DNA of 64,000 nt from Zopfochytrium polystomum. Lineage: Eukaryota > Chytridiomycota > Chytridiomycetes > Chytridiales > Chytridiaceae. The translations under genes and the position numbers were made by a program. The stretch lies in contig JAIVFJ010000178.1 of NCBI GenBank assembly GCA_025765615.1, positions 1-64,000 of the forward strand, in the 5' to 3' direction. The notes beneath the pieces are model-generated. The model searched no databases. It saw only the letters and a list, made by a program, of their open reading frames with translations, and had not been told where the DNA came from. Of the stretch, positions 1-64,000 are shown piece by piece (positions within the stretch are counted from its first letter, which is position 1; every line of letters begins with the position of its first letter).

Positions 1-1273
1 TGCAAACCGATGGGTTGCTGTTGGGTTCTGGTTTTGGAACACCCTGTCAGATAGTTGAGATTTCTCAATTTAGCAATAGAGCCAGGAAGATGTGCAAAAA
101 TTTTGTGGTTGCTGAATGTCTATATGTGATATGTTGTATGAAGGGCAGATGGCCGAGTTATTTCGTTGCACAATCGGCGGCAAGGAGGCTGCATCAACAT
201 TGCCGGCCCATGCTTCCGACGAGATGGCAGCTCTGGCGGCTCTGGCAGTTCCACGTTCTCTTCCCCGACCTCCTCCGGTCCTCCTTTCCTCCTTCCTGTT
301 CGACTTTGTCGTTGTCGTCGTCGTTCACCTGTGGACGATGAATCAACCTTCCGTTTCCGCCGCGGCGAGATGGCTCGGTCGGCTAGGCTAGCAATAATTG
401 CCGCCGCTGCTGGTCTGCGCTTTCTCTCACCCAACTCGACTCACCGCGCTGCCCGACCCATCGAAATTTCAACAAAACCGAAGCGCCCCTACGACGATTC
501 GAACGCCTACACACCGAGATTGACTTTTCGATGGTGATGTCCTGTCGATTGAACGACAGGGCTTGCAGCGTCAATCTTGCAAACACACTCTGATGCCCTT
601 CACAGAACAAAGAGAATTGGTTGGAAATCATACTGGCGCCTGTTTGCAGTGGCGGAAGGAGAGCGAGTTGAAATTCAAGTAGAGCTGTGCTGAGCATCCA
701 ATCTGTGTTCGACTGTGTGCTTCTCGTGAATGCCGTCGTGGCCCTGCCTCGCCCTCCCTGCCACCTCGTACCCTCCTCGTCGCTTCCCGCAAAACAGTCA
801 ACGACGATATTCGAGTTGCAAAGAGCGAGGGTCCTACGACGACTTTCCCCACCGGCGTCGAAATGTATACTGAGTACAGTGTAATGTTAATGATGCATCA
901 TTCATCCCGTCGCTGCGTCGGGCAGCGATATCGATCAAGCGGGTGTGTTTGTTTGTGTCAGGTGGGTGGGAAACAAAATGAAAAAATAAAAAATAAAAAA
1001 ATGGAAAAATAGAAAGAAAGAAACAAAGGGAAGAATTAATTAGGGGGGCAAATGTAAATTACGCGAAAATTCCGCCTGACAAGCTCTGACTCAACAGCTC
1101 GTCATTCGTTCAAACCCCGACGCGGAGCCACGGCCGATATAAAGATGCGATCTGGAGGGGGGTTACTTTTTTCTGCGCCCCTGCTCCCATCATTGATCGA
1201 CTCTTTGCAATACTAGTATTTAACAAGACCACACACTCACACTCGCACCCACACACAAAGATCAGCAAACATC
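1..1273. other. Upstream region, no gene recognised
   Basis: Several short open frames cross this stretch but none has recognisable family motifs or a codon pattern like the neighbouring genes. The part from about 960 to 1060 is A-rich. The last 140 bases hold the likely promoter and 5' leader of the universal stress protein gene. Confidence 0.5.
1138..1144 (+). promoter_or_regulatory. TATA-like box of the universal stress protein gene
   Basis: TATAAAG lies 136 bases upstream of the chosen ATG at 1274, followed by a C/A-rich leader (ACACTCACACTCGC-like), which is a common layout for fungal promoters. Assignment is by position and motif only. Confidence 0.4.
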
Positions 1274-2044
1274 ATGACCAACGCAGACGCTCTTCCGCAA
1301 TCGTCCTCCGAGCCACAACAACAACAGCAGCAGCACCATGACGACCTCATCCACGCGTCAAACGCCGACCAAGTCCACACCCGCCTCGTCGCCATCGCCG
1401 TGGACGGAAGCAGTTGAGTTTCCATTCGCCTTTTTTTGCTCGCATCATCCCCGTGTGTTTTTTTTTTTTTTTTTTAGAGTCGCGGCTGCAGCTGACCCTC
1501 CCTTCCGAAGAGCACTCTGAATACGCATTCAACTGGGCTGTCAAGCACTTCGTGCGCCCCGAGTCCGACTTGCTCTTGATCGTCCACGCCCGTCCCGTCG
1601 TCAAGTACTCGTACAGCCCCATGATCGCTGGTAACGCGCTTATGCAACGAAACGCCGCCTTTGCATATTTTTGCGAATCCACCGATCTCACCCAGCCTCC
1701 CTTTCCGCCGAACCCCCCCTCAAACCTCCAACTCCACCTTCGCAACAGACGTCGAGGAATTCGACCGAAAAGAGTCTCACGAGCTCCTGCACAAGTTTGC
1801 CGCGTCGCTCCCCGGCGACAAAAAGTACAAGGTCCGTCTGGTGTCCACTTTGGGCGACCCGCGCGAGGCGATCGCGGCGAAGGTTGAGAGCGAGAAGGCG
1901 GACGTGTTGATCGTCGGCAGCCACGGCCGCGGGCTGGTCCGGAAGGCGCTGCTGGGGAGCGTCAGCGATCACCTCGTCAAGCACGCCGCCGTGCCGGTGA
2001 TCGTGGCAAGGTCCGAGGCGGCGGAGAAGCACACGGCGAACTAG
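1274..2044 (+). CDS. Universal stress protein (UspA family), three exons
   Basis: Small cytosolic ATP-binding stress protein of the UspA fold. Exons 1274-1412, 1511-1630 and 1749-2044 join in phase (introns start GTTGAG and GTAACG, end AG). The product begins with a short Gln-rich lead (six Gln in a row), then the first beta strand LVAIAVDGS. After the first intron comes HSEYAFNWAVKHF, then the strand LLLIVHARPV, and near the C-terminus the family nucleotide-binding signature G-2x-G-9x-G-S, seen as VGSHGRG followed nine residues on by GS, then VPVIVAR. All the family's landmarks are present, so an ATP-binding USP is expected. An alternative acceptor exists after 1477, exactly 33 bases (11 codons) upstream of the preferred one and in the same phase. 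I prefer the downstream site because it gives the usual DGSxxSxxA spacing. Confidence 0.88.
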
Positions 2045-2689
2045 GGCATGTTGAGCCCAAACCCGCGATTGTTGTTCTTTTGGGTCTTTTTTCAAGGGAA
2101 GTTGCAAGCGAAGCGACATCCAGTTGGCTCTTTCGTATTTCAGATTTCGTTGAGACCGTCGTTTCCAAATAGAGGGCCAAGCAAGAAATAAAGCCCTTGC
2201 ATCAATCCCTAATTGTTTGATTTTAAAAAATTAGGGGGCGTCGCTCCTTTTCAGACCGCGTTGCTCCTTTTTGTGGAGCGGCCTTCCATGGATCAGGGCG
2301 CCCTTGTCTTCAGTTGGCTGCCCTGCCGTTTTCTTGACCGCGTCTATCGTGTGGCTTTGCTGCCGCTAGATTTGCAGCCTTTGGTTGCGATCTACTTTTC
2401 ATTGTCAACACTAAACAGGTGTTCACAGGTACCTGATGGCGGCAGCAACGCTGCTGCGATTTCATCGCCGTTATGGCAGTAGCTCTGCTACTGGCATAAA
2501 CATTTTTACTTTTCATTGCTCTCTCCCACAGTCGCACCAATGGACATAGTGGTGGCCTCGCCACCACTAGGTTCAGGGTTTGGTTGTCATTTCAACACAA
2601 TAATGCAGCGGCGCCGCGGCTGCATCACCAAGAAAGTGCATCACAAACGATTGTAGCAGCCTTCACAGCCACCCTCGCGATGTGAAGGG

Positions 2690-2733
<44 letters not shown>

Positions 2734-2761
2734 TAGAGAGAGAGAGAGAGAGAGAGAGAGC

Positions 2762-2806
<45 letters not shown>

Positions 2807-2997
2807 TCTCAACTTTACCCTCACCCCACCCCATATCCTCACACACACACACACACATTCTCGTACATGCTATTTCCCATCATCTCAACAGCCAACGCAC
2901 GCAGTTTCCGTTTCTGTCTTTCGTCTCCCTTATAAGGATCCAATGGATAGGGCGACATTATCGCACAAGTTACTGGTGAGCGGTGTGTGAGAATGTA
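2045..2997. other. Intergenic, no gene seen
   Basis: Holds the 3' region of the stress-protein gene and, on the other side, the 3' flank of the minus-strand kinase-like copy. The only distinct element is the long GA microsatellite near 2.7 kb. Open frames through the GA run are repeat artefacts. Confidence 0.5.
2691..2802. repeat. (GA)n microsatellite, about 110 bp
   Basis: Almost uninterrupted GA dinucleotides with two small interruptions (CGATAG and CGCG). A short (CA)n run follows about 35 bases later. Confidence 0.95.
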
Positions 2998-4652
2998 TTA
3001 TTTGACCCCACGCCCCACGGAGCGGAACTTTCTCTTCCTGCGGCCACCACCGCCGCCACAGCCAGCACTCTTAGTCGCGGCAGGAACCGTCTTCCCTGAG
3101 TTGCTCGGTTTGGACCCAGCAGCCGCGGGCTTCTCAACGGCCGCCGTGCTCTTGCGCCCCTTGTCCCTGCCACCGACTCCGACGTGCTCCGCGCCGCCTC
3201 CGCCGTCGAAGCCGTCGTCGTCGCCCTGCCTGCGGCCTTTGCTGCTCCACCGCGGTCGCTGTTGGGTTTCGCCGCTTGGCTGCCGGCGGTTTTTGCTGAG
3301 CCGGCGGCGGCGGGCTCGGTTTTCGCCCAGGCGGCCGCGGGAGGAGTCTTACCGCCGCCGCCGCCGCAGGCGCCGCCGTCGCGCCGAAACAGATGGTTGG
3401 CGGCGGCGGCGCGGAACTTGAATCCGGCGACGTTGCAGGCGCGTCGGATGCTCGCTTTGTTGAAGGGTTTATTGGATTCGATGTTGAAGCGGCGCGACGG
3501 TTTTGCGGCTAAAACAGGGTTTTTTGACAGAACGGTTAGCTTGAAGGTAAAGAAGAAGAAAATACAACGAAAAAAAAAAAGAAGCAAACACCAGCATCCC
3601 AGTCGATGAGCTCCATTTTCGGCACCTTTCCCTGCGAGGATTTGGAAAATGGTTCAGATAACCCGATTCCACCCCGCCATTTCCTCACCGCCCTGCGGCG
3701 CACTTTACTGGTTTATCTTTAGGACTCGCGTGAACTTGAATGTTGCAAGGGTGTACGTCTCCGTGAACGCAACCAACCGCCTTTTGATTCTTCACAGTTT
3801 GCTTGTATATTGCATCGCTGAGCGCGATTTTCTTGGGATGGTCTTGTGAAATTTCGTTCGTGGCGAGCTAGCCGGCTCCTCGGCACCAGTTTGAGATTGA
3901 GACGGTGAGATCTCGCGCATAATCGCAACAAACATGAAAAAAAAAAAGAAAAGAAACACCCAAGGAAAAAAGAACCAACACGCAACCTGCTTTCGTTGCC
4001 ACTTGGTTTCGTTCAAAATGATCTCGGAACGGATTCTGCTTGTAAATGACATCGTTGGATCCCTGTTTTCCATGGTAGACAGTCGACATTCTCCTTTATC
4101 GAGGATTTTTTTTGGCAAATCTTGATTATGCGGGAAAATTAGAAATGTGCAAGGGGGGAAGGGGCAGGACCCGTAAATACCTTTACAGCCACTCCGCCAA
4201 CATTTTCCGAGGTCCCGGTCTTTTTTTCACACGTCAAAACAGGGGGAGGGTGAGGTATTCGTCAGCGCACCTTTGATGGCTCTTTCAATATATTCCTTCG
4301 AGGTCGATCGGAACTGGACGACTCGCTGAAGCTGTGGTGGGAGTCGGACGAGCTGGGACTTGAAAACCGGTGGCTCTTGCCATTCGTTTGGGTAGAAGCT
4401 TTGTAGAACCAAAAGGAGCTCACTCCCCTGCACTTACCGCAGAACTTTCACTATCGCTGCCTCCTCTCGACGGGGATCTCGCGCCACCGCTGTCGACGAC
4501 GATCCAGCGGCGAGGGCGCACGATGGCATGGCGGCGAGAGAGGAGGGCCGGCAGCACCACCAGAAGCAGAAAGAGGCGCGCGGCGGCGAGGGCGACGGGG
4601 TCGGCGGTGTGGGAAACAGGCGGTGGCGGTAGTGGAGCTGGCGCAGGGGCAT
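2998..4652 (-). pseudogene. Kinase-like protein, inverted paralogue, frameshifted
   Basis: Minus-strand copy of the gene at 5051-6797. Equivalent exons can be followed in order: Ser-rich segment (RFSSPSSSDSHHSFSE), TGTSENVGGVAVK, VYHGKQGSNDVIYKQ, then the block with catalytic-loop-like VHGDVHPCNI, the short exon KVPKMELIDWDA, then IRRACNVAGFKFR and LFRRDGGACGG, and an Ala/Lys tail ending in KSAGCGGGGGRRKRKFRS. Compared with the plus copy it shows breaks: a one-base loss just before VYHGK that puts a TAA in frame, loss of about 30 residues together with a phase mismatch before the catalytic-loop exon, and a frame change before the conserved tail. Its catalytic loop is nearer to the usual HGDxHPxN than that of the intact copy. 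It may be a recent pseudogene or a gene with splicing I failed to resolve. Confidence 0.55.
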
Positions 4653-5050
4653 GAGTTTGAAAGGTAAAACGTTACCAATGTAACTGGCCCAAAGAACCAG
4701 CGGCTGAGGACTGTTTGTAAATTTGCCGGTCTGCCGTCGGATCTCGACCCGCCCCGAAATCCGAACTTCACCTTTCCCGTCCTAGCAGTTTCTTTTGGCC
4801 GGAATTCCCGAAGTTACAGAAGTCTGCAGGGAAAAAAAAAAAAAGAAAAAAAAAAAATTCCCCCTTTCCGCTTTTGGTGAGCTGGCGCTGGTCCGAGGGC
4901 AGACCCGCTAAATTACAAACAGTCCTCAGCCGCACCTGCTTTTAACCAACGCCTTTTCCACTTTCGCAGATTCGGCGGGCGGGGTGGCCTCGATCAAAAC
5001 GGCGCCCACAGAATATAATTCGGTAATCCTTCTTTGCCTTCAACTCACTC
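4653..5050. promoter_or_regulatory. Divergent intergenic promoter with inverted arms
   Basis: This 0.4-kb gap separates the two head-to-head paralogues. Positions 4701-4735 (CGGCTGAGGACTGTTTGTAA...) reappear as reverse complement at 4898-4932, so the inverted duplication extends through the promoters. Between the arms lies an A-rich run near 4832-4857. A shared or mirrored control of both genes is likely. Confidence 0.6.
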
Positions 5051-6797
5051 ATGCCCCGCCACCATCGTCGCCTGCTCGGCTGGGGCAGCAACGACACCAA
5101 CGGCGTCGTCCCTGCCCACCGCCGCCGCCGACGCGGCCCTTTCACCACAACCGCCGTCCCCGTCGCTCTCGCCGCCGTGCGCCACTTTCTGCTTCTGGTG
5201 GTGCTGCCGGCTCTTCTCCTCCCTCTCGCCGCCACGCCACCGTGCGCCATCGCCGCTGGATCGTCGTCGAGTGGAGGCAGCTTTGGTGCAGGATCTGGAG
5301 TAAGTGCAAAGAGTTGGCTTTTTTTTTTTTTTTTTTTTTTCAGCAACGCTTTCGATTTTTGCCTTCAAAGTGCTGACGCGGCCCACACTCAACCGAATGG
5401 CAAGAGCTATCATTTTTCAAGCTGGTCGTCCGACTCCGACTACCGCTTCAGCGAGTCGTCCGATTCCCAGTCCGGTCGGCTAAAATGGAACAGAGTGAGG
5501 GAGCCATCAAAGGTGAGCTGGCAGGTGGTCCTCTCCCTCTCCCCTCCGTCCCAACCCCCACCTTTTTGCCGTATTTTGACGTGTGAAAACAGACCGGAAC
5601 CGCAGAAAGTGTTGGCGGAGTGGCTGTTAAGGTACGTGTCCAGGAACAACCTTCTCCCGTCATATTTTCTAAATGTCTCTAAACAAAAACCCAGGTTGGC
5701 GAAAAAGTCTCCTCCGGTCAAGACCATGTCTACCACGCAAAACTGGGATCCAAAGATGTCATTTACAAGCAGGATCCGTACGGACATAACTTTCAAAAAG
5801 ACCAAGTGGCGGCAACGAAAGCAGGTTCGCGCGTTGGCTGTTCTTCCTTTATTCTGTTTTACTTTAGTTTACTTTTACTTTTTTTTACTTTGAATCGCCA
5901 AATATCTCACCATTTAAATTTCAAACTGGCTCGTCTGTCAGCCGGCCAGCTTATTGCTGCCCAAGGCAGTCGAATGATTCAGAAAAAGGTCGGCACGGCG
6001 GGCCTGGACGACTGGCTGCAGACCCAAAAGGACAACCCGAAGGCAAAGAAGAAGTTTCTGGCCACGAACGAGAATCCAAAAGACCATCCCAAGAAAATCG
6101 CGTTGAGCGACGCGATATACAAGCAGACGGTGAAGAATCAAAAAGCGGTTGGCTACGTTCACGAAGACATACACTCTGGCAACATTCGAGTGCACGCGAG
6201 CGCCAAAGACAAACCAGTTGAGTGCACCCCCGAAAAGCCGTGGGAAAAAGAGCGTGGTGATGTCGGGTTATCTGAAACATTTCACAAATGCTCCCAGGGA
6301 AAGGTGCCGAAAATGGAACTCATCGACTGGGATGCCTGTACTGTACCATACTGCTTTACTCTCCCCCTTTTTTTCCTGTTCTTCACATGTAACTAAGGGT
6401 TCCCTTTTTTTGATCCTCCGAAACCGTTTCAAAAGCCTCCAAAATATCGCGACATACCAGCGTCGAGGCCGAAACGGCCCACAGCAAAGGGGGCATCCAG
6501 CGCACCTGTAACGACGTCGGATTCAAGTTCCGCGCCGACAACCAGCTGTTCCGGCGCGCCGGCGGAGCGTGCGGCGGCGTCGGCAAGACGCCGCCTTCCG
6601 CCGCCTCGGCGAAAACCGGTGGCAAGACGCCTCAGGCCGCCGTCTCAGCGAAAGCCGGGAGCGGCAAGACGTCGCCCGCCGCCGCCTCCGCGAAAGCCGC
6701 CGCCGGCAAGACGCCGCCTTCCGCCGCGACCAAGAGTGCTGGGGGTGGTGGCGGTGGCGGCGGCAGGAAGGGAAAGTTCCGCTCCGGGCGTGGTTAA
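5051..6797 (+). CDS. Putative kinase-fold protein, multi-exon, near-intact copy
   Basis: Exons that join in phase are about 5344-5512, 5593-5631, 5695-5824, 5942-6216, 6298-6337 and 6436-6797; the first exon (5051 or nearby to 5299) is unresolved, because the ATG at 5051 opens a frame with a hydrophobic stretch (FLLLVVLPALLLPLAA) that does not match the phase of exon 2. In order the product shows a Ser-rich segment, TGTAESVGGVAVK, VYHAKLGSKDVIYKQ (possible beta-3 lysine strand), a Lys-rich linker, VHEDIHSGNIRV (HxDxHxxN, as in the catalytic loop of APH/choline-kinase-like enzymes), MELIDWDA (metal-binding DxD-like position), a Cys-containing block GFKFR...GGACGG, and a tail of four GKT/SAK-type Ala repeats ending GRKGKFRSGRG. 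Kinase-like activity is inferred from two motifs only. I cannot name the family. Confidence 0.55.
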
Positions 6798-7626
6798 AAC
6801 GGCGTGGGGGGTTTGCTCAGTCCTCCGAATACACATTCCCACACACGGCTCACCCCCTTGATTTTCCGATGATGTCGCCTAAGAGAGAGAAGCTAGCAGC
6901 CTTGCCTTTGTGAACTAGCGTATCATAGCGTGGGGGACAGCGCGGAACAGCCCGCTCCGCGAAAAACGCCGACAAGACGGCGCCTGCAGCCGCCTCGAAG
7001 GCGGGGTCGGATGGTAGCGCGGACACTCGGCGCTGCGAAGCTCGCGAGCGGTGCGGCGGGAAGGGGGAAGGCGCTCAGAAGCCCGCGACGGCAAGTTCCA
7101 TGCCGAAGAAAATAGCGCTTCCCTCGAGTCCGAAGTAATACTTTGGATCGTCCGGCTCATTTCTTCTCCATCTTCTTCTCTCAATTTTTTTTTCCTCATT
7201 TTTGGTATGGAGGTCAACATGAGAGTCCCCGTTCATTAAATTTACTCTCCGTTTTGCTTTTGATGTAGTGTGACCTTCCATGTATTTTGAGCGAGCCCTT
7301 AAAGAACAAGAAAGACGAGAGAAAAGTACAGAAACTACGTGCGTTCGGTGTTTGGGTGACGGGAAAATTGCAGGTGCGAGAAAGTCCCCCGGTGTGTGTG
7401 TGTATGTGTGTGTGTGTGAATATATATATCAGGAGAGGGAGAGTGAGAGCAATGCATGGGAGAGAGGGAACTGAGAGGATCAACAACAACAACTTAACAA
7501 CAACTTAACAACTTGGGGGGGAAAAAAAAATTACTAGAAGAGGCCCACTTTCGTCATCCTCGCCGCCTCTCGTCATGACCGTCGCACACGACCTCCCCGT
7601 TCCCCCATTTCCACCACCCCTTGCGC
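6798..7626. other. Intergenic with a tail-like remnant
   Basis: Between the kinase-like gene and the 3' end of the hydroxylase gene. Apart from the Ala/Lys-rich remnant at 6940-7132 it holds a short (TG)n run near 7390-7418 and AAC-repeat DNA near 7482-7512. No complete gene is seen. Confidence 0.45.
6940..7132 (+). pseudogene. Remnant resembling the Ala/Lys-rich tail of the kinase-like gene
   Basis: One frame reads SAKNADKTAPAAASKAG, matching in style the SAKx-GKTxPAAA repeats that end the kinase-like protein just upstream, and stops at TAA after PKKIALPSSPK. It lacks the catalytic exons. It could be a third, truncated duplicate or unrelated low-complexity DNA. Confidence 0.3.
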
Positions 7627-8289
7627 TCATTCTCCCGCCACATACTCGGCGACATCCGGCGCCGCGTTGGTCCCGCCCACAAGATCCAGCCACCTAAACA
7701 CCGGTGCGTAATTCACGTTCCCTCGTTTGTGGTGCAACTCGTGTTCGGCGGCCATCCTCCGTCTCACGCCGGGGATCGGGGCGAGGCAGGCGCGGAGCGG
7801 GGAGGCGACGTAGAGGGAGTAGTGGTCGAGGAAGCCGGCGTGCATGGTGTTTGTTTCCATGATGACGGTGGCGGCGGGGAGGAGGACGGGCCAGGGGTTG
7901 AATGCGGCGGCGGATGTGGAGGAGAGGAGGAGGACCCAGAGAAGGAGGGCCGGGGTCGCGGCGAGGAGGTGTTCGGCGTAGGTTGTTGTGTGGTTAGGGC
8001 GGGCGGTCGGGTGGGGTGCAACGCGCGGGTCGGTGGGGGGGCGGCGACGCGGGTGGTGGTGGTGGTGGTGTTTGTGGAGTGAGCGGTAGAGGAAAGGAAA
8101 TTCGTGCATGGCGCGGTGGGCGAAATAGTAGTTTGCGTCGACGAGGACGGCGAGGAGGAACAAGCTTGCGGCGCAGTCGGCGAGGTTCAAGTCGAGGTCG
8201 AGGGTGCCGGACCAGAGGGCGCGCAGGAAGAGGCGGGAAAGGAGGAGGACTGGTGGCAAGGTCAGCACAGCCATTGGTGCTGTGTTGTG

Positions 8290-8342
<53 letters not shown>

Positions 8343-8624
8343 GTCGAGACGGGGCGCAGATAATCGTTCAGATGTTGACCCCCGGCGGTGAACAAAACAA
8401 GGCGTGAACCAACCAAAGTAAGCCCACAGCGGGTCGCTCTCAACGTTCGGATGGCGTCGCTTGAGCACCTTTTTCTCGTAGTAGAGGTAGTCGGTCCACC
8501 ATCCGAGTGCAACCGAGTGAAGGGCAGCAAAGACGCCCGAGGCGGCGGCCCCGGCGGCGGCCACGGCAACAACCAGCAAGAAGGGCGGCTCGGCAGAGTC
8601 GGCAGCAAGCTCGGCGATGGGCAT
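7627..8624 (-). CDS. Fatty-acid hydroxylase / sterol desaturase family enzyme, two exons
   Basis: Integral membrane di-iron oxygenase of the endoplasmic reticulum type (FA_hydroxylase superfamily). Exons 8624-8414 and 8279-7627 give 287 residues; the intron (GTTGGT...AG) contains a long CA/TG repeat. The histidine clusters that bind the two irons are visible in order: HRAMHE (HxxxH), HKHHHHHH (HxxHH), then HAGFLDH and HELHH near the C-terminus. Hydrophobic segments precede and separate them (LLVVAVAAAGAAASGVFAAL near the start, LLLWVLLLSS in the middle). The start is the first ATG of an open frame with a hydrophobic N-terminus. Substrate (sterol C-4/C-5, sphingoid base or alkane) cannot be told from these motifs. 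Confidence 0.82.
8288..8341. repeat. (TG)n microsatellite inside the hydroxylase intron
   Basis: About 27 TG units lie close to the 3' splice site of the minus-strand gene, where they read as (CA)n in the transcript. CA-rich intron ends can influence acceptor choice. Confidence 0.95.
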
Positions 8625-8881
8625 GTTTAAAAGGGAGGGGAGTGAAGGGGTGTGAAGGGGAAAGTGGGTTCTGGAGAACAATATTGAGGGCGAATGATTG
8701 GAGGTGGGTGGGCCCAGACCGCGTCTTAATATATAGAGCCGTAACAAGTGAGCTTTCTCCTTTTTTTTTGAGGGGCGCGGGCGGGATTGTTTGTTTCGTT
8801 CTCGGAAGCAACGCGCAGCACTTTACGACTGCAAAAATTTAATGCACATCAGGCTAAGAAGAGACGGAACGAGACTGACAG

Positions 8882-8924
<43 letters not shown>

Positions 8925-9973
8925 CTGCCAGCCTGGAACTTGGCAAAGCATCGTTTGTCGACATGGAGAGGACCCACGAAAGTCAAAAAACTTTCATGGG
9001 TCCTTCCTTTGAACCGCACTCATTCCACTCCCTTCCTCGTGCACTCATCGATAGATGCCTGTAAATCAGTTGCCTTGTAAAATATTATTGCGTAATAGCA
9101 ACCGAGCGGGCTCCTCCTTAACCCTTTTACCCGGAGGGGTTCCGCGGCTGCGCCACTGGTCTCCCGCCGCCCGGGCCGGGGGCAGTCGCTATCGGGTCCA
9201 TCGCACGGCGGGAACAGGCGAGACAGCGACACGGACAAAAAAAAAAATAAACGAACAAGAACTCCTCCTGCCGCCCCACGTGCACGGCCGTCGAATCCTC
9301 CAGTCCGCAGGTTCCGCGTGTCGGGCACGCATGCCCCTTCCCCCCGCCCCCCTCGATCGTGGGGCGCTCGCTCGGCCATTCTGCCTTTCTCCCCATCCGA
9401 CTTTCAATCACGAGGTGGGGCGCGTGGGCGCGTTGTTTCGACGGTGAAAGCGAAACGTCATTTGAACGTTGACGCATCGCAAGTCTCACACAGGGAGAGA
9501 GCAGAGAGAGTACTTGATCGCGTGTTACCCTCTTACTTTTATCAAGTAAAAACCCCCTGATTGGGCACAATACCTCACTCTTTCTCCAAGCGGTCCAACC
9601 GTTAAAACGAAGAAGAAAAAAAAAGTTTGAACGAACACGAGAAGGCGAACAACCGACAGCGCCCCTCCCCACCCCCGGATTCCCCCGTCGCCACTACCTG
9701 ACACACCGATAGAAACAAAAATCAGCCATTGCAGCAACCCAAAAAAGAAAAAAGAGAGAGAGAGAAGGAATCTATCAAAAAAAGTAGCCAGAAAAATAAC
9801 CATCTGCAACCCCCTCTACCAAATCTAACCCCGCCCACCCACCCGCCAACCCTCTCACCACCCACAACGACAGCAACAACCCCCCTAAGGCAAAAAAAAG
9901 AAAAGAAAAAGAAACCCCCTTAAAGACCAGATTATGCACAAGGGGAAACGTAAACGAAAAGAAGTATCGTTTG

Positions 9974-10012
<39 letters not shown>

Positions 10013-10090
10013 TTGGTGGTGGGGGAAGGACCTATCCCCTTCTTGAATTATTTGGAATTTTTGCGTGCCTGTTCGCCGGTAGTTTCCCCC
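8625..10090. other. Intergenic, repeats and poly-A only
   Basis: Contains the promoter side of the hydroxylase gene, a (GA)n run at about 8884-8922, purine-rich DNA from 9590 to 9930, and a poly-A run of 34 at 9977-10010. Open frames on both strands here have no family motifs. The right edge is the 3' flank of the seven-TM gene. Confidence 0.5.
9977..10010. repeat. Poly-A tract, 34 bases
   Basis: Uninterrupted A run about 80 bases beyond the stop codon of the minus-strand seven-TM gene. Its exact length may be unreliable in an assembly. Confidence 0.9.
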
Positions 10091-12431
10091 TCAGCCGTCG
10101 GAAGCCGTCGCCGACGCCGCCATCTCGCGCGCGTAGCGCCGGTACTGTCCGACAAAGATGGCCGTGATGCCGAGCGCGACGCAAAAGCTTTTGAGTCGAT
10201 TGTGTTTTTTTTTTTTTTTTTTTTTTTTTTTGGAAAGGGGGTATCGGAAAGCGAAGCCAGGGGGAGAGAAAGAGAGAGAGAGAGAGAGAGGTCAGCGTCC
10301 GGGGGCGGCGGCAGTGTGTGTTGCTTGCCCCGTACCACCACCAGAAAAAAAAAGAAAAGAAACCCCAACGCTCACATTTGCACCAACGCCCCCGCGAGCC
10401 ACACCGCGAACCCCGTGACGCCTTCGTTGAGGACCTCGCCGAGGGCCTCGGTGCCGAGCACGCCGACGACGGCGAGGGCGAGGGAGACGAGCATCCAGGC
10501 GAGGAGGGAGCGGACGGCGCGCACGCGGCCGAAGCGCAGCTCGTGCTCGACGGCGGCGAGGTCGGCTGCCGCGGCTGCTGCTGCGGACGCGGATGCGCGC
10601 GCCGCGGCGGCGGCGGCGGCGGCGGCCGATGCGGCTGCGGCGGAGGCGGACGGGGAGGAGGAGGTGGTCGGTGGGGTTGTGGAGGAAGAAGAGGAGGAGG
10701 AGGAGGGGGAGGAGGGGTCGTGTCGAGGGAGGGCGGTGGATGCGGGGGTGAACGACGACGCGGAGAGCGGGGACTTGGCGGCCGCGGCCGCCGCGGCCCA
10801 GTCGTCGGTGGAAAAGTAGGACGCGTTCGGCTGCGGCTGCGGCGGTGGTGACAGCGGGGTGAGGTTGGGCAGAAAGGGGTTCCACGTCGGCGACGAGGGC
10901 TCGGCGGCGGCGGAGGCAAAGCCGCCGGGCGACGAAACGACCTGCTGCTGCAGTAAAGTGAGGTGATGGTGTTGGTTGTGGGGGTTGTAGTGGTGTTGCT
11001 GCTGTGGGTTGGACGGACGGCCCTGGAGGCTCTGCGGGGACTGCAGCGATTCCTGCTGCTGTTGTTGGTGGTAGTAAGGTTGTTGCTGGTGCCGCGCGAG
11101 CGACGGGCGTTGCTGCTGCTGCTGGTGCTGCAGCTGTAGCTGGAAATGTTGTTGGTGGCTGTGGATGTCACGCGGCAGCGCTGGAGGGAGCGGCACTGAC
11201 GCGACAGAGGGGGACAGCAGCGGGCCGTCGGAGCCGCGGCGGTACGAGCCGCCGCCAGTGCTGGTGGAGTCGCTGGTCGCGCCGGAACCAGCGGCAGGGG
11301 TAGCAGCGGCGGGAAACGACGGCTCGGAAGAGGGTTCCACCATGGAGAGTCTCGCGCGGTGCATGGCCAAGACGGACGGACCGAGCGAGGTGGTGAGGGC
11401 CTTTGAGAACGCCCGCCAGGCGGCGATGATAAAGACCATGAACGCGAGGCAAAAGACCGACGAGCTGGCCGTGTCGAGCCAGCTCGCGGTCGAGTGCTGG
11501 TTGCGGAGGGTGCCAAGCGCGTCGGGGTCGTCCTCCGTTTCTATGCGGCGCTCGATGACGCCCAGCCAGAACAGCGCTGCGGCGTCGACTAGGGGCGGGA
11601 TCGGGATAAAGTAGAGCAGGAACATGAACAACCGAAGGTCGGGAACGTGGGAGAGGAGAGGGTTGATGAACGCGTGCATGAGAAAGCTGATTGTGAGACC
11701 AATAAAGATAATGCCCGTCCCCTGGGTAACTCTGGTTGTTTTTTTTTTTTGGATTGTTTTAGAGGGTAGATCATACATTCATTCATAAGTCATAAGGTGT
11801 GCGAGTGAGCCGCTTCAGGTGAATATTTGAAATGACCACTCACTCGAACGCCAGAACGTCGTTCACGCGGAGAAACGCCACGGACAGCGCGTTGCAGTAC
11901 GCAAGCAGCAACGCGAGAAACACGGCAAGGCCCATCGACGAGAGGGGAAATATTTTCGGGAGAAAGCGCCGCCGCTTGTGTCCTTCCAGCCGCACCATCA
12001 GCAAGGCGACAAAAGTACCTCCGATCGCAATCAGGCTATTCACGACGACAAACACTTCGACTGTTTTTTTTCACACAAAGGGAAAGAGAGCTTGTTTCAG
12101 TGTCGAGCCGGTGTGTGGAGAGTCTTCTAGGGGTCTCTTTACCTGTGCGAAAGAAAGCTGGGCCGGCAAGGTCCGAGTAGCATCGAAGGTGGTACACGGC
12201 TTTGCAACCATCTGGCGGAAGGGGGGCGAATAAGTGTTTGTGTGTGTGCATGTGTGTGTGTGTGTGTGTGTGTGTTTGCGCGTATGCCATGAGGATAGCA
12301 AGAGGAAGGGGGTGTTATGCGTGCGAATCTGTGGATGAATCTGAAGAGCGAGCGAGGGAGCGAGGGAGCGAACCTGAGTTGATCGTGCTGCCGTTGCTGC
12401 TACCGCCGCTTGACGCGCCCAACGCCGCCAT
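10091..12431 (-). CDS. Seven-TM membrane protein with a ~290-residue low-complexity loop
   Basis: Five exons join in phase: 12431-12374, 12211-12143, 12060-11844, 11731-10376 and 10187-10091, giving 598 residues. The N-terminus has Cys residues (DGCKAVYHLRCYSDLAG). Hydrophobic helices follow: VFVVVNSLIAIGGTFVALLM, MGLAVFLALLLAYCNALSVA, TGIIFIGLTISFLMHAFI, LFMFLLYFIPIPPLVDAAAL, SVFCLAFMVFIIAAWRAF; then a loop of about 290 residues rich in Gln, Ser, Ala and Pro with poly-Q and poly-A runs; then LLAWMLVSLALAVVGVLG and, across the last intron, VWLAGALVQIFCVALGITAI, ending in a short basic/polar tail. Helix count and the long loop between helices 5 and 6 recall a GPCR with a large third intracellular loop, but I see no diagnostic GPCR motif (no DRY, no NPxxY), so the family is unassigned. 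Splice junctions are the strongest evidence that the gene is real. Confidence 0.7.
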
Positions 12432-12700
12432 GGTGCTGCCGATGAGACTGTCGTAGTTGCTGGCTGCGAGCCGTCGTCGTCGCCCTCGTTCGTCGTCCTC
12501 CTCCTGCTCCAACTCCAACTCTCCGACGCTCTTCCTCCTCCTCGTCCTTCGCGTACCTTCCGAAGTGGATGATTTGATGATTGATGATTGGTGATGTGCC
12601 TCCGCCGCCGCCGATGCCGCCGCCGCCGCCGATGCCGTCAGTTGCCAAGGGGGGCGGCACTGTAAGAATGAGTGCGTGGAGCGAGGGGGTGCTGGGCAAC

Positions 12701-12703
<3 letters not shown>

Positions 12704-12772
<69 letters not shown>
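12704..12772. repeat. (GA)n microsatellite with imperfect continuation to ~13045
   Basis: A clean GA run is followed by interrupted GA, GACAGA and GAAA units to about 13045. It lies upstream of the seven-TM gene's start. Confidence 0.9.
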
Positions 12773-12773
<1 letters not shown>

Positions 12774-14352
12774 TAGAGGGAAAGTGAGAAGGAGAGAGAG
12801 AAAGAGAAACAGAGAGACCGAGAGAGAGACAAGAGACAGAGACAGAGAAGCATTGAGACGGGATGGACTCGCGATTGCGCCGCCTCTCTCTCTCTCTGTC
12901 TCTGTCTCGCGCTCGCACACGCACTCTCTGTCTCTCATTTCCCGCAAACAAACGCCATAGAGCACTCAAGAAGAGCGAGAAAGAAAGTCAGAGAGAGAGA
13001 GAGAGACAGAGAGAGAGAGAAAGACAGAGAGAGAGCGACAGAGAAAGCGAGAGACAGCGAGACAAACAGAACATCAATGGAAACACGGAAAAGTCAACAG
13101 GAATTAAATTTCCTGCCCTGTTTGGCTCGTGAAATTTTTTTGGGCCAAAGAAGAAAAATTTTGTTTGTCGTTTTTGTGCCAGGAAGCACAGGCAGATAGA
13201 TAGACAGACAGACAACCCCTTCAATTATTTTCTCAAATCATGGCTGGCTTGTTGATTCCGTCGCAAACACACACACACTCACACATACACAAACGAAAAA
13301 AAAGGAAAAAATGTCCCCGCGCATCTCACCTTTTTCAGCGCACGGAAAATCAAACCTCTCGCCGGCCGATCACGTGTGACTCCACGAAAAAAAAGAAAAA
13401 AAAAACCCCCCCCTCAAAATCGTTTCCAAAACGGCCTTGAAAATTGCTTCTGGTGGTCAAACCCTCTCCACGCAACCGAAAAGTTTGCGTTGCTTTTTCG
13501 CACAGTTGCATCTGTTCTTTGTCAAGGTGTTGTCAAACCTCTGTCTGGGGGGACCTGTTCATGAAAACAGATACTGTTGATAATATAGAACAGTCAGCAT
13601 CTATTATTTTTGTTGTGTAACAAAGGAAAAAAATTCCCTCTGTTCTTGATATTCCAGCTCAAAGCGATTTTCGGGCTGGCAAAAGGGTTTTTTGAGGACA
13701 CAAAAAAAACCCGCATTTCCGTGAGGTTTGACTACCTCTACTGTGTCGCTTGCACACAGCGATTTCCTTCTCCGTTTCTTTTTCCTATTTAATCATCTGC
13801 CATCTCTTGATCTCTTTCGTTTCCCCTCGACTGTCCCACTTGTAGTCACAGGCTAGAGGTTGTGTTTGTTTTGTTGACGGAAGAAAGTCAGGTGCTTGAT
13901 ATACCAAAACACGCCCAAATCAAGCTGGTTTCGTGGTGTAGAGTTTGGTTTTTGGGGGGGTAGGATCTACTTTTTGCTGAATAGTTATAACACAGAAAAT
14001 TTTTAGGGAACCATCCTTCCCCCCTCTTCACTATCAAACCCACACCCCCCAAACTGGGATTGTTTGTCTTCTTTCCATTTGGACAAAGGAGGAGGACGCC
14101 GAAACCCTGACTTCGACCAGTTGGTGGGGCAGCGGTGCATGGGTGAGAGAAGGGTGTGTGGGGGAGTGGTGACAGGCGGGCTGGCGGAGTTGCTCGCGTT
14201 GGCCATGGTAGACCAGCTCCCCCACTCGTCCACGCAAAGTCCGGAGTTTTTGCGCACAGAGTTGCAATTACAGCAAGGGAGGTAGCGTGGTCATCAGTGC
14301 ACAACCACCGCAAAAACAATGGCCTCATCGCCATCGACGACCCTTCCTGCAG

Positions 14353-14705
14353 TGTCAGGAACAGGGCAGGACAGGACAAGGCAGACAAGGAACTGAGAGG
14401 AGTGATGATTGTATTGGAAACAATAATTCACTTGAGGGATGGGACAGGTCCCCCATCCCCCTTTTATACCTTTTGAGAGTGTTCCTTGTCAAGACTCCAA
14501 GAAAGTTCCAGAAAGAGCAATTAGTAATACAATGATACCAATGATACCAATGACAACAAGACAAGTCAGGAAAGCAAAGAAGGTTCCAGAAGGTTCCACA
14601 AGGTTCCATGAAGGAATGTTCTAGAAGGTTCCAGAAGGTTCCAGAAGGTTCCATGAAGGAATGTTCTAGAAGGTTCCAGAGGTTTCCAGAGGGTGATTCA
14701 TAACA
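14353..14705 (-). mobile_element. Solo LTR (353 bp) with TGCAG target duplication
   Basis: Read on the minus strand it begins TGTTATGAATCACCC and ends TGTTCCTGACA, the TG...CA form of an LTR. It is flanked on both sides by the same five bases, TGCAG (14348-14352 and 14706-14710). A second, near-identical copy lies in the opposite orientation at 40462-40814. It carries a TATAAAAG box (minus strand, near 14462-14469) and tandem GGAACCTTCT-type units near its 5' end. No internal coding region is present, as expected after LTR-LTR recombination. Confidence 0.9.
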
Positions 14706-16225
14706 TGCAGGGAGATTTTGGACCTCGCATCACCCAGTCCCATACCGCCATGCCCCAGCCGCGACAGTGAGCGTCGTGGAGCCCACAAGAAGAGGAGAAG
14801 AAAAAAGAAAAAAAGCTCAATGGTTCGGGTGGTGTGGGTATGATAATGGCAAGGGGGTATGAATAAAGATTCCCAAATTTTAATCTTTTTTGGGGAGACA
14901 AAAGGGGGGATGGATTAATTGGTTGAGTGACCCTATGAGGTACCCCTCGCAAAGGTGGAGAAAAAAAAAGGCAAAAGAAAGAAATCTGATTCGCCCAACT
15001 CTATTATCACTTGAGTCATTTGATCCTTCCCTTAGAGCACTGTGTGAGACCAGAAGTTCTTTTTGGTTTGCATTCAGCGAGATCTGCAAGGTTGACTTCT
15101 TTGACTCACAAAAGATGTCCATGACTCCATGAGGTCAAACTTAAGCTGATCAGATTGACGCGAGGAGGAGGAAAGCAGTCCACTTGAAACTTGGGTTGAT
15201 AAGTTTAGCTCAGGTCAATCATGCTGTAGCAGAGTTCGAGGGTGATGATTCCAGCAGGAAGAGATGCATCTTGAATGTGAGATCTGTATTTACTATGGTT
15301 GTCGGAGGTTTCAAGTTGATACATTAGCATCTGTAACTCCACAGGGAGAAGGGTTACTGACTTGAGCTGTGAACGTGTCGTAGATAGGGAGCTGGGGCTA
15401 CCGCTTGAATGAAGAAGCGCGTCAAATTGCCTCGAATGGGCGGGATCTAAAATTTCGGCGGACTCAAAGGTTGGTGAACTTGATTTTATCGCTTTTATCC
15501 AATCAAACTTGGCGGAAAACAGATAAATCGCAATGAAACTTGTGGACCAGGTAGGTCGAAATGGAGTTTTCTTTTTAAAAAGTGACAGAAAAAAGAAAAA
15601 AAAGAGTGCGTCAGCGAGCTTCAGCACAAGGAGTAACAATAATCACAGCGCCTTATGAAAGGGGTGGGGGAAGCATAGAATTTTGAAAAGACGTCGAAAG
15701 GAGGTAAAGACCACAAACGGGCGAAGAGAGTAAGGATCGGCGGTTAGGGGATAAAACCGCAATCCAGTCTTATTCTATCTGCAGTGCGGTTGAGGACAAG
15801 GCAAAAAGGTTTTTGATGGTGTTTCCACAATGCTGGAGAAGTAGATTGCTGCTGCCACACCAGGACCAGTTTGTCCGAAAAGTTTTCGTCAGGGATGGGT
15901 GTGTGTTGGCTTATGACCCCACGCATACTCCGTCACACATACTCCGTCACACAATCGCCAAGCAGCAAAACCTCTTTTGATTACCGCAGACCATATCGCA
16001 GCCACGACGTCGCAGCAGCAGGAGCCACAAAAAATACTTTGAAGGGAAAGACCAACAAACAGGTTCCATCATAGCTGCGTATATTGTTTGTGGTTTTGGC
16101 GTTTCCTTTTTTCTTCTTTTTTTTTTTTTCTTATTGCTGTTGTTTCTTCTGCCACCTCAACACTTCAATTGCACAGTACCTATCAAGCCCCCTTGTGCGC
16201 TACAGCAGCCTCGTGTGCGCTTTTT

Positions 16226-17864
16226 TCACGCAGTTGGCTCGGTCTTGGAGGGTGCGGCAGCGGCTGACGCGGCACGCTTCTTCTCGGCGGCGGGTCGCAC
16301 GAAGCCCCATCCGCGGGAGATCATGCTCTCCCCTAGCCTCTGCAGCCGCGATGGCGTGTGCGTGTGTGTGCGTGTGCGTGCGTAGCGTGGCGAGGGTTTA
16401 GGGACCAGTGGCAGGAATAGAGTGGGGGAAGTGCAAAAAGACGGCAGAGACGGTTAAAGGTAGGTTATAAAAGTAAAAAAGGCCAAAAGCTTCGGGGTTT
16501 CACCTCGACGGTCGGGAAAGTTTCTTTGAAGCTTGGGCGGGACGAGAGGGCGTCGAACCACGCCCAGAAGCGCGCAAACTCGGGGGTCCTGGGGATCTAC
16601 TCAAAGTGTCAAACCATCGGGATAGAAGTACGTATACAAACAAAGCGAAAAGGAACGCGGGCGTACCAGGTCCTCGCCAACAAAGTAGTCGTACAGCCAG
16701 ACGGCGCGGGTGAGGAAGGGGATGGTGATCAGGTCCGGAAGGGTGAGCTTGTCGCCAAAGAGGAACGGGCCGGTGGCGGAGCCTTGCGTGAGGATATCCG
16801 TGAACTGTGTTGACGAGAGCGTGAGTCCTTGTCAGGCGAGAGGCGCAATGGGTAACCCAAACCCCACCTCCTTGATGGCCGCGACGATCTTTGCCTTGTT
16901 GGCGGCGTCCTCGGCCTGGGCCTCGGGGGTGTCGGCCTTGTTCTTTGTGATAGCGTAGACGGAGATGGTCGACTGCACGTCGACCAGGAGACGGCCGAGG
17001 TAGCGGGCGTGCGGGGTGGGCGGAAGCAGGCTGGGTAGGCGGGTGAGGAGGGGCGGCCGGTCAGCGATGCAGAACACACTCTCAGGGCGGCGAAAGGAGG
17101 GCCGCTCAACACGCATCGAGTGCTGATGCACGCCTGTCTGCAAACATCGCGCCATATTCACGCAACGCATGAACGCGATCCAAATGATCACGCATGCTCT
17201 CGAACGCACACCTCAACGCAAAGGCACGCTCGCGCAATCGCACACACGCACGCACACAGACGAACGCACTTGCGAACGCGCACACACACATTGCACAAGC
17301 CGCACCGCCTCAACGACACCCACAAGAAAGGCCTCCTTACCTTTGAGCATACTTTTCCGCGACGTACTCAGCGAGGAGCGCGCTCTCAATGAGGACCGAG
17401 TCGACGTTGGGGTCTTTGATGGCGGGGACTTTTGAGCGCGGGTTGACCTCGGCGTTGTACCAGGAGGGCTTGCTCTGGAGGTTGATTTCGACTTTTTGGA
17501 AGGGGATGCCGGACTCGAGGAGGGTGAGGTGGGCGCGCTGGGCAAAGGGGCAGACTGCGTTTGTGTATGTGTGTGTGCGTGTGCGTGTGAGTGTGTGTTG
17601 GTGTGTGTGTTGTGGTTGGGAAGAGAGGGGGGGCCGGGAGCGGGGGAGAGAGTGAGCGAGTGAGTGAGTGAAAAAAAAGGATCGAATCAAATCGAAGCGG
17701 ATCGCAAGCATGCAGGCAAGCAAGCAAGCAAGCAACGCGTCGGGGCTCACTGTACCAATGCTCGTGAACAGGGTGGGCTTGTCGTCGGCAAAGGGCGCGT
17801 GCGGCAGAGAGTTGTTGTAGGCAGAGTCGCCGGTGGCGGCGTAGTCGACGGCGGCGGGGGCCAT
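16226..17864 (-). CDS. Glutathione S-transferase (omega-like, CPF active site), six exons
   Basis: Cytosolic thiol transferase/dehydroascorbate reductase type. Exons 17864-17756, 17554-17341, 17030-16868, 16804-16667, 16596-16504 and 16339-16226 join in phase to give 276 residues. The thioredoxin-like N-domain shows the catalytic motif VCPFAQRAHL (Cys-type, as in omega and lambda GSTs), then PRSKVPAI with the cis-Pro, and ESALLAEYVAEKY, which binds the glutathione gamma-glutamyl part. The all-helical C-domain contains FLFGDKLTLPDLITIPFL, a GST C-domain hallmark (N-capping box and Asp), and ends in a Lys/Ala-rich tail. The first exon ends just before the active-site Cys; the donor GTACAG is used because it alone gives VCPF in phase. 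A nearby GTGAGC donor would shift the frame. Confidence 0.87.
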
Positions 17865-17941
17865 GTTGTTGAGTGTGAGTGTGTGTGGGAGAGAGAGAGT
17901 GAGAGTTTGAGAGTAAGAGCGTGGGTGAGAGCGAGGGTGAG

Positions 17942-17983
<42 letters not shown>

Positions 17984-18439
17984 ATGTGTGTGTGTTCAGA
18001 GACACTCGGACTTTTTATATTGCATCGGAAGCTTAATAATCACAGAGGCAGACAGATAGACAGGCAGACAGGCAGGCAGACAGACAGACAGACAGACAGA
18101 CAGAGGGACAGACAGACAGGCAGACAGGCAGACAGACCAAACTCGCCATGCTCGCGCCATAACCACCTCCGACTCGCGATCTCGATCGAAAGTTGCGCGG
18201 ATTGTGCACGTGTTGTCCCGTCCTATTTTCATTTTTTTTTTCTTTTTCGTGGTCGTTGTCGTCAAGCAACATTATTAATACGAACCGTTTCAATATCGTC
18301 CAACTCCACTTGGACTCTCTCTCTCCCTCCCTCTTCTTTCTTTTTCTTTGTGCAACAATGCTGCTGCGTTCCACTCAAGGTGACCAAAGTGCATGTCAGT
18401 GTCCCAACATTGTGTGGACGTCGCTTTTCCTCTCACTCA
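17865..18439. other. Promoter side of the GST gene with simple repeats
   Basis: Holds a (TG)n run at 17944-17996 and a (CAGA)n-like array at 18049-18136. The rest is T-rich and shows no gene. The right edge abuts a degraded Ty3/gypsy gag fragment. Confidence 0.6.
18049..18136. repeat. (CAGA/CAGG)n tetranucleotide array
   Basis: About 22 units of CAGA mixed with CAGG, including a perfect run of CAGA units. It lies 180 bases upstream of the GST start codon. Confidence 0.9.
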
Positions 18440-18981
18440 ATCTACTTTGAAGATTCGGCCTCTCTGACAGATGTTTGCAGCATGAGTTGTCTGCTTCACT
18501 TTGTCTCTTTGTTTGAAACCAACGTGCTGTTTGTTTCTCTCCCTCTGGAGTCTGTAGAAGTACTTTGGAGTGTTGTTTGAGCTTGGATCTTGCTGTCCAA
18601 GATGCGTAGGGGTCACCAAAGGTAGCTTAGAGCCCCTCCCAGAGCTCTTTCAGGGTGGTGGGTGTGCTTGGGAGAGATCTGTACCATGATTGGGCTTGAC
18701 CAGACAGGAGGGTGCTTGTGAAAAGAACCTTGACTTGCTCACTGAGAAATCTTGAAGGTTGGAGAAGGATGACATTCTCCACAGTGGCCATAAAGTTCCT
18801 GGTCTTTGGCCAGCCCAGTGAACTTGTCAGGGCAGGGAACCTTGGGCTCTCTTGCTTGGTTGGCTTGGGGCAGGGGAAGAGCTTGATGTTCTTGTTGGTG
18901 AAGTTGTTCTTGAAGTTGGTGTGTCTGTCTTGAAAGGGCTTGTAATTGGTCCATCAAGGCTTGGAAGGCAGTTGCATCATG
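18440..18981 (-). pseudogene. Ty3/gypsy gag remnant, frameshifted
   Basis: On the minus strand, starting at the border with the copia LTR, the sequence reads a coiled-coil Gln-rich stretch (MDQLQALSRQTHQLQEQL), then REPKVPCPDKFTG, the usual lead into retrotransposon gag. In the next frame follow VILLQPSRFLSEQVKV, TLLSGQAQSWYRSL and ATFGDPYASW, the core of the Retrotrans_gag domain. A frameshift near 18795 and a TAA near 18630 break it. It is cut off by the copia element at its 5' end and fades out near 18440. Confidence 0.75.
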
Positions 18982-19393
18982 TGTTAGGCGGAACTGACTG
19001 GTTAGCAGCAAGAGGCACAAGACGGACCTGAACCTATTGTGACTGTCAGTTATCGTTCTCACGATGCCCATGGGAGAGCAAACCAATACCAATGCAGACC
19101 TGGGAGCTGGCTTGCGCTGATGACAAATACTCCAAGTATTAAGTGGAACAGAAACCCGGTGTCAACAGTTTTCCTCCTCCTCTGCTCAAGCAGATAATAT
19201 AGGAGCGGTTTTTACCCTGTGCCAGTCACGCTTGCCTAGCAACTATTACAGCGTGTATATCATCATCATGTACCAATAATGCATAACAGAGTTTTTCTCC
19301 TTTCTCTCCAAGTTGGGGAGAAGGACCACCCACAAACACACATCTCCACTTCATTCACTCCTTCCACTCACTCACTCAGAGTAGACTATTTAC
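18982..19393 (+). repeat. 5' LTR of the copia element
   Basis: Begins TGTTAGGCGGAACTG and ends ...GACTATTTAC. It matches the 3' LTR along its whole length with roughly 20 differences by eye, about 5 percent, mostly transitions. Confidence 0.93.
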
Positions 19394-20232
19394 GCATCAG
19401 CGCGCCAGCTATCTGGCTGCATCAACCACAGATTCTAGTCCAGAAAAACACTCTCTACCACCTCCAACAAACATAATCAGCATAGCTCAACTTTAGAAAC
19501 CATTTCGTTTGGGAGGCCCAAAATTTTCGACGCCCTCTCCCGGCCGACCCCGTCATTCAATCCGGGCTTGCTATTGTGCATTCGTAAGCCCTGAATCTCC
19601 TCTTTTCAACGAGCTATTACAGAGCTCTCTACGTTGTCTTTATGGAATTCGATCGATCGCCGAAGTCAAAAACGCTTCCTCAACTTTGAGTGACATCGTC
19701 ACAACAGAGAGAAGCGATCAGAGGACACCCTTGCATACCCGTATTCTCCTGCTTCCGCTCTTTCGATTGATACCTACCGCGCCCCACCACAACGCCCAGC
19801 AGGAGCTGCAAGAGATTTCGATAAGGGGGTCCAAAACGTCGAACTTCCACTACCTCCATCCACCATTTTTGTCCTTTCTTGTGACAAGTCACCCTGCTGG
19901 ACACCAAATTGCTCTAAGTTCTCTCTATTCCGCTCTCCTACACTCTCCGAAGGAAAACAACACCAAAACTTTGATCCTCAGCCTGAAATTCAGCACACAG
20001 TCGCTATCCAACAGTGCCAACCTGATATTCCGATTTCAGAATTTTCGGTCCATTAATCAGCTTGCAACAAGCATTGTGTGCAACACACATCTTCTATTCT
20101 AGACCATTTCTACATCAAGTAGAGCATCAAACAACTCCTAGAGTCACTATTTGGGACTGTCGAGCAACTCCTCCAAATTTTTTCCAGCAACTGGTTTTCT
20201 CCTGCAACAGAATCATCACTACGTGCAACGCA

Positions 20233-21510
20233 ATGTTGTCCAACCTAAACTCGTTTGTTGGCACGTTCACTGGCAAAACACTGACGGAATTCAATGACTT
20301 TATTAGCAACCTTCAGATCAAGGTTATTGGTGAAAAGGGAATTCAGGACCTAACGCAGAGGACCTATTCCCTCTTGAGAGACCTTTCTGCAATGAGGAGG
20401 CCCACCATACGTACGTCACACACCTACCCAAGGATCAGTGGGACGGATGGCGTTTCTGGTTGCACTGTCGAAATGGTGGGCACAGCACACCAGAGCCAAA
20501 GGCTGGTGAAACACTCTCACCAAACTATCACTATGTACTGACTGTCGCTGAGCAAGCTAATGCTGGACTAGTTGTGGCTGTCGAAGCAACTGTCAAGTGC
20601 CAGATTCAGCATCACATCATGACTTCATCAGAGTTCATGAATGCCGTGCTGAAGATGCATGCCACCTTCATCAAGGAGAACAAAACAGCTCAGTCAGCTT
20701 TGATGATCAGGCTTCCAGAGACCTCGCACTTGTTTGAACTCTGCTGCAACATTCACCTCTATCGAGACTGTGTGGCTGCCATTCGCCAAACATTCAACAA
20801 TGCCCGCCCATCCAGCTCGATTGATGATTTTGAAAACGGATGGTCAGGGCTGCAGCTATGCACAGACACTCAAAGCCCCTTGCATTACCAAGATCTGAAT
20901 TCTTATGTGCGCGATATTGAGCGACTTCAGCAACTATTCATCCAAGGTCATGGCCAGAACAGACTTGATGAGTTTGTATGCAAACTGCAGAGCAAACTGC
21001 GCACAGACCTCGCAGGTGGCTCAGCTCATAGTCGTTTTGGACCATTTGTGGCAGCACTTCAAAACAATGATGCCTGCTTCAACAATCTACAGAATATCAT
21101 GGATGAGCTTACTGCTGTCTTGACTGCCCTTGAGGCAGATGAAGAGGAAGACTGCAGGAACTGCCGCAACAACCGCAACTGGGGTCAAGTGGGCAACAAC
21201 CACCGTGACAACCATGACGATCGCAAGGATAGACGCCACCAAAGTGACCACATCCAAGGAGGCTGCAATGACCTTGAGCAAGCAGAATGAAACTATCGCC
21301 AAGGAAGCAACTGCAGGAACAATGACAACAGGGGTCACAACATCCATGACAACCACAACCGCTCTTGGTCCCCTCGTTGTGGGGATAGGCCACGCTACTG
21401 GTGCGGTTACCACAAGGCATACGTTCACCACATGGAAAGGGACTGTCGTGACCACCGCAAGCCAGGAGTCACCCATAGGCTGGAGCCAAAGGCTACTTCA
21501 ATCCATTGAC
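20233..21510 (+). pseudogene. copia gag with Cys/His-rich C-terminal part
   Basis: Starts at an ATG (MLSNLNSFVGTFTGK), shifts frame near 20400, and continues as a gag-like helical protein. It ends in an Asn/Arg/His-rich nucleic-acid-binding region with a CxxxxH-type cluster (WCGYHKAYVHHMERDC), comparable to the CCHC knuckle. TGA codons at 21288 and 21507 break it. Confidence 0.7.
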
Positions 21511-21559
21511 GTCTTGGAGGAGTTGAAGGCACCGGGTTCAAGTTCTGTGCAGAGATTCC

Positions 21560-23616
21560 AAGCTTGGCCACCAACGCACACACACACAAATCTGAGCACT
21601 GCCTGCACATGCGCCGAGCCAATGCCATCTCAGCCAGGCTCCAAGTGCAGCACTTCACACCAGCTCAACCAAACCATGCTTCAGCCTCAGCAACTGTGGC
21701 TGTACCACGAGTAATTCTTGTTCCTTTCTCTGGATTTCACCCTCAACCTGCTACAGGAGGGCCATCTGTTTCTTCTTCTTCTCAAATAAACGGTCCCTCT
21801 CGCTTCTACTTCTTTGTGAACACTGAAACAGTGAGCACGTCACACACAGGCATAGCCTCTCTTCCGTACGTGATTGATTCTGGAGCTGTACCTACAATGA
21901 TCCCACAATGGGAACAATTCACTGAGTACCAACAATTTGAAACCGAACACCATGCCCACCTGGCAGATGACCATGAATGCTGCATCGAAGGAATTGGATC
22001 TGTCACTCTCACTTTTCCTGGTTTTGATGTGGTGCTCCGCAATGTGCTTCATGTCCCATCACTCAAGGAACTGCTCCTCTCTGTGTCGCATGTCCTCCAA
22101 GACCCAACTGCTGGGATGCTATTCACTCAAGATTCTGTCTTTCTTCTTGATCTTGCTACACTTGCATCACAACACAGCATCAAGATTGGCGAACGACGTG
22201 ACAGCCTTTACTATCTCATTCCAGTCCAGCACCCAACTGCGCAGAGGAAAATTTCAGTTGAGCCCATTGCCTACGCATCACCAGCAACTGCACACGACCT
22301 ATGGCACTGATGTTTTGGCCACATCCACTGAGAGCAAGTACGCAACACTCTCAAGTCTGGTGATGTCGACAGTGCTCCTGCTCTGCCACCAACAACACGC
22401 AAGCCTTGCCTCATTTGTGATATGGCAAAGATGCGCCAGCAACACTTCATGGCCAAACCTCGTTTTGATTTTGCCCCACTGCAGATGCTGTGTACCGACC
22501 AAACTGGAAAGATCAGTACACGTTCTCTTGACGGTTCCAACTACTTTGAAGTTATTGTTGACTACGCCACAGGCTATACTTGGGTCAACACTCTCGCTCG
22601 CACAGCAGGCGTCACTCAAAGGATAATTGATCGCATTGATTTTGAAGAGCAACTCTTCCCCACTCGTCAAACTCTATTTGTACAGGCAGACAACCTCGGT
22701 CTTAACACTCAGCAATTTGAGGCCTACTGTATCAACCACCAACCTCCCATTGTCTTTCAGCCTTCTGTCCCTTATGTCAAGGAGGGTGATGGTGTTACAG
22801 AAAATGCCATCAAGGTCATCACCCACATTGCTTCCTGTCTCCTGATCGAAGCCCAGCTTCCACGGTTCTTCTGGTCCTACGCAATATGCCATGCTTCATT
22901 CCTGTGCAATCGTGTGGAACACACTCGCACTGGTCGAATTCCATTTGAATATTACCAAGGCTGAAAACCCAACCTACACCACCTTGGAATTTTGGCTGCC
23001 TCATTGTCACACTCAACAATGAGTATACAGAACCTGCAAACTCACACAAGACCAAGTTCTCCCCGCAGGCCTCACTTGGACTCTTCTTGGGTTTCGACAC
23101 AGACAGCGAGTCTATTGCCCTCAGCTACGACTTTACTGCACAGACTATTCTTTGGACACTCCACTATAACTTGCATGAGCATGTCTTTCCTGGCCTTGTC
23201 TGCAGTGACACTAAGCTTCAATCTCGTAATTCTGATTTCTTAACTTCTCTCTCTGATGATTTTACGGATTTTCCTGAAACTGACGACTCTCCTTCTTTTG
23301 AGCCTGTTGAGCCACCACTTGACTCTTACCGTCGATTATCCAACTCTCCTCCTGACGGTGCTCCCTCCACTTGTACTCGCCAGCAACTGCGCCAGGCTTC
23401 TGGGGGGGGACAGCCGCAATCATCATCAACAAACTCCTCAGATCAACCTCCAACTCTTCCCCAAGATATGGAAGACGATAATGATGATGACGACTATGGT
23501 TGGAACCCTGACACATTTGGTGTTGTCCTGGGCAAAGATGAAGATGAACCTGAAGAGAGCCTAGCTCCAACGGCAGACCGCATAGCAGCATCCATCAACA
23601 CTGAAACCTGTCATTG
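21560..23616 (+). pseudogene. copia protease and integrase
   Basis: The retroviral-type protease site VIDSGAVPTM is near 21870. The pre-integrase motif LWH-x-CFGHIH is split by TGA at 22308. The integrase core follows with CTDQTGK, FVQADNLGL and GVTENAIK carrying the three catalytic acids (D, D, E). A further TGA at 22962 falls where GRKPN-type sequence is usual. An acidic linker (DDNDDDDYGW) precedes RT. Confidence 0.85.
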
Positions 23617-23799
23617 AATCACCATTTCCACCATCTGTCATTGTCAACATCAAAGATGCACCAACTGGACTTTGCAAGCTACTTGCAAATTGAACAATCA
23701 CTCACCACTCTCTTGCGACTCTACCTTGCATCAGCTGAACCAGAACCACGCTTCCCAAAGCACTTCCCTAAAGAACCAATCCACCAATCACAACTCCCA

Positions 23800-25375
23800 C
23801 CAGTGCCACGTTCCCACAAGGAAGCCCACGCATCAGACAAAACGAAGAATGGACTGCATCTGAGCTTGAGGAGCTTCACCCTCTCATGGATGAGCACAAG
23901 GTCTGGGAATGGGCAGTTCTTCCTCCTGGTGAACGCGCAATGTTCTGCAAATGGGTTTATGCCTACAAGCTCGACCCCGGCTGAAGCGATGGAAAGCTCG
24001 TCTTGTCGCATGTGGAAACACCCAACGTGAAGGCATCGACTACACAGACACCTTTTCTCCTGTCGTCCAGATCCAGGCCATCTGACTGCTCATTGCAATC
24101 AGCCTTGCTTTTGACCTCGAGTACCACAGCATGGATGTCAACACAGCCTACCTGTACGCTCTCCTCAAAGAAGTCATCTACATGCACCCACCAAAAGGCC
24201 ACGAGCAATTCACTCCAGATGGAAAGAAACTATTCTGCAAACTCCTCAAGAGCCTCTATGGACTCCACCAATCTGGATGAAACTGGTTCCTGACCCTTCG
24301 AAAGTTCATTGGCGAGAAACTCGTCTTCAATCAATCTCTTGCTGAGCCCTGCCTCTTCTTTCGAGTAGACTCTCAGCAGCAAACGTTTGAAATCATCTTT
24401 GTCTTTGTCAACGACATCAATGTCATGGCCAACACCCCAGCTCTTGTCGCAAAAATTGAGGATGCTTTTCGTGCTGAGTACAGCATGTCCCTTGAGGAAA
24501 CCACTGTCAGCCACGTGATTCACATCCACCTCAAGCGCAATGCTGAAGGCATTTGGATGGGCCAAGACGAATACACCAGGACAATTCTCACTGAAGAGAA
24601 AATGTGGAACAACCTTGATATTGCATCAACTCCAATGTCTATCACCTTTATGCATGACGAAACGTCAATCAAACTCAGTGAGAGCGACTCAAGCTGGTAT
24701 CGATCCACACTCCTGAAAATTCAATACCTCGCAACACAAACTCAACTAGATATCGCATTTGCAACAAATGTACTCTCCCAGTTCCAACTGAAGCCTCGCC
24801 AGTGCCATCGCAATGCACTCTGCCGCCTGCTTCGTTACCTCTGAGGCACCGGGGACTTCCGATTATTCTACAGGCAAAGCCACAAGCCGCTACGGCTCTT
24901 CACAAATGACACCCTTGAACCATCTGCATACGCTGATGCATCCTATGAGGGTGAACCTGGAGACTGCACATTGCGCACTGGATATGTCTTCTTCCTCATG
25001 GGCGCTGCCGTCTCTTGGGTCTCATGCAACAACATCGAGTATTGCTATATTCTACAGAAGCAGAATACTACTCACTTTCTGAAGCCTTCCAAGAAGCACA
25101 ATGGCTCCTAGCCATATTATCAGAGTTGCAACTCCCCACACAGCGGCCACTACCAATCCTTGAGGACAATCAATCTGCAATTGCACTAGTGCTCAACCCT
25201 CTCACACATGCTCGCACAAAACACATTGACATTCGTGCTCATTTCCTCCGACAGGTGTAGCCACTGGAGAGATCACTGTACGCTACGTACCAACCAGTGA
25301 CCAGATTGCAGACATTCTCACAAAACCACTCTCGACATCTCAGCACCAGCGACTGACCTCACTACTTGGCCTCTG
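23800..25375 (+). pseudogene. copia reverse transcriptase and RNase H
   Basis: RT motifs can be read in pieces: [36 protein letters not shown], then the catalytic box as FVND rather than YVDD (near 24404-24415). RNase H follows with YADASYEG, STEAEYYSLSEA, EDNQSAIAL and HIDIRAHFLR. TGA codons at 24083, 24278 and 24842 and frameshifts near 23990, 25040 and 25255 inactivate it. Confidence 0.85.
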
Positions 25376-25477
25376 ACCCTGCTCTGACCTTTCGAACACC
25401 CTTTCAGTCAAAGCCCCAGATGCTTACACACGCTTTGCATAACGGGTCCTACACCCATGGCCATTGTGCAGGGGGGG

Positions 25478-25888
25478 TGTTAGGTGGAACTGACTGGTTA
25501 GCAGCAAGAGGCACAAGACAGACCCGAACCTATTGTGACTGTCAGTTATTGTTCTCACGATGCCCATGGGAGAGCAAACCACCGCCAATGCAGACCTGGG
25601 CGCTGCTTGCGCTGATGACAAATACTCTGAGTATTAAGTGGAACGGAAACCCAGTGTCAACAGTTTTCCTCCTCCTCGGCTCAAGCAGATAATATAGGAG
25701 AGGTTTTTACCCTGTGCTGGTCACGCTTGCCTAGCAACTATTACAGCGTGTATATCATCATCATGTATCAATAATTCATAACAGGGTTTTTCTTCTTTCT
25801 CTCCAAGTTGGGGAGAAGGACCACCCACAAACACACATCTCCACTTCATTCACTCCTTCCACTCACTCACTCAGAGTAGACTGTTTAC
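25478..25888 (+). repeat. 3' LTR of the copia element
   Basis: Begins TGTTAGGTGGAACTG directly after a seven-G polypurine tract and ends ...GACTGTTTAC. It is the partner of the LTR at 18982-19393. Confidence 0.93.
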
Positions 25889-26949
25889 ACCTCTGATAGG
25901 TGAAGAGACAGACATACATTGTCTCTCATCCACAGTCTCAACTTCATCTTTCGCCCACAGGGTATTCCCTTCATGGGGCTGGTGGCACGGCAAATGGGTG
26001 AGACAGGCACTCCACGACTCCCCTGCAGTCACTTCCGCTGCGCCAAGGCTCCTTCATGGGACCACTTTTGTGACAGCTCTGCCTACACCACCGACTCACA
26101 TTGCTCCTTCATTGTGACATGAGATAAATCCACCAGATAAAAATAGCCTGGCTGGATAGTTGGTTAATTGCTTCGCACTTTGCAACCTACCACATACCCT
26201 GAACACCCTGTAAAAGGCTAATTTACTGGCTCCCTCTTGCCACACTCCAAATCAAAATCAAAACAAAACTCGCGAGTTGCATGGCCCTCCAATTTCGCTG
26301 ATTTGTTGACACAGGCAGAACTGATCAGTTAGTAGCAAGACGCACGGTGGCGAGAGGGAGACCCCAGCACTGGCTGAAAATATTGATGAGAACTCTCTCT
26401 GGAGGAGGTGGAAAGAGAAAGCCTGCGGTGCAAATGGCTTTTCTTCCGGCAGGTGAAGTTAGAAGAATAGAGTGTTCCCCCCAGCGCAATTTGTGATACA
26501 GTTATGCCCAAATTGCACTTGGTCATTGCGGTGTTTAACTCACGATTGTCAATCAGTTACAAGTGTATCTACAACCCCAGGTTTTGCTAACTCTCCAAGT
26601 GCTGGTGGAGAAGATTTTGCAGAGTTTCAGCACAGCAAGTCTGCTTCACTTTGCATGCAAGAGTGGTCGTTGTTACGAGGGAAAGAAAAGAAAGAAAGAA
26701 AGAAAGAGGGCAGACAGTGTGAACTCGCTCGCTCGCCATCAGCCGGGATTCCAGCCGCCGCCGCTGCTGGCCTAGCTAGTAGTGTGTTGCGTTGCGAGCG
26801 AGCGCGCGCGCGTAGGGGCGAATAGGCGAAGAGAGAAAGAGAAACGGAAAGAAAGAGAGAGAGAGAGAGTGAGAGAGAGAGAGAGAGAGGCTGCCGCCTT
26901 CCACCGATCGATCGCTAGGAGACCAAAAGGCGCCGGGCACTACTGCTTG
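25889..26949. other. Right flank of the copia element, with an LTR scrap
   Basis: No gene seen. A 35-base piece at 26313-26346 (AGGCAGAACTGATCAGTTAG...) resembles the first bases of the copia LTR and may be a truncated copy. A GAAA-rich run (26683-26708) and a GA run (about 26855-26889) precede the LRR gene and form its 5' region. Confidence 0.5.
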
Positions 26950-27030
26950 ATGGACCTGCTGATCCGCCGATCGGGCCAGCGATCTTGCGATGTGTATGTC
27001 GACTACGGCCGCCGCCGCCGCCATCACCAC

Positions 27031-27063
<33 letters not shown>

Positions 27064-29517
27064 GATGGCAACAGCAACAGCAGCAGCAGCGGAGCCGAGG
27101 GCAGCGACGGTGGCTTCGAAAACGACGAAACCGACAGTGGCAACGACGGAGAAGGCCCCCGGGAGGTGGGTGGCATGCCAGGAACTCGTGGCGATGGTGG
27201 CGGCGACGTCTCTGGCGTGGGCAGCAGCAGCAGCAACCGCGAGTTGCGCGCGCTTGCGGCGAGCCTGGCCGACCCTGCATGCCCCATCTCCACGTTTGCC
27301 ATCCACTGCTCGTCTGGGCCGCCACCGCCCACCACCCTCGTCCGCGCCCTTGCCGCCAACACCACCGTACGGGCGCTCACGCTGCACATTGGCTACATGA
27401 CGGCGGACCCCGTTCCCCTGGCGAACTCCCTGGCGCGCCTGCTGGCGGCCAACACGACACTAAATTGCCTCGACGTCTCGATGGATGCAGGCCCGGCCTT
27501 TGTCGCGGCCCTCGCCGTCGGCCTGCGCGCGAACCGGTCGCTCGAGAGCTTGGCACTGCAGCTGGACGGCGACGTGAACGAGTCGCTGGCACACATTGCC
27601 GCGGCGCTGACCGCCCGCGACGACGACGGCGGCGCCCGCAGCCTCAAAAGCCTTTCGCTCGACTCGAAGCACGAGGACGCCCCCGTCGTGACCTTCTCCC
27701 ATGGCGGTGGCGGCGTCGACGGCCTTGCCCTGCTCTGGGCCGCCGTCGCCAGCACCGCCCGCATCCGGGAAGTCAGCCTGTCGGGCTTCTACTCGCTGCC
27801 GGCGTCCGACGCCGCAATGGCGAACGCGCTGCGGGGCCCAGACTCGTGCCTGACTGCAATCGCGCTCGCAAACATGTGGTTCAGCGAGGATGGGCCGGCG
27901 ATGCTTGTCCAAGCGCTCGCCAGCAACACGTCCCTGCGCTCCTTTTCTCTCGAGGTGTCCAAGGAGGGCGCCATCCAGCTCGGCGGAACGGTCGAGTACA
28001 TTGTGCGCAGCCTACTCACAAACCCGAATCTATGCTACCTGAACCTCTCTGGAAACTACATTCATCACCCACGCCTTGCCGCGCCAGTCGCAGCGCTGCT
28101 GGAGCGGCCGTCACTGACCCGGCTGCACCTCCGCTCGTGCAAGGTCGACGACGCCGGTCTAGAGACGCTTTCGGCGTCACTGGCACGCGGCACGAGCAGC
28201 ACGAGGAGCAGCAGCAGCGGGGACTGGGAAAGCGCAGTAACCCACCTGGACCTCTCCGCCAACCTCTTTGGTGCGGCCGGCGTCGCAGCGCTGGCGGCGG
28301 CGCTTGCGCAGCACCGACACCTGGCGCACCTCGATCTCAGCCGCAACGGGCTGCAGGACGACGGCGCGACGGCGCTGGCGCCGGCGCTGGCGCAGACGCG
28401 GTCGCTGACGCACCTGAACCTGGCGCACGCGCGCATCGGCCCGCGCGGCGCGACGGCGCTGGCGCGGGCGCTGGCGCGGAACACGACGCTGACCACGCTG
28501 CTGCTGGACCGCAACGACATTCGGCCGGCAGGGGCCGAGGCGCTTGCCGCCGCGCTGGGGTCCGGGGACGTCATCGGCGGCGACGACGGCGTCGGCGGCG
28601 CTGTCGGCGACGGGGCGAATGGCGGCTGGAACGCGACGCTGGTGGTGCTGTCGCTGGCGTACAACACGGCGTCAGACCAAGGCGCGGCGGCGCTGGCGCG
28701 GGCGCTCGCGCGCAACGCGACGCTGCGGCGGCTGAACCTGGCGCGCAACCAGATTGGCAACCGCGGGGCGGCGGCGGTGGCGGCGGTCGGGTTGCCGGCC
28801 AACGACACGCTGGCGGAGCTGGACCTGTCGTCGAACCGGATTCGCGACGTTGGGGCCGCGGCGATCGCCGCCGCGCTGCCGGCGTCGCGGCTTGCGTCGC
28901 TGGACCTGTCGTGGAACAAGTTTTCCGAGACGGCCGGGGCGGCGGCGGGTTCGGCGGCGGGGGTGGGGGCGGGTGGTGGTGGTGGGGGCACGCCGTTCGC
29001 GGCGGCGGTGCGGGGCAACTACACTCTGGTGGACCTGCGGCTGGCGACACTGAGCGCGACGCCGGCGGCAATCCAGGCGGCGCTGGAGCGCAATGACGCG
29101 CTGGTCGGGGTGCGGGCGCGCGCGAGCGCCGCGCTGCTGGTCGCCGCGCGGGTGCTGCTGCTGATGCCGCCGTCGTCATCGGGGACGGCGACGGCGAGGG
29201 CGGCGGCGGGGACGGCCGGCCGGCGCGCGCTACTACCGCGCGAGCTGTGGCAGCACGTATACGAGCAGCTGTGGCGCGTGACGGCGCCAGCGGGCGCGCG
29301 CATGCCGGCGCGCCGGTTCGCGGCCGTACGCGCGGCGCTCGAGGACCGCCGGTCGATCGGACGGGTGGCGCCGGCCGTGGCTGCCGCCGCCACCGGCAGA
29401 CCGGTCGGTGGTGGTGGTGGTGGTACTGGGGGCGGCGGGGAGGAGTTTTCGGAGGCGGCGCTGGTCGCGGCGTGTCTGGCGTTTCTGCGCGGGGTCGGCG
29501 GGGCCGGCGGGTCGTGA
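26950..29517 (+). CDS. Leucine-rich-repeat protein, ribonuclease-inhibitor/NLRC3 type
   Basis: Single-exon gene of 855 residues; the ATG at 26950 is the first in the open frame. After a Ser/Gly-rich lead the protein has many LRRs of the long RNI class (about 28 residues), for example LTHLNLAHARIGPRGATALA, TLLLDRNDIRPAGAEALA and ELDLSSNRIRDVGAAAIA, between about residues 95 and 700. There is no NACHT or kinase domain in the frame. The C-terminal part has Gly-rich linkers and a segment LLPRELWQHVYEQLW that recalls F-box or SOCS-like helices, which I cannot confirm. Such proteins act as binding scaffolds; the partner is unknown. The repeats are GC-rich and Ala-rich, unlike the retroelement DNA to the left. 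Confidence 0.8.
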
Positions 29518-29742
29518 GTTGGGGGGAAAGTGTGGGCTACGCTTTGAGTTTTCCCCCAGAAGAGGGAGCGGTCGGGGCCTCCAGCGACTTGTGGGTTGAA
29601 GTCAGATACTTTTTGGGGTTGTCTTTCGCACGTTTGCACAGAAATCACAACGAGGAACGAGAAAAAAAATAAAAATAAAAAAAAGTCTCAAAGTCATAAG
29701 GATTGAATGCAAACTCGCACATTACAATCTAGCGCGAATTAA

Positions 29743-30010
29743 TCTTTCAATTATACAACCAACCCGACGCACCCAACAGTCCCAACATCACCAACAGCAG
29801 CAGAGTATACTGCCTTAGTGAACTCAGTCCGAAGCTTGAGGCCATCAACAGACTTCATGCCACATTTGATTTTGACACCCACATCCCGTCCCTTGCTGAG
29901 GAAGGACTTGTGCAGGCCAATCATGTCCCCCTTATTTGAGCAGCCCACCAACCTCCTCGCCAAGCTTCACAGAGATGTGAGACTACACAGAGGTCTCAGT
30001 GATAAAGCCT
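29743..30010 (+). pseudogene. copia family-2 RNase H remnant
   Basis: The stretch matches, base for base in many places, the RNase H region of the element at 43780-44060 (TCACCAACAGCAGCAGAGTA, then GAAGGACTTGTGCAGG and the FEQPTNLLAKL-like end). Frame is broken throughout. It is a short, old fragment. Confidence 0.75.
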
Positions 30011-31179
30011 AAGGATTTTATTCGAAAAAAACAAGCATACCTGTCATAAAACTGCAAGGATCAGGACCCCTATTATTATTCCAGGTTCTTTAGTTTCCAA
30101 GGTGTTATCAAAGTGTATTTGCCGCTAACCCGTCTTTATTATTGGGCCTGCTTTTACTACTCTCGCCTTAACAGTTTCCGTTGCGCCAGGGTTTTCTCAA
30201 CATATTTTCTTTTTCGGTGACTAACAGAGACTGCCTGACTGCCTAGGGATGGGGTGCCTGACATGCCATACCCCAAGCCCGCCTAATTTATAATTTATTT
30301 TCGGCACTTGTACATGCACGCATAGGGTTGGGGGGATTTAGAGCATTTGTGGTGGATGCTCCAAGTCAGGGGGTTGACTTGTCAATTTTCTCTCTCTCTC
30401 TGTTTTTGGGCCATTTCTCTGTTTCCTTTTTTCTTCAATCTGATTTCTGTCCTTTGGCACCAATACAGAGTCCCTTCAAATCCATCTGGCTCACAAGGTG
30501 AGGGTAGTGAGAGATGGTACACACCTGGGTATGTACATGGTCCCTTAGTGAGGCCCCTCTTAAGGGGCTGTGGGTGGGGAATGCAGCTGGCCACACCAGC
30601 GACTGTGTGACATTGCCAGCTCTGTGTTGGAGTGAGGATCCCCAGTGCTTGCCCACTGCAACGACGACGGCGTCGTCATCCCCAACCTTGCTGTCCCTGC
30701 AAGGGTGTTGGTGGCTGCGCCACTCCCCCCCGTTTCTGGCAATTTTGAGGGCTCCCGCAGCACCGTCCGCGATGAGGGGCACTAGGTCGCGCCCTGTCTG
30801 TCCTGTCGCTATTAACCGCTCCTGTTGTATTTGAGATTAGGTTCCTGAGATAAAAACCCCTGTTTCCCTCTTCTCCCTCTTTATTCTGCGGTTGTGTTGC
30901 GCCCTCGGGAGTGTCCTTCTGTTTCCCCTCACATCAACCTGCAGCCACATGAGTAATCGGTGCTCCAGCACCGATACCTCAGAGGATTGTCCCTCTGAAT
31001 ATTCATTCTTTGTGTTTGAGACCCCTGTAAGACAGATCAGTACAGATACTTCGTGGACTAGGCAAGTAGTAGGGTTGAAACACCACCTAGACAGCAGCCC
31101 AATAAAGTTAGTTTTAGCCTATTATTTGCTTTCGCTCACTCTAGGGCCCAGATCCCAGGGTCAAAGGAGTGAGTATAGT

Positions 31180-31650
31180 CTCACAGAGATGATATGGCTT
31201 TCGAGGGCTTAGGGTTTAATGCTGCTTGGACTGGTAGGGTTGAGGCGAACCGCTGCAAAGACCACTTTCATCAGAAACAGACCAGGACAAGGAGAAAAGG
31301 TGCCAAGGGGAGAGTACATGGTTAAGCCCAAGGATGGGGCCTGAGTAGTTTTCCTTCTTTCATTTCGCGTTTTTGGGCACCTTTTTGTTTTCCCTAACCT
31401 TTTGCAATACTCTCCTCAGCTGTGCCTTCCCAGATACATTTTCTTTCCTTACCCTGCTATCGTTTTCCCAGATCAGTCAATTGGCTTGGTGGTTTTCGTT
31501 TTGAATTCTCTCGCTCAGTTTCTTTCATTAAAGTGAAGGCGCTTGGGCAAGTGTTGGAATATGCCCTTGCGAGAAAATAAGGACAATGAAATGAGTAGAA
31601 AAATTGGCTAGTCTCGCCCTTCCTTCCTCTAGCCCCGTCCCCGCTCCTGC
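31180..31650 (+). mobile_element. copia family-2 3' end and start of LTR
   Basis: Parallels 44190-44690 of the larger element, including CTTTCATTT, TTTTGGGCACC, CTCTCCTCAGC and the LTR start TGTTGGAATATGCCCTTGCG (31552 here, 44557 there). Similarity continues past the LTR start to GAGGTCGAATTTCAAC in both places. Confidence 0.75.
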
Positions 31651-31770
31651 GATCACACTGCTCCCGAGGTCGAATTTCAACTGTTGCAATGATGTAATCA
31701 GGTTAGGGCGGTTGGCGTCTGGTTTGGCTTCTTCGTACTGGTTTTTTTGGGGGTTTTTTTCTTTGTTTTG

Positions 31771-31772
<2 letters not shown>

Positions 31773-31810
<38 letters not shown>

Positions 31811-31830
31811 TGTGTGTGTGTGTGTGTGTT
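31773..31830. repeat. (TG)n microsatellite
   Basis: About 27 TG units with one interruption (ATG), followed by GTTT units. Confidence 0.9.
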
Positions 31831-32385
31831 TGTTTGTTTGTTCAGATTTGCTCATCTTTTGTCATTCCCTTCGGTTTAACCTTTTTTTGTTGTATTTTTG
31901 CTATTTTGGATCAATGCCGCGGACGGCATGACTCAAGAGACATCGGGTGTTCGCCTAAATCGGGGAATGTGTCGGGAAAAAAAAAAACAGCAGAAAATAT
32001 AATTTTTCATATAGAGGGAAAATCTGGCGGGGCAAACAAGCCGCATTCCCAACCCACCTGCTCGGGTCGAGACAAATGAAAAAGAAGAAGAAAAAGAAAA
32101 GAAAAAAGAGTTAAACGCAAACACACCGCAAGTGAAAGATAAACGCATGCCAATGCTTTTTCGCATGGAAAGACAAAACAACACCACAAAAAAAAACAAA
32201 AAAAAAATTCGATTTAGGCAGGCCGAACCAATGCCTCGCTCGAAAAGGGCATAACATAGTTTTTACGTGGGTGAAAGGAAGGGCATGAAAAAATCTCTCT
32301 CTTGCTTTTGTGGATGCGGCAACATATGTTGGGCGCGCGCGGCAAGAACGAGACAACGCGGTCAGCTCGTCAAGGACACACACAC

Positions 32386-32463
<78 letters not shown>
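32386..32463. repeat. Compound (CA)n(CT)n microsatellite
   Basis: About 14 CA units run directly into about 22 CT units, 200 bases upstream of the reeler gene. Confidence 0.95.
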
Positions 32464-32464
<1 letters not shown>

Positions 32465-32631
32465 AATCCATCCGCCCAGTATCCTCTTGACCACCCGACC
32501 GACGCCGAAAACCGCCCGTCCTCCCTCCCCTTGACAATGACATAAAAACCCTGCGAGCCGCCCAATTGCTCTCCTCTCCCCGCAAAAACCCTAGTCTCCA
32601 TTCCTCTCGCACTCTCCACCACCCGCAAACG

Positions 32632-32662
<31 letters not shown>
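32632..32662. repeat. Poly-A tract (31) ending at the start codon
   Basis: The last A of the tract is the A of the reeler gene's ATG. The mRNA leader would therefore carry about 30 adenines directly before the start codon. Confidence 0.9.
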
Positions 32663-32664
<2 letters not shown>

Positions 32665-33810
32665 AAGCAAGTCCCAGTTTTCCTCCCGCTCCTCCTCCTC
32701 CCCCTCCTTCTCCTCTCTATTCTCTCCACCAGCCGACCCGCCACGGCCCTCCCGAACGGCGCACCGCGCTGCAAGATCAACGTGACGGTCATCACGCAAG
32801 GGCACGAGCGCGCGATGGGCGCTCTCGGGTTCCAGATGTCCGCGCCGGCGACGTACACGCCCGGCGGTGCGGCGGTGCCGATCACGGTGACGGGGTTGAC
32901 GGCGTTCACGCGGGGCGGGGTGCTGGCATACGTGAAGCAGGTGACGAACGCGAACGCGGCGGCGGGGTTCAGCGAGACGCACGTCGGCAAGTTTGACATT
33001 GCCACCAACGGGCTGAGGGCGCAGACGGTAGCGAGCTGCCAGATGGGGACGGTGATGAACGAGGCGCCCGAGAGCACCGTCACGCACGCCGCGCCCGTGC
33101 CGTCGGCGAACTTGCAGTCGTTTACGTGGACGCCGCCGGTAATGGCGTTGTTGCTTCTTCCTCCTCTTCTTTTATAAAAAGGGTGACTATCGGGGAGGGC
33201 ACACTCACTAAAAATCCAAACGTGAACCATCCAGGCCACCGACGCCGGCGCGGTGCAGGTCAACATCGTCATTGCGACCGGCACGGAGGGCACCCCGTGG
33301 ATGCAGCTCGCGCCCGTCACGATAATGTCCACCGGCGGCGGCGCGGCGGCTCCAGCCCCCGCCCCGGCACCCAGCAGCTCCTCGGTGTCGGCAAAGACGA
33401 CGACAACGACGACGACGACCACGGTATCCACGCGCACCAAGAGCAGCAGCTCGCCTGCGCCGGCGACGCCGACGCCGACGCCGACGATGGCTCCAGCGCC
33501 CGCGCCAGCCGCCGAGGTCGAAGCGGAGGACGGCGGCGAGGACGACTTTGCCGCGGCGGGGGCGGTTGGGGCGGTGGGGGCTGTCGCCGGTGCTGTGACG
33601 ACGGGCGCCGGGGCGGCGGGGGTGATTGCGCAGGTGCAGGCGGTGGTAGCGGAGGTGAAGGCCAAGATCGCGGCGGCGCAGGCGCTGGTGCAGAACGCGC
33701 AGATGCTTGCGCTGGCGGACGCAAAGTACGTGGTCGGGGCGATGGACCCGACGTTTGACCAGCTGATGGGGCAGCTGAACGCGGTTGCGGGCGCGGTTGC
33801 GGCGCTGTGA
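32662..33810 (+). CDS. Secreted reeler-domain protein, two exons
   Basis: Exons 32662-33138 and 33235-33810 join in phase (GTAATG...CAG) to give 350 residues. A clear signal peptide follows the ATG (MKQVPVFLPLLLLPLLLL...ATA). The next ~150 residues match the reeler (Reelin N-domain-like) pattern: PNGAPRC, GFQMSAPATYTPGG, a Gly-rich GGVLAYVKQV strand, conserved Cys in ASCQMG, VTHAAPVPSANLQSFTWTPP and a final VQVNIVIATG strand. After this comes a Thr/Ser/Pro/Ala-rich region likely O-glycosylated (nine Thr in a row), an acidic patch, and an Ala/Val-rich helical C-terminus that could be a coiled or membrane-associated segment. In animals reeler proteins are extracellular, some in defence or adhesion; here a cell-surface or secreted role is inferred. 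The ATG sits at the end of a 31-base A tract. Confidence 0.75.
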
Positions 33811-35014
33811 GTGGTGACGCTGTGAGTGGTGAAGACGCGACGATGTCTTCAGGCGATGGCGAAAAACGCGACACGGCACGGGTCTTGATTGGCTAGGCGC
33901 GGGGACGAGGAAGGGCGGGGCGGCGGCAAGCGAGGTTTGTTCTTCGCGCAATTTACATATATGTGTCGCTTTTCCTTCCTTCACCGTCTTTCCCCATCAA
34001 AAGCTGTTCCTTCATGCGCTCTCTCTATCTCTATTTTTCTGTCTCTGTCTCGGTCTCACACCCTTTCTCGCTCGCTCTCTCTCTCTCTCTGTTACCTGCG
34101 CTCGAGCTCTCTTTCTCGCTACCCTGTCCATCTCTTTCTTTCTCTCTCGCTCTCTCACCAGAAGCGGCCCCCCCTCTCCCTCCCCATCTCTGTTTTTTTT
34201 CTCCTTTGTTCTCTCTGTCCGTTCGATTCCTGTTACATACAGTACATACATTACTTTGGTCGCCCATGTTTTCCAACAAACCGACTTTCCCCTCGAAAGT
34301 GCTCAAACCCAAATCGGGTTCCCTTGTCCTCTTTTGTCTCCTTCCACGCACATGTCTGTCCGCCTCTCTGGCTTCCCATTTGGGAAAGTTTCATTTCCGT
34401 GATTTTTTCGCAGTTTTGGCGTCCTCTGTTTTCCGCAGCGAAATGGAGGGAAATGGAAAAACAAGAGAACCCACAAATACGATGGCCCCAAAAACCGTCA
34501 TTTTCCACAACCGTACGTAATTATTTATGTAACGAAGGGCCGAGTGGTTTCCCTCCTTCGTCTTCGAGTCAGTGTTTGGTGCATTTTGAGGCCATCCCCC
34601 GCTCCTTCGTTCTGTTTTTTTTTTGTTTTTTTGTTTGTTTTTTTTTTCGCCGAGTCGGAAATCGGCCTTCATCTTTTCGAAACATGAACATCATATCACC
34701 ATCGATCACACTGCAGTGAGTGAGTGACCTGCCTGTCACCTGGGCAGCACAAAACCACCACCCACCCTTCCCAACACCCATCATCCTCCCGCCCGCCAGT
34801 GTTAGTGTTTTGGTGCACTTCAAAAAAGTTCCAAGAACGTTGGTTCGGGTACAGGGGTGGGTGGTGGGAGACGGGGTGGGGGGGCGGAGTTTGGGAAAAG
34901 CCCTTTTTGGTTTCAGCAGGCGGGAAAAGAGAAACAGGAAAAGTGGCCATCCAACAAGGAGACGGCAGTCGTCTGTTTTTTTGGTGGCGTTGTCGTGTTA
35001 CAGAACGAGAGAGC

Positions 35015-35062
<48 letters not shown>

Positions 35063-35700
35063 CAACAACATGTGCAGCCAGATTTTGCACAAGATTTTTT
35101 CCTTCTTTGTGTTGACGGAGGGGGAAGGAGACAACGCGAAAATCGCTGGTTCTGTGCTTGCGCCGGGCGACGCCCCAGCTTTCAGATATTTTCTCAGAGG
35201 AGAGAAAGAAGAAAGAAGAAGACAGAAAAAGGCAAGCTGAGGGAGGCGGTCAGCGACAGCGACAGACAGGCAGAGAGGGACGGCGTCCTAGAGACAGAGA
35301 CAGAGAGACAGAACCTGGGGGAGAGAGAAGGAAGGAGAGAGAGAGAGCGAGACAGAGAGAGAGCGATAGACAGAGAGAGAGAGACGGAGAGAGAGGGAGA
35401 GAAAAAGCGCCCCCTGGCCCCCGCAACTGGCTCTCGCAGCCGACCAAGACCTCTTTCTCTCTTCATCGACGACGCCGACGACGCAGACGACGACGACGAC
35501 GGCAGCGGCGACAAAGGACTGAAGAAGGGTTTCACACCGGGCCATCTAGCTCGCTGTCCGCACTCCCGGCGCGCCACGGGCGTTCCTCTTTTCGCCTCAC
35601 ACACGTACGCACACACACAACACCGTCACGGACATTATCTTTCTGGGACCACCAACCCCCCAACGCCAACAACAACCCACAACAAACATCCACACCCACC
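33811..35700. other. Intergenic, CT/GA and GACA simple sequence
   Basis: Pyrimidine-rich DNA from 34010 to 34230, a run of about eleven GACA units at 35018-35062, and GA-rich imperfect repeats at 35200-35405. Long open frames crossing these are repeat artefacts. The last 100 bases are a CA-rich leader of the TRPV-like gene. Confidence 0.5.
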
Positions 35701-38482
35701 ATGGCATCCACATCCAACTCGCCAATCACCTCCTCGGTGCTCTCCCTACCGCCTCCATCATCAACGACGCCGACGACGGCCATCTCGATGGACCGAACGG
35801 CGTCGTCGGCGTCGTCGTTCCAGACGAAGCAGGCGGTGCTCTTCCGCGACGACCCGCTCTGGCGGGCAGCGTACAACGGCGACATTGCGGCGCTCAAGGT
35901 GCAGGCGCTGCAGCCGGTCGACCGCCCGCGCGGGCTGTACGACCGCGGCGGCGAGGGCGAGACCATCCTGCACATCGCCGTGCTGTGCGGGCACACCGAG
36001 ATGGCAAAGTGGATCATCGACACCTTTCCGCAGCTCGTCAATGACGTGTACGTCAAGAGCAGGTACTTTGGCGAGACCGCGCTGCACATTGCGTGCGTCG
36101 AGGGTAACCTGGAAGTGGTGCGTTTTGTTTTTTGAACCTTCTTTTGCCGGTTTTTTTTCTTCTTTTTTTTCTTCTTGGTCAGAGGTGTAGGTTAGTGCCG
36201 ATGCGACCCCCATCCCATGGGACGTCCCCGAGAGTAGAGTCAGTGGTTTCCAACCTGGATCTGTGACGTCTTAACGTCAAACACAGTCACCGATCTACCC
36301 GAGGCGTTCGGATCTACCCCATTAATTCTGTTTGTCTTTTTCTTTCCGCAACACCGCAGGTGAAATACCTCATTGAAAACAGCAAGAACAGGGCCTACGT
36401 GAACGGCCCGCTGGTCGCCGGCACAGAGTTCTTCAAAGACGAAGACAAGGGCTGCCTCTACTACGGCCAGACGCCCCTCCAGTTTGCGGCGTGCAACGGG
36501 CACCTCAACATTGTAAAGTACCTCGTAGAAGAAGCGGGCGCGGACCTGACCGCCGTCGACTCGTATGGCAACAACGTGCTGCACGTGCTCGCGTTCTACG
36601 GCGCCATCAACCTGGAAATCTTCACGTACCTGCAGCGCAAGAACCGCGAGCAGTGCAAGGCGGGCCTCACGGGCATTGACATTTCGCACGCCCGGAACAA
36701 GGAGCACCTAACGCCGTTCCAGGTCGGCATCTCGCGGGGCCACCCCAGGATCATCGAGACGATCAAGGAGACGCTGTGGGAGTTTGGCCACGTCAAGTCT
36801 TACCGCGTCCCGCTGATCGATTTGGACCCGATCCAGCCCCACAAGGAGGGCAGCAAGAGAGTCTCAAAGTCGGCGCTCGAGATTGCGTGCGAGCGGCAAG
36901 ACGTGGTTATCATCAACAGCCCTCTCTTTGATGAGCTACTAAAAGTAAAATGGAGCATGGTGAGGCCACCCCCAACTCTCGGTACTATTTGAATCCCCGA
37001 GATCTCCCCACCCACCATTCAAAAAAGAAGCCTACATGACTCTACGCATGAACCGCTCTTCTAACGGAATCGTTTTCAAAATCCAGTACGGCCGGAAAAA
37101 GTTCTTGGCGCGACTCGTCTTCACGGTCCTTCTCGTCGTCTGCCTCACGATCGCCGTCGGCCTGCAGCCCAATCTCTTGCACGACCGGCAGCATTACGAC
37201 GGGAGCATCGCCAAGGACGTGATCCGCGCGGTGGCCGAGGTGCTCACGATCTTTGGCTGCCTGGTGATGCTGCTCTTTGAGGTGCGCGACGTAGTTGTGC
37301 AAGGGCTCGACTACTTTACGTCGTACGGGGCCGGCGAGAACGTGGTGCAGTGGCTGTTTTCCGTGCTGGTCTTCCTGCTCCCGATCATGCGGTTCGCGGT
37401 CGGCCTGAACGTGAGCGGCGACTGGGCGGTGACGGCGGTGCGGGACGCCGAGAACGTGTTGTTTGGGTTCGCCGCGATCATCGGGTGGACGTACATCCTC
37501 CTCTTCGCGAAGGGGTTCCCGTCTCTCGGTCCGCTGACGCTCATCTTCCGCGACATCCTGCTGGCGGACCTGATGGAGTGGCTCGCGCTGTACCTGACCT
37601 TTACGCTCGGGTTCGCGTGCGCGCTGTTCCTGCAGATGAACGACGTGCCCGAGGAGACAAAGACGGAGCAGTTCCCCGGCCTGGACTGGAACGCGCTGCC
37701 CGGTTCGATCCTCTGGACCGTGCGGTTCGTGTTTGCGCAGGCCGTGTTTGACGATTTCCGCAAGAGCAAGATGCCCGCGTACACCGAGCTGCTGTTTGTC
37801 GTGTACGGGTTCTTGACCATGATTCTGCTCGTCGGCGTGCTGATCGCAAAGCTCACTGAAACGTTCAAGGCCATTGCGCTCGACTCGAAGCGGCAGTGGA
37901 AGGTGCAGTTTGCGTACCTGATCTTGGGTAGGTGGCCTTCGGATTCCCTCCCTTACCATCTTTGATCTATTTACTTCCACGCGCTCTACCCCCGCCTCTC
38001 ACCCACACATTGCTGAAAACTCCTTTGTTCTCTCCGGGCGTTTCCTCGCAGAACTGGACTCCCGACTGTCAGCGGCCGAAAAGGCGCGCCTCCTGACGCA
38101 GCTGGGGCACACGGACCCTCAAGAAGGCAAATCCAAGTCCACGATCGACCAGCCGCGGTACATGGTCTTCACCGAGCGCACCTCTGTGAAACCGAGCGAC
38201 CACGAGAAGCCAGCGCACGGCGAGAAGGAACCCCACGGCGGCGGGGGCGGCGGCGAAAAGACCGAGACCAAGACGCTGAAGCTCGTGGTGTCGATCGACG
38301 AGCACGGCGACGAAGTGGAGATGAGCACATCGGCGGGGCATTGGGACGGGTGGGCGCTGGACATTGCGGGCGCGCTGTTTGGGTGGCTGTGGAGCGGCTG
38401 GGCGGTGCAGAAGCCGCGGCCTGCACCGCAGGTGGACGAGGAGGACGAGGAGGGCGACAGCGCAGACGAGGAGTCGCGATAG
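35701..38482 (+). CDS. TRPV-like ankyrin-repeat cation channel, four exons
   Basis: Exons 35701-36117, 36360-36959, 37087-37927 and 38052-38482 join in phase to 762 residues. Cytosolic ankyrin repeats fill about residues 45-330 (GETILHIAVLCGHTEMAKWI, FGETALHIACVEGNLEVV, YGQTPLQFAACNGHLNIV, YGNNVLHVLAFYGAINLE). The linker KVKW just before the membrane domain is as in TRPV5/6. Six TM helices follow: about 345-365, 385-403, 427-447, 463-481, 500-521 and 573-594. A pore-loop-like segment PGSILWTVRFVFAQAVF lies at 544-560 between helices 5 and 6. The C-terminus is charged and ends in an acidic cluster. Known TRPV proteins are tetrameric Ca2+-permeable channels. I chose the acceptor at 37086 over nearer AGs because it restores WSM-YGRKKF in phase. 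Selectivity cannot be read because the pore loop differs from animal GMG/GDD-type filters. Confidence 0.83.
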
Positions 38483-38847
38483 ACGGGTGAAGAAGACTTG
38501 CGATGTTTGGAACGTTCACTCTCTCTCTCGTTTTTTGTTTTTTTTCCCTTTTGTTTCGGTTGAAAGGTTGGCGAGGTGGGAGGCGGGTTCGTTGCGACCG
38601 CGTATCGATTTTCTCCTTTCATGTCCCTCTGTCTCTGTCTCTGTCTCTGCCTCTATCCCCCCCGTTTGCGACCCAAGCACTCAACCTTTGACCCGGTATT
38701 ATTCTTCTTCTCTTTTTTCTTCTTCTTCCGGCGTGAGACGCGGGACACAGGACACGCACCAACCGTTCTCCCCAAATGAAAGAGTATTGAGACCTTTCCT
38801 CGTCGTCGTGGGCACTCACTCATATGGTGCCAAGACAAAGCCATCCA

Positions 38848-38917
<70 letters not shown>

Positions 38918-39589
38918 ATTCGCTGGTCGACTTGAAGTCAGTCGGCGGTCGTTGTGCCAGTGGATTTCAAAAAGTCTTCGAGGTAGCACATCAACTATAA
39001 CAATGAGCCCGTAATCCTAAAATGATCACTTTGAAAAGCGAAATCCTCTGTCCTTTATTAGCAAAACTTGTGCAAGCTGATAAGATCTGCATAGAAAATA
39101 TGCCAATGCATATGTGTGCAAAAAGAGCAAGGCTGCCAGATAGCTGGAAAAACGATATCGATATTGATATCGTTCAAGACAACTCCTTTGCACTTTGTGT
39201 TCCACGTGGTAAAAATGTTTGCTTGTTTGGCAGGAGCTTTCTTTCATTATGAAGAAGAAATGTGCAAGGTTTAATTGGGGGGGGTTGGCTAGTATTTTTG
39301 GGACGCTGTCAATGATATCAAATGCGATATGTCCCAAATGGTTAAGGATCGAAATTTTTTCATTTTTTTACTGATTTAATTAATTTTGTTAATTTTTTCA
39401 GGGTTTTTAGACTGGAAGCCGTGGCCAGGGTTTCAACTTTGATCCGCCAAGAAAAAAAGTATTTTTTCCCTCTTGGCTGGGCCGGCCTATTCAAGCAAAG
39501 TTGCAGAGGACATTTTTGTGTTATTCAAGTGGCGGTGTTTTCTGGGGTTCACGCTGTGAGGGGGGGGGGGGATTGAGAGCATCAGCGTT
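38483..39589. other. Intergenic, GA microsatellite, no gene
   Basis: Holds (GA)n at 38850-38916 and CT-rich DNA after the TRPV-like gene. From about 39020 to 39590 the DNA is AT-rich, unlike the GC-rich genes, and merges into retroelement sequence. Confidence 0.5.
38850..38916. repeat. (GA)n microsatellite, uninterrupted
   Basis: About 33 perfect AG units, one of the cleanest arrays in the window. Confidence 0.95.
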
Positions 39590-39599
39590 AACCTCCCAC

Positions 39600-41620
39600 C
39601 ACTTTCAGATCTCCGTCAACCCAGCATGTGAAAAGGCAGTCCAATCAGTCATTCATCCAGAGCAGATTCTCCAGCAGGCACTGCAGCAAAAAGTGCAGAA
39701 GCAGCAGCAGAAGGTGGGGCACGACAAAGCACACACAGTGCCAGCATTGAAGAAGCGGGGGCGACCACCAAAGTCGTCACTAGCTTCACAACAACCACCA
39801 CCTGCAGAGCCACTGCCTGAACCACCACCACATACTGCAGCACCAGAAACAGCAGTGGCCCCCAGCATTGACCCTGACCTACCACCACCAAAGAAGAAAC
39901 GTGGACGACTGAGAAAGAACCCAACCATCGACCAACTGGTGAGTAACTCTGAGATTCACCATACTAACAAACAATTCTCTATGCCCTTTACCTCTTCAAA
40001 ACACATCAAAACAATTAACAAAACCTCATCCCACCAAAACCATCACACATGCAGGGAGCCGTAGCACAGGGCACCACTGATGTGGTTGGGGACCGTCCTC
40101 CCAGCAGCGCAAGGGGCAGTGGGCCCAGTGGCTTCGTAGACATGGCATCTCAGTCCAGCGCAGAGGTTCCGGTGGCTGTGGATGGTGAGAGCTCCATGGG
40201 GTGGGGCTCTGTGCCCACGCGAGCCTTGGACACTCACATCGCTAGGGGTGGAAGGCCCAGTGATGCGGCGGAACCAGCCATGCCAAGTGACCCACCTACT
40301 GCCGAGAGTGCTCCTGATGTGCCAGATGCGTTATTTGCGTGTGGACCATATGAGGACTCTGACGACAACGATGATCAATCTGTGTACATGTCAGACTCAG
40401 ACGACGAAAACAGACCACTCTTCGCTTTCAATGTCAACTCCAACACAGTTCGAGTGTCACCTGTTATGAATCACCCTCTGGAAACCTCTGGAACCTTCCA
40501 GAACATTCCTTCATGGAACCTTCTGGAACCTTCTGGAACCCTCTAGAACATTCCTTCATGGGACCTTGTGGAACCTTCTGGAACCTTCTTTGCTTTCCTG
40601 ACTTGTCTTGTCGTCATTGGTATCATTGGTATCATTGTATTACTAATTGCTCTTTCTGGAACTTTCTTTGAGTCTTGACAAGGAAGACTCTCAAAAGGTA
40701 TAAAAGGGGGATGGGGGACCTGTCCCCTCCCTCAAGTGAATTATTGTTTCCAATACAATCATCACTCCTCTCAGTTCCTTGTCTGCCTTGTCCTGTCCTG
40801 CCCTGTTCCTGGCATCACCGGACACATACATGGATCCGCTGACACACGAGGAGGCCATGGCTTAACCCTTTGCCAAAGAGTGGAGAGAGGCCGAAGAGTA
40901 CGAACTGAGCATGCTCCCCAGCATGGGTGTATTCATCAAAGCCACAGCTCCACCCGACACAAACATTGTGAGTTGAAAGTGGGTACACAAGCTGAAGTTC
41001 AAACCTGATGGCACCATCGAACGATTTTGTTGCTCGTGGTTTCACACAGCAGCCTGGCATTGACTTCACTCTGACATACTTGCTGGTAATTTGAGGTAAC
41101 ACTCTCTGATGGATGATTGCCCTCAGCACCCTGTTTGGCTGGGACATGGAGATGATTGACATCTCCTCAGCCTACCTGTACAGAATCCTCGATATTGCCG
41201 TCTTCATGGCGCTGCCATCTGGTGTACCAATTCCCCTGGAATGGTTTGGTTACTCCAGAAGGGATTGTACAGGCTAAAGCAATCAGGTCGGACTTGGTAC
41301 CTGCGCCTTGCAGCACACCTACAGTCAAAAGGATTCCAGCAGAGCCAGGTGGACCCATGCTTGTTCCGGCAGCAGAACCAGCATGGACTTTGCTTCATCC
41401 TCACCTATGTTGATGACCTCCCCTTGTTCGGTCACACTGCTGCCATCAAGGATGCGATTGCTGACCTCAAGGGGGAGTTCAAGCTTCAGGAGCTTGGGAA
41501 GCTCACCTACGTTCTCTCAATGGAAGTTATCCGTGATTCAAACTTCACAATCATTCACCAAGCTAACTTCATCTGAAACTTCCTATCTCGCTTTGAGGCT
41601 GAACACGGCGCTGTGAGGCC
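39600..41620 (+). pseudogene. copia family-2 linker and reverse transcriptase
   Basis: The linker is Gln/Pro-rich with two AT-hook-like patches (KKRGRPPKS and KKKRGRLRKNP) and an acidic DDNDDQ stretch. RT then begins with PLTHEEAMA, KWVHKLKFKPDG, SSAYLYRI, KGLYRLKQSGRTW and an intact YVDD box at 41406-41417. TAA at 40863 and TGA at 40974, 41574 and 41622, plus frame changes near 41010 and 41240, inactivate it. Confidence 0.82.
40462..40814 (+). mobile_element. Solo LTR (353 bp) with TCACC target duplication
   Basis: Begins TGTTATGAATCACCC and ends TGTTCCTGGCA. The same five bases, TCACC, flank it at 40457-40461 and 40815-40819. Removing the LTR and one TCACC rejoins the interrupted copia frame exactly (TVRVS into PDTYMDPL). 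It carries a TATAAAAG box near 40699. It is the same family and the same length as the solo LTR at 14353-14705, in the opposite orientation. Confidence 0.95.
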
Positions 41621-41817
41621 TTGAGGCGCACCACTTAAGACTACCTCCAAGCTCACCCCTCGCATGCCAGAATCCATCAACCCTGACAAAGAGAGTGTCA
41701 ACAGCACTGAGTATCTCTGTGTGATTGGCAGCCTCAACTACGCAGCTACATCAACCAGACCAGACCCTGCACTCAGTGTCAGTCTACTTGGCTCCTTTGC
41801 CCAGGATGTGAGGACAA

Positions 41818-43570
41818 CAGGCTGTTGAGCCTGCGACCTCAAATAAAAAGAGTATACCCCGCTTTTTTAACTGATAACTTGAGAGGATTATCAATTTGAT
41901 TCAACCAAACAACGTTTCACGAAAGTGACGTAACACGGCTGGACCCCATTTCTTATTATTTTCGTGGGTTATTACTGTCCCTGCAAGCCGAACCAATGAG
42001 ATTTGGACTGTCTCTTAGCCGCGGCCATGTATATTATTCATGTTATTATTACGCACTAAGTTGCAGGCTGATGTTTTATCTTTTATTTATTTGTTTGTTT
42101 GTTGTCTCTGTGTGTGTCTCTTTCCTTTGTGGCTGTGAGTGACTGTCTTCCTCTTTGCACCTACCAGCTCTCTCCATCTCCTCCATCTTTCTTGGCAGCT
42201 GATGCCAAGAAATGCTCCATGATTTCTGAGCTGTCTTCCTTGTTTGATGGCTCAGCCCCATTGTTTGGTGACTCACTCCTCCTCTTTCTTCTTTGTTGTT
42301 TTATTTATTGTTTTGTTCTTTTGTATATGTTTTCCCCTCTTTTCCCTTCCTTCTTCCTTCACCTTGCTGATTCCAACCCTCTCCTATTTAAGCAGCCCAC
42401 CTCATTCTTGTTGCCCCTTAGAACCTGTACCTGAAGTCTTCTTGCCTGCCCTTATTCCTTCTCTGACTATGTGTATGAGCTGGGGGTGGCAGTCCCCTGG
42501 TGTGTGACAGGAGAATTGGTTCTCTTGGCCATTTATGGCAGTGTGCTGGGTTCAAGTCCCAGTGCACCTCACCATTCTGCATACTGTTTAGGCTGGTCTG
42601 GGGTAGGAGCTACTTGATGATGGACGGTGGGAGGGTAAACAGTGGTAGTGCCTCGCCGGTTCCTGTCAATACATCACTTCAAATCCAGGTCTCTCAAGGT
42701 GATATGAATGAGTTGGCTGGTCAGGTATTATGTGGTGGTATGGTCTCTCTGGTATTCCTCCCTGTCCCTGGTGATGGTTCCTTTGGCCTTTGGTGGGCCT
42801 GGTTCACTGGGTTCAGACCCTCTTCCTTTCATGCTAATACCTGTGGTTGTCTTTGGTGTCTTCCTTGTTTGTGGGAGTGGGTCTTGACCTTCCTTGCTTC
42901 TAAGACAGGTTATTCTCTCTGGCCTGGTGAGGCAGAGGTCTGTCTCCTGGTAGGATGGAGCAAGAAGTGTCCCACTGTCTCCCACCCTGGTTGCACCCTC
43001 TCCCTTGGATTGAGTTGGAACACTCTCCTTGGAGTGAGACAAGTTGTGTCTGGTTCTGTCAAGTGGAAAACAGTTCTGATTTGATTCAGCAGGCACCTCT
43101 GCACACTAACTGTTCCTTGTGTCTGCCCTTTGTCTCTCCAACCCTCCAACTCAGGGTTTGACTTGTTGTTTATTTCTTTTGTTGTTTCTTTTGATGGGTT
43201 GTAGTGGCTTGTCACTCCCCTTACCGATTCAGTCGGTCTTACAGATCCAGTCGGTTCTGTCTCTGGTCTAACTTGGCTTTGGCCTTGTGCCCCAGATGAA
43301 ACCCTTCTGTGTCTTGCACCAGAGGATTATGCTTTCTTTTGTGATTGTGTCTGTTTCATGCTTTGGTGTGAGAAACCCCTCTTTTGTGTTAGAGATTTAT
43401 TTGTGTTTTTCTTGGGCTTTTTAAGACTCCAAATACACTTTCCTGTCTAGTGCCCCTAGACACCCTCCTTTTGCCCCTTTTCATTAGCAGGATTGGTATT
43501 TAGGTCCATGCTCTAGTTTCCACCTATAGCCCTAGGTGAGGAGTTAGAGAGCACAGTCTCACAATTATCC
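41818..43570. mobile_element. Unclassified 1.75-kb insertion inside the copia RT/RNase H
   Basis: The copia frame stops after FAQDVRTT near 41815 and resumes near 43575 with HWRELLDVVGYVKATA, the expected next part, so the DNA between is inserted. It is T-rich on the plus strand, has no recognisable coding domain on either strand, and contains a tRNA-like stretch with a perfect T-arm at 42546-42562. I found no clear target duplication or terminal repeat. Confidence 0.65.
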
Positions 43571-43574
43571 ATGC

Positions 43575-44170
43575 AGACGGCATTGGCGTGAGCTGTTGGA
43601 TGTTGTTGGGTATGTCAAGGCCACTGCCACAGTTGGACTTCGCTACAGTGCAGACAGCAACCCTCAACCTGTCGGATACGTGGACGCATCATTCAACTCC
43701 CGCCGTGACTGTCGCTCACAGATAGCATACCTTGTGCTGCTAGCAGGGGGAGCAATTGGGTGGAAGTCGACTTGTTCGTCAACGGTCTCAACATCATCAA
43801 CAGCAGCAGAGTATATTGCCCTTAGTGAACTTGGTCGGGAGCTTGAGGCTATCAACAGCCTTCACCTGTCGGTCAAGATGCCCCTCAAGCTACCACTGAC
43901 TGCTTATGAGGACAACACACCAACAATCCACATGACAGTGAACAACCTTCATACGGACCGCTCCAAGCACATTCGACTTCGCTCCCACCACATCTGGTCG
44001 CTCATTGAGGAAGGTCTTGTGCAGGTTGATCACGTCCCCTCCTTTGATCAGCTCACCGACCTCCTCACCAAGACACGTGGACATGACATGGTTTTCGAAG
44101 GCCGAATACTACTTGGACTTGTTGATTCAAGCAAGGGACCAGCTGAACATCACAAGTTGATTGAGCATGT
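43575..44170 (+). pseudogene. copia family-2 RNase H
   Basis: Well-preserved frame with the family motifs YVDASFNSRRDCRSQIAYL, the IGWKSTCSSTVSTSSTAAEY block, LTAYEDNTPTIHM and HIRLRSHHIWSL, then the integrase-independent tail LTDLLTKTRG. It is the C-terminal part of the polyprotein cut by the insertion upstream. Confidence 0.85.
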
Positions 44171-44700
44171 ACGAACAATTAGTATAAAACACCACAAAGA
44201 TCACTTCCTTCAGAAACGGACCAAGGACAAGGAGAATAATGCAGCGCATGGCGCCGCATGGAGGGCACGCATGGTGCAAGGGAAAAGTAGTGAGTTAGGC
44301 CCCAGGGTGGGGCACCAGTTAGATTTTCCTTCTTTCATTTTGCCGTTTTGGGCACCCTTTTGTTTTCCCTACCTTTTTGCAGTACTCTCCTCAGCAGTGC
44401 CTTCCTGATACGTTTCCTTTCCTTACCCTGCTACGGTTTTCCCAGATTGGTCAATTGGTTTGGGTTTTTCACCTGGGCAGTGGCGTTTTAAATTCTCTCA
44501 CTCAGTTTCTTTCTTTGAAGTAGTTTTGCTTTTAAAGGTGCTCCTGCAAGGGGGAGTGTTGGAATATGCCCTTGCGAGAGAAAATGGAAAAATCAATAGA
44601 AGAAAAAAACCTGACTTGTCACGCCCTTCTCGTCTGCTCCTCCCTCCCGAGATCGCGATCGCGCTTGAGGAGGTCGAATTTCAACAGGGGGAAGGTTTTC

Positions 44701-46082
44701 TTGGTTTTTCTTTTCTTTTTTTGTTTTTTTGTCTTTCAAACTTGGCTCCCCCCAACCGGCCTCGCCGCACACACCGCTGGTGCGGATAATTGTGGCTGGC
44801 TTGCTGAAAGACAAACCAAAAAAAGAGAAAATTTTTGTCCAAAAAGCGAGACGGTTGCAAGAAGGGAGCGACAGGAGAATGCATGCACACACACGTGCGC
44901 AAACGTGGGGGCATATTTCTTGGAAAGTCGACTGGCTCTTCTATATTTTATTTTATATGTAAGTACAGTGCTATTTATTATTTTACATTCCCTAGTTCTT
45001 TCCGACCGGGGCAAGTCAGGGAAGGGGCTTACAACTGCTAAATAGTAAAAGCAATATTAATAAATTTGCAATGAAATGTTCTTGTAATCGCACACGGGCA
45101 GGGCGTACCTTGGTTGGATCAAACGATCGAGGCGAAATCCTTCAGGCGGCGAGGTGCGGAGGCGGTCCCCTTGCGTGCACCTGCATGTGGCGCGTGCGGT
45201 TTTTGTTTTTGGTTGCGAAAGTCTCGCAATCTCTCTATCTCTCTCTCTGTCTGTCTCTCTCTCTCTCTCTTTCTCTCTCTTTCCCACACCATCACTCTCT
45301 CTCTCCGGACTGGTCAAGATTTCAAGGGAGCTGCAGTTTTTGGTGCTGGGCAAAGAGAGAGAACATGAATGCAAGCAGACAGACAAACAGAAGCTGTGGA
45401 TTGCAGCTGAGAGTGAGAGAGAGAGAGAGAGAGACAGACAGACGGAGGGACAGATAGATAGACAGACAGACGGACACAAGGTTTTATTAAGTTCTTTGGG
45501 TTTTTCCACTTTTTTTTTATCCAACCAGCGAGCCGACCAACCAGATCGCCAAAGCAGTTTCCATTTTGGGCGAACTGAAGAAAAAAGAAAAAGGAAAGAG
45601 GCGGCGACGCGCGACGCAATCGACCGCACGCGCGACTTCCTTGTTGGACGACGGACTACCCGGGCGGCGACGGCGAGGACGACAACGGCGGCGGCGGCGG
45701 CGGCGGCGAGAGGACGGTCGACGGACGGCGAGAGGACGGCTGAGAGGACGACCCGGGCGACGACGACGACGACGACGACCACGGTCGAACGGCGGACGGG
45801 GGCTGGGATCGATCGAGGCAGCTGGAGCAGACAGCAACGGCCAGCCAACAGCGGAAGAGAAAGCATTGTGCCTCAGCCCCACCCACCCAACCCATCCATC
45901 CCACCAGCCAGAGTCCCGAGACCCGAGACCAAGACCTTTTAGCTAGTAGCCGGCTAGTTGTTGCTATTGAGAGCGCACACAAAGCGCAACCCAAAAGAGA
46001 GGCATCCCTCCATTCCCCCCTCCGCTTCTTTCGCTGCAAAGCCCGGTTCAAAAGGGAGCACATTCCTCGCCCGCAATCACAA
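44701..46082. other. Intergenic, simple repeats, no gene
   Basis: Contains CT-rich arrays at 45230-45305, a GA/GACA run at 45413-45478 and GACGAC-type repeats near 45660-45785. The open frames across these have repeat-like composition. The stretch ends in the leader of the disordered ORF. Confidence 0.5.
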
Positions 46083-49010
46083 ATGGCGACGACAGCCGAG
46101 ACTTCCGGTACGACCTCGACGACGACGACGACAGCGATGAGCGCGAGGCTGCCCCAGTCTCACCCGCCGTCGCCACCGTCGTTGGCTGCGGCTGCGTCGC
46201 TTGCATCTTCACCACCCTCCCCGTTCTTGTCCGCTTTGCGACCCCCACCTCCGTTGTCGTCGTTATCATCGTCTTCGCAATCCTCTTCCTCTTATCCCTC
46301 CAGATCACCGCTTCCGCCACCGGAAGAGCTTCGCTATCATCACGCCGCAGCCGCTGCAAGTCCCGCATCGGCCGTCGGGACCCCAATGTCCTCGCCGCCG
46401 CCGCACTCATCCCCCTCGTCAACGACACCCCCCTCCTCGTCTCCCAGCTCTCCGCCGTCGTCCCTGTCCCCGCAGCATCAATTCTCTGCAGCATCGATCG
46501 CTCCTGCTCCTCAGATCAGGCCTGTTGATCGTGGCGTGCAATTCCACCCTTTCCAGCAGCAGCAGCCGCCGCAGCGGCCCCCTTCGCAGGGTCCGCAGCA
46601 GCAGCAGCAAATTCTGCCGCAGGCTCCGCAGGCAAAACTATACTATCATGATGCGTTTGCGAGAGACAAATTCTCTTCCACACAGCAAGGGCAGCAGCAA
46701 GGCTACCAGCAAGGGCAGCCGCAGCAGCAGCTCTATTCCCAAAACCCACATCATCATCACCTTCATGGCACTACTCAACAGCACCAGGGCCATGGCCCCG
46801 CCCGACTACCCTCTCCGGCATCGGGACAGTCGGCAAGCCGGCCTCCTCCCGTCGTGACGACCTCCAACGCCTCTGCCTCGCCGCCGTTCGAAATCTTGCA
46901 ACCTCAAGGCCGCCCGGCGGCCCGCGAGTTACAGATGCCCCACCTGCGGCCGTCGCTGCAGTCGAGCACACCCTACCTGACTCACACCGCATCCGCATCG
47001 CCAAACTCACCGTCCATCTGGCCGACCCCATCGGCGATGGCCTTGAACGCGCTGTCCAACAACTCCAACCCCTCCTCTCGCGCGGGAACGCCCGTGTTGG
47101 CGGCGCCGAGATCTTCGGTGCCTTCTTCAAACAACAACAATCCGCCGGACCTGGCAGACCCCTCCCAGCAGCAGCACCAGCAGCAGCAGGCGGTGGACCC
47201 GCGGAAGCTGGCGCGATCGCAGTCCACGGCGTCGCTCAGCCGCAACCCAGGCGCGGGGGCCGGCGCAGCAAGCTCCAACAAGATTGTGTTTATCGCCCTC
47301 CCTGCCCCGGTGCCCGGCTCCGGCGCGACGCGCCGGCCGTCGGCGCCTTCCGTCGGCGGCGGCGGCGGCGGCGGCGGCTCGCGGCTCCCGTCTTCAAACT
47401 CTGCAAACGCATCATCGCCGCCGGCGTCGTCCCAGTCCGCAGCGGCAACCGCTGGCACCAACACAACGCCCGCGTCTTCGGTCAAGGACTCGACCTCGTC
47501 CATCGGCTCGTCGGCACCGCCGTCGCCCCGCACGGAAGGCGCCACGCTGACGCCATCCACCACCGACGACACCCACTCGACGTACTCGACCTCGTCCGGA
47601 GCGCATTCGGCCCCGGCCACCCCGCCCACGGCGTGGACCGACCGTTTCACCGTGCCCGTCGACGACGAGTCCATCCCGCCCGTGCCAAAGCTTCCCGACC
47701 ACTTGGTCCTCTCAAACAGCACGGCCACCTCCGCTACCGCCACCAACAATATCAACAGCAACAGCGGCGGCGGCGGCGCCGCGGCCCTGTCAACGTTGCA
47801 TCGCGGCGCCGCGACGGCAGCTGGCGCGGCATCCCACCCGCCGCCGCGCGTCATGACCGCGCCCCCCATGACAGCGTCGTCTGTCTCCAGCGGGCTGACG
47901 ATGCTCCCGTCCTCGACAACGGGCGCCACGGCGCTGTCGTCCGCGGCCTCGTCGCCCTCCGCCTTCTCCCCGCCGGTCGTCTCGCCCGTCGTCGGCGCGT
48001 CGAGCCCGCGGCCCAAGCTGCACCTGCAGACCCCGTGGTGGGCCGTCTCGAACCCGCCCGCGCCGTTCACGGCCGGGCCGAACCCGGAGGCCGAGCTGTA
48101 CCAGCTGTACGACGTCGGCGGTGCGGCCGGCGGAGGCGGAGGGGGGGGGGAGTACCCGGTGGTGGCGACGGCGGTCGGGGGCGGCTCGCACGGGCGGCTG
48201 TGGAAGCGCGCGTCGTTTTCGTTTGGGAGCGGCGGCGGGGTGTACTCCGCTTCGGCGGTGGACGGGGGAGGTGGAGGAGGCGCTCCGACGTCTGGTGGCG
48301 GCGGCGGTTTTGGGCCCATGTCGAGCAGGGTGGCTGCCGCGCTCGAGTACTTTAGTGGAGGCAGCGGCGGCGGTGGCGCGGAGCAGCAGCAGTCGCACCA
48401 CCACCACCACCAGCAGCAGCAGCAGCAGCAACAGCAGCAGTACCAGTCGCCGCCGCTACGGCAGCCGTGGGAGTACGAAGGCGGGCCTGGAGCGCAGTGG
48501 AACGGGCGCGGGGCGCACAGTTTCGACCTGCTGCGGATGCGGGGGAGCAGCGGCAGCAGTAGCGGCGGCGGCGGCGGTGTCGTCGGCCGGCGACAGCCGA
48601 GCGTCAGCGGCCGCACGACGGCCGGGTCCCCGCTGTCACCGCAGTTTTACGACGACGGCGGCGTCGGCGGCGACTTCCAGCACCAGCAGTACCACCAGTA
48701 CCCGCACCAGTACCACGCGCAGGCGCCGCCGCTGACGCGGCCGTCGCCCCCGCCGGCGGGATCGTCTTCCTCCTCGTCGTCGTCGTCGGGCGGCGGCGGT
48801 GGTGGGGACGCGGGCACGACGGCGGCAGCGGCTGCGCTGAAGAGGGCGGGCAAGCTGTTTGGGCGGTGGCGCATGCGGCGCGGGATGTCGGTCAGCGGGA
48901 GTAGCACGGGGAGCAGCAGCAACAGTGGCGGCGGCGGCGGTGGCACGGTGCATCGGCGGCAGGGCAGCGGCGGGTTGGTGGCGCGCGAGGAGACGTCTAG
49001 CCTGTACTGA
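46083..49010 (+). CDS. Large disordered Ser/Pro/Gln/Gly-rich protein, unrecognised
   Basis: An uninterrupted frame of 975 codons from an ATG. Composition is extreme: Ser, Pro, Ala, Gly, Gln and Thr dominate, with poly-Q, poly-G and His/Gln runs (SHHHHHQQQQ type). No globular domain or signal peptide is seen. The C-terminus has a basic patch (FGRWRMRRGM) and ends REETSSLY. Short proline-containing patches such as PPVPKLPDHLVLSNS and PKLHLQTPWWAVSNP look more protein-like than the rest and could be binding motifs. It may be a regulatory scaffold; the reading frame is also favoured by GC-rich codon repeats, so reality rests mainly on its length. Confidence 0.5.
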   Translation: MATTAETSGTTSTTTTTAMSARLPQSHPPSPPSLAAAASLASSPPSPFLSALRPPPPLSSLSSSSQSSSSYPSRSPLPPPEELRYHHAAAAASPASAVGTPMSSPPPHSSPSSTTPPSSSPSSPPSSLSPQHQFSAASIAPAPQIRPVDRGVQFHPFQQQQPPQRPPSQGPQQQQQILPQAPQAKLYYHDAFARDKFSSTQQGQQQGYQQGQPQQQLYSQNPHHHHLHGTTQQHQGHGPARLPSPASGQSASRPPPVVTTSNASASPPFEILQPQGRPAARELQMPHLRPSLQSSTPYLTHTASASPNSPSIWPTPSAMALNALSNNSNPSSRAGTPVLAAPRSSVPSSNNNNPPDLADPSQQQHQQQQAVDPRKLARSQSTASLSRNPGAGAGAASSNKIVFIALPAPVPGSGATRRPSAPSVGGGGGGGGSRLPSSNSANASSPPASSQSAAATAGTNTTPASSVKDSTSSIGSSAPPSPRTEGATLTPSTTDDTHSTYSTSSGAHSAPATPPTAWTDRFTVPVDDESIPPVPKLPDHLVLSNSTATSATATNNINSNSGGGGAAALSTLHRGAATAAGAASHPPPRVMTAPPMTASSVSSGLTMLPSSTTGATALSSAASSPSAFSPPVVSPVVGASSPRPKLHLQTPWWAVSNPPAPFTAGPNPEAELYQLYDVGGAAGGGGGGGEYPVVATAVGGGSHGRLWKRASFSFGSGGGVYSASAVDGGGGGGAPTSGGGGGFGPMSSRVAAALEYFSGGSGGGGAEQQQSHHHHHQQQQQQQQQQYQSPPLRQPWEYEGGPGAQWNGRGAHSFDLLRMRGSSGSSSGGGGGVVGRRQPSVSGRTTAGSPLSPQFYDDGGVGGDFQHQQYHQYPHQYHAQAPPLTRPSPPPAGSSSSSSSSSGGGGGGDAGTTAAAAALKRAGKLFGRWRMRRGMSVSGSSTGSSSNSGGGGGGTVHRRQGSGGLVAREETSSLY

Positions 49011-51512
49011 AAGGCGGCGGGGCCGTACCTAACACGAGGCTCTACCTAACACGAGGCTCTTCCCCTGCTCCAAACCATCCCCCCAACCCCACCCCCGTTC
49101 GTGACCAAATTGCGCCCACTCTCATTAGCGGTGTCAAGGACCTAACCCCCCACGTATATCATCATCACCCCCCATCAACATCAAACATCTTTAAAATCAT
49201 CATCATATATCATATACTCTTTTTTTTTGACCTGGTTTGACTATGGAAGTCTCTCTGGTCTTGTATTTTTTTTTTTTTTCCTTCCCGGGAAAGTTGTGAA
49301 CCCTTTTGTTGTTTTTTCTTCTTCTTTCCCCATTTCTCTGTGACTGTGTGCTTGTTGCGTTCTGACGCTTCCATCTGTTATCAATCGTTGAAAGGGCTTA
49401 TCTCCCCACCGCCTCCAACTCTCTCTCCTTTCCCCTCTTTCCTCAGTTTCGTTCCCCGTTCAAGTGTGTTTGCTGGGTGGGTAGGGAAGTACTGTGGTAG
49501 GACCCGCGTGGCAAGCTGACTAGCGAGACTACGCAGGGGGGACCTTTTTTTTGTTCTGCTCTTTCTTTTTCTTTTTTTGGTCCTTGCAGGTCTTTTCGGG
49601 AAGCGCGGGACGCGTTGGGAGGTGGGGGGAAAAAAAATCAAAAACGATTTTTTTTTTTTCGCGGCTGCAAAGCAATGCCCTCTGGCTGACGTCAGCTTGG
49701 TCAGCAACTGTAGTATTTTATGAAATTAAAATCTCAAAAAATATAGGTTTGGTGACCTCAATTGACGTATTCCAAAATCCTAGCAAATCGATTTGCGCCT
49801 TGCCAGCCTATTTTTGTGATCAAGGGCACTCTGACTGTCAAACACAAAAATTGCAGTTTGTGCAGGACTTATGAGATTCTCAAGTATCTCCCTCAAGGTG
49901 TTAGTCATAGTGTACGCTCTTCAGCTCTCACTACTATGATTAAGTATGACACATGTCAATTTTATTTGAAAGTATGACATTTCAGAAAGAGGAATCAATT
50001 CTGGTCGTTCCCATAATTGTTATTAATTTTTCCGCTATGCAGATTTCATTTTAGTCTTGTAACATTGCCACTCATTAGTGCAATAAGAATGATAGTGAAA
50101 GAGCCATCTGGCTCCCTGGTTGTGTAAATCCTTATCTCTAGCGGTTTCTTGCTTGTCAGTGCTGCTTTGTCAATAATTTTCACCCAAACCTTCATTGATT
50201 AGATTTCCAAGTTTCTTTTCCCTTTTTCTGGAAGCCTGCAAGGGCCCCTTCGTCCCAGCCGTTGCAGGCTTGATACTGATTTGCATGAAGTTCACTTCCT
50301 GGCACCAAAGGCTTGGGGAGAACCTCTGACAGCCCATGATACAGATGTGTGCGGATGTATGTAGCAACCACGGAATACAAATGGATCGCTGTTGCCTTAG
50401 AGTTGACAGTATGGAGTCAAGGGTGGCATGGGATTGAGTTATGCCACATTCTTTCTGCGCCGGTGAGTGGTAAGGCTCGGCGGATCAGATAGGATAGGTT
50501 AAGACGCCCTTATCTGAAACCGTGCAAAAGCTAAAAACTGCTGACAGTAACCGAACCGGGACCACTTTTGCCGTATCTGTATCCTAACCTTAACTTTTCA
50601 ATAGTGTATTTGCTCCAACCCAAAGGTGAGGAATCTGCAACTTGAAAGTTGAAGGACTCATACAGAAGAGTAGAGACCCAGACAACTAAGGATATAATCA
50701 ACAAGGAAAAGGATGAAAAGACTGAATACAAGATGCAAAATCAATGCCTATTTAGCAAACCAGTGAGGGCAAATCGGAGGAGGGAGCGGGTTATAGATCG
50801 AGGACAAAGGCACATGGCAGTGGGAAAGCAGTAGTCTGAGACGTAAAAAGTGTCAACAAAAAACAAAAAAAGTGAAAAAAGAGAAAGTAAAGCACAACAA
50901 CAACAACTCAATCCTCCATCATCTTTGAGGGGGGCAGGGATTTGAACAAAGACTCTGGGCTCAGTTTTCGAGGTTTTTGGAAGACATCCAATGGTGAGCT
51001 AAGTTACTAACTTTAAGTCTGAGGTGGACAGAGTTTGAGGGAGATTTGGGGTGAAATATAGCATAATGGGAAGGAAAGAGAGACTGAGAGTATGTTTGTG
51101 TGTGGGTGTGTGTGTCTGTATGTTTGTTGTGCAGCCAGGCAGTAGTTTGGGCAAATATCAGCTGTTGTGAATACGGAGTGGGTACTGACTAGATTTAGCA
51201 AAGCCATTTCAGAATGTTACACGAAAATGTCGAGTACCACAAAAGAAAATAAGCAGAGCAAGACCTGTCGTAAAACTTCACATTGTTCATTGCAGTTCTC
51301 ATAATTTTATGTTCTGAATTCATAGGATTACCAGAATTCATGGCATGCAGCACTCTTGTCAATCAGAAAAGGCAAATCAATCAAAGCAGTCCAAAAACCG
51401 CTGCAGACCCTATTTGAAATATGAAATTGAAAAGAAGTCCCAGAGAAGAGAATAGGGTTGAAAACATAGTAAAAGAAACAAAGTTTGAAATTTTAACAAA
51501 CAATTGAAACAT
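49011..51512. other. Long intergenic stretch, nothing recognised
   Basis: The first 600 bases hold T-rich 3' DNA of the disordered gene. From 49.7 to 51.5 kb the DNA is AT-richer and open frames are under 70 codons. No tRNA, LTR or domain motif was found. Confidence 0.5.
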
Positions 51513-54500
51513 TCAGAACTGAATCAAAGCGCTTGAACCTACTCCCACAGCGAAGATAGACTTTTTAAAGAGAAGCTGAGTGTGTCCTCGTAGCTCATTT
51601 GGAAGCCAGCAGCAAACACCGCTGGGAATATCCGTGAACCAGACCCCAGAATGGACTACAAAGTCAAAAATCAAATTCCCACCGCGAACGCCTTTCCCTG
51701 AGGAGTATTTGCTGGAGAAGTGGTGTGCCAGCGTGGGAATATTCGGTGACTTTGAGGCAAGACCACCTCCCTCCATCTCGAACGAAATTTCCTTTTTGGA
51801 AAGAGTGGCAAGATCCAAGAAAAGCTTTTTTGTTGAAGAGAATTCGTCTAAAAGCACAAAGCGCCCATCAATACTGAATAGCGGCGAAAAGTCTGTGAGA
51901 AACCTTCGGAATCTGTGAAGCTCTTGTCCAGAGGATGCATCCCAAATTATGACTGTCCTGTCATCGCTGGCAGACACAACCAACTTCCCATCTGGGCTAA
52001 ATCCAACAACATAGACACGTAACGTGTGACCCTCCAGCCTGTGCAGCTCTTTGCCAGTGGGCACATCCCAAATTCTGACTGTCTTGTCGGCGCTTCCAGA
52101 AACGACATATTTTCCATCAGGACTGAATGCAACAGAACGGATCCATAGCCTGTGTCCTTTCAGCCCGCGCAACTCCTGCCCTGTGTTTGCATTCCAAATC
52201 CTGACAGTGTTGTCATCACCTCCAGACACTACAAAACACCCATCAGTACTGAAAGCTGCTGCGAAGACAAATTCTGTGTGTCCTTCAAGCTTGCGCAGAG
52301 CCTGACCAGTAGATGCATCCCAGATCCTGACTGTCTTGTCCTTACTTCCAGACACAATATAACGCCCATCTGGACTAATTGCTACAACATTCACCAACAA
52401 AGAATGCTCCTCTGATGAGGTGAGTTCCTGGCTGGATAACACAGAAGAGACATCCCAAATTCTGACATTTTGGTCCTGACTTCCAGATACAAAATACTGG
52501 CCGCTTGGGCTGAAAGCTGCAGACATGACACTCCTCCCATGTTCAGTTGGTTTTCCTGCTTCCTTGCCAGTGGCTGCATTCCAAAGCCTCAGAGTGTCAT
52601 CATTGCTTGCAGAAGCAATCAAACGCCCGTCAGGGCTGAATTTGACGTCTCTAACACAGTCTGTGTGCCCCTCCAGCCTCCTCAGCTCCTTCCCAGAGGC
52701 TGCATCCCAAATCCTGATAGTCTTGTCAAAACCTCCAGACACAACAAAACGTCCATCAGGGCTGAAAGACGCCGCATTAACTCCTTCAGAATGTCCTTCC
52801 AGCATTTGTATTTGCCGCGCAGTGGATGCACTCCATATTCTGACTGTTCCATCATCACTCCCAGACACGATGAACCTTCCGTCAGCGCTGAATGCAACAG
52901 ATTCAACTGCGTCAGTGTGCCCCACAAGCTTGTGTATCATCTGGCCGGTGAATGTTCTCCAAATTCGGACAGTGCGGTCTCCACCTCCAGACACCAGTAT
53001 CTGTCCATCAGGACTCAATTCTGCAGAGAGTACAGGCTCATCACTCGCCTGCCACTGCTGAAACTCTCGGCCAGTGGATGTACTCCAAACTCTTATTGTA
53101 GAGTCAGAGCCTGCAGTCACAACAAAAAGCCCATCAGGACTAAACACTGCAGAGAAGACTTCCTTTGAGTGCCCCACCAATTGGTGCAGCTCTTGGCCAG
53201 TGGATGCATCCCAAATCCTGACTATTTTATCATAACCTCCAGATGCAACAAACTGGCCATCAGCGCTAAAAGCCACAGTTAAAACCCAGTGACTATGTCC
53301 TTCTAAAACATTCACACATGGTGGCCACGCTTTTGGCTGGCCTTTCACCAGTCGAGGGCATGAAACAGTTGAAGGCACCTTGCCAACAAATGTCTTGTAG
53401 AATTCAGAGTTCAGTGGTGAGAATGGAACAGCTGTGAAGTAGACTTGCAAAGCTGACGATTTCAGTGGGGTGTGAAACTTTTGGGTAACTCTTTTCATAT
53501 CCTCCATGAGGATACGCACAGAGACCAGCTCTTCTGGCACAACTTTTCGGAGCTTTGCCATAGCTGGAATTACCAGATTCAGGCAGCTCATCAGGCTACA
53601 CGCCTCCAAATAGTGATGGCCGTGGGCTTCAAGGAAGGTTGCCAGTTCAGTGAGCAAACTTGGCTCAATCATCACGAGTGGAGTGCTCAACTTCAAGGGG
53701 GCAGTCTTCAAGTTTGAAGATGGCCCACCGAATGTCGATTGCTCCTGCTTCGCAGATGGTTTCTTCTTCCCAAAGCTCCATTTCTTTAAGCCAAAAAGCG
53801 GGGTTTTCTCCTTCGACACAGACTTCGCAATGGAGCTTTTTTGGCTTGATAAGTCAATGCTTGACATTTTATCTTCATCATCCCCATGTCCAAGAAGAGG
53901 AATGGCACCATCAATGCAGTGCTCCCAAAAATGCTTCACAGCATACTTCACTTGCTCAGAAATCCCCACTTCAACCCTCTCATCGAAATCTGGAATTTCT
54001 GAATGGAAACGTGAGAATGGAAGTTCGCAAATGTTGAACTTGAGTTTCTTGTCCATTGCGTGGATGCACAATCTTGCAAACTCTGAATGGCCTCCCTTCA
54101 GCTTTATCTGGATTGAGGGAATCTTGCACCGTGATGGGCTTGTAAGGTAATCCTTCACAGATTTGTGGAAGACCCTAATCTTCTTAGTCAGTTCATCAAG
54201 TAGCAGAATAGAATCAAGCATTCGGATGCATTGCTTCACATCATCAGTTTCCGTGTCTAGGAGAGACGCCATTGCTGAGGCAGTAAGAGGCTCGTACGCA
54301 AGCACAATCACTGACAGAACAGCATGCAGCAAGCCATCCAACTTTTTCGCTTCAGCAAACTGAAGCACGCCAGAAAAGATTCTGTCATACATTTTATCGA
54401 TGCTCCCATCCATCTTGTCCCCTTCAGGAAGGTGCTTGATCTGATCCAATGTGATCATTTCTGTCTCTGAACTCTGCAAGTAGTTGCATGCAGTCACAAG

Positions 54501-56627
54501 CCAAACAAACACCCCAGAGGACTTGGCCACAAGAATCCTGGATCCCTCATCAACCACGGACTGATCGCAATTCATAGACTTCAGAAAATTCTGGGTGAAC
54601 TCAATCTGGTCCTGGGTGTTCTGCTCAGCAGTAGGCACAACCTCCTCAATCGGAATATGTTCAAATGCCTTTGCAATATCCTCTTCAGGGCGCCCAGTCA
54701 CCAGCATCTTGACACCATCAGGAAGAGCCCTGTTCAGCTCTTGAAACACAGAAAGTATTTCTTGGCGTTTGTAGATAGTGCCACACTCGTCGAGGGCATC
54801 CACAACCAAGACTACAGGCAGAGCTAGTTCCTTGTCTTGGGCAAGTTGTTGTAAAGGTTGAACAAGGAGCACTTTCATAATCTCAAAAAGAGGTCTGGAA
54901 AGAATTTCTGGATTGTCTTGCTTAGCTTGAACAAGCTTGTATCCAAAATGATAACTGAACTTTGCAAGGCCAATAACCAGCGTCAAGACCAAGTGGCGTG
55001 CACTGCTGCGGATGTCATCATCATGCTTGCAAAAGAACAAGCCGCCAAGCATACTCTGGGCCTGAAGCTCCCTGGACACCATGGCTGCCATCACAGACTT
55101 GCCCACTCCTGCCACACCTTTCAGCCACATCACCCTGTTTGCACTGGCTGCTGCTGGGTCATCCGGAGACAGAAACTGGAACACTCTTCTCAGCAGCCAC
55201 CTCCTTGAGCCTGGCAGCACATTCCTCAAAAGAGCTTGCCTCTCAATATCCATTTGCTCAGACAGTGGAGTGAGCCACTGTTGCAATTCAGCAAAGCTAG
55301 ATCTGGAAAGCGGTTTATCTGAACTTGGACGTGCAATATGCTTTTCAGCCATGCAACGACTGTAAACTTGTCTTGCTTCTGTCACAATCCTGCAGATACT
55401 TGGGTGAGCATGAAAAAAAGAATAAAAAAGCCTACTTCATCATATCACTCTCAGGATGGGCCTGGGGCCCATTCAGCTCCAGGATCTTCTTCACTGTTTG
55501 AGAAACAGATTGGCGGCCAGGACTAAGTTGATGGCAATGCGGCCGGTCTGGAAACTTGGTGTGATCAAATGTGCTGAACTTCTTGGTGACTAAAGCCTTC
55601 CTTGCATCATCTAAGGTGACCATCAAATCCTTAGAGAGTAGAACAGGTAAGATGCTGATGCCATTTTCTTCTCTCATTTGAAGGGCAAGCTCCCACTGCA
55701 GTTCCCTCTTAGTTCTGAACAAGCAACAGCAGAAACTTACTTCGAGCAAGCAATTGTCAGGGAATTTATCAGCTTCAAGCATTTTCTCCATGGCGACATC
55801 AGAGCACAGCAAAATGACAACTGAAGAGTGGAACAAGCCAGCCATGAAATTGACTTGCCACTTCTCTGCATAGGAAAGGCACTGTGAATCCCAAAAGGCA
55901 TGTAGACCATTCAATTTGGACTCTTTGGGAAGGACAGAGCCCCGGAAGTCTTTTAGGAGAGCCAACTCCATTTGATAGAAAAGGTCTCTGGCGGCATAAC
56001 TCTCAGATGCTTGGCGGTAGCTTCTCAAGAAAACCTGGTCAGTTAGGGTGGGAAAGACATGGATTGGCCAAACCTAATGAAAAACGGATGCTTCTGCACT
56101 TTTCTTTTGCACTCCCAATCGTTTGGAATCAGGTTCATCCAATGTTCTGAAGAAGGTAAGCTTGACAGTCACTGAACTTGAGGAATTGAACTTCACTGTA
56201 CCCTTCTTGTAATCAGCAGTCTCTACCAGTACATCTACGTTACCAATCACTTGACCAGGAGTACTTACAACCCCCTGTGCAACAGGTTGGTCTCCTGCAG
56301 CAGCATTTTCCAGGGTGCTGGGGTGCTGGGCAACAACAACCTGGAGTGGTGTGAGCCTTCAAAAACTTTGTGTGAAAGGAGTTAAAAACTGACCTTCCAC
56401 TTGTAATTTTGCGTAAAAAGGCTGGGCAAATCATCATCCACATCGAGAATAGTATTGTCACCAGTTGCAGAATCAACATAGACAAGATCGATTGGAACTG
56501 AAAGATTCCAGCGAGAAGCCACAAGCTGACGCAAATCCTCATGACTAGCAGAAAAGTCAACGAGAATTTTCCTGCCTATTCCCTTGAAATTGAAAGACAC
56601 CAGTGCGGTTTTGGCTCGGCCTTCCAT
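51513..56627 (-). CDS. TIR-NACHT-WD40 protein (NLR/STAND type), five exons
   Basis: Exons 56627-56394, 56340-56086 (or to 56269), 56034-55741, 55695-55436 and 55389-51513 join in phase to about 1,639 residues. Residues 1-78 look like a small beta-grasp (PB1/ubiquitin-like) fold ending VDDDLPSLFTQNYKW. Residues 164-290 match a TIR domain: VFLRSYRQASE, HAFWDSQCLSYAEKW, SSVVILLCSDVAME, DNCLLE/WELALQ with the Cys-x-x-Glu region of NADase TIRs, and ISILPVLLS. NACHT follows with Walker A GVAGVGKS (about 439-446) and Walker B LPVVLVVDALDECG (about 539-552). The C-terminal third has 11 clear WD40 repeats plus a degenerate one, ending each blade in VRIWDAS-type strands. Known relatives are signal-sensing NTPases in which ligand binding by the WD40 ring triggers oligomerisation. 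The end of exon 2 and the first ATG (another lies at 56675) are uncertain. Confidence 0.83.
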
Positions 56628-58388
56628 ATTTCCTTGAAAACACCGTTCACTGACAGTTTCTGGAGAAATCAACATTGATTAGTTCAGGAAATACTAAGCT
56701 AAACAAGGAGGAGAGATTGGGGGAGGTTGGACTGAAGTTGGTGTCAGTTTTCTCAAATCATTAAATTTTTTTTGAATGAAACTGAATTAGATGAAGCCCA
56801 GATAGAGCGGATTGATGTGCCTGTGCAAGCTCGTTGCGTTAATATCACAAACATCGGAGAGCACAACCATCACAGGAAGTGCAAACCTTCTGATTGTCAG
56901 ACTCCGATTACGCCAGTACTCGCGAACCAAATCGCAGAACTGTGTCCTTGTGTTCACCCTTGGATGACAGCAGGTTCCCAGCTCTGCGTCAGTGTTTTCC
57001 CGTTGTTCACTCTGTCCAGAGATACGGCAAGTATGATAGGAAGATTGAGAAGGCGAATCGAACCACGGGTTAGTTGAAAAATCGAGCTGGTCGCCCAGGA
57101 AGCCTCCATTGGCTGTCACACAAAACACTCACCCTCAGACCCATCGCGGACTAGGGTTGGCAGAGACAGTGGGAGAAGGATCGATCTCAAACACGGGCCA
57201 ATCGACCTCAATACCATGGAGCGTCCCAAATCCGAGGGACCATTCCGGCTGTTGCATCATTGACGGTCGCTGGGAACCAACCGACCGGCAAAGTCGGCGA
57301 ATCAAGAGGCTCACCGATCAGGAATGCTCCGGATCCGATCAGTGCGATGGACTGACTGAGTAGACTACGGGCCCTGGAAGGAGAGGGGAGGAAAGAAGCG
57401 TGGTGGAGGGGAAAGAGGGGCTTCCGGGTCGGGTGTCTCACCTTTCGGATGCGCAGTCTGTCTTTTTTTTCGATTTTTTATTTTTTATATTTTTTTTTCT
57501 TGATGTTCATTCCGTCTCACAAGACGACCCTCAAGGCAAACGCCCACTCGCTGCGCGGTGCGCACTGCCAAGATCGGACCAGCGCCATCGTGCAGCTTTT
57601 GCTCATTCGGTCAACGACGAGCAATTTTAGTTGAGTTACGCCCCACCAAGCTGCGCAGCCCCGACCGAAAATTGAAAAAAAAGGTGGTTCGAACAACGGC
57701 TTGAAAAGAAACGGAGCTTCACAGGTCCGTGAGTAACGGCCATCCCTGCGTCGCTGTCCTTTTGACAGCTGTTTCCTTCTTTGGAAGAGAATAAGCGAGA
57801 ATAAGCTATTTCCGGAAACAGCGAAGAATTATTGCGCTGGCGGTGCCTTTTTTTCTTGGTGCACAGATACAGACTCTTAACTACAAGCGGCTAAGTTCCG
57901 ATGCCGAAAAGTAAACTGTTCAACGAAGTCCCAATTCGTCTCAAGAATTTAAAAGGGATTGCCCTCGTGCATCATAATTCTCTTCGGTTGCAACAATTAG
58001 ATAACATAACGGTTCCATCCCTTCTGCCTGGGCACGGCGCAGTAGGGTGGCGAGGCGTAAGTTTTTCAGCGGTCCGGCAGGGCGAGTAAGGGCCAGATCG
58101 CGCCGCGTACAGGGCGAGGAGGACCGAGTTTGGCGAGTGCGGAGTTGCTGGTGCTGGTTTCTGGCGTTGTGTGGTGTTTTTTCGATCGGCCATTACGAGC
58201 TGCAGCTTTCTTATTCATCTTCGTCTTGTCTAGACCAGACGGGGGGCCGGAGTCGGCGTCGTAGTCGTCGTCGCCGCCGTCGGCATGTCCACACATTGCA
58301 ATTTTTAAACAGAAAGCAGTTACGTTGTGGGTTGCATTTGGCCGGCCTTGTCAAAGTAGAAACAGCTCACTTTTACCCCCACACACAG
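56628..58388. other. Intergenic between two divergent genes
   Basis: Promoters of the NACHT gene (left) and of PTPA (right) must lie here. A 63-codon frame from the ATG at 57901 (MPKSKLFNEVPIRLKNL) is followed by a GTAAGT donor near 58056 and could be a first exon of something unknown; I cannot connect it. T-runs occur at 57461-57500. Confidence 0.45.
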
Positions 58389-59375
58389 ATGAACCCGCCA
58401 CCAGCGCGATTCCCAGCGAGCCGAGCGCCCGCGACCGCATCGACGACGGCGACGGCGGGGACGGCGAATTCGAGCTTGGGCCGCGGCGGCCTCGGCGGCG
58501 GCGGCAGCTACGGTGGCGGCAGCTACGGTGGCGGCTTCGGTGGCAGCGGCGGCGGTGCCTCAACGGACTGGCGCATGCTGATGCCGCGCATGCCGCCGCC
58601 GCCGCAGCCCGCACCAGCAGCGGGCGCGGCGGGGGGAACGGAACAGCCGCCGCAGGGGGGGGCGCAGCCGCAGCTCCCGCCCTTCGCGCCGCAGCGCGCC
58701 CTCGCCCGCTTCGCGCGCCTCGCCGCCGCCTCTCGCGCCACCCTCCAGGCCACCACTACCCGCGGGAGCGACTCCCCGTTCCCCGCCGCCACAGCCGCCA
58801 CCGCCGCCGACGTCGACTCCGACGCATTCTCCTCCGACCCCTCCCCCTCCTCTTACTCCTCCCACCCGCCCCCACCGCCACCCGCAACTCCGCAAGCGCT
58901 GGCGGCCGCCCTCACGGCGCCGCCGACGCGGCGGATCCTGGACGCGGCGACGGACATGCCGCGATGGCTGCGGTCCGAGGCGCTGTCGCGGTACCTGGAC
59001 TTTGTGCAGCTGGTCAACCTGGCCGTGACGGGCAAGAAGAACGAGGACGCCCGGGCCGAGGCCGTGCCAGAGGTGAGCCGCGCTCGAGCGAATCAGCCAA
59101 TCTCAAACCTTCTGATTCGCTTCGTTTCTGCTTTTCTCTTCTTTTTTTCATTCATTTTTTTTTTTTTTTTGCGTTGCACACACAAGCGCATCGTCAAGCT
59201 GGTGGCCATGCTGGACCAGGTCGAGGCGTGGATCGCCGACATCCCGCCGCAAGAGTCCCCGCAGCGGTTCGGGAACAAGGCGTTCCGCACGTGGCACCAG
59301 CGGCTGGAGACGGTGAGAGCCGGTTTTTTTCTGCTTGCCCCTCCCCTTGTCTTCGCTCCAGTCTAACCGGTCTTC

Positions 59376-59416
<41 letters not shown>

Positions 59417-60297
59417 ACAACAACCACACCAGTCCATGCCGACCCTCCTCGCGCCCATCGTCCCCGCCGCCCTCCACGCGGCGCTCGGCCCGTACCTCCT
59501 CGCGGCGTTCGGCCACCCGACGCGTCTGGACTACGGCTCTGGCCACGAGCTGTCGTTCCTGTGCTTTGTGTGCGCGCTGTGCGTCGCGGGCGTGCTGCGG
59601 ATCGAGGAGGACGCGCTCGCGGTCGGCTGCGTCGTGTTTGTGCGGTACCTCGACGTCGTGCGCCGCCTGCAGGTCGTGTACTCGCTGGAGCCCGCCGGCA
59701 GCCACGGCGTGTGGGGGCTGGACGATTTTCAGTTTTTGTGCTATTATTGGGGCGCCGCGCAAATGATTGGTAAGGGAGAGAGAGAGAGAGAGGTTTCCAC
59801 CCACCACCCACCCCGCTATCGGGCGTCTTGCATTTCGTACTCATACAACCGTACAACGGAACTCAAAAATCATTTCAACCCCCCCCCCCAACAAAGGCCA
59901 CCCGCACGCAAAGCCGAAATCTGTCCTCTCCCCGGACACGGTCTCGCACCTGCGTGCGTCCAACATGTACTTTGGGGCGATCGCGCACATCCTGTCGACC
60001 AAGTCGGGCCCGTTCCACGAGCACTCGCCGATCCTGTACGACATTTCGGGCGTGCCGCGCTGGGAAAAGGTGAACGCCGGCATGCTCAAGATGTACCGCG
60101 CCGAGGTCGTTGAAAAGTTTCCGGTCGTGCAGCATTTGGTGTTTGGAGGGTACTTGCCGTTTGAGGACGTTGCGAGGGAGGTGGAGGAGGCGGAGGTGAA
60201 GGAGGTGGCGGCGAAGGCGGGGAGGGATGCGTTGGCGCCGCCGACGGTTGGTGAGGGAGAGGGGGTTGCGGAGGTTGGCGGCGGCGGCGGCGTTTGA
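58389..60297 (+). CDS. PTPA-type peptidyl-prolyl isomerase (PP2A activator), four exons
   Basis: Serine/threonine phosphatase 2A activator, Rrd1/Rrd2 family, cytosol/nucleus. Exons 58389-59072, 59187-59312, 59433-59769 and 59897-60297 join in phase to 515 residues. The N-terminal ~175 residues are a Gly/Pro/Ala/Ser-rich extension not typical of the family. The conserved body then runs: RRILDAATDMPRWLRSEAL, RFGNKAFRTWHQRL, YGSGHELSFLCFVCAL, VFVRYLDVVRRLQVVYSLEP, AGSHGVWGLDDFQFLCYYWG, then GPFHEHSPILYDIS and WEKVNAGMLKMYRAEVVEKF, all diagnostic. A short acidic/Gly tail ends it. The ATG at 58389 is the first in an upstream-open frame. Intron 2 carries a poly-A run of about 36. Confidence 0.93.
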
Positions 60298-61040
60298 GGC
60301 CGGTGCCTGTTTTCCATTCTTATTTTTTTTTTTTCAGAGTATTGCAATTGCTGAGTTGCTGGAGCGCAACTCGATGAAAATGAACGGTAGTGGTCAGTTT
60401 GCTCTCGCGTTCCCACCCTGCTCCAAACTGCTTCGCTTGTGCATGCCTGACAAGTGTCGGTCGTTGCACATCCTCCGACTGTGTGAGGTTGTCGGTACGA
60501 AGCCTGGAATTTGAAACGTTTCGCTTCAGTTACTTTGGTATTTTGTTATGTTTTTTCTCTATCCGCATACTCCTCGTTGGAGTCCCAAAGCATTATGAAA
60601 TGGGTGAAAAGACCCAATCGTGAGGGAGAGTGGGGCGAGCGACAAACAGAGAAGGGCGGATAAGAAAGGGGCCGTCACTGGGGGTCGGTGAAGAAATGGA
60701 AGGCAGGCCATACTGCCTTATCCGTTCAGTCCGCCACAGAAACGAAGAGTCCGGAGGGGAGAGAGAAAGGAAATTCGAAGAAATGAGGGACGGGCATTAT
60801 AGAGGTTGAGAGGGTTTTGCGGCCACACTCTCCCGCCTCATGTTGGGAGGGTTTGTGTTTCGCCGCATAGGAGGGAAGAAGAACAAAAAAAAAAACCGAT
60901 TTAATTGTGGGAGAGGAGAGAGTTTCGTTCGGATTAGGAGGGAAAATTGTTGTTGGTGAGGGCAGCAATTAAACGGGTAGAGAAATAGAGAAGAGACGAA
61001 AAAGACTCAAACATCCTTTGCTGCTGGCGGGGATGTTTCA
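60298..61040. other. Intergenic between convergent genes
   Basis: 3' regions of the PTPA and aspartic protease genes meet here. There is a T-run near 60325 and purine-rich DNA; no gene is seen. Confidence 0.5.
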
Positions 61041-62574
61041 TCAACCGTGGACGGCCTTGGCAAAACCGACGCGGCCGTTGGCCTTGTCGTAGATGCTGTA
61101 GTACTGCCTGAGGAAGACGTCGCCGAGGATGCCGACGCCGGCGGACGACGCGCCTGACGTGATGCCCGAGATGCACTGGGTCGAGCTGATGGGCAGGACG
61201 TACGCCGAGGCCGGCAGCGAGTACGCGACGCCGTTGATGGTCAGCGAGACGGCGGGGCCCGTCGACGCCTTTGAGCACGCGATGACGTACGCGCCGACGG
61301 ACGACGAGAAGGTCGCGCCGATGGCCTTGTTGATGCCGTTTGCCGCGGCCGTGTCGAGAATGATGAGCGACGTGCCCGTGTCGGCGATGAACGAGCGGAC
61401 CGACGAGTCCAGCGCGCCGGTGGACGAACCGACGCCCCACTTGCCGCCACTCCACGACATTTGCCAGTAGGTCTTGCTGTTGAGCGGGACGTAGCTGACG
61501 GTGCCGGTGTATCGGGACTTGTCGGCGCCGCCGATGGTGACCTCGCCGTTGTCGCCGTCGGCGCTGCGGGAGAGGTAGAAGGAGAACTGGTTGGTGGAGA
61601 GCTTGAGGGCGTCGATCCAGTTTGTGTTGGAGGCGCCGGCGGCGGCGATGTTGGAGATGCTGGCGTAGGCGAGGCCCATGAGGCCGTCGCCGACGCCGGC
61701 GAAGCCCGTCTCGGAGGTCGACACGCCCAGCGAGATGGTCGCGGTCAGGCCCGCCATCTTGACCGGGCCCGTGTAGACCTTGCCGCTGACGGAGCCGGAG
61801 CCGTACGAGGTCGACCAGCTGAGGGAGGTGGCCTTCAGGGTCGTGTCGGTGGTCTTGACCTTGGCCTGGGACGAAAGCCCGCAGGACTGGTCGCTCGACC
61901 TGCAGTTCGGGCCGCGGAACCAAGTGTCGGAGGAGCCGCTGAAAAACGTCCCAGAGTCAGTTTCGCGATGGTATACGTAGCATTTGACCCGGGGAGGGGG
62001 GAGGGGGGAGGGTGTCCGCCTCGAAAGAAAGTGGTGGAGCGGAGATTGAAAAAAAGAAAAAAGGAAAAAAAGGAAGAAAGTAAACGTTCAAATGAAGAAA
62101 CTAGACTTACGTGTCCAGGTCCAAGAGGAACGACTGTCCGTTGCCGAGGGTGACGGGGGCGTTGTACAAAAGGTCATCTGAGTTGTACAACGGCGCGGAG
62201 CCCTGACGACGCTCCAGAGTGCCGGCGGGGACCGAGGACGCGTTGAAGGAGGCGCCGTGGATGCGTTGTCCCCAGCGCGTGACGGCGCGGTGGGTGTTGT
62301 GTCCCGCGGGGTGGGAGGGCTTTGAGATGGCGATCTGATTTGATTTGCAGGAGCGAGGGGGGAGGGCGAGTGTTATTCACGCGGCGGTTGGATGAGACGG
62401 TTGTCATGTTTTTTGAGGAGTACAGGTTGGCGTTGCAGTATATGAAGCACGAGGGGGAATGAGCGAGATGCTGCTAACCTTGTGGATCACCTCCGTGGCC
62501 GGAGTCAGCGGAGCCGCCGACACGAGGGAAACGGCGACCGAAGCCGCAGAGACCAGGATGGCGAGCAAGTTCAT
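61041..62574 (-). CDS. Secreted pepsin-like aspartic protease (A1 family), three exons
   Basis: Secreted endopeptidase of acid pH. Exons 62574-62479, 62334-62111 and 61938-61041 join in phase to 405 residues. A signal peptide (MNLLAILVSAASVAVSLVSA) is followed by a propeptide with a dibasic site ERRQ before the mature start, as used by Kex2-type processing. The first catalytic motif is split by the second intron and reads LDLDTGSSDTW (DTG intact). The flap strand region WSTSYGSGSVSGKVYTG and the hydrophobic GLMGLAYASIS follow. The second motif is FIADTGTSLIIL, again DTG. The C-terminus ends ILGDVFLRQYYSIYDKANG plus VGFAKAV, the family's closing strand. Both Asp residues are present, so an active enzyme is expected. 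Confidence 0.92.
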
Positions 62575-62753
62575 TATTGCAATTTGAGGTATGAGGTAGG
62601 AACAAGGAGCTATGAGGTAAGTTGAGGGAACTTGTTTAAAGAGAGAGCACTGTCGATGTGTGTGTGTGTGTGTGAGTGTGACGGCGAGGGAGTGCTTAAA
62701 TACTGCCCCGGTCCGTTGGTTTCTTTTTTTTATTTCGTTTTCACTTTCGGAGG

Positions 62754-62757
<4 letters not shown>

Positions 62758-62798
<41 letters not shown>

Positions 62799-62840
62799 TG
62801 TGTGTGTGTGTGTGTGTGTGTGAGTGTGAGAGAGAGAGCT
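62758..62840. repeat. Compound (GA)n(TG)n microsatellite
   Basis: About 18 GA units run into about 13 TG units, 185 bases upstream of the aspartic protease start. Confidence 0.93.
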
Positions 62841-63287
62841 CGCAATCAACACAGCATTGAACAGCCGACACATGGAAAGTTCTATTGACGAAGGCCCTTT
62901 GTTGTCTCTCGAACGCACCCACCCTCTGTCGCGATTCCTTCGCTTCCAATTTTTTTTTTTTCTCTCCTTTTTTGTTTTTTTCGCACACAAATCATCACGC
63001 GTCCGCCCTCGGTGTGCGAACCAAAGCCGGGCGGGCTCCCTCAAATATCTTCTTTCCTTTTTCGGCTTAATCAGCCCCTCCGCCACGGGCGGCCACGGGC
63101 GGCCGCGTTCGCGCCATCGTCCCGAATTAAAATCAAACATTGGACAACAGGCTTGTTTTTCTTTCGTTTTTTTTTCTTTCTTTTTTTTTCTCGCTTGATG
63201 GTGAGATCGTTTTTTGCACGTATTTATTACAAAAAAAGAAAAAAAAATTTGACACAAAAAAGGAAACGGGGGCACAAGTGGCTAAAG

Positions 63288-63291
<4 letters not shown>

Positions 63292-63366
<75 letters not shown>
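63292..63366. repeat. (TC)n microsatellite
   Basis: Two TC runs of about 20 and 16 units separated by one extra C. Confidence 0.93.
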
Positions 63367-63370
<4 letters not shown>

Positions 63371-64000
63371 TCTGTGCCTCTTTCGGATCGGGCGATAGAA
63401 ATCGCAGGTCCCCGAGTTTCCTTTTTTTCAAAAAAAATCGGCTTCAGATTTTTTTTGAAAAACATCAAAATCTTTCCTTGCGCCGAGCTAGTGAAATGAA
63501 ACGAAAAAAAAACCAAAACAAAAACAAAAAAAGATGCGCGCGGAGAAATCGCCGATGGAACTTTTCTGCATTGGGACCCACGCGGCGGGCGGCGCGCCAC
63601 CAATTTTAGTTACTGACTAAGCCGCGGGGTTTTTCATGTGTGGGAAAGAATGCATACGGCGGCCTCCACGACGACCATGCAGCGAGAAGAGCGAGGGGGA
63701 GGACGAGGGAGTAGAAGGAGAGTTGAAAAGAGAGGAGAGTAGAAAGAGAGAGAGAGAGATGAGAGAGAGGAGAGAGAGGAGCTATGAGAGAGAGAGAGAG
63801 AGAGCGAGAGGAGAGAGGAGAGAGAGAGGGAGAGAGAGAAGAGAGGAGAGAGAGAGAGAGAGCGAGAATGAGAGTGAGAGAGGGAAGTGTGTGTTCGGGT
63901 GCGCGCCCGCGGTTGCAAAGAGAACAAGTATGGTGTTGCCCGTGACTGATTCGCTCTTTGCGAAAACGTCCAACCCAACCCCACTGCCTTTTGGGTGGAA

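Follow-up and report, generated by a model that had tools for sequence, protein, structure and literature searches.

Structure of the receptor gene

The window under study, a 64-kb stretch of Zopfochytrium polystomum DNA, carries on its minus strand, at 56627-51513, a gene whose six predicted exons join into a single model of 1620 amino acids, with the domain order PB1-like, TIR, NACHT and about 11 to 12 WD40 repeats. A fungal origin, proposed in an initial annotation of this DNA, agrees with the species (Chytridiomycota, Chytridiales). Contamination was rejected on three grounds: the introns are short and of the GT-AG type, paralogues lie on many contigs, and the public protein P0003 is identical to sequence of the same genome. 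Upstream of the receptor, the beginning of a gene for PTPA, the phosphotyrosyl phosphate activator, occupies 58005-59366 (plus strand). Also on the plus strand are a long open frame with leucine-rich repeats at 26776-29517 (LRR_6, E 9.8e-39) and a retroelement Pol fragment at 21510-22310 (Pol_BBD, E 1.3e-15).

The splice model upstream of the NACHT was built from a DNA alignment of the receptor copy with 12 paralogues; all exons are on the minus strand. Exon 1 (56394..56627), an open frame in the spliced model, encodes the PB1-like, beta-grasp segment (residues 1-78). Its start codon is uncertain, as the open frame runs on upstream with another ATG. Exon 2 (56202..56340), placed with the paralogue alignment and the model, encodes a linker, and exon 3 (56074..56146), conserved in the 12 aligned paralogues, the end of the linker and TIR strand A (HPFFIS). 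The latter supplies ...DWECKRKVQKHPFFI, spliced to SYRQASE in the same way in 12/12 aligned paralogues, and the first TIR strand reads FFISYR across the intron at 56073-56021. The first part of the TIR (SYRQASE to DNCLLE) is encoded by exon 4 (55741..56020), whose last codon is that of E242, the putative catalytic glutamate, and the second part (WELALQ to MM) by exon 5 (55436..55695). Exon 6 (51513..55389) comprises the NACHT NTPase, a linker, the WD40 repeats and the stop codon. The five introns measure 53, 55, 53, 45 and 46 bp and are all GT-AG; two of the five donors are weak (GTACAG and GTTTGG), and support for both comes from the paralogues.

The 45-bp intron inside the TIR (55696..55740), found at the same site in the aligned paralogues, is free of in-frame stop codons and can therefore be mistaken for coding sequence. 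The corresponding insertion is absent from 10/10 aligned chytrid proteins. The motif VFLRSYRQ of the initial annotation must be given up as a coding TIR motif, since VFLR is intron sequence in the paralogue alignment, which rules out an exon starting at 56073; the segment 56073-56021 is best read as an intron. The exons that the initial annotation listed do join in phase, as claimed, but exon 3 had been missed, and the limits of exon 2 were too short. The other TIR motifs (WDSQC, DNCLLE|WEL and ISILPV) are all present in the spliced model, and the proposed four-part architecture fits one such model once the N-terminal segment is taken as PB1-like.

A single open frame, 51513-55436 (minus strand), holds the NACHT and the WD40 repeats. 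Both NACHT motifs noted initially, GVAGVGKS and DALDE, are found there, and a profile search placed the NPHP3_N/NACHT core (P-loop and DALDE) at 54690..55148 on the minus strand. Scores were 88 bits for NPHP3_N and 30.7 bits for NACHT, both above the Pfam cut-offs.

TIR domain and N-terminal segment

The score of the TIR region against Pfam TIR_2 climbed with correction of the gene model, from 19.6 bits unspliced to 28.9 spliced and 31.7 fully corrected (E 2.5e-7). The corrected splice thus passes the curated cut-off of 28 bits, and the TIR assignment made from motifs holds at the profile level. TIR_2 was the sole Pfam match of the TIR piece at E up to 10, with no HET. An N-terminal domain of the HET, PNP or patatin type was rejected, as no such Pfam match occurred in the pieces scanned. 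The TIR of SARM1 was the best match of both the family profile and the predicted fold, which places the structural prediction in agreement with the initial TIR call. Single searches were less productive. The TIR sequence compared on its own to PDB chains gave no match at E 10; Foldseek alone, run on the TIR model, returned nothing at E 0.001, many of its best 50 rows being TIR domains; and of 307 candidates in a search of public proteins with the TIR only, none reached E 0.001. We count all three results against the receptor reading. Part of the seed, both for profile A2 and for the PB1 search, was the receptor copy's own sequence.

In the HMMER alignment, E242 is aligned with the glutamate of SARM1 at position E642, which we take to be the catalytic residue. 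The E642 numbering stands in the title of 7cm7. A catalytic role of this glutamate in TIR domains in general finds support in passages of PMC7075850. Conservation was scored with a pattern that left both the glutamate and the asparagine four residues before it free, an earlier pattern having fixed both. With the free pattern, and after one spurious second match in L009 had been dropped, the glutamate was retained in 42/42 matched loci; the residue four positions before it was Asn in 40 loci and Ser in 2 (L023 and L024).

The exon 1 segment was found by iterated search in 41 of 50 loci, as 34 distinct sequences, some of the loci overlapping. Against PF00564 (PB1), three of four paralogue copies passed 23.6 bits (best E 4.7e-9), and the fourth reached 21.6. 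Scanning the first 79 residues of the receptor copy gave no Pfam match for its own segment, which we also count against the receptor reading; the beta-grasp segment suspected initially is nevertheless real, being homologous to paralogue segments that score as PB1. At the PB1 position, distant chytrids have either segments that reach no Pfam cut-off, as seen in three that were tested, or a SAM domain, as in P0010 of Chytridium lagenaria, which reads SAM-TIR-NACHT-WD40 (SAM_1, E 3.7e-9). In the structure model of P0007, the first 122 residues have a pLDDT below 50.

The receptor family in the genome

A search of the genome with the NACHT-WD40 frame, in which 36 of 689 candidates were scored, gave at least 111 matches, and those spanning the NACHT were 60-73% identical to the receptor copy. 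Among 30 loci, the receptor's own included, 27 had TIR exons within 1.5 kb upstream; the others were two WD40 halves (L035 and L036) and one locus with PB1 and NACHT and no TIR (L030, at G000:C9:618092-620389). In L030 no TIR was found between the PB1 and the NACHT-WD40, and it may be a natural TIR-loss variant.

A genome search with NPHP3_N (150 of 231 candidates scored) gave 150 matches out of 150, and one with the TIR exon (138 of 138 scored) gave 127. A TIR match was found within 3 kb upstream of 129 of the 150 scored NPHP3_N/NACHT matches: in 91 it was of the receptor's type, on the same strand and 495-806 bp away, and in 38 only a generic TIR_2 was seen, 313-2162 bp upstream. Neither type lay upstream of the remaining 21. 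Downstream and opposite-strand controls for a TIR near the 150 NACHT matches gave 0 and 0. Conversely, 35 of the 127 TIR matches had no scored NACHT in the 3 kb downstream. With 129 of 150 scored NACHT matches accompanied by a TIR, the premise that classical TIR is uncommon in fungi does not fit Z. polystomum.

Gene numbers are approximate, because the assembly contains duplicates (L049 and L050, for instance, are the same over 3922 bases). PB1 and WD40 presence was checked in the retrieved loci. Within L009-L058, several loci overlap partially (L018/L052, L022/L054, L033/L051, L034/L036 and L037/L058), so that tallies over loci include double counts, as does, for a small number of repeats, the total of 267 WD40 repeats described below. 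The 38 matches with generic TIR_2 are on contigs C18 (six of them), C57, C98, C88, C67, C47 and others. Other TIR_2 genes, inspected by eye, appear to carry Sel1-like repeats (L001), ankyrin repeats and a protein kinase (L003), a kinase (L005) or a P-loop NTPase (L008).

Variation of the WD40 repeats

The receptor copy contains 11 PF00400 stretches, in keeping with the approximately 12 blades counted initially and with the 11 to 12 repeats of the model. From loci L009-L038, 267 repeats of 42 residues were collected, 255 of them distinct. The most variable positions were 16, 34, 18, 15 and 36, and positions 17 and 35 were nearly invariant. In Podospora, according to PMC1805685, positive selection acts on WD40 codons 7, 9, 25 and 27, which border the conserved codons 8 and 26; shifted by 9, they fall on positions 16, 18, 34 and 36, on either side of 17 and 35.

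At these four positions, chosen from the literature, dN/dS was 2.38, against 0.52 elsewhere (29 paralogue loci, calculated without a tree and from non-independent pairs), and the 267 repeats showed 231 distinct four-residue combinations. For the receptor copy itself, the values were 0.84 at variable sites, where pS was near saturation, and 0.26 at other sites, the variable sites being in this case taken from the same data. Its repeats have a mean within-gene identity of 0.476, compared to 0.82-0.86 in three paralogues. Variation at the four sites is thus clear in the paralogues and shown weakly by the receptor copy.

Alternative readings

It could be argued that the locus holds two adjacent genes, one for a PB1-TIR protein and another for a NACHT-WD40 protein. 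When splicing is ignored, a stop codon does separate the TIR and NACHT frames, and two public models of Z. polystomum, P0003 (partial) and P0004, start at or near the NACHT. P0003 is 100% identical to locus L057 (contig C118) across its first 280 residues, and a TIR exon is present in the DNA of L057 along with a PB1 segment, so that the P0003 model looks truncated. This suggests that public gene models may miss such N-termini, split as they are by introns of 45-55 bp. In three paralogues (L015, L025 and L028), the second TIR exon, the NACHT and the WD40 repeats stand in one stop-free open frame, the intron at the TIR-NACHT junction keeps phase, and TIR and NACHT belong to one chain in seven other chytrid proteins (P0001, P0002, P0005, P0006, P0007, P0008 and P0010). 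The first seven public relatives found were all from chytrids, two of them from Z. polystomum. We therefore consider two separate genes very improbable, and retain the single gene of the initial annotation.

More serious is the proposal that the TIR is a non-catalytic adaptor, which would signal through TIR-TIR contacts as animal TLR adaptors do and leave NAD+ intact. Two residues of the pocket differ from SARM1. Of 31 distinct TIRs in the family, 16 have Ala at the place of the BB-loop glycine (LEAG in SARM1), the receptor copy among them, and 15 have Gly; and each of the 11 aligned TIRs has Asn four positions before the glutamate, instead of the Trp of SARM1. The glutamate itself, however, is kept in 11/11 of these TIRs as in every one of the 42 matched loci, and the structural ranking is headed by NADase TIRs, those of TLRs and adaptors coming lower. 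An adaptor role appears unlikely to us. We judge cleavage of NAD+ to be likely in the family, with less certainty for the receptor copy. The BB-loop change bears also on another proposal, slightly less probable still, in which this copy would be a relic, either decaying or specialised, that has left recognition-driven diversification behind. Its diverged WD40 repeats and the dN/dS of 0.84 at the variable sites, with pS near saturation, make it atypical, a point that we count against the receptor reading; yet its 1620-residue model is intact, every splice site is present, and the dN/dS of 0.26 outside the variable sites suggests constraint.

Discussion

By its predicted architecture, the PB1-TIR-NACHT-WD40 gene is a genuine TIR-bearing fungal NLR. 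We regard it as probable that the receptor is a member of a large chytrid NLR family, in which WD40 repeats would serve recognition, NACHT and PB1 assembly, and the TIR NAD+ signalling. This reading draws on the gene structure as predicted, on the homology of the domains, on conservation of the glutamate, on the expansion of the family and the WD40 variation of the paralogues. In such a receptor, the WD40 propeller would bind a self or non-self protein, and this ligand recognition would lead to nucleotide exchange and assembly of the NACHT. PB1 and SAM are self-associating modules, and from this we infer a role for the PB1 in TIR clustering; the clustered TIRs may then act as NADases or produce a nucleotide signal. 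As an outcome, the cell or part of it would die, or defence would be switched on.

Closest in design are the HNWD proteins of Podospora anserina (HET-E, HET-D and HET-R), which also combine an N-terminal death or signalling domain with NACHT and WD40; the chytrid paralogues vary at the same four WD40 positions, in repeats that are likewise homogenised. They differ by their HET domain, remotely related to TIR, where the chytrid receptor has a scoring TIR, and we know of no PB1 in them. Five HNWD genes are mentioned in the relevant part of PMC12881547, compared to 91 chytrid NACHT matches with this TIR type. SARM1 shares the TIR fold and the catalytic-glutamate motif, and a SAM before the TIR with chytrid P0010; it departs from the receptor copy by Gly instead of Ala in the BB loop and Trp instead of Asn before the glutamate and, to our knowledge, has neither NACHT nor WD40. 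Plant TNL resistosomes (RPP1 and ROQ1) likewise unite a TIR, matching in fold, with an NTPase of the STAND class and a sensor made of repeats. They are built on NB-ARC and LRR, with no known PB1, whereas the chytrid receptor has NACHT and WD40 repeats.

In 2014, no NLRs were found in chytrids, as stated in part of PMC4986451. TIR domains have since been reported in NLRs of Chytridiomycota in a section of PMC9815663, which cites among others Daskalov et al. 2020, and fungal TIR-NLRs appear as 'a small group' in passages of PMC9815663 and PMC10197012. These share with our receptor a TIR at the N-terminus of a fungal NLR; neither a module of the PB1 or SAM type nor a repertoire dominated by TIR is described in the same passages. 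Within the literature on chytrid and early-diverging NLRs and on PB1-TIR-NACHT, we found no description of a PB1 module or of this scale in fungal TIR-NLRs. Fungal TIR-NLRs were thus already on record, and what appears to be new here is the PB1 module and the unexpected dominance of TIR in one chytrid repertoire.

TIR has been thought rare in fungi, and about 90 relatives of the receptor occur in one chytrid genome. In the family, a design of fungal allorecognition in which selection acts on four sites of the WD40 repeats is linked to a domain used by animals, plants and bacteria to cleave NAD+. The family also offers a direct test bed for the use of NAD+ in fungal NLR signalling. A wider picture, which we put forward tentatively and with more doubt than confidence, is that chytrids possess a plant-like TIR repertoire, with some 90, perhaps more, PB1-TIR-NACHT-WD40 receptors in one genome; swappable PB1 or SAM modules would cluster SARM1-type TIRs beneath hypervariable WD40 repeats, NAD+ would be destroyed upon recognition of non-self or virus, and the HET-NACHT-WD40 proteins of higher fungi would have arisen by later replacement of the TIR. 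A viral trigger of the receptor is conceivable: in the mycovirus survey of PMC7482067, a passage on strain WB228 of Z. polystomum records that purified dsRNA was prepared for sequencing.
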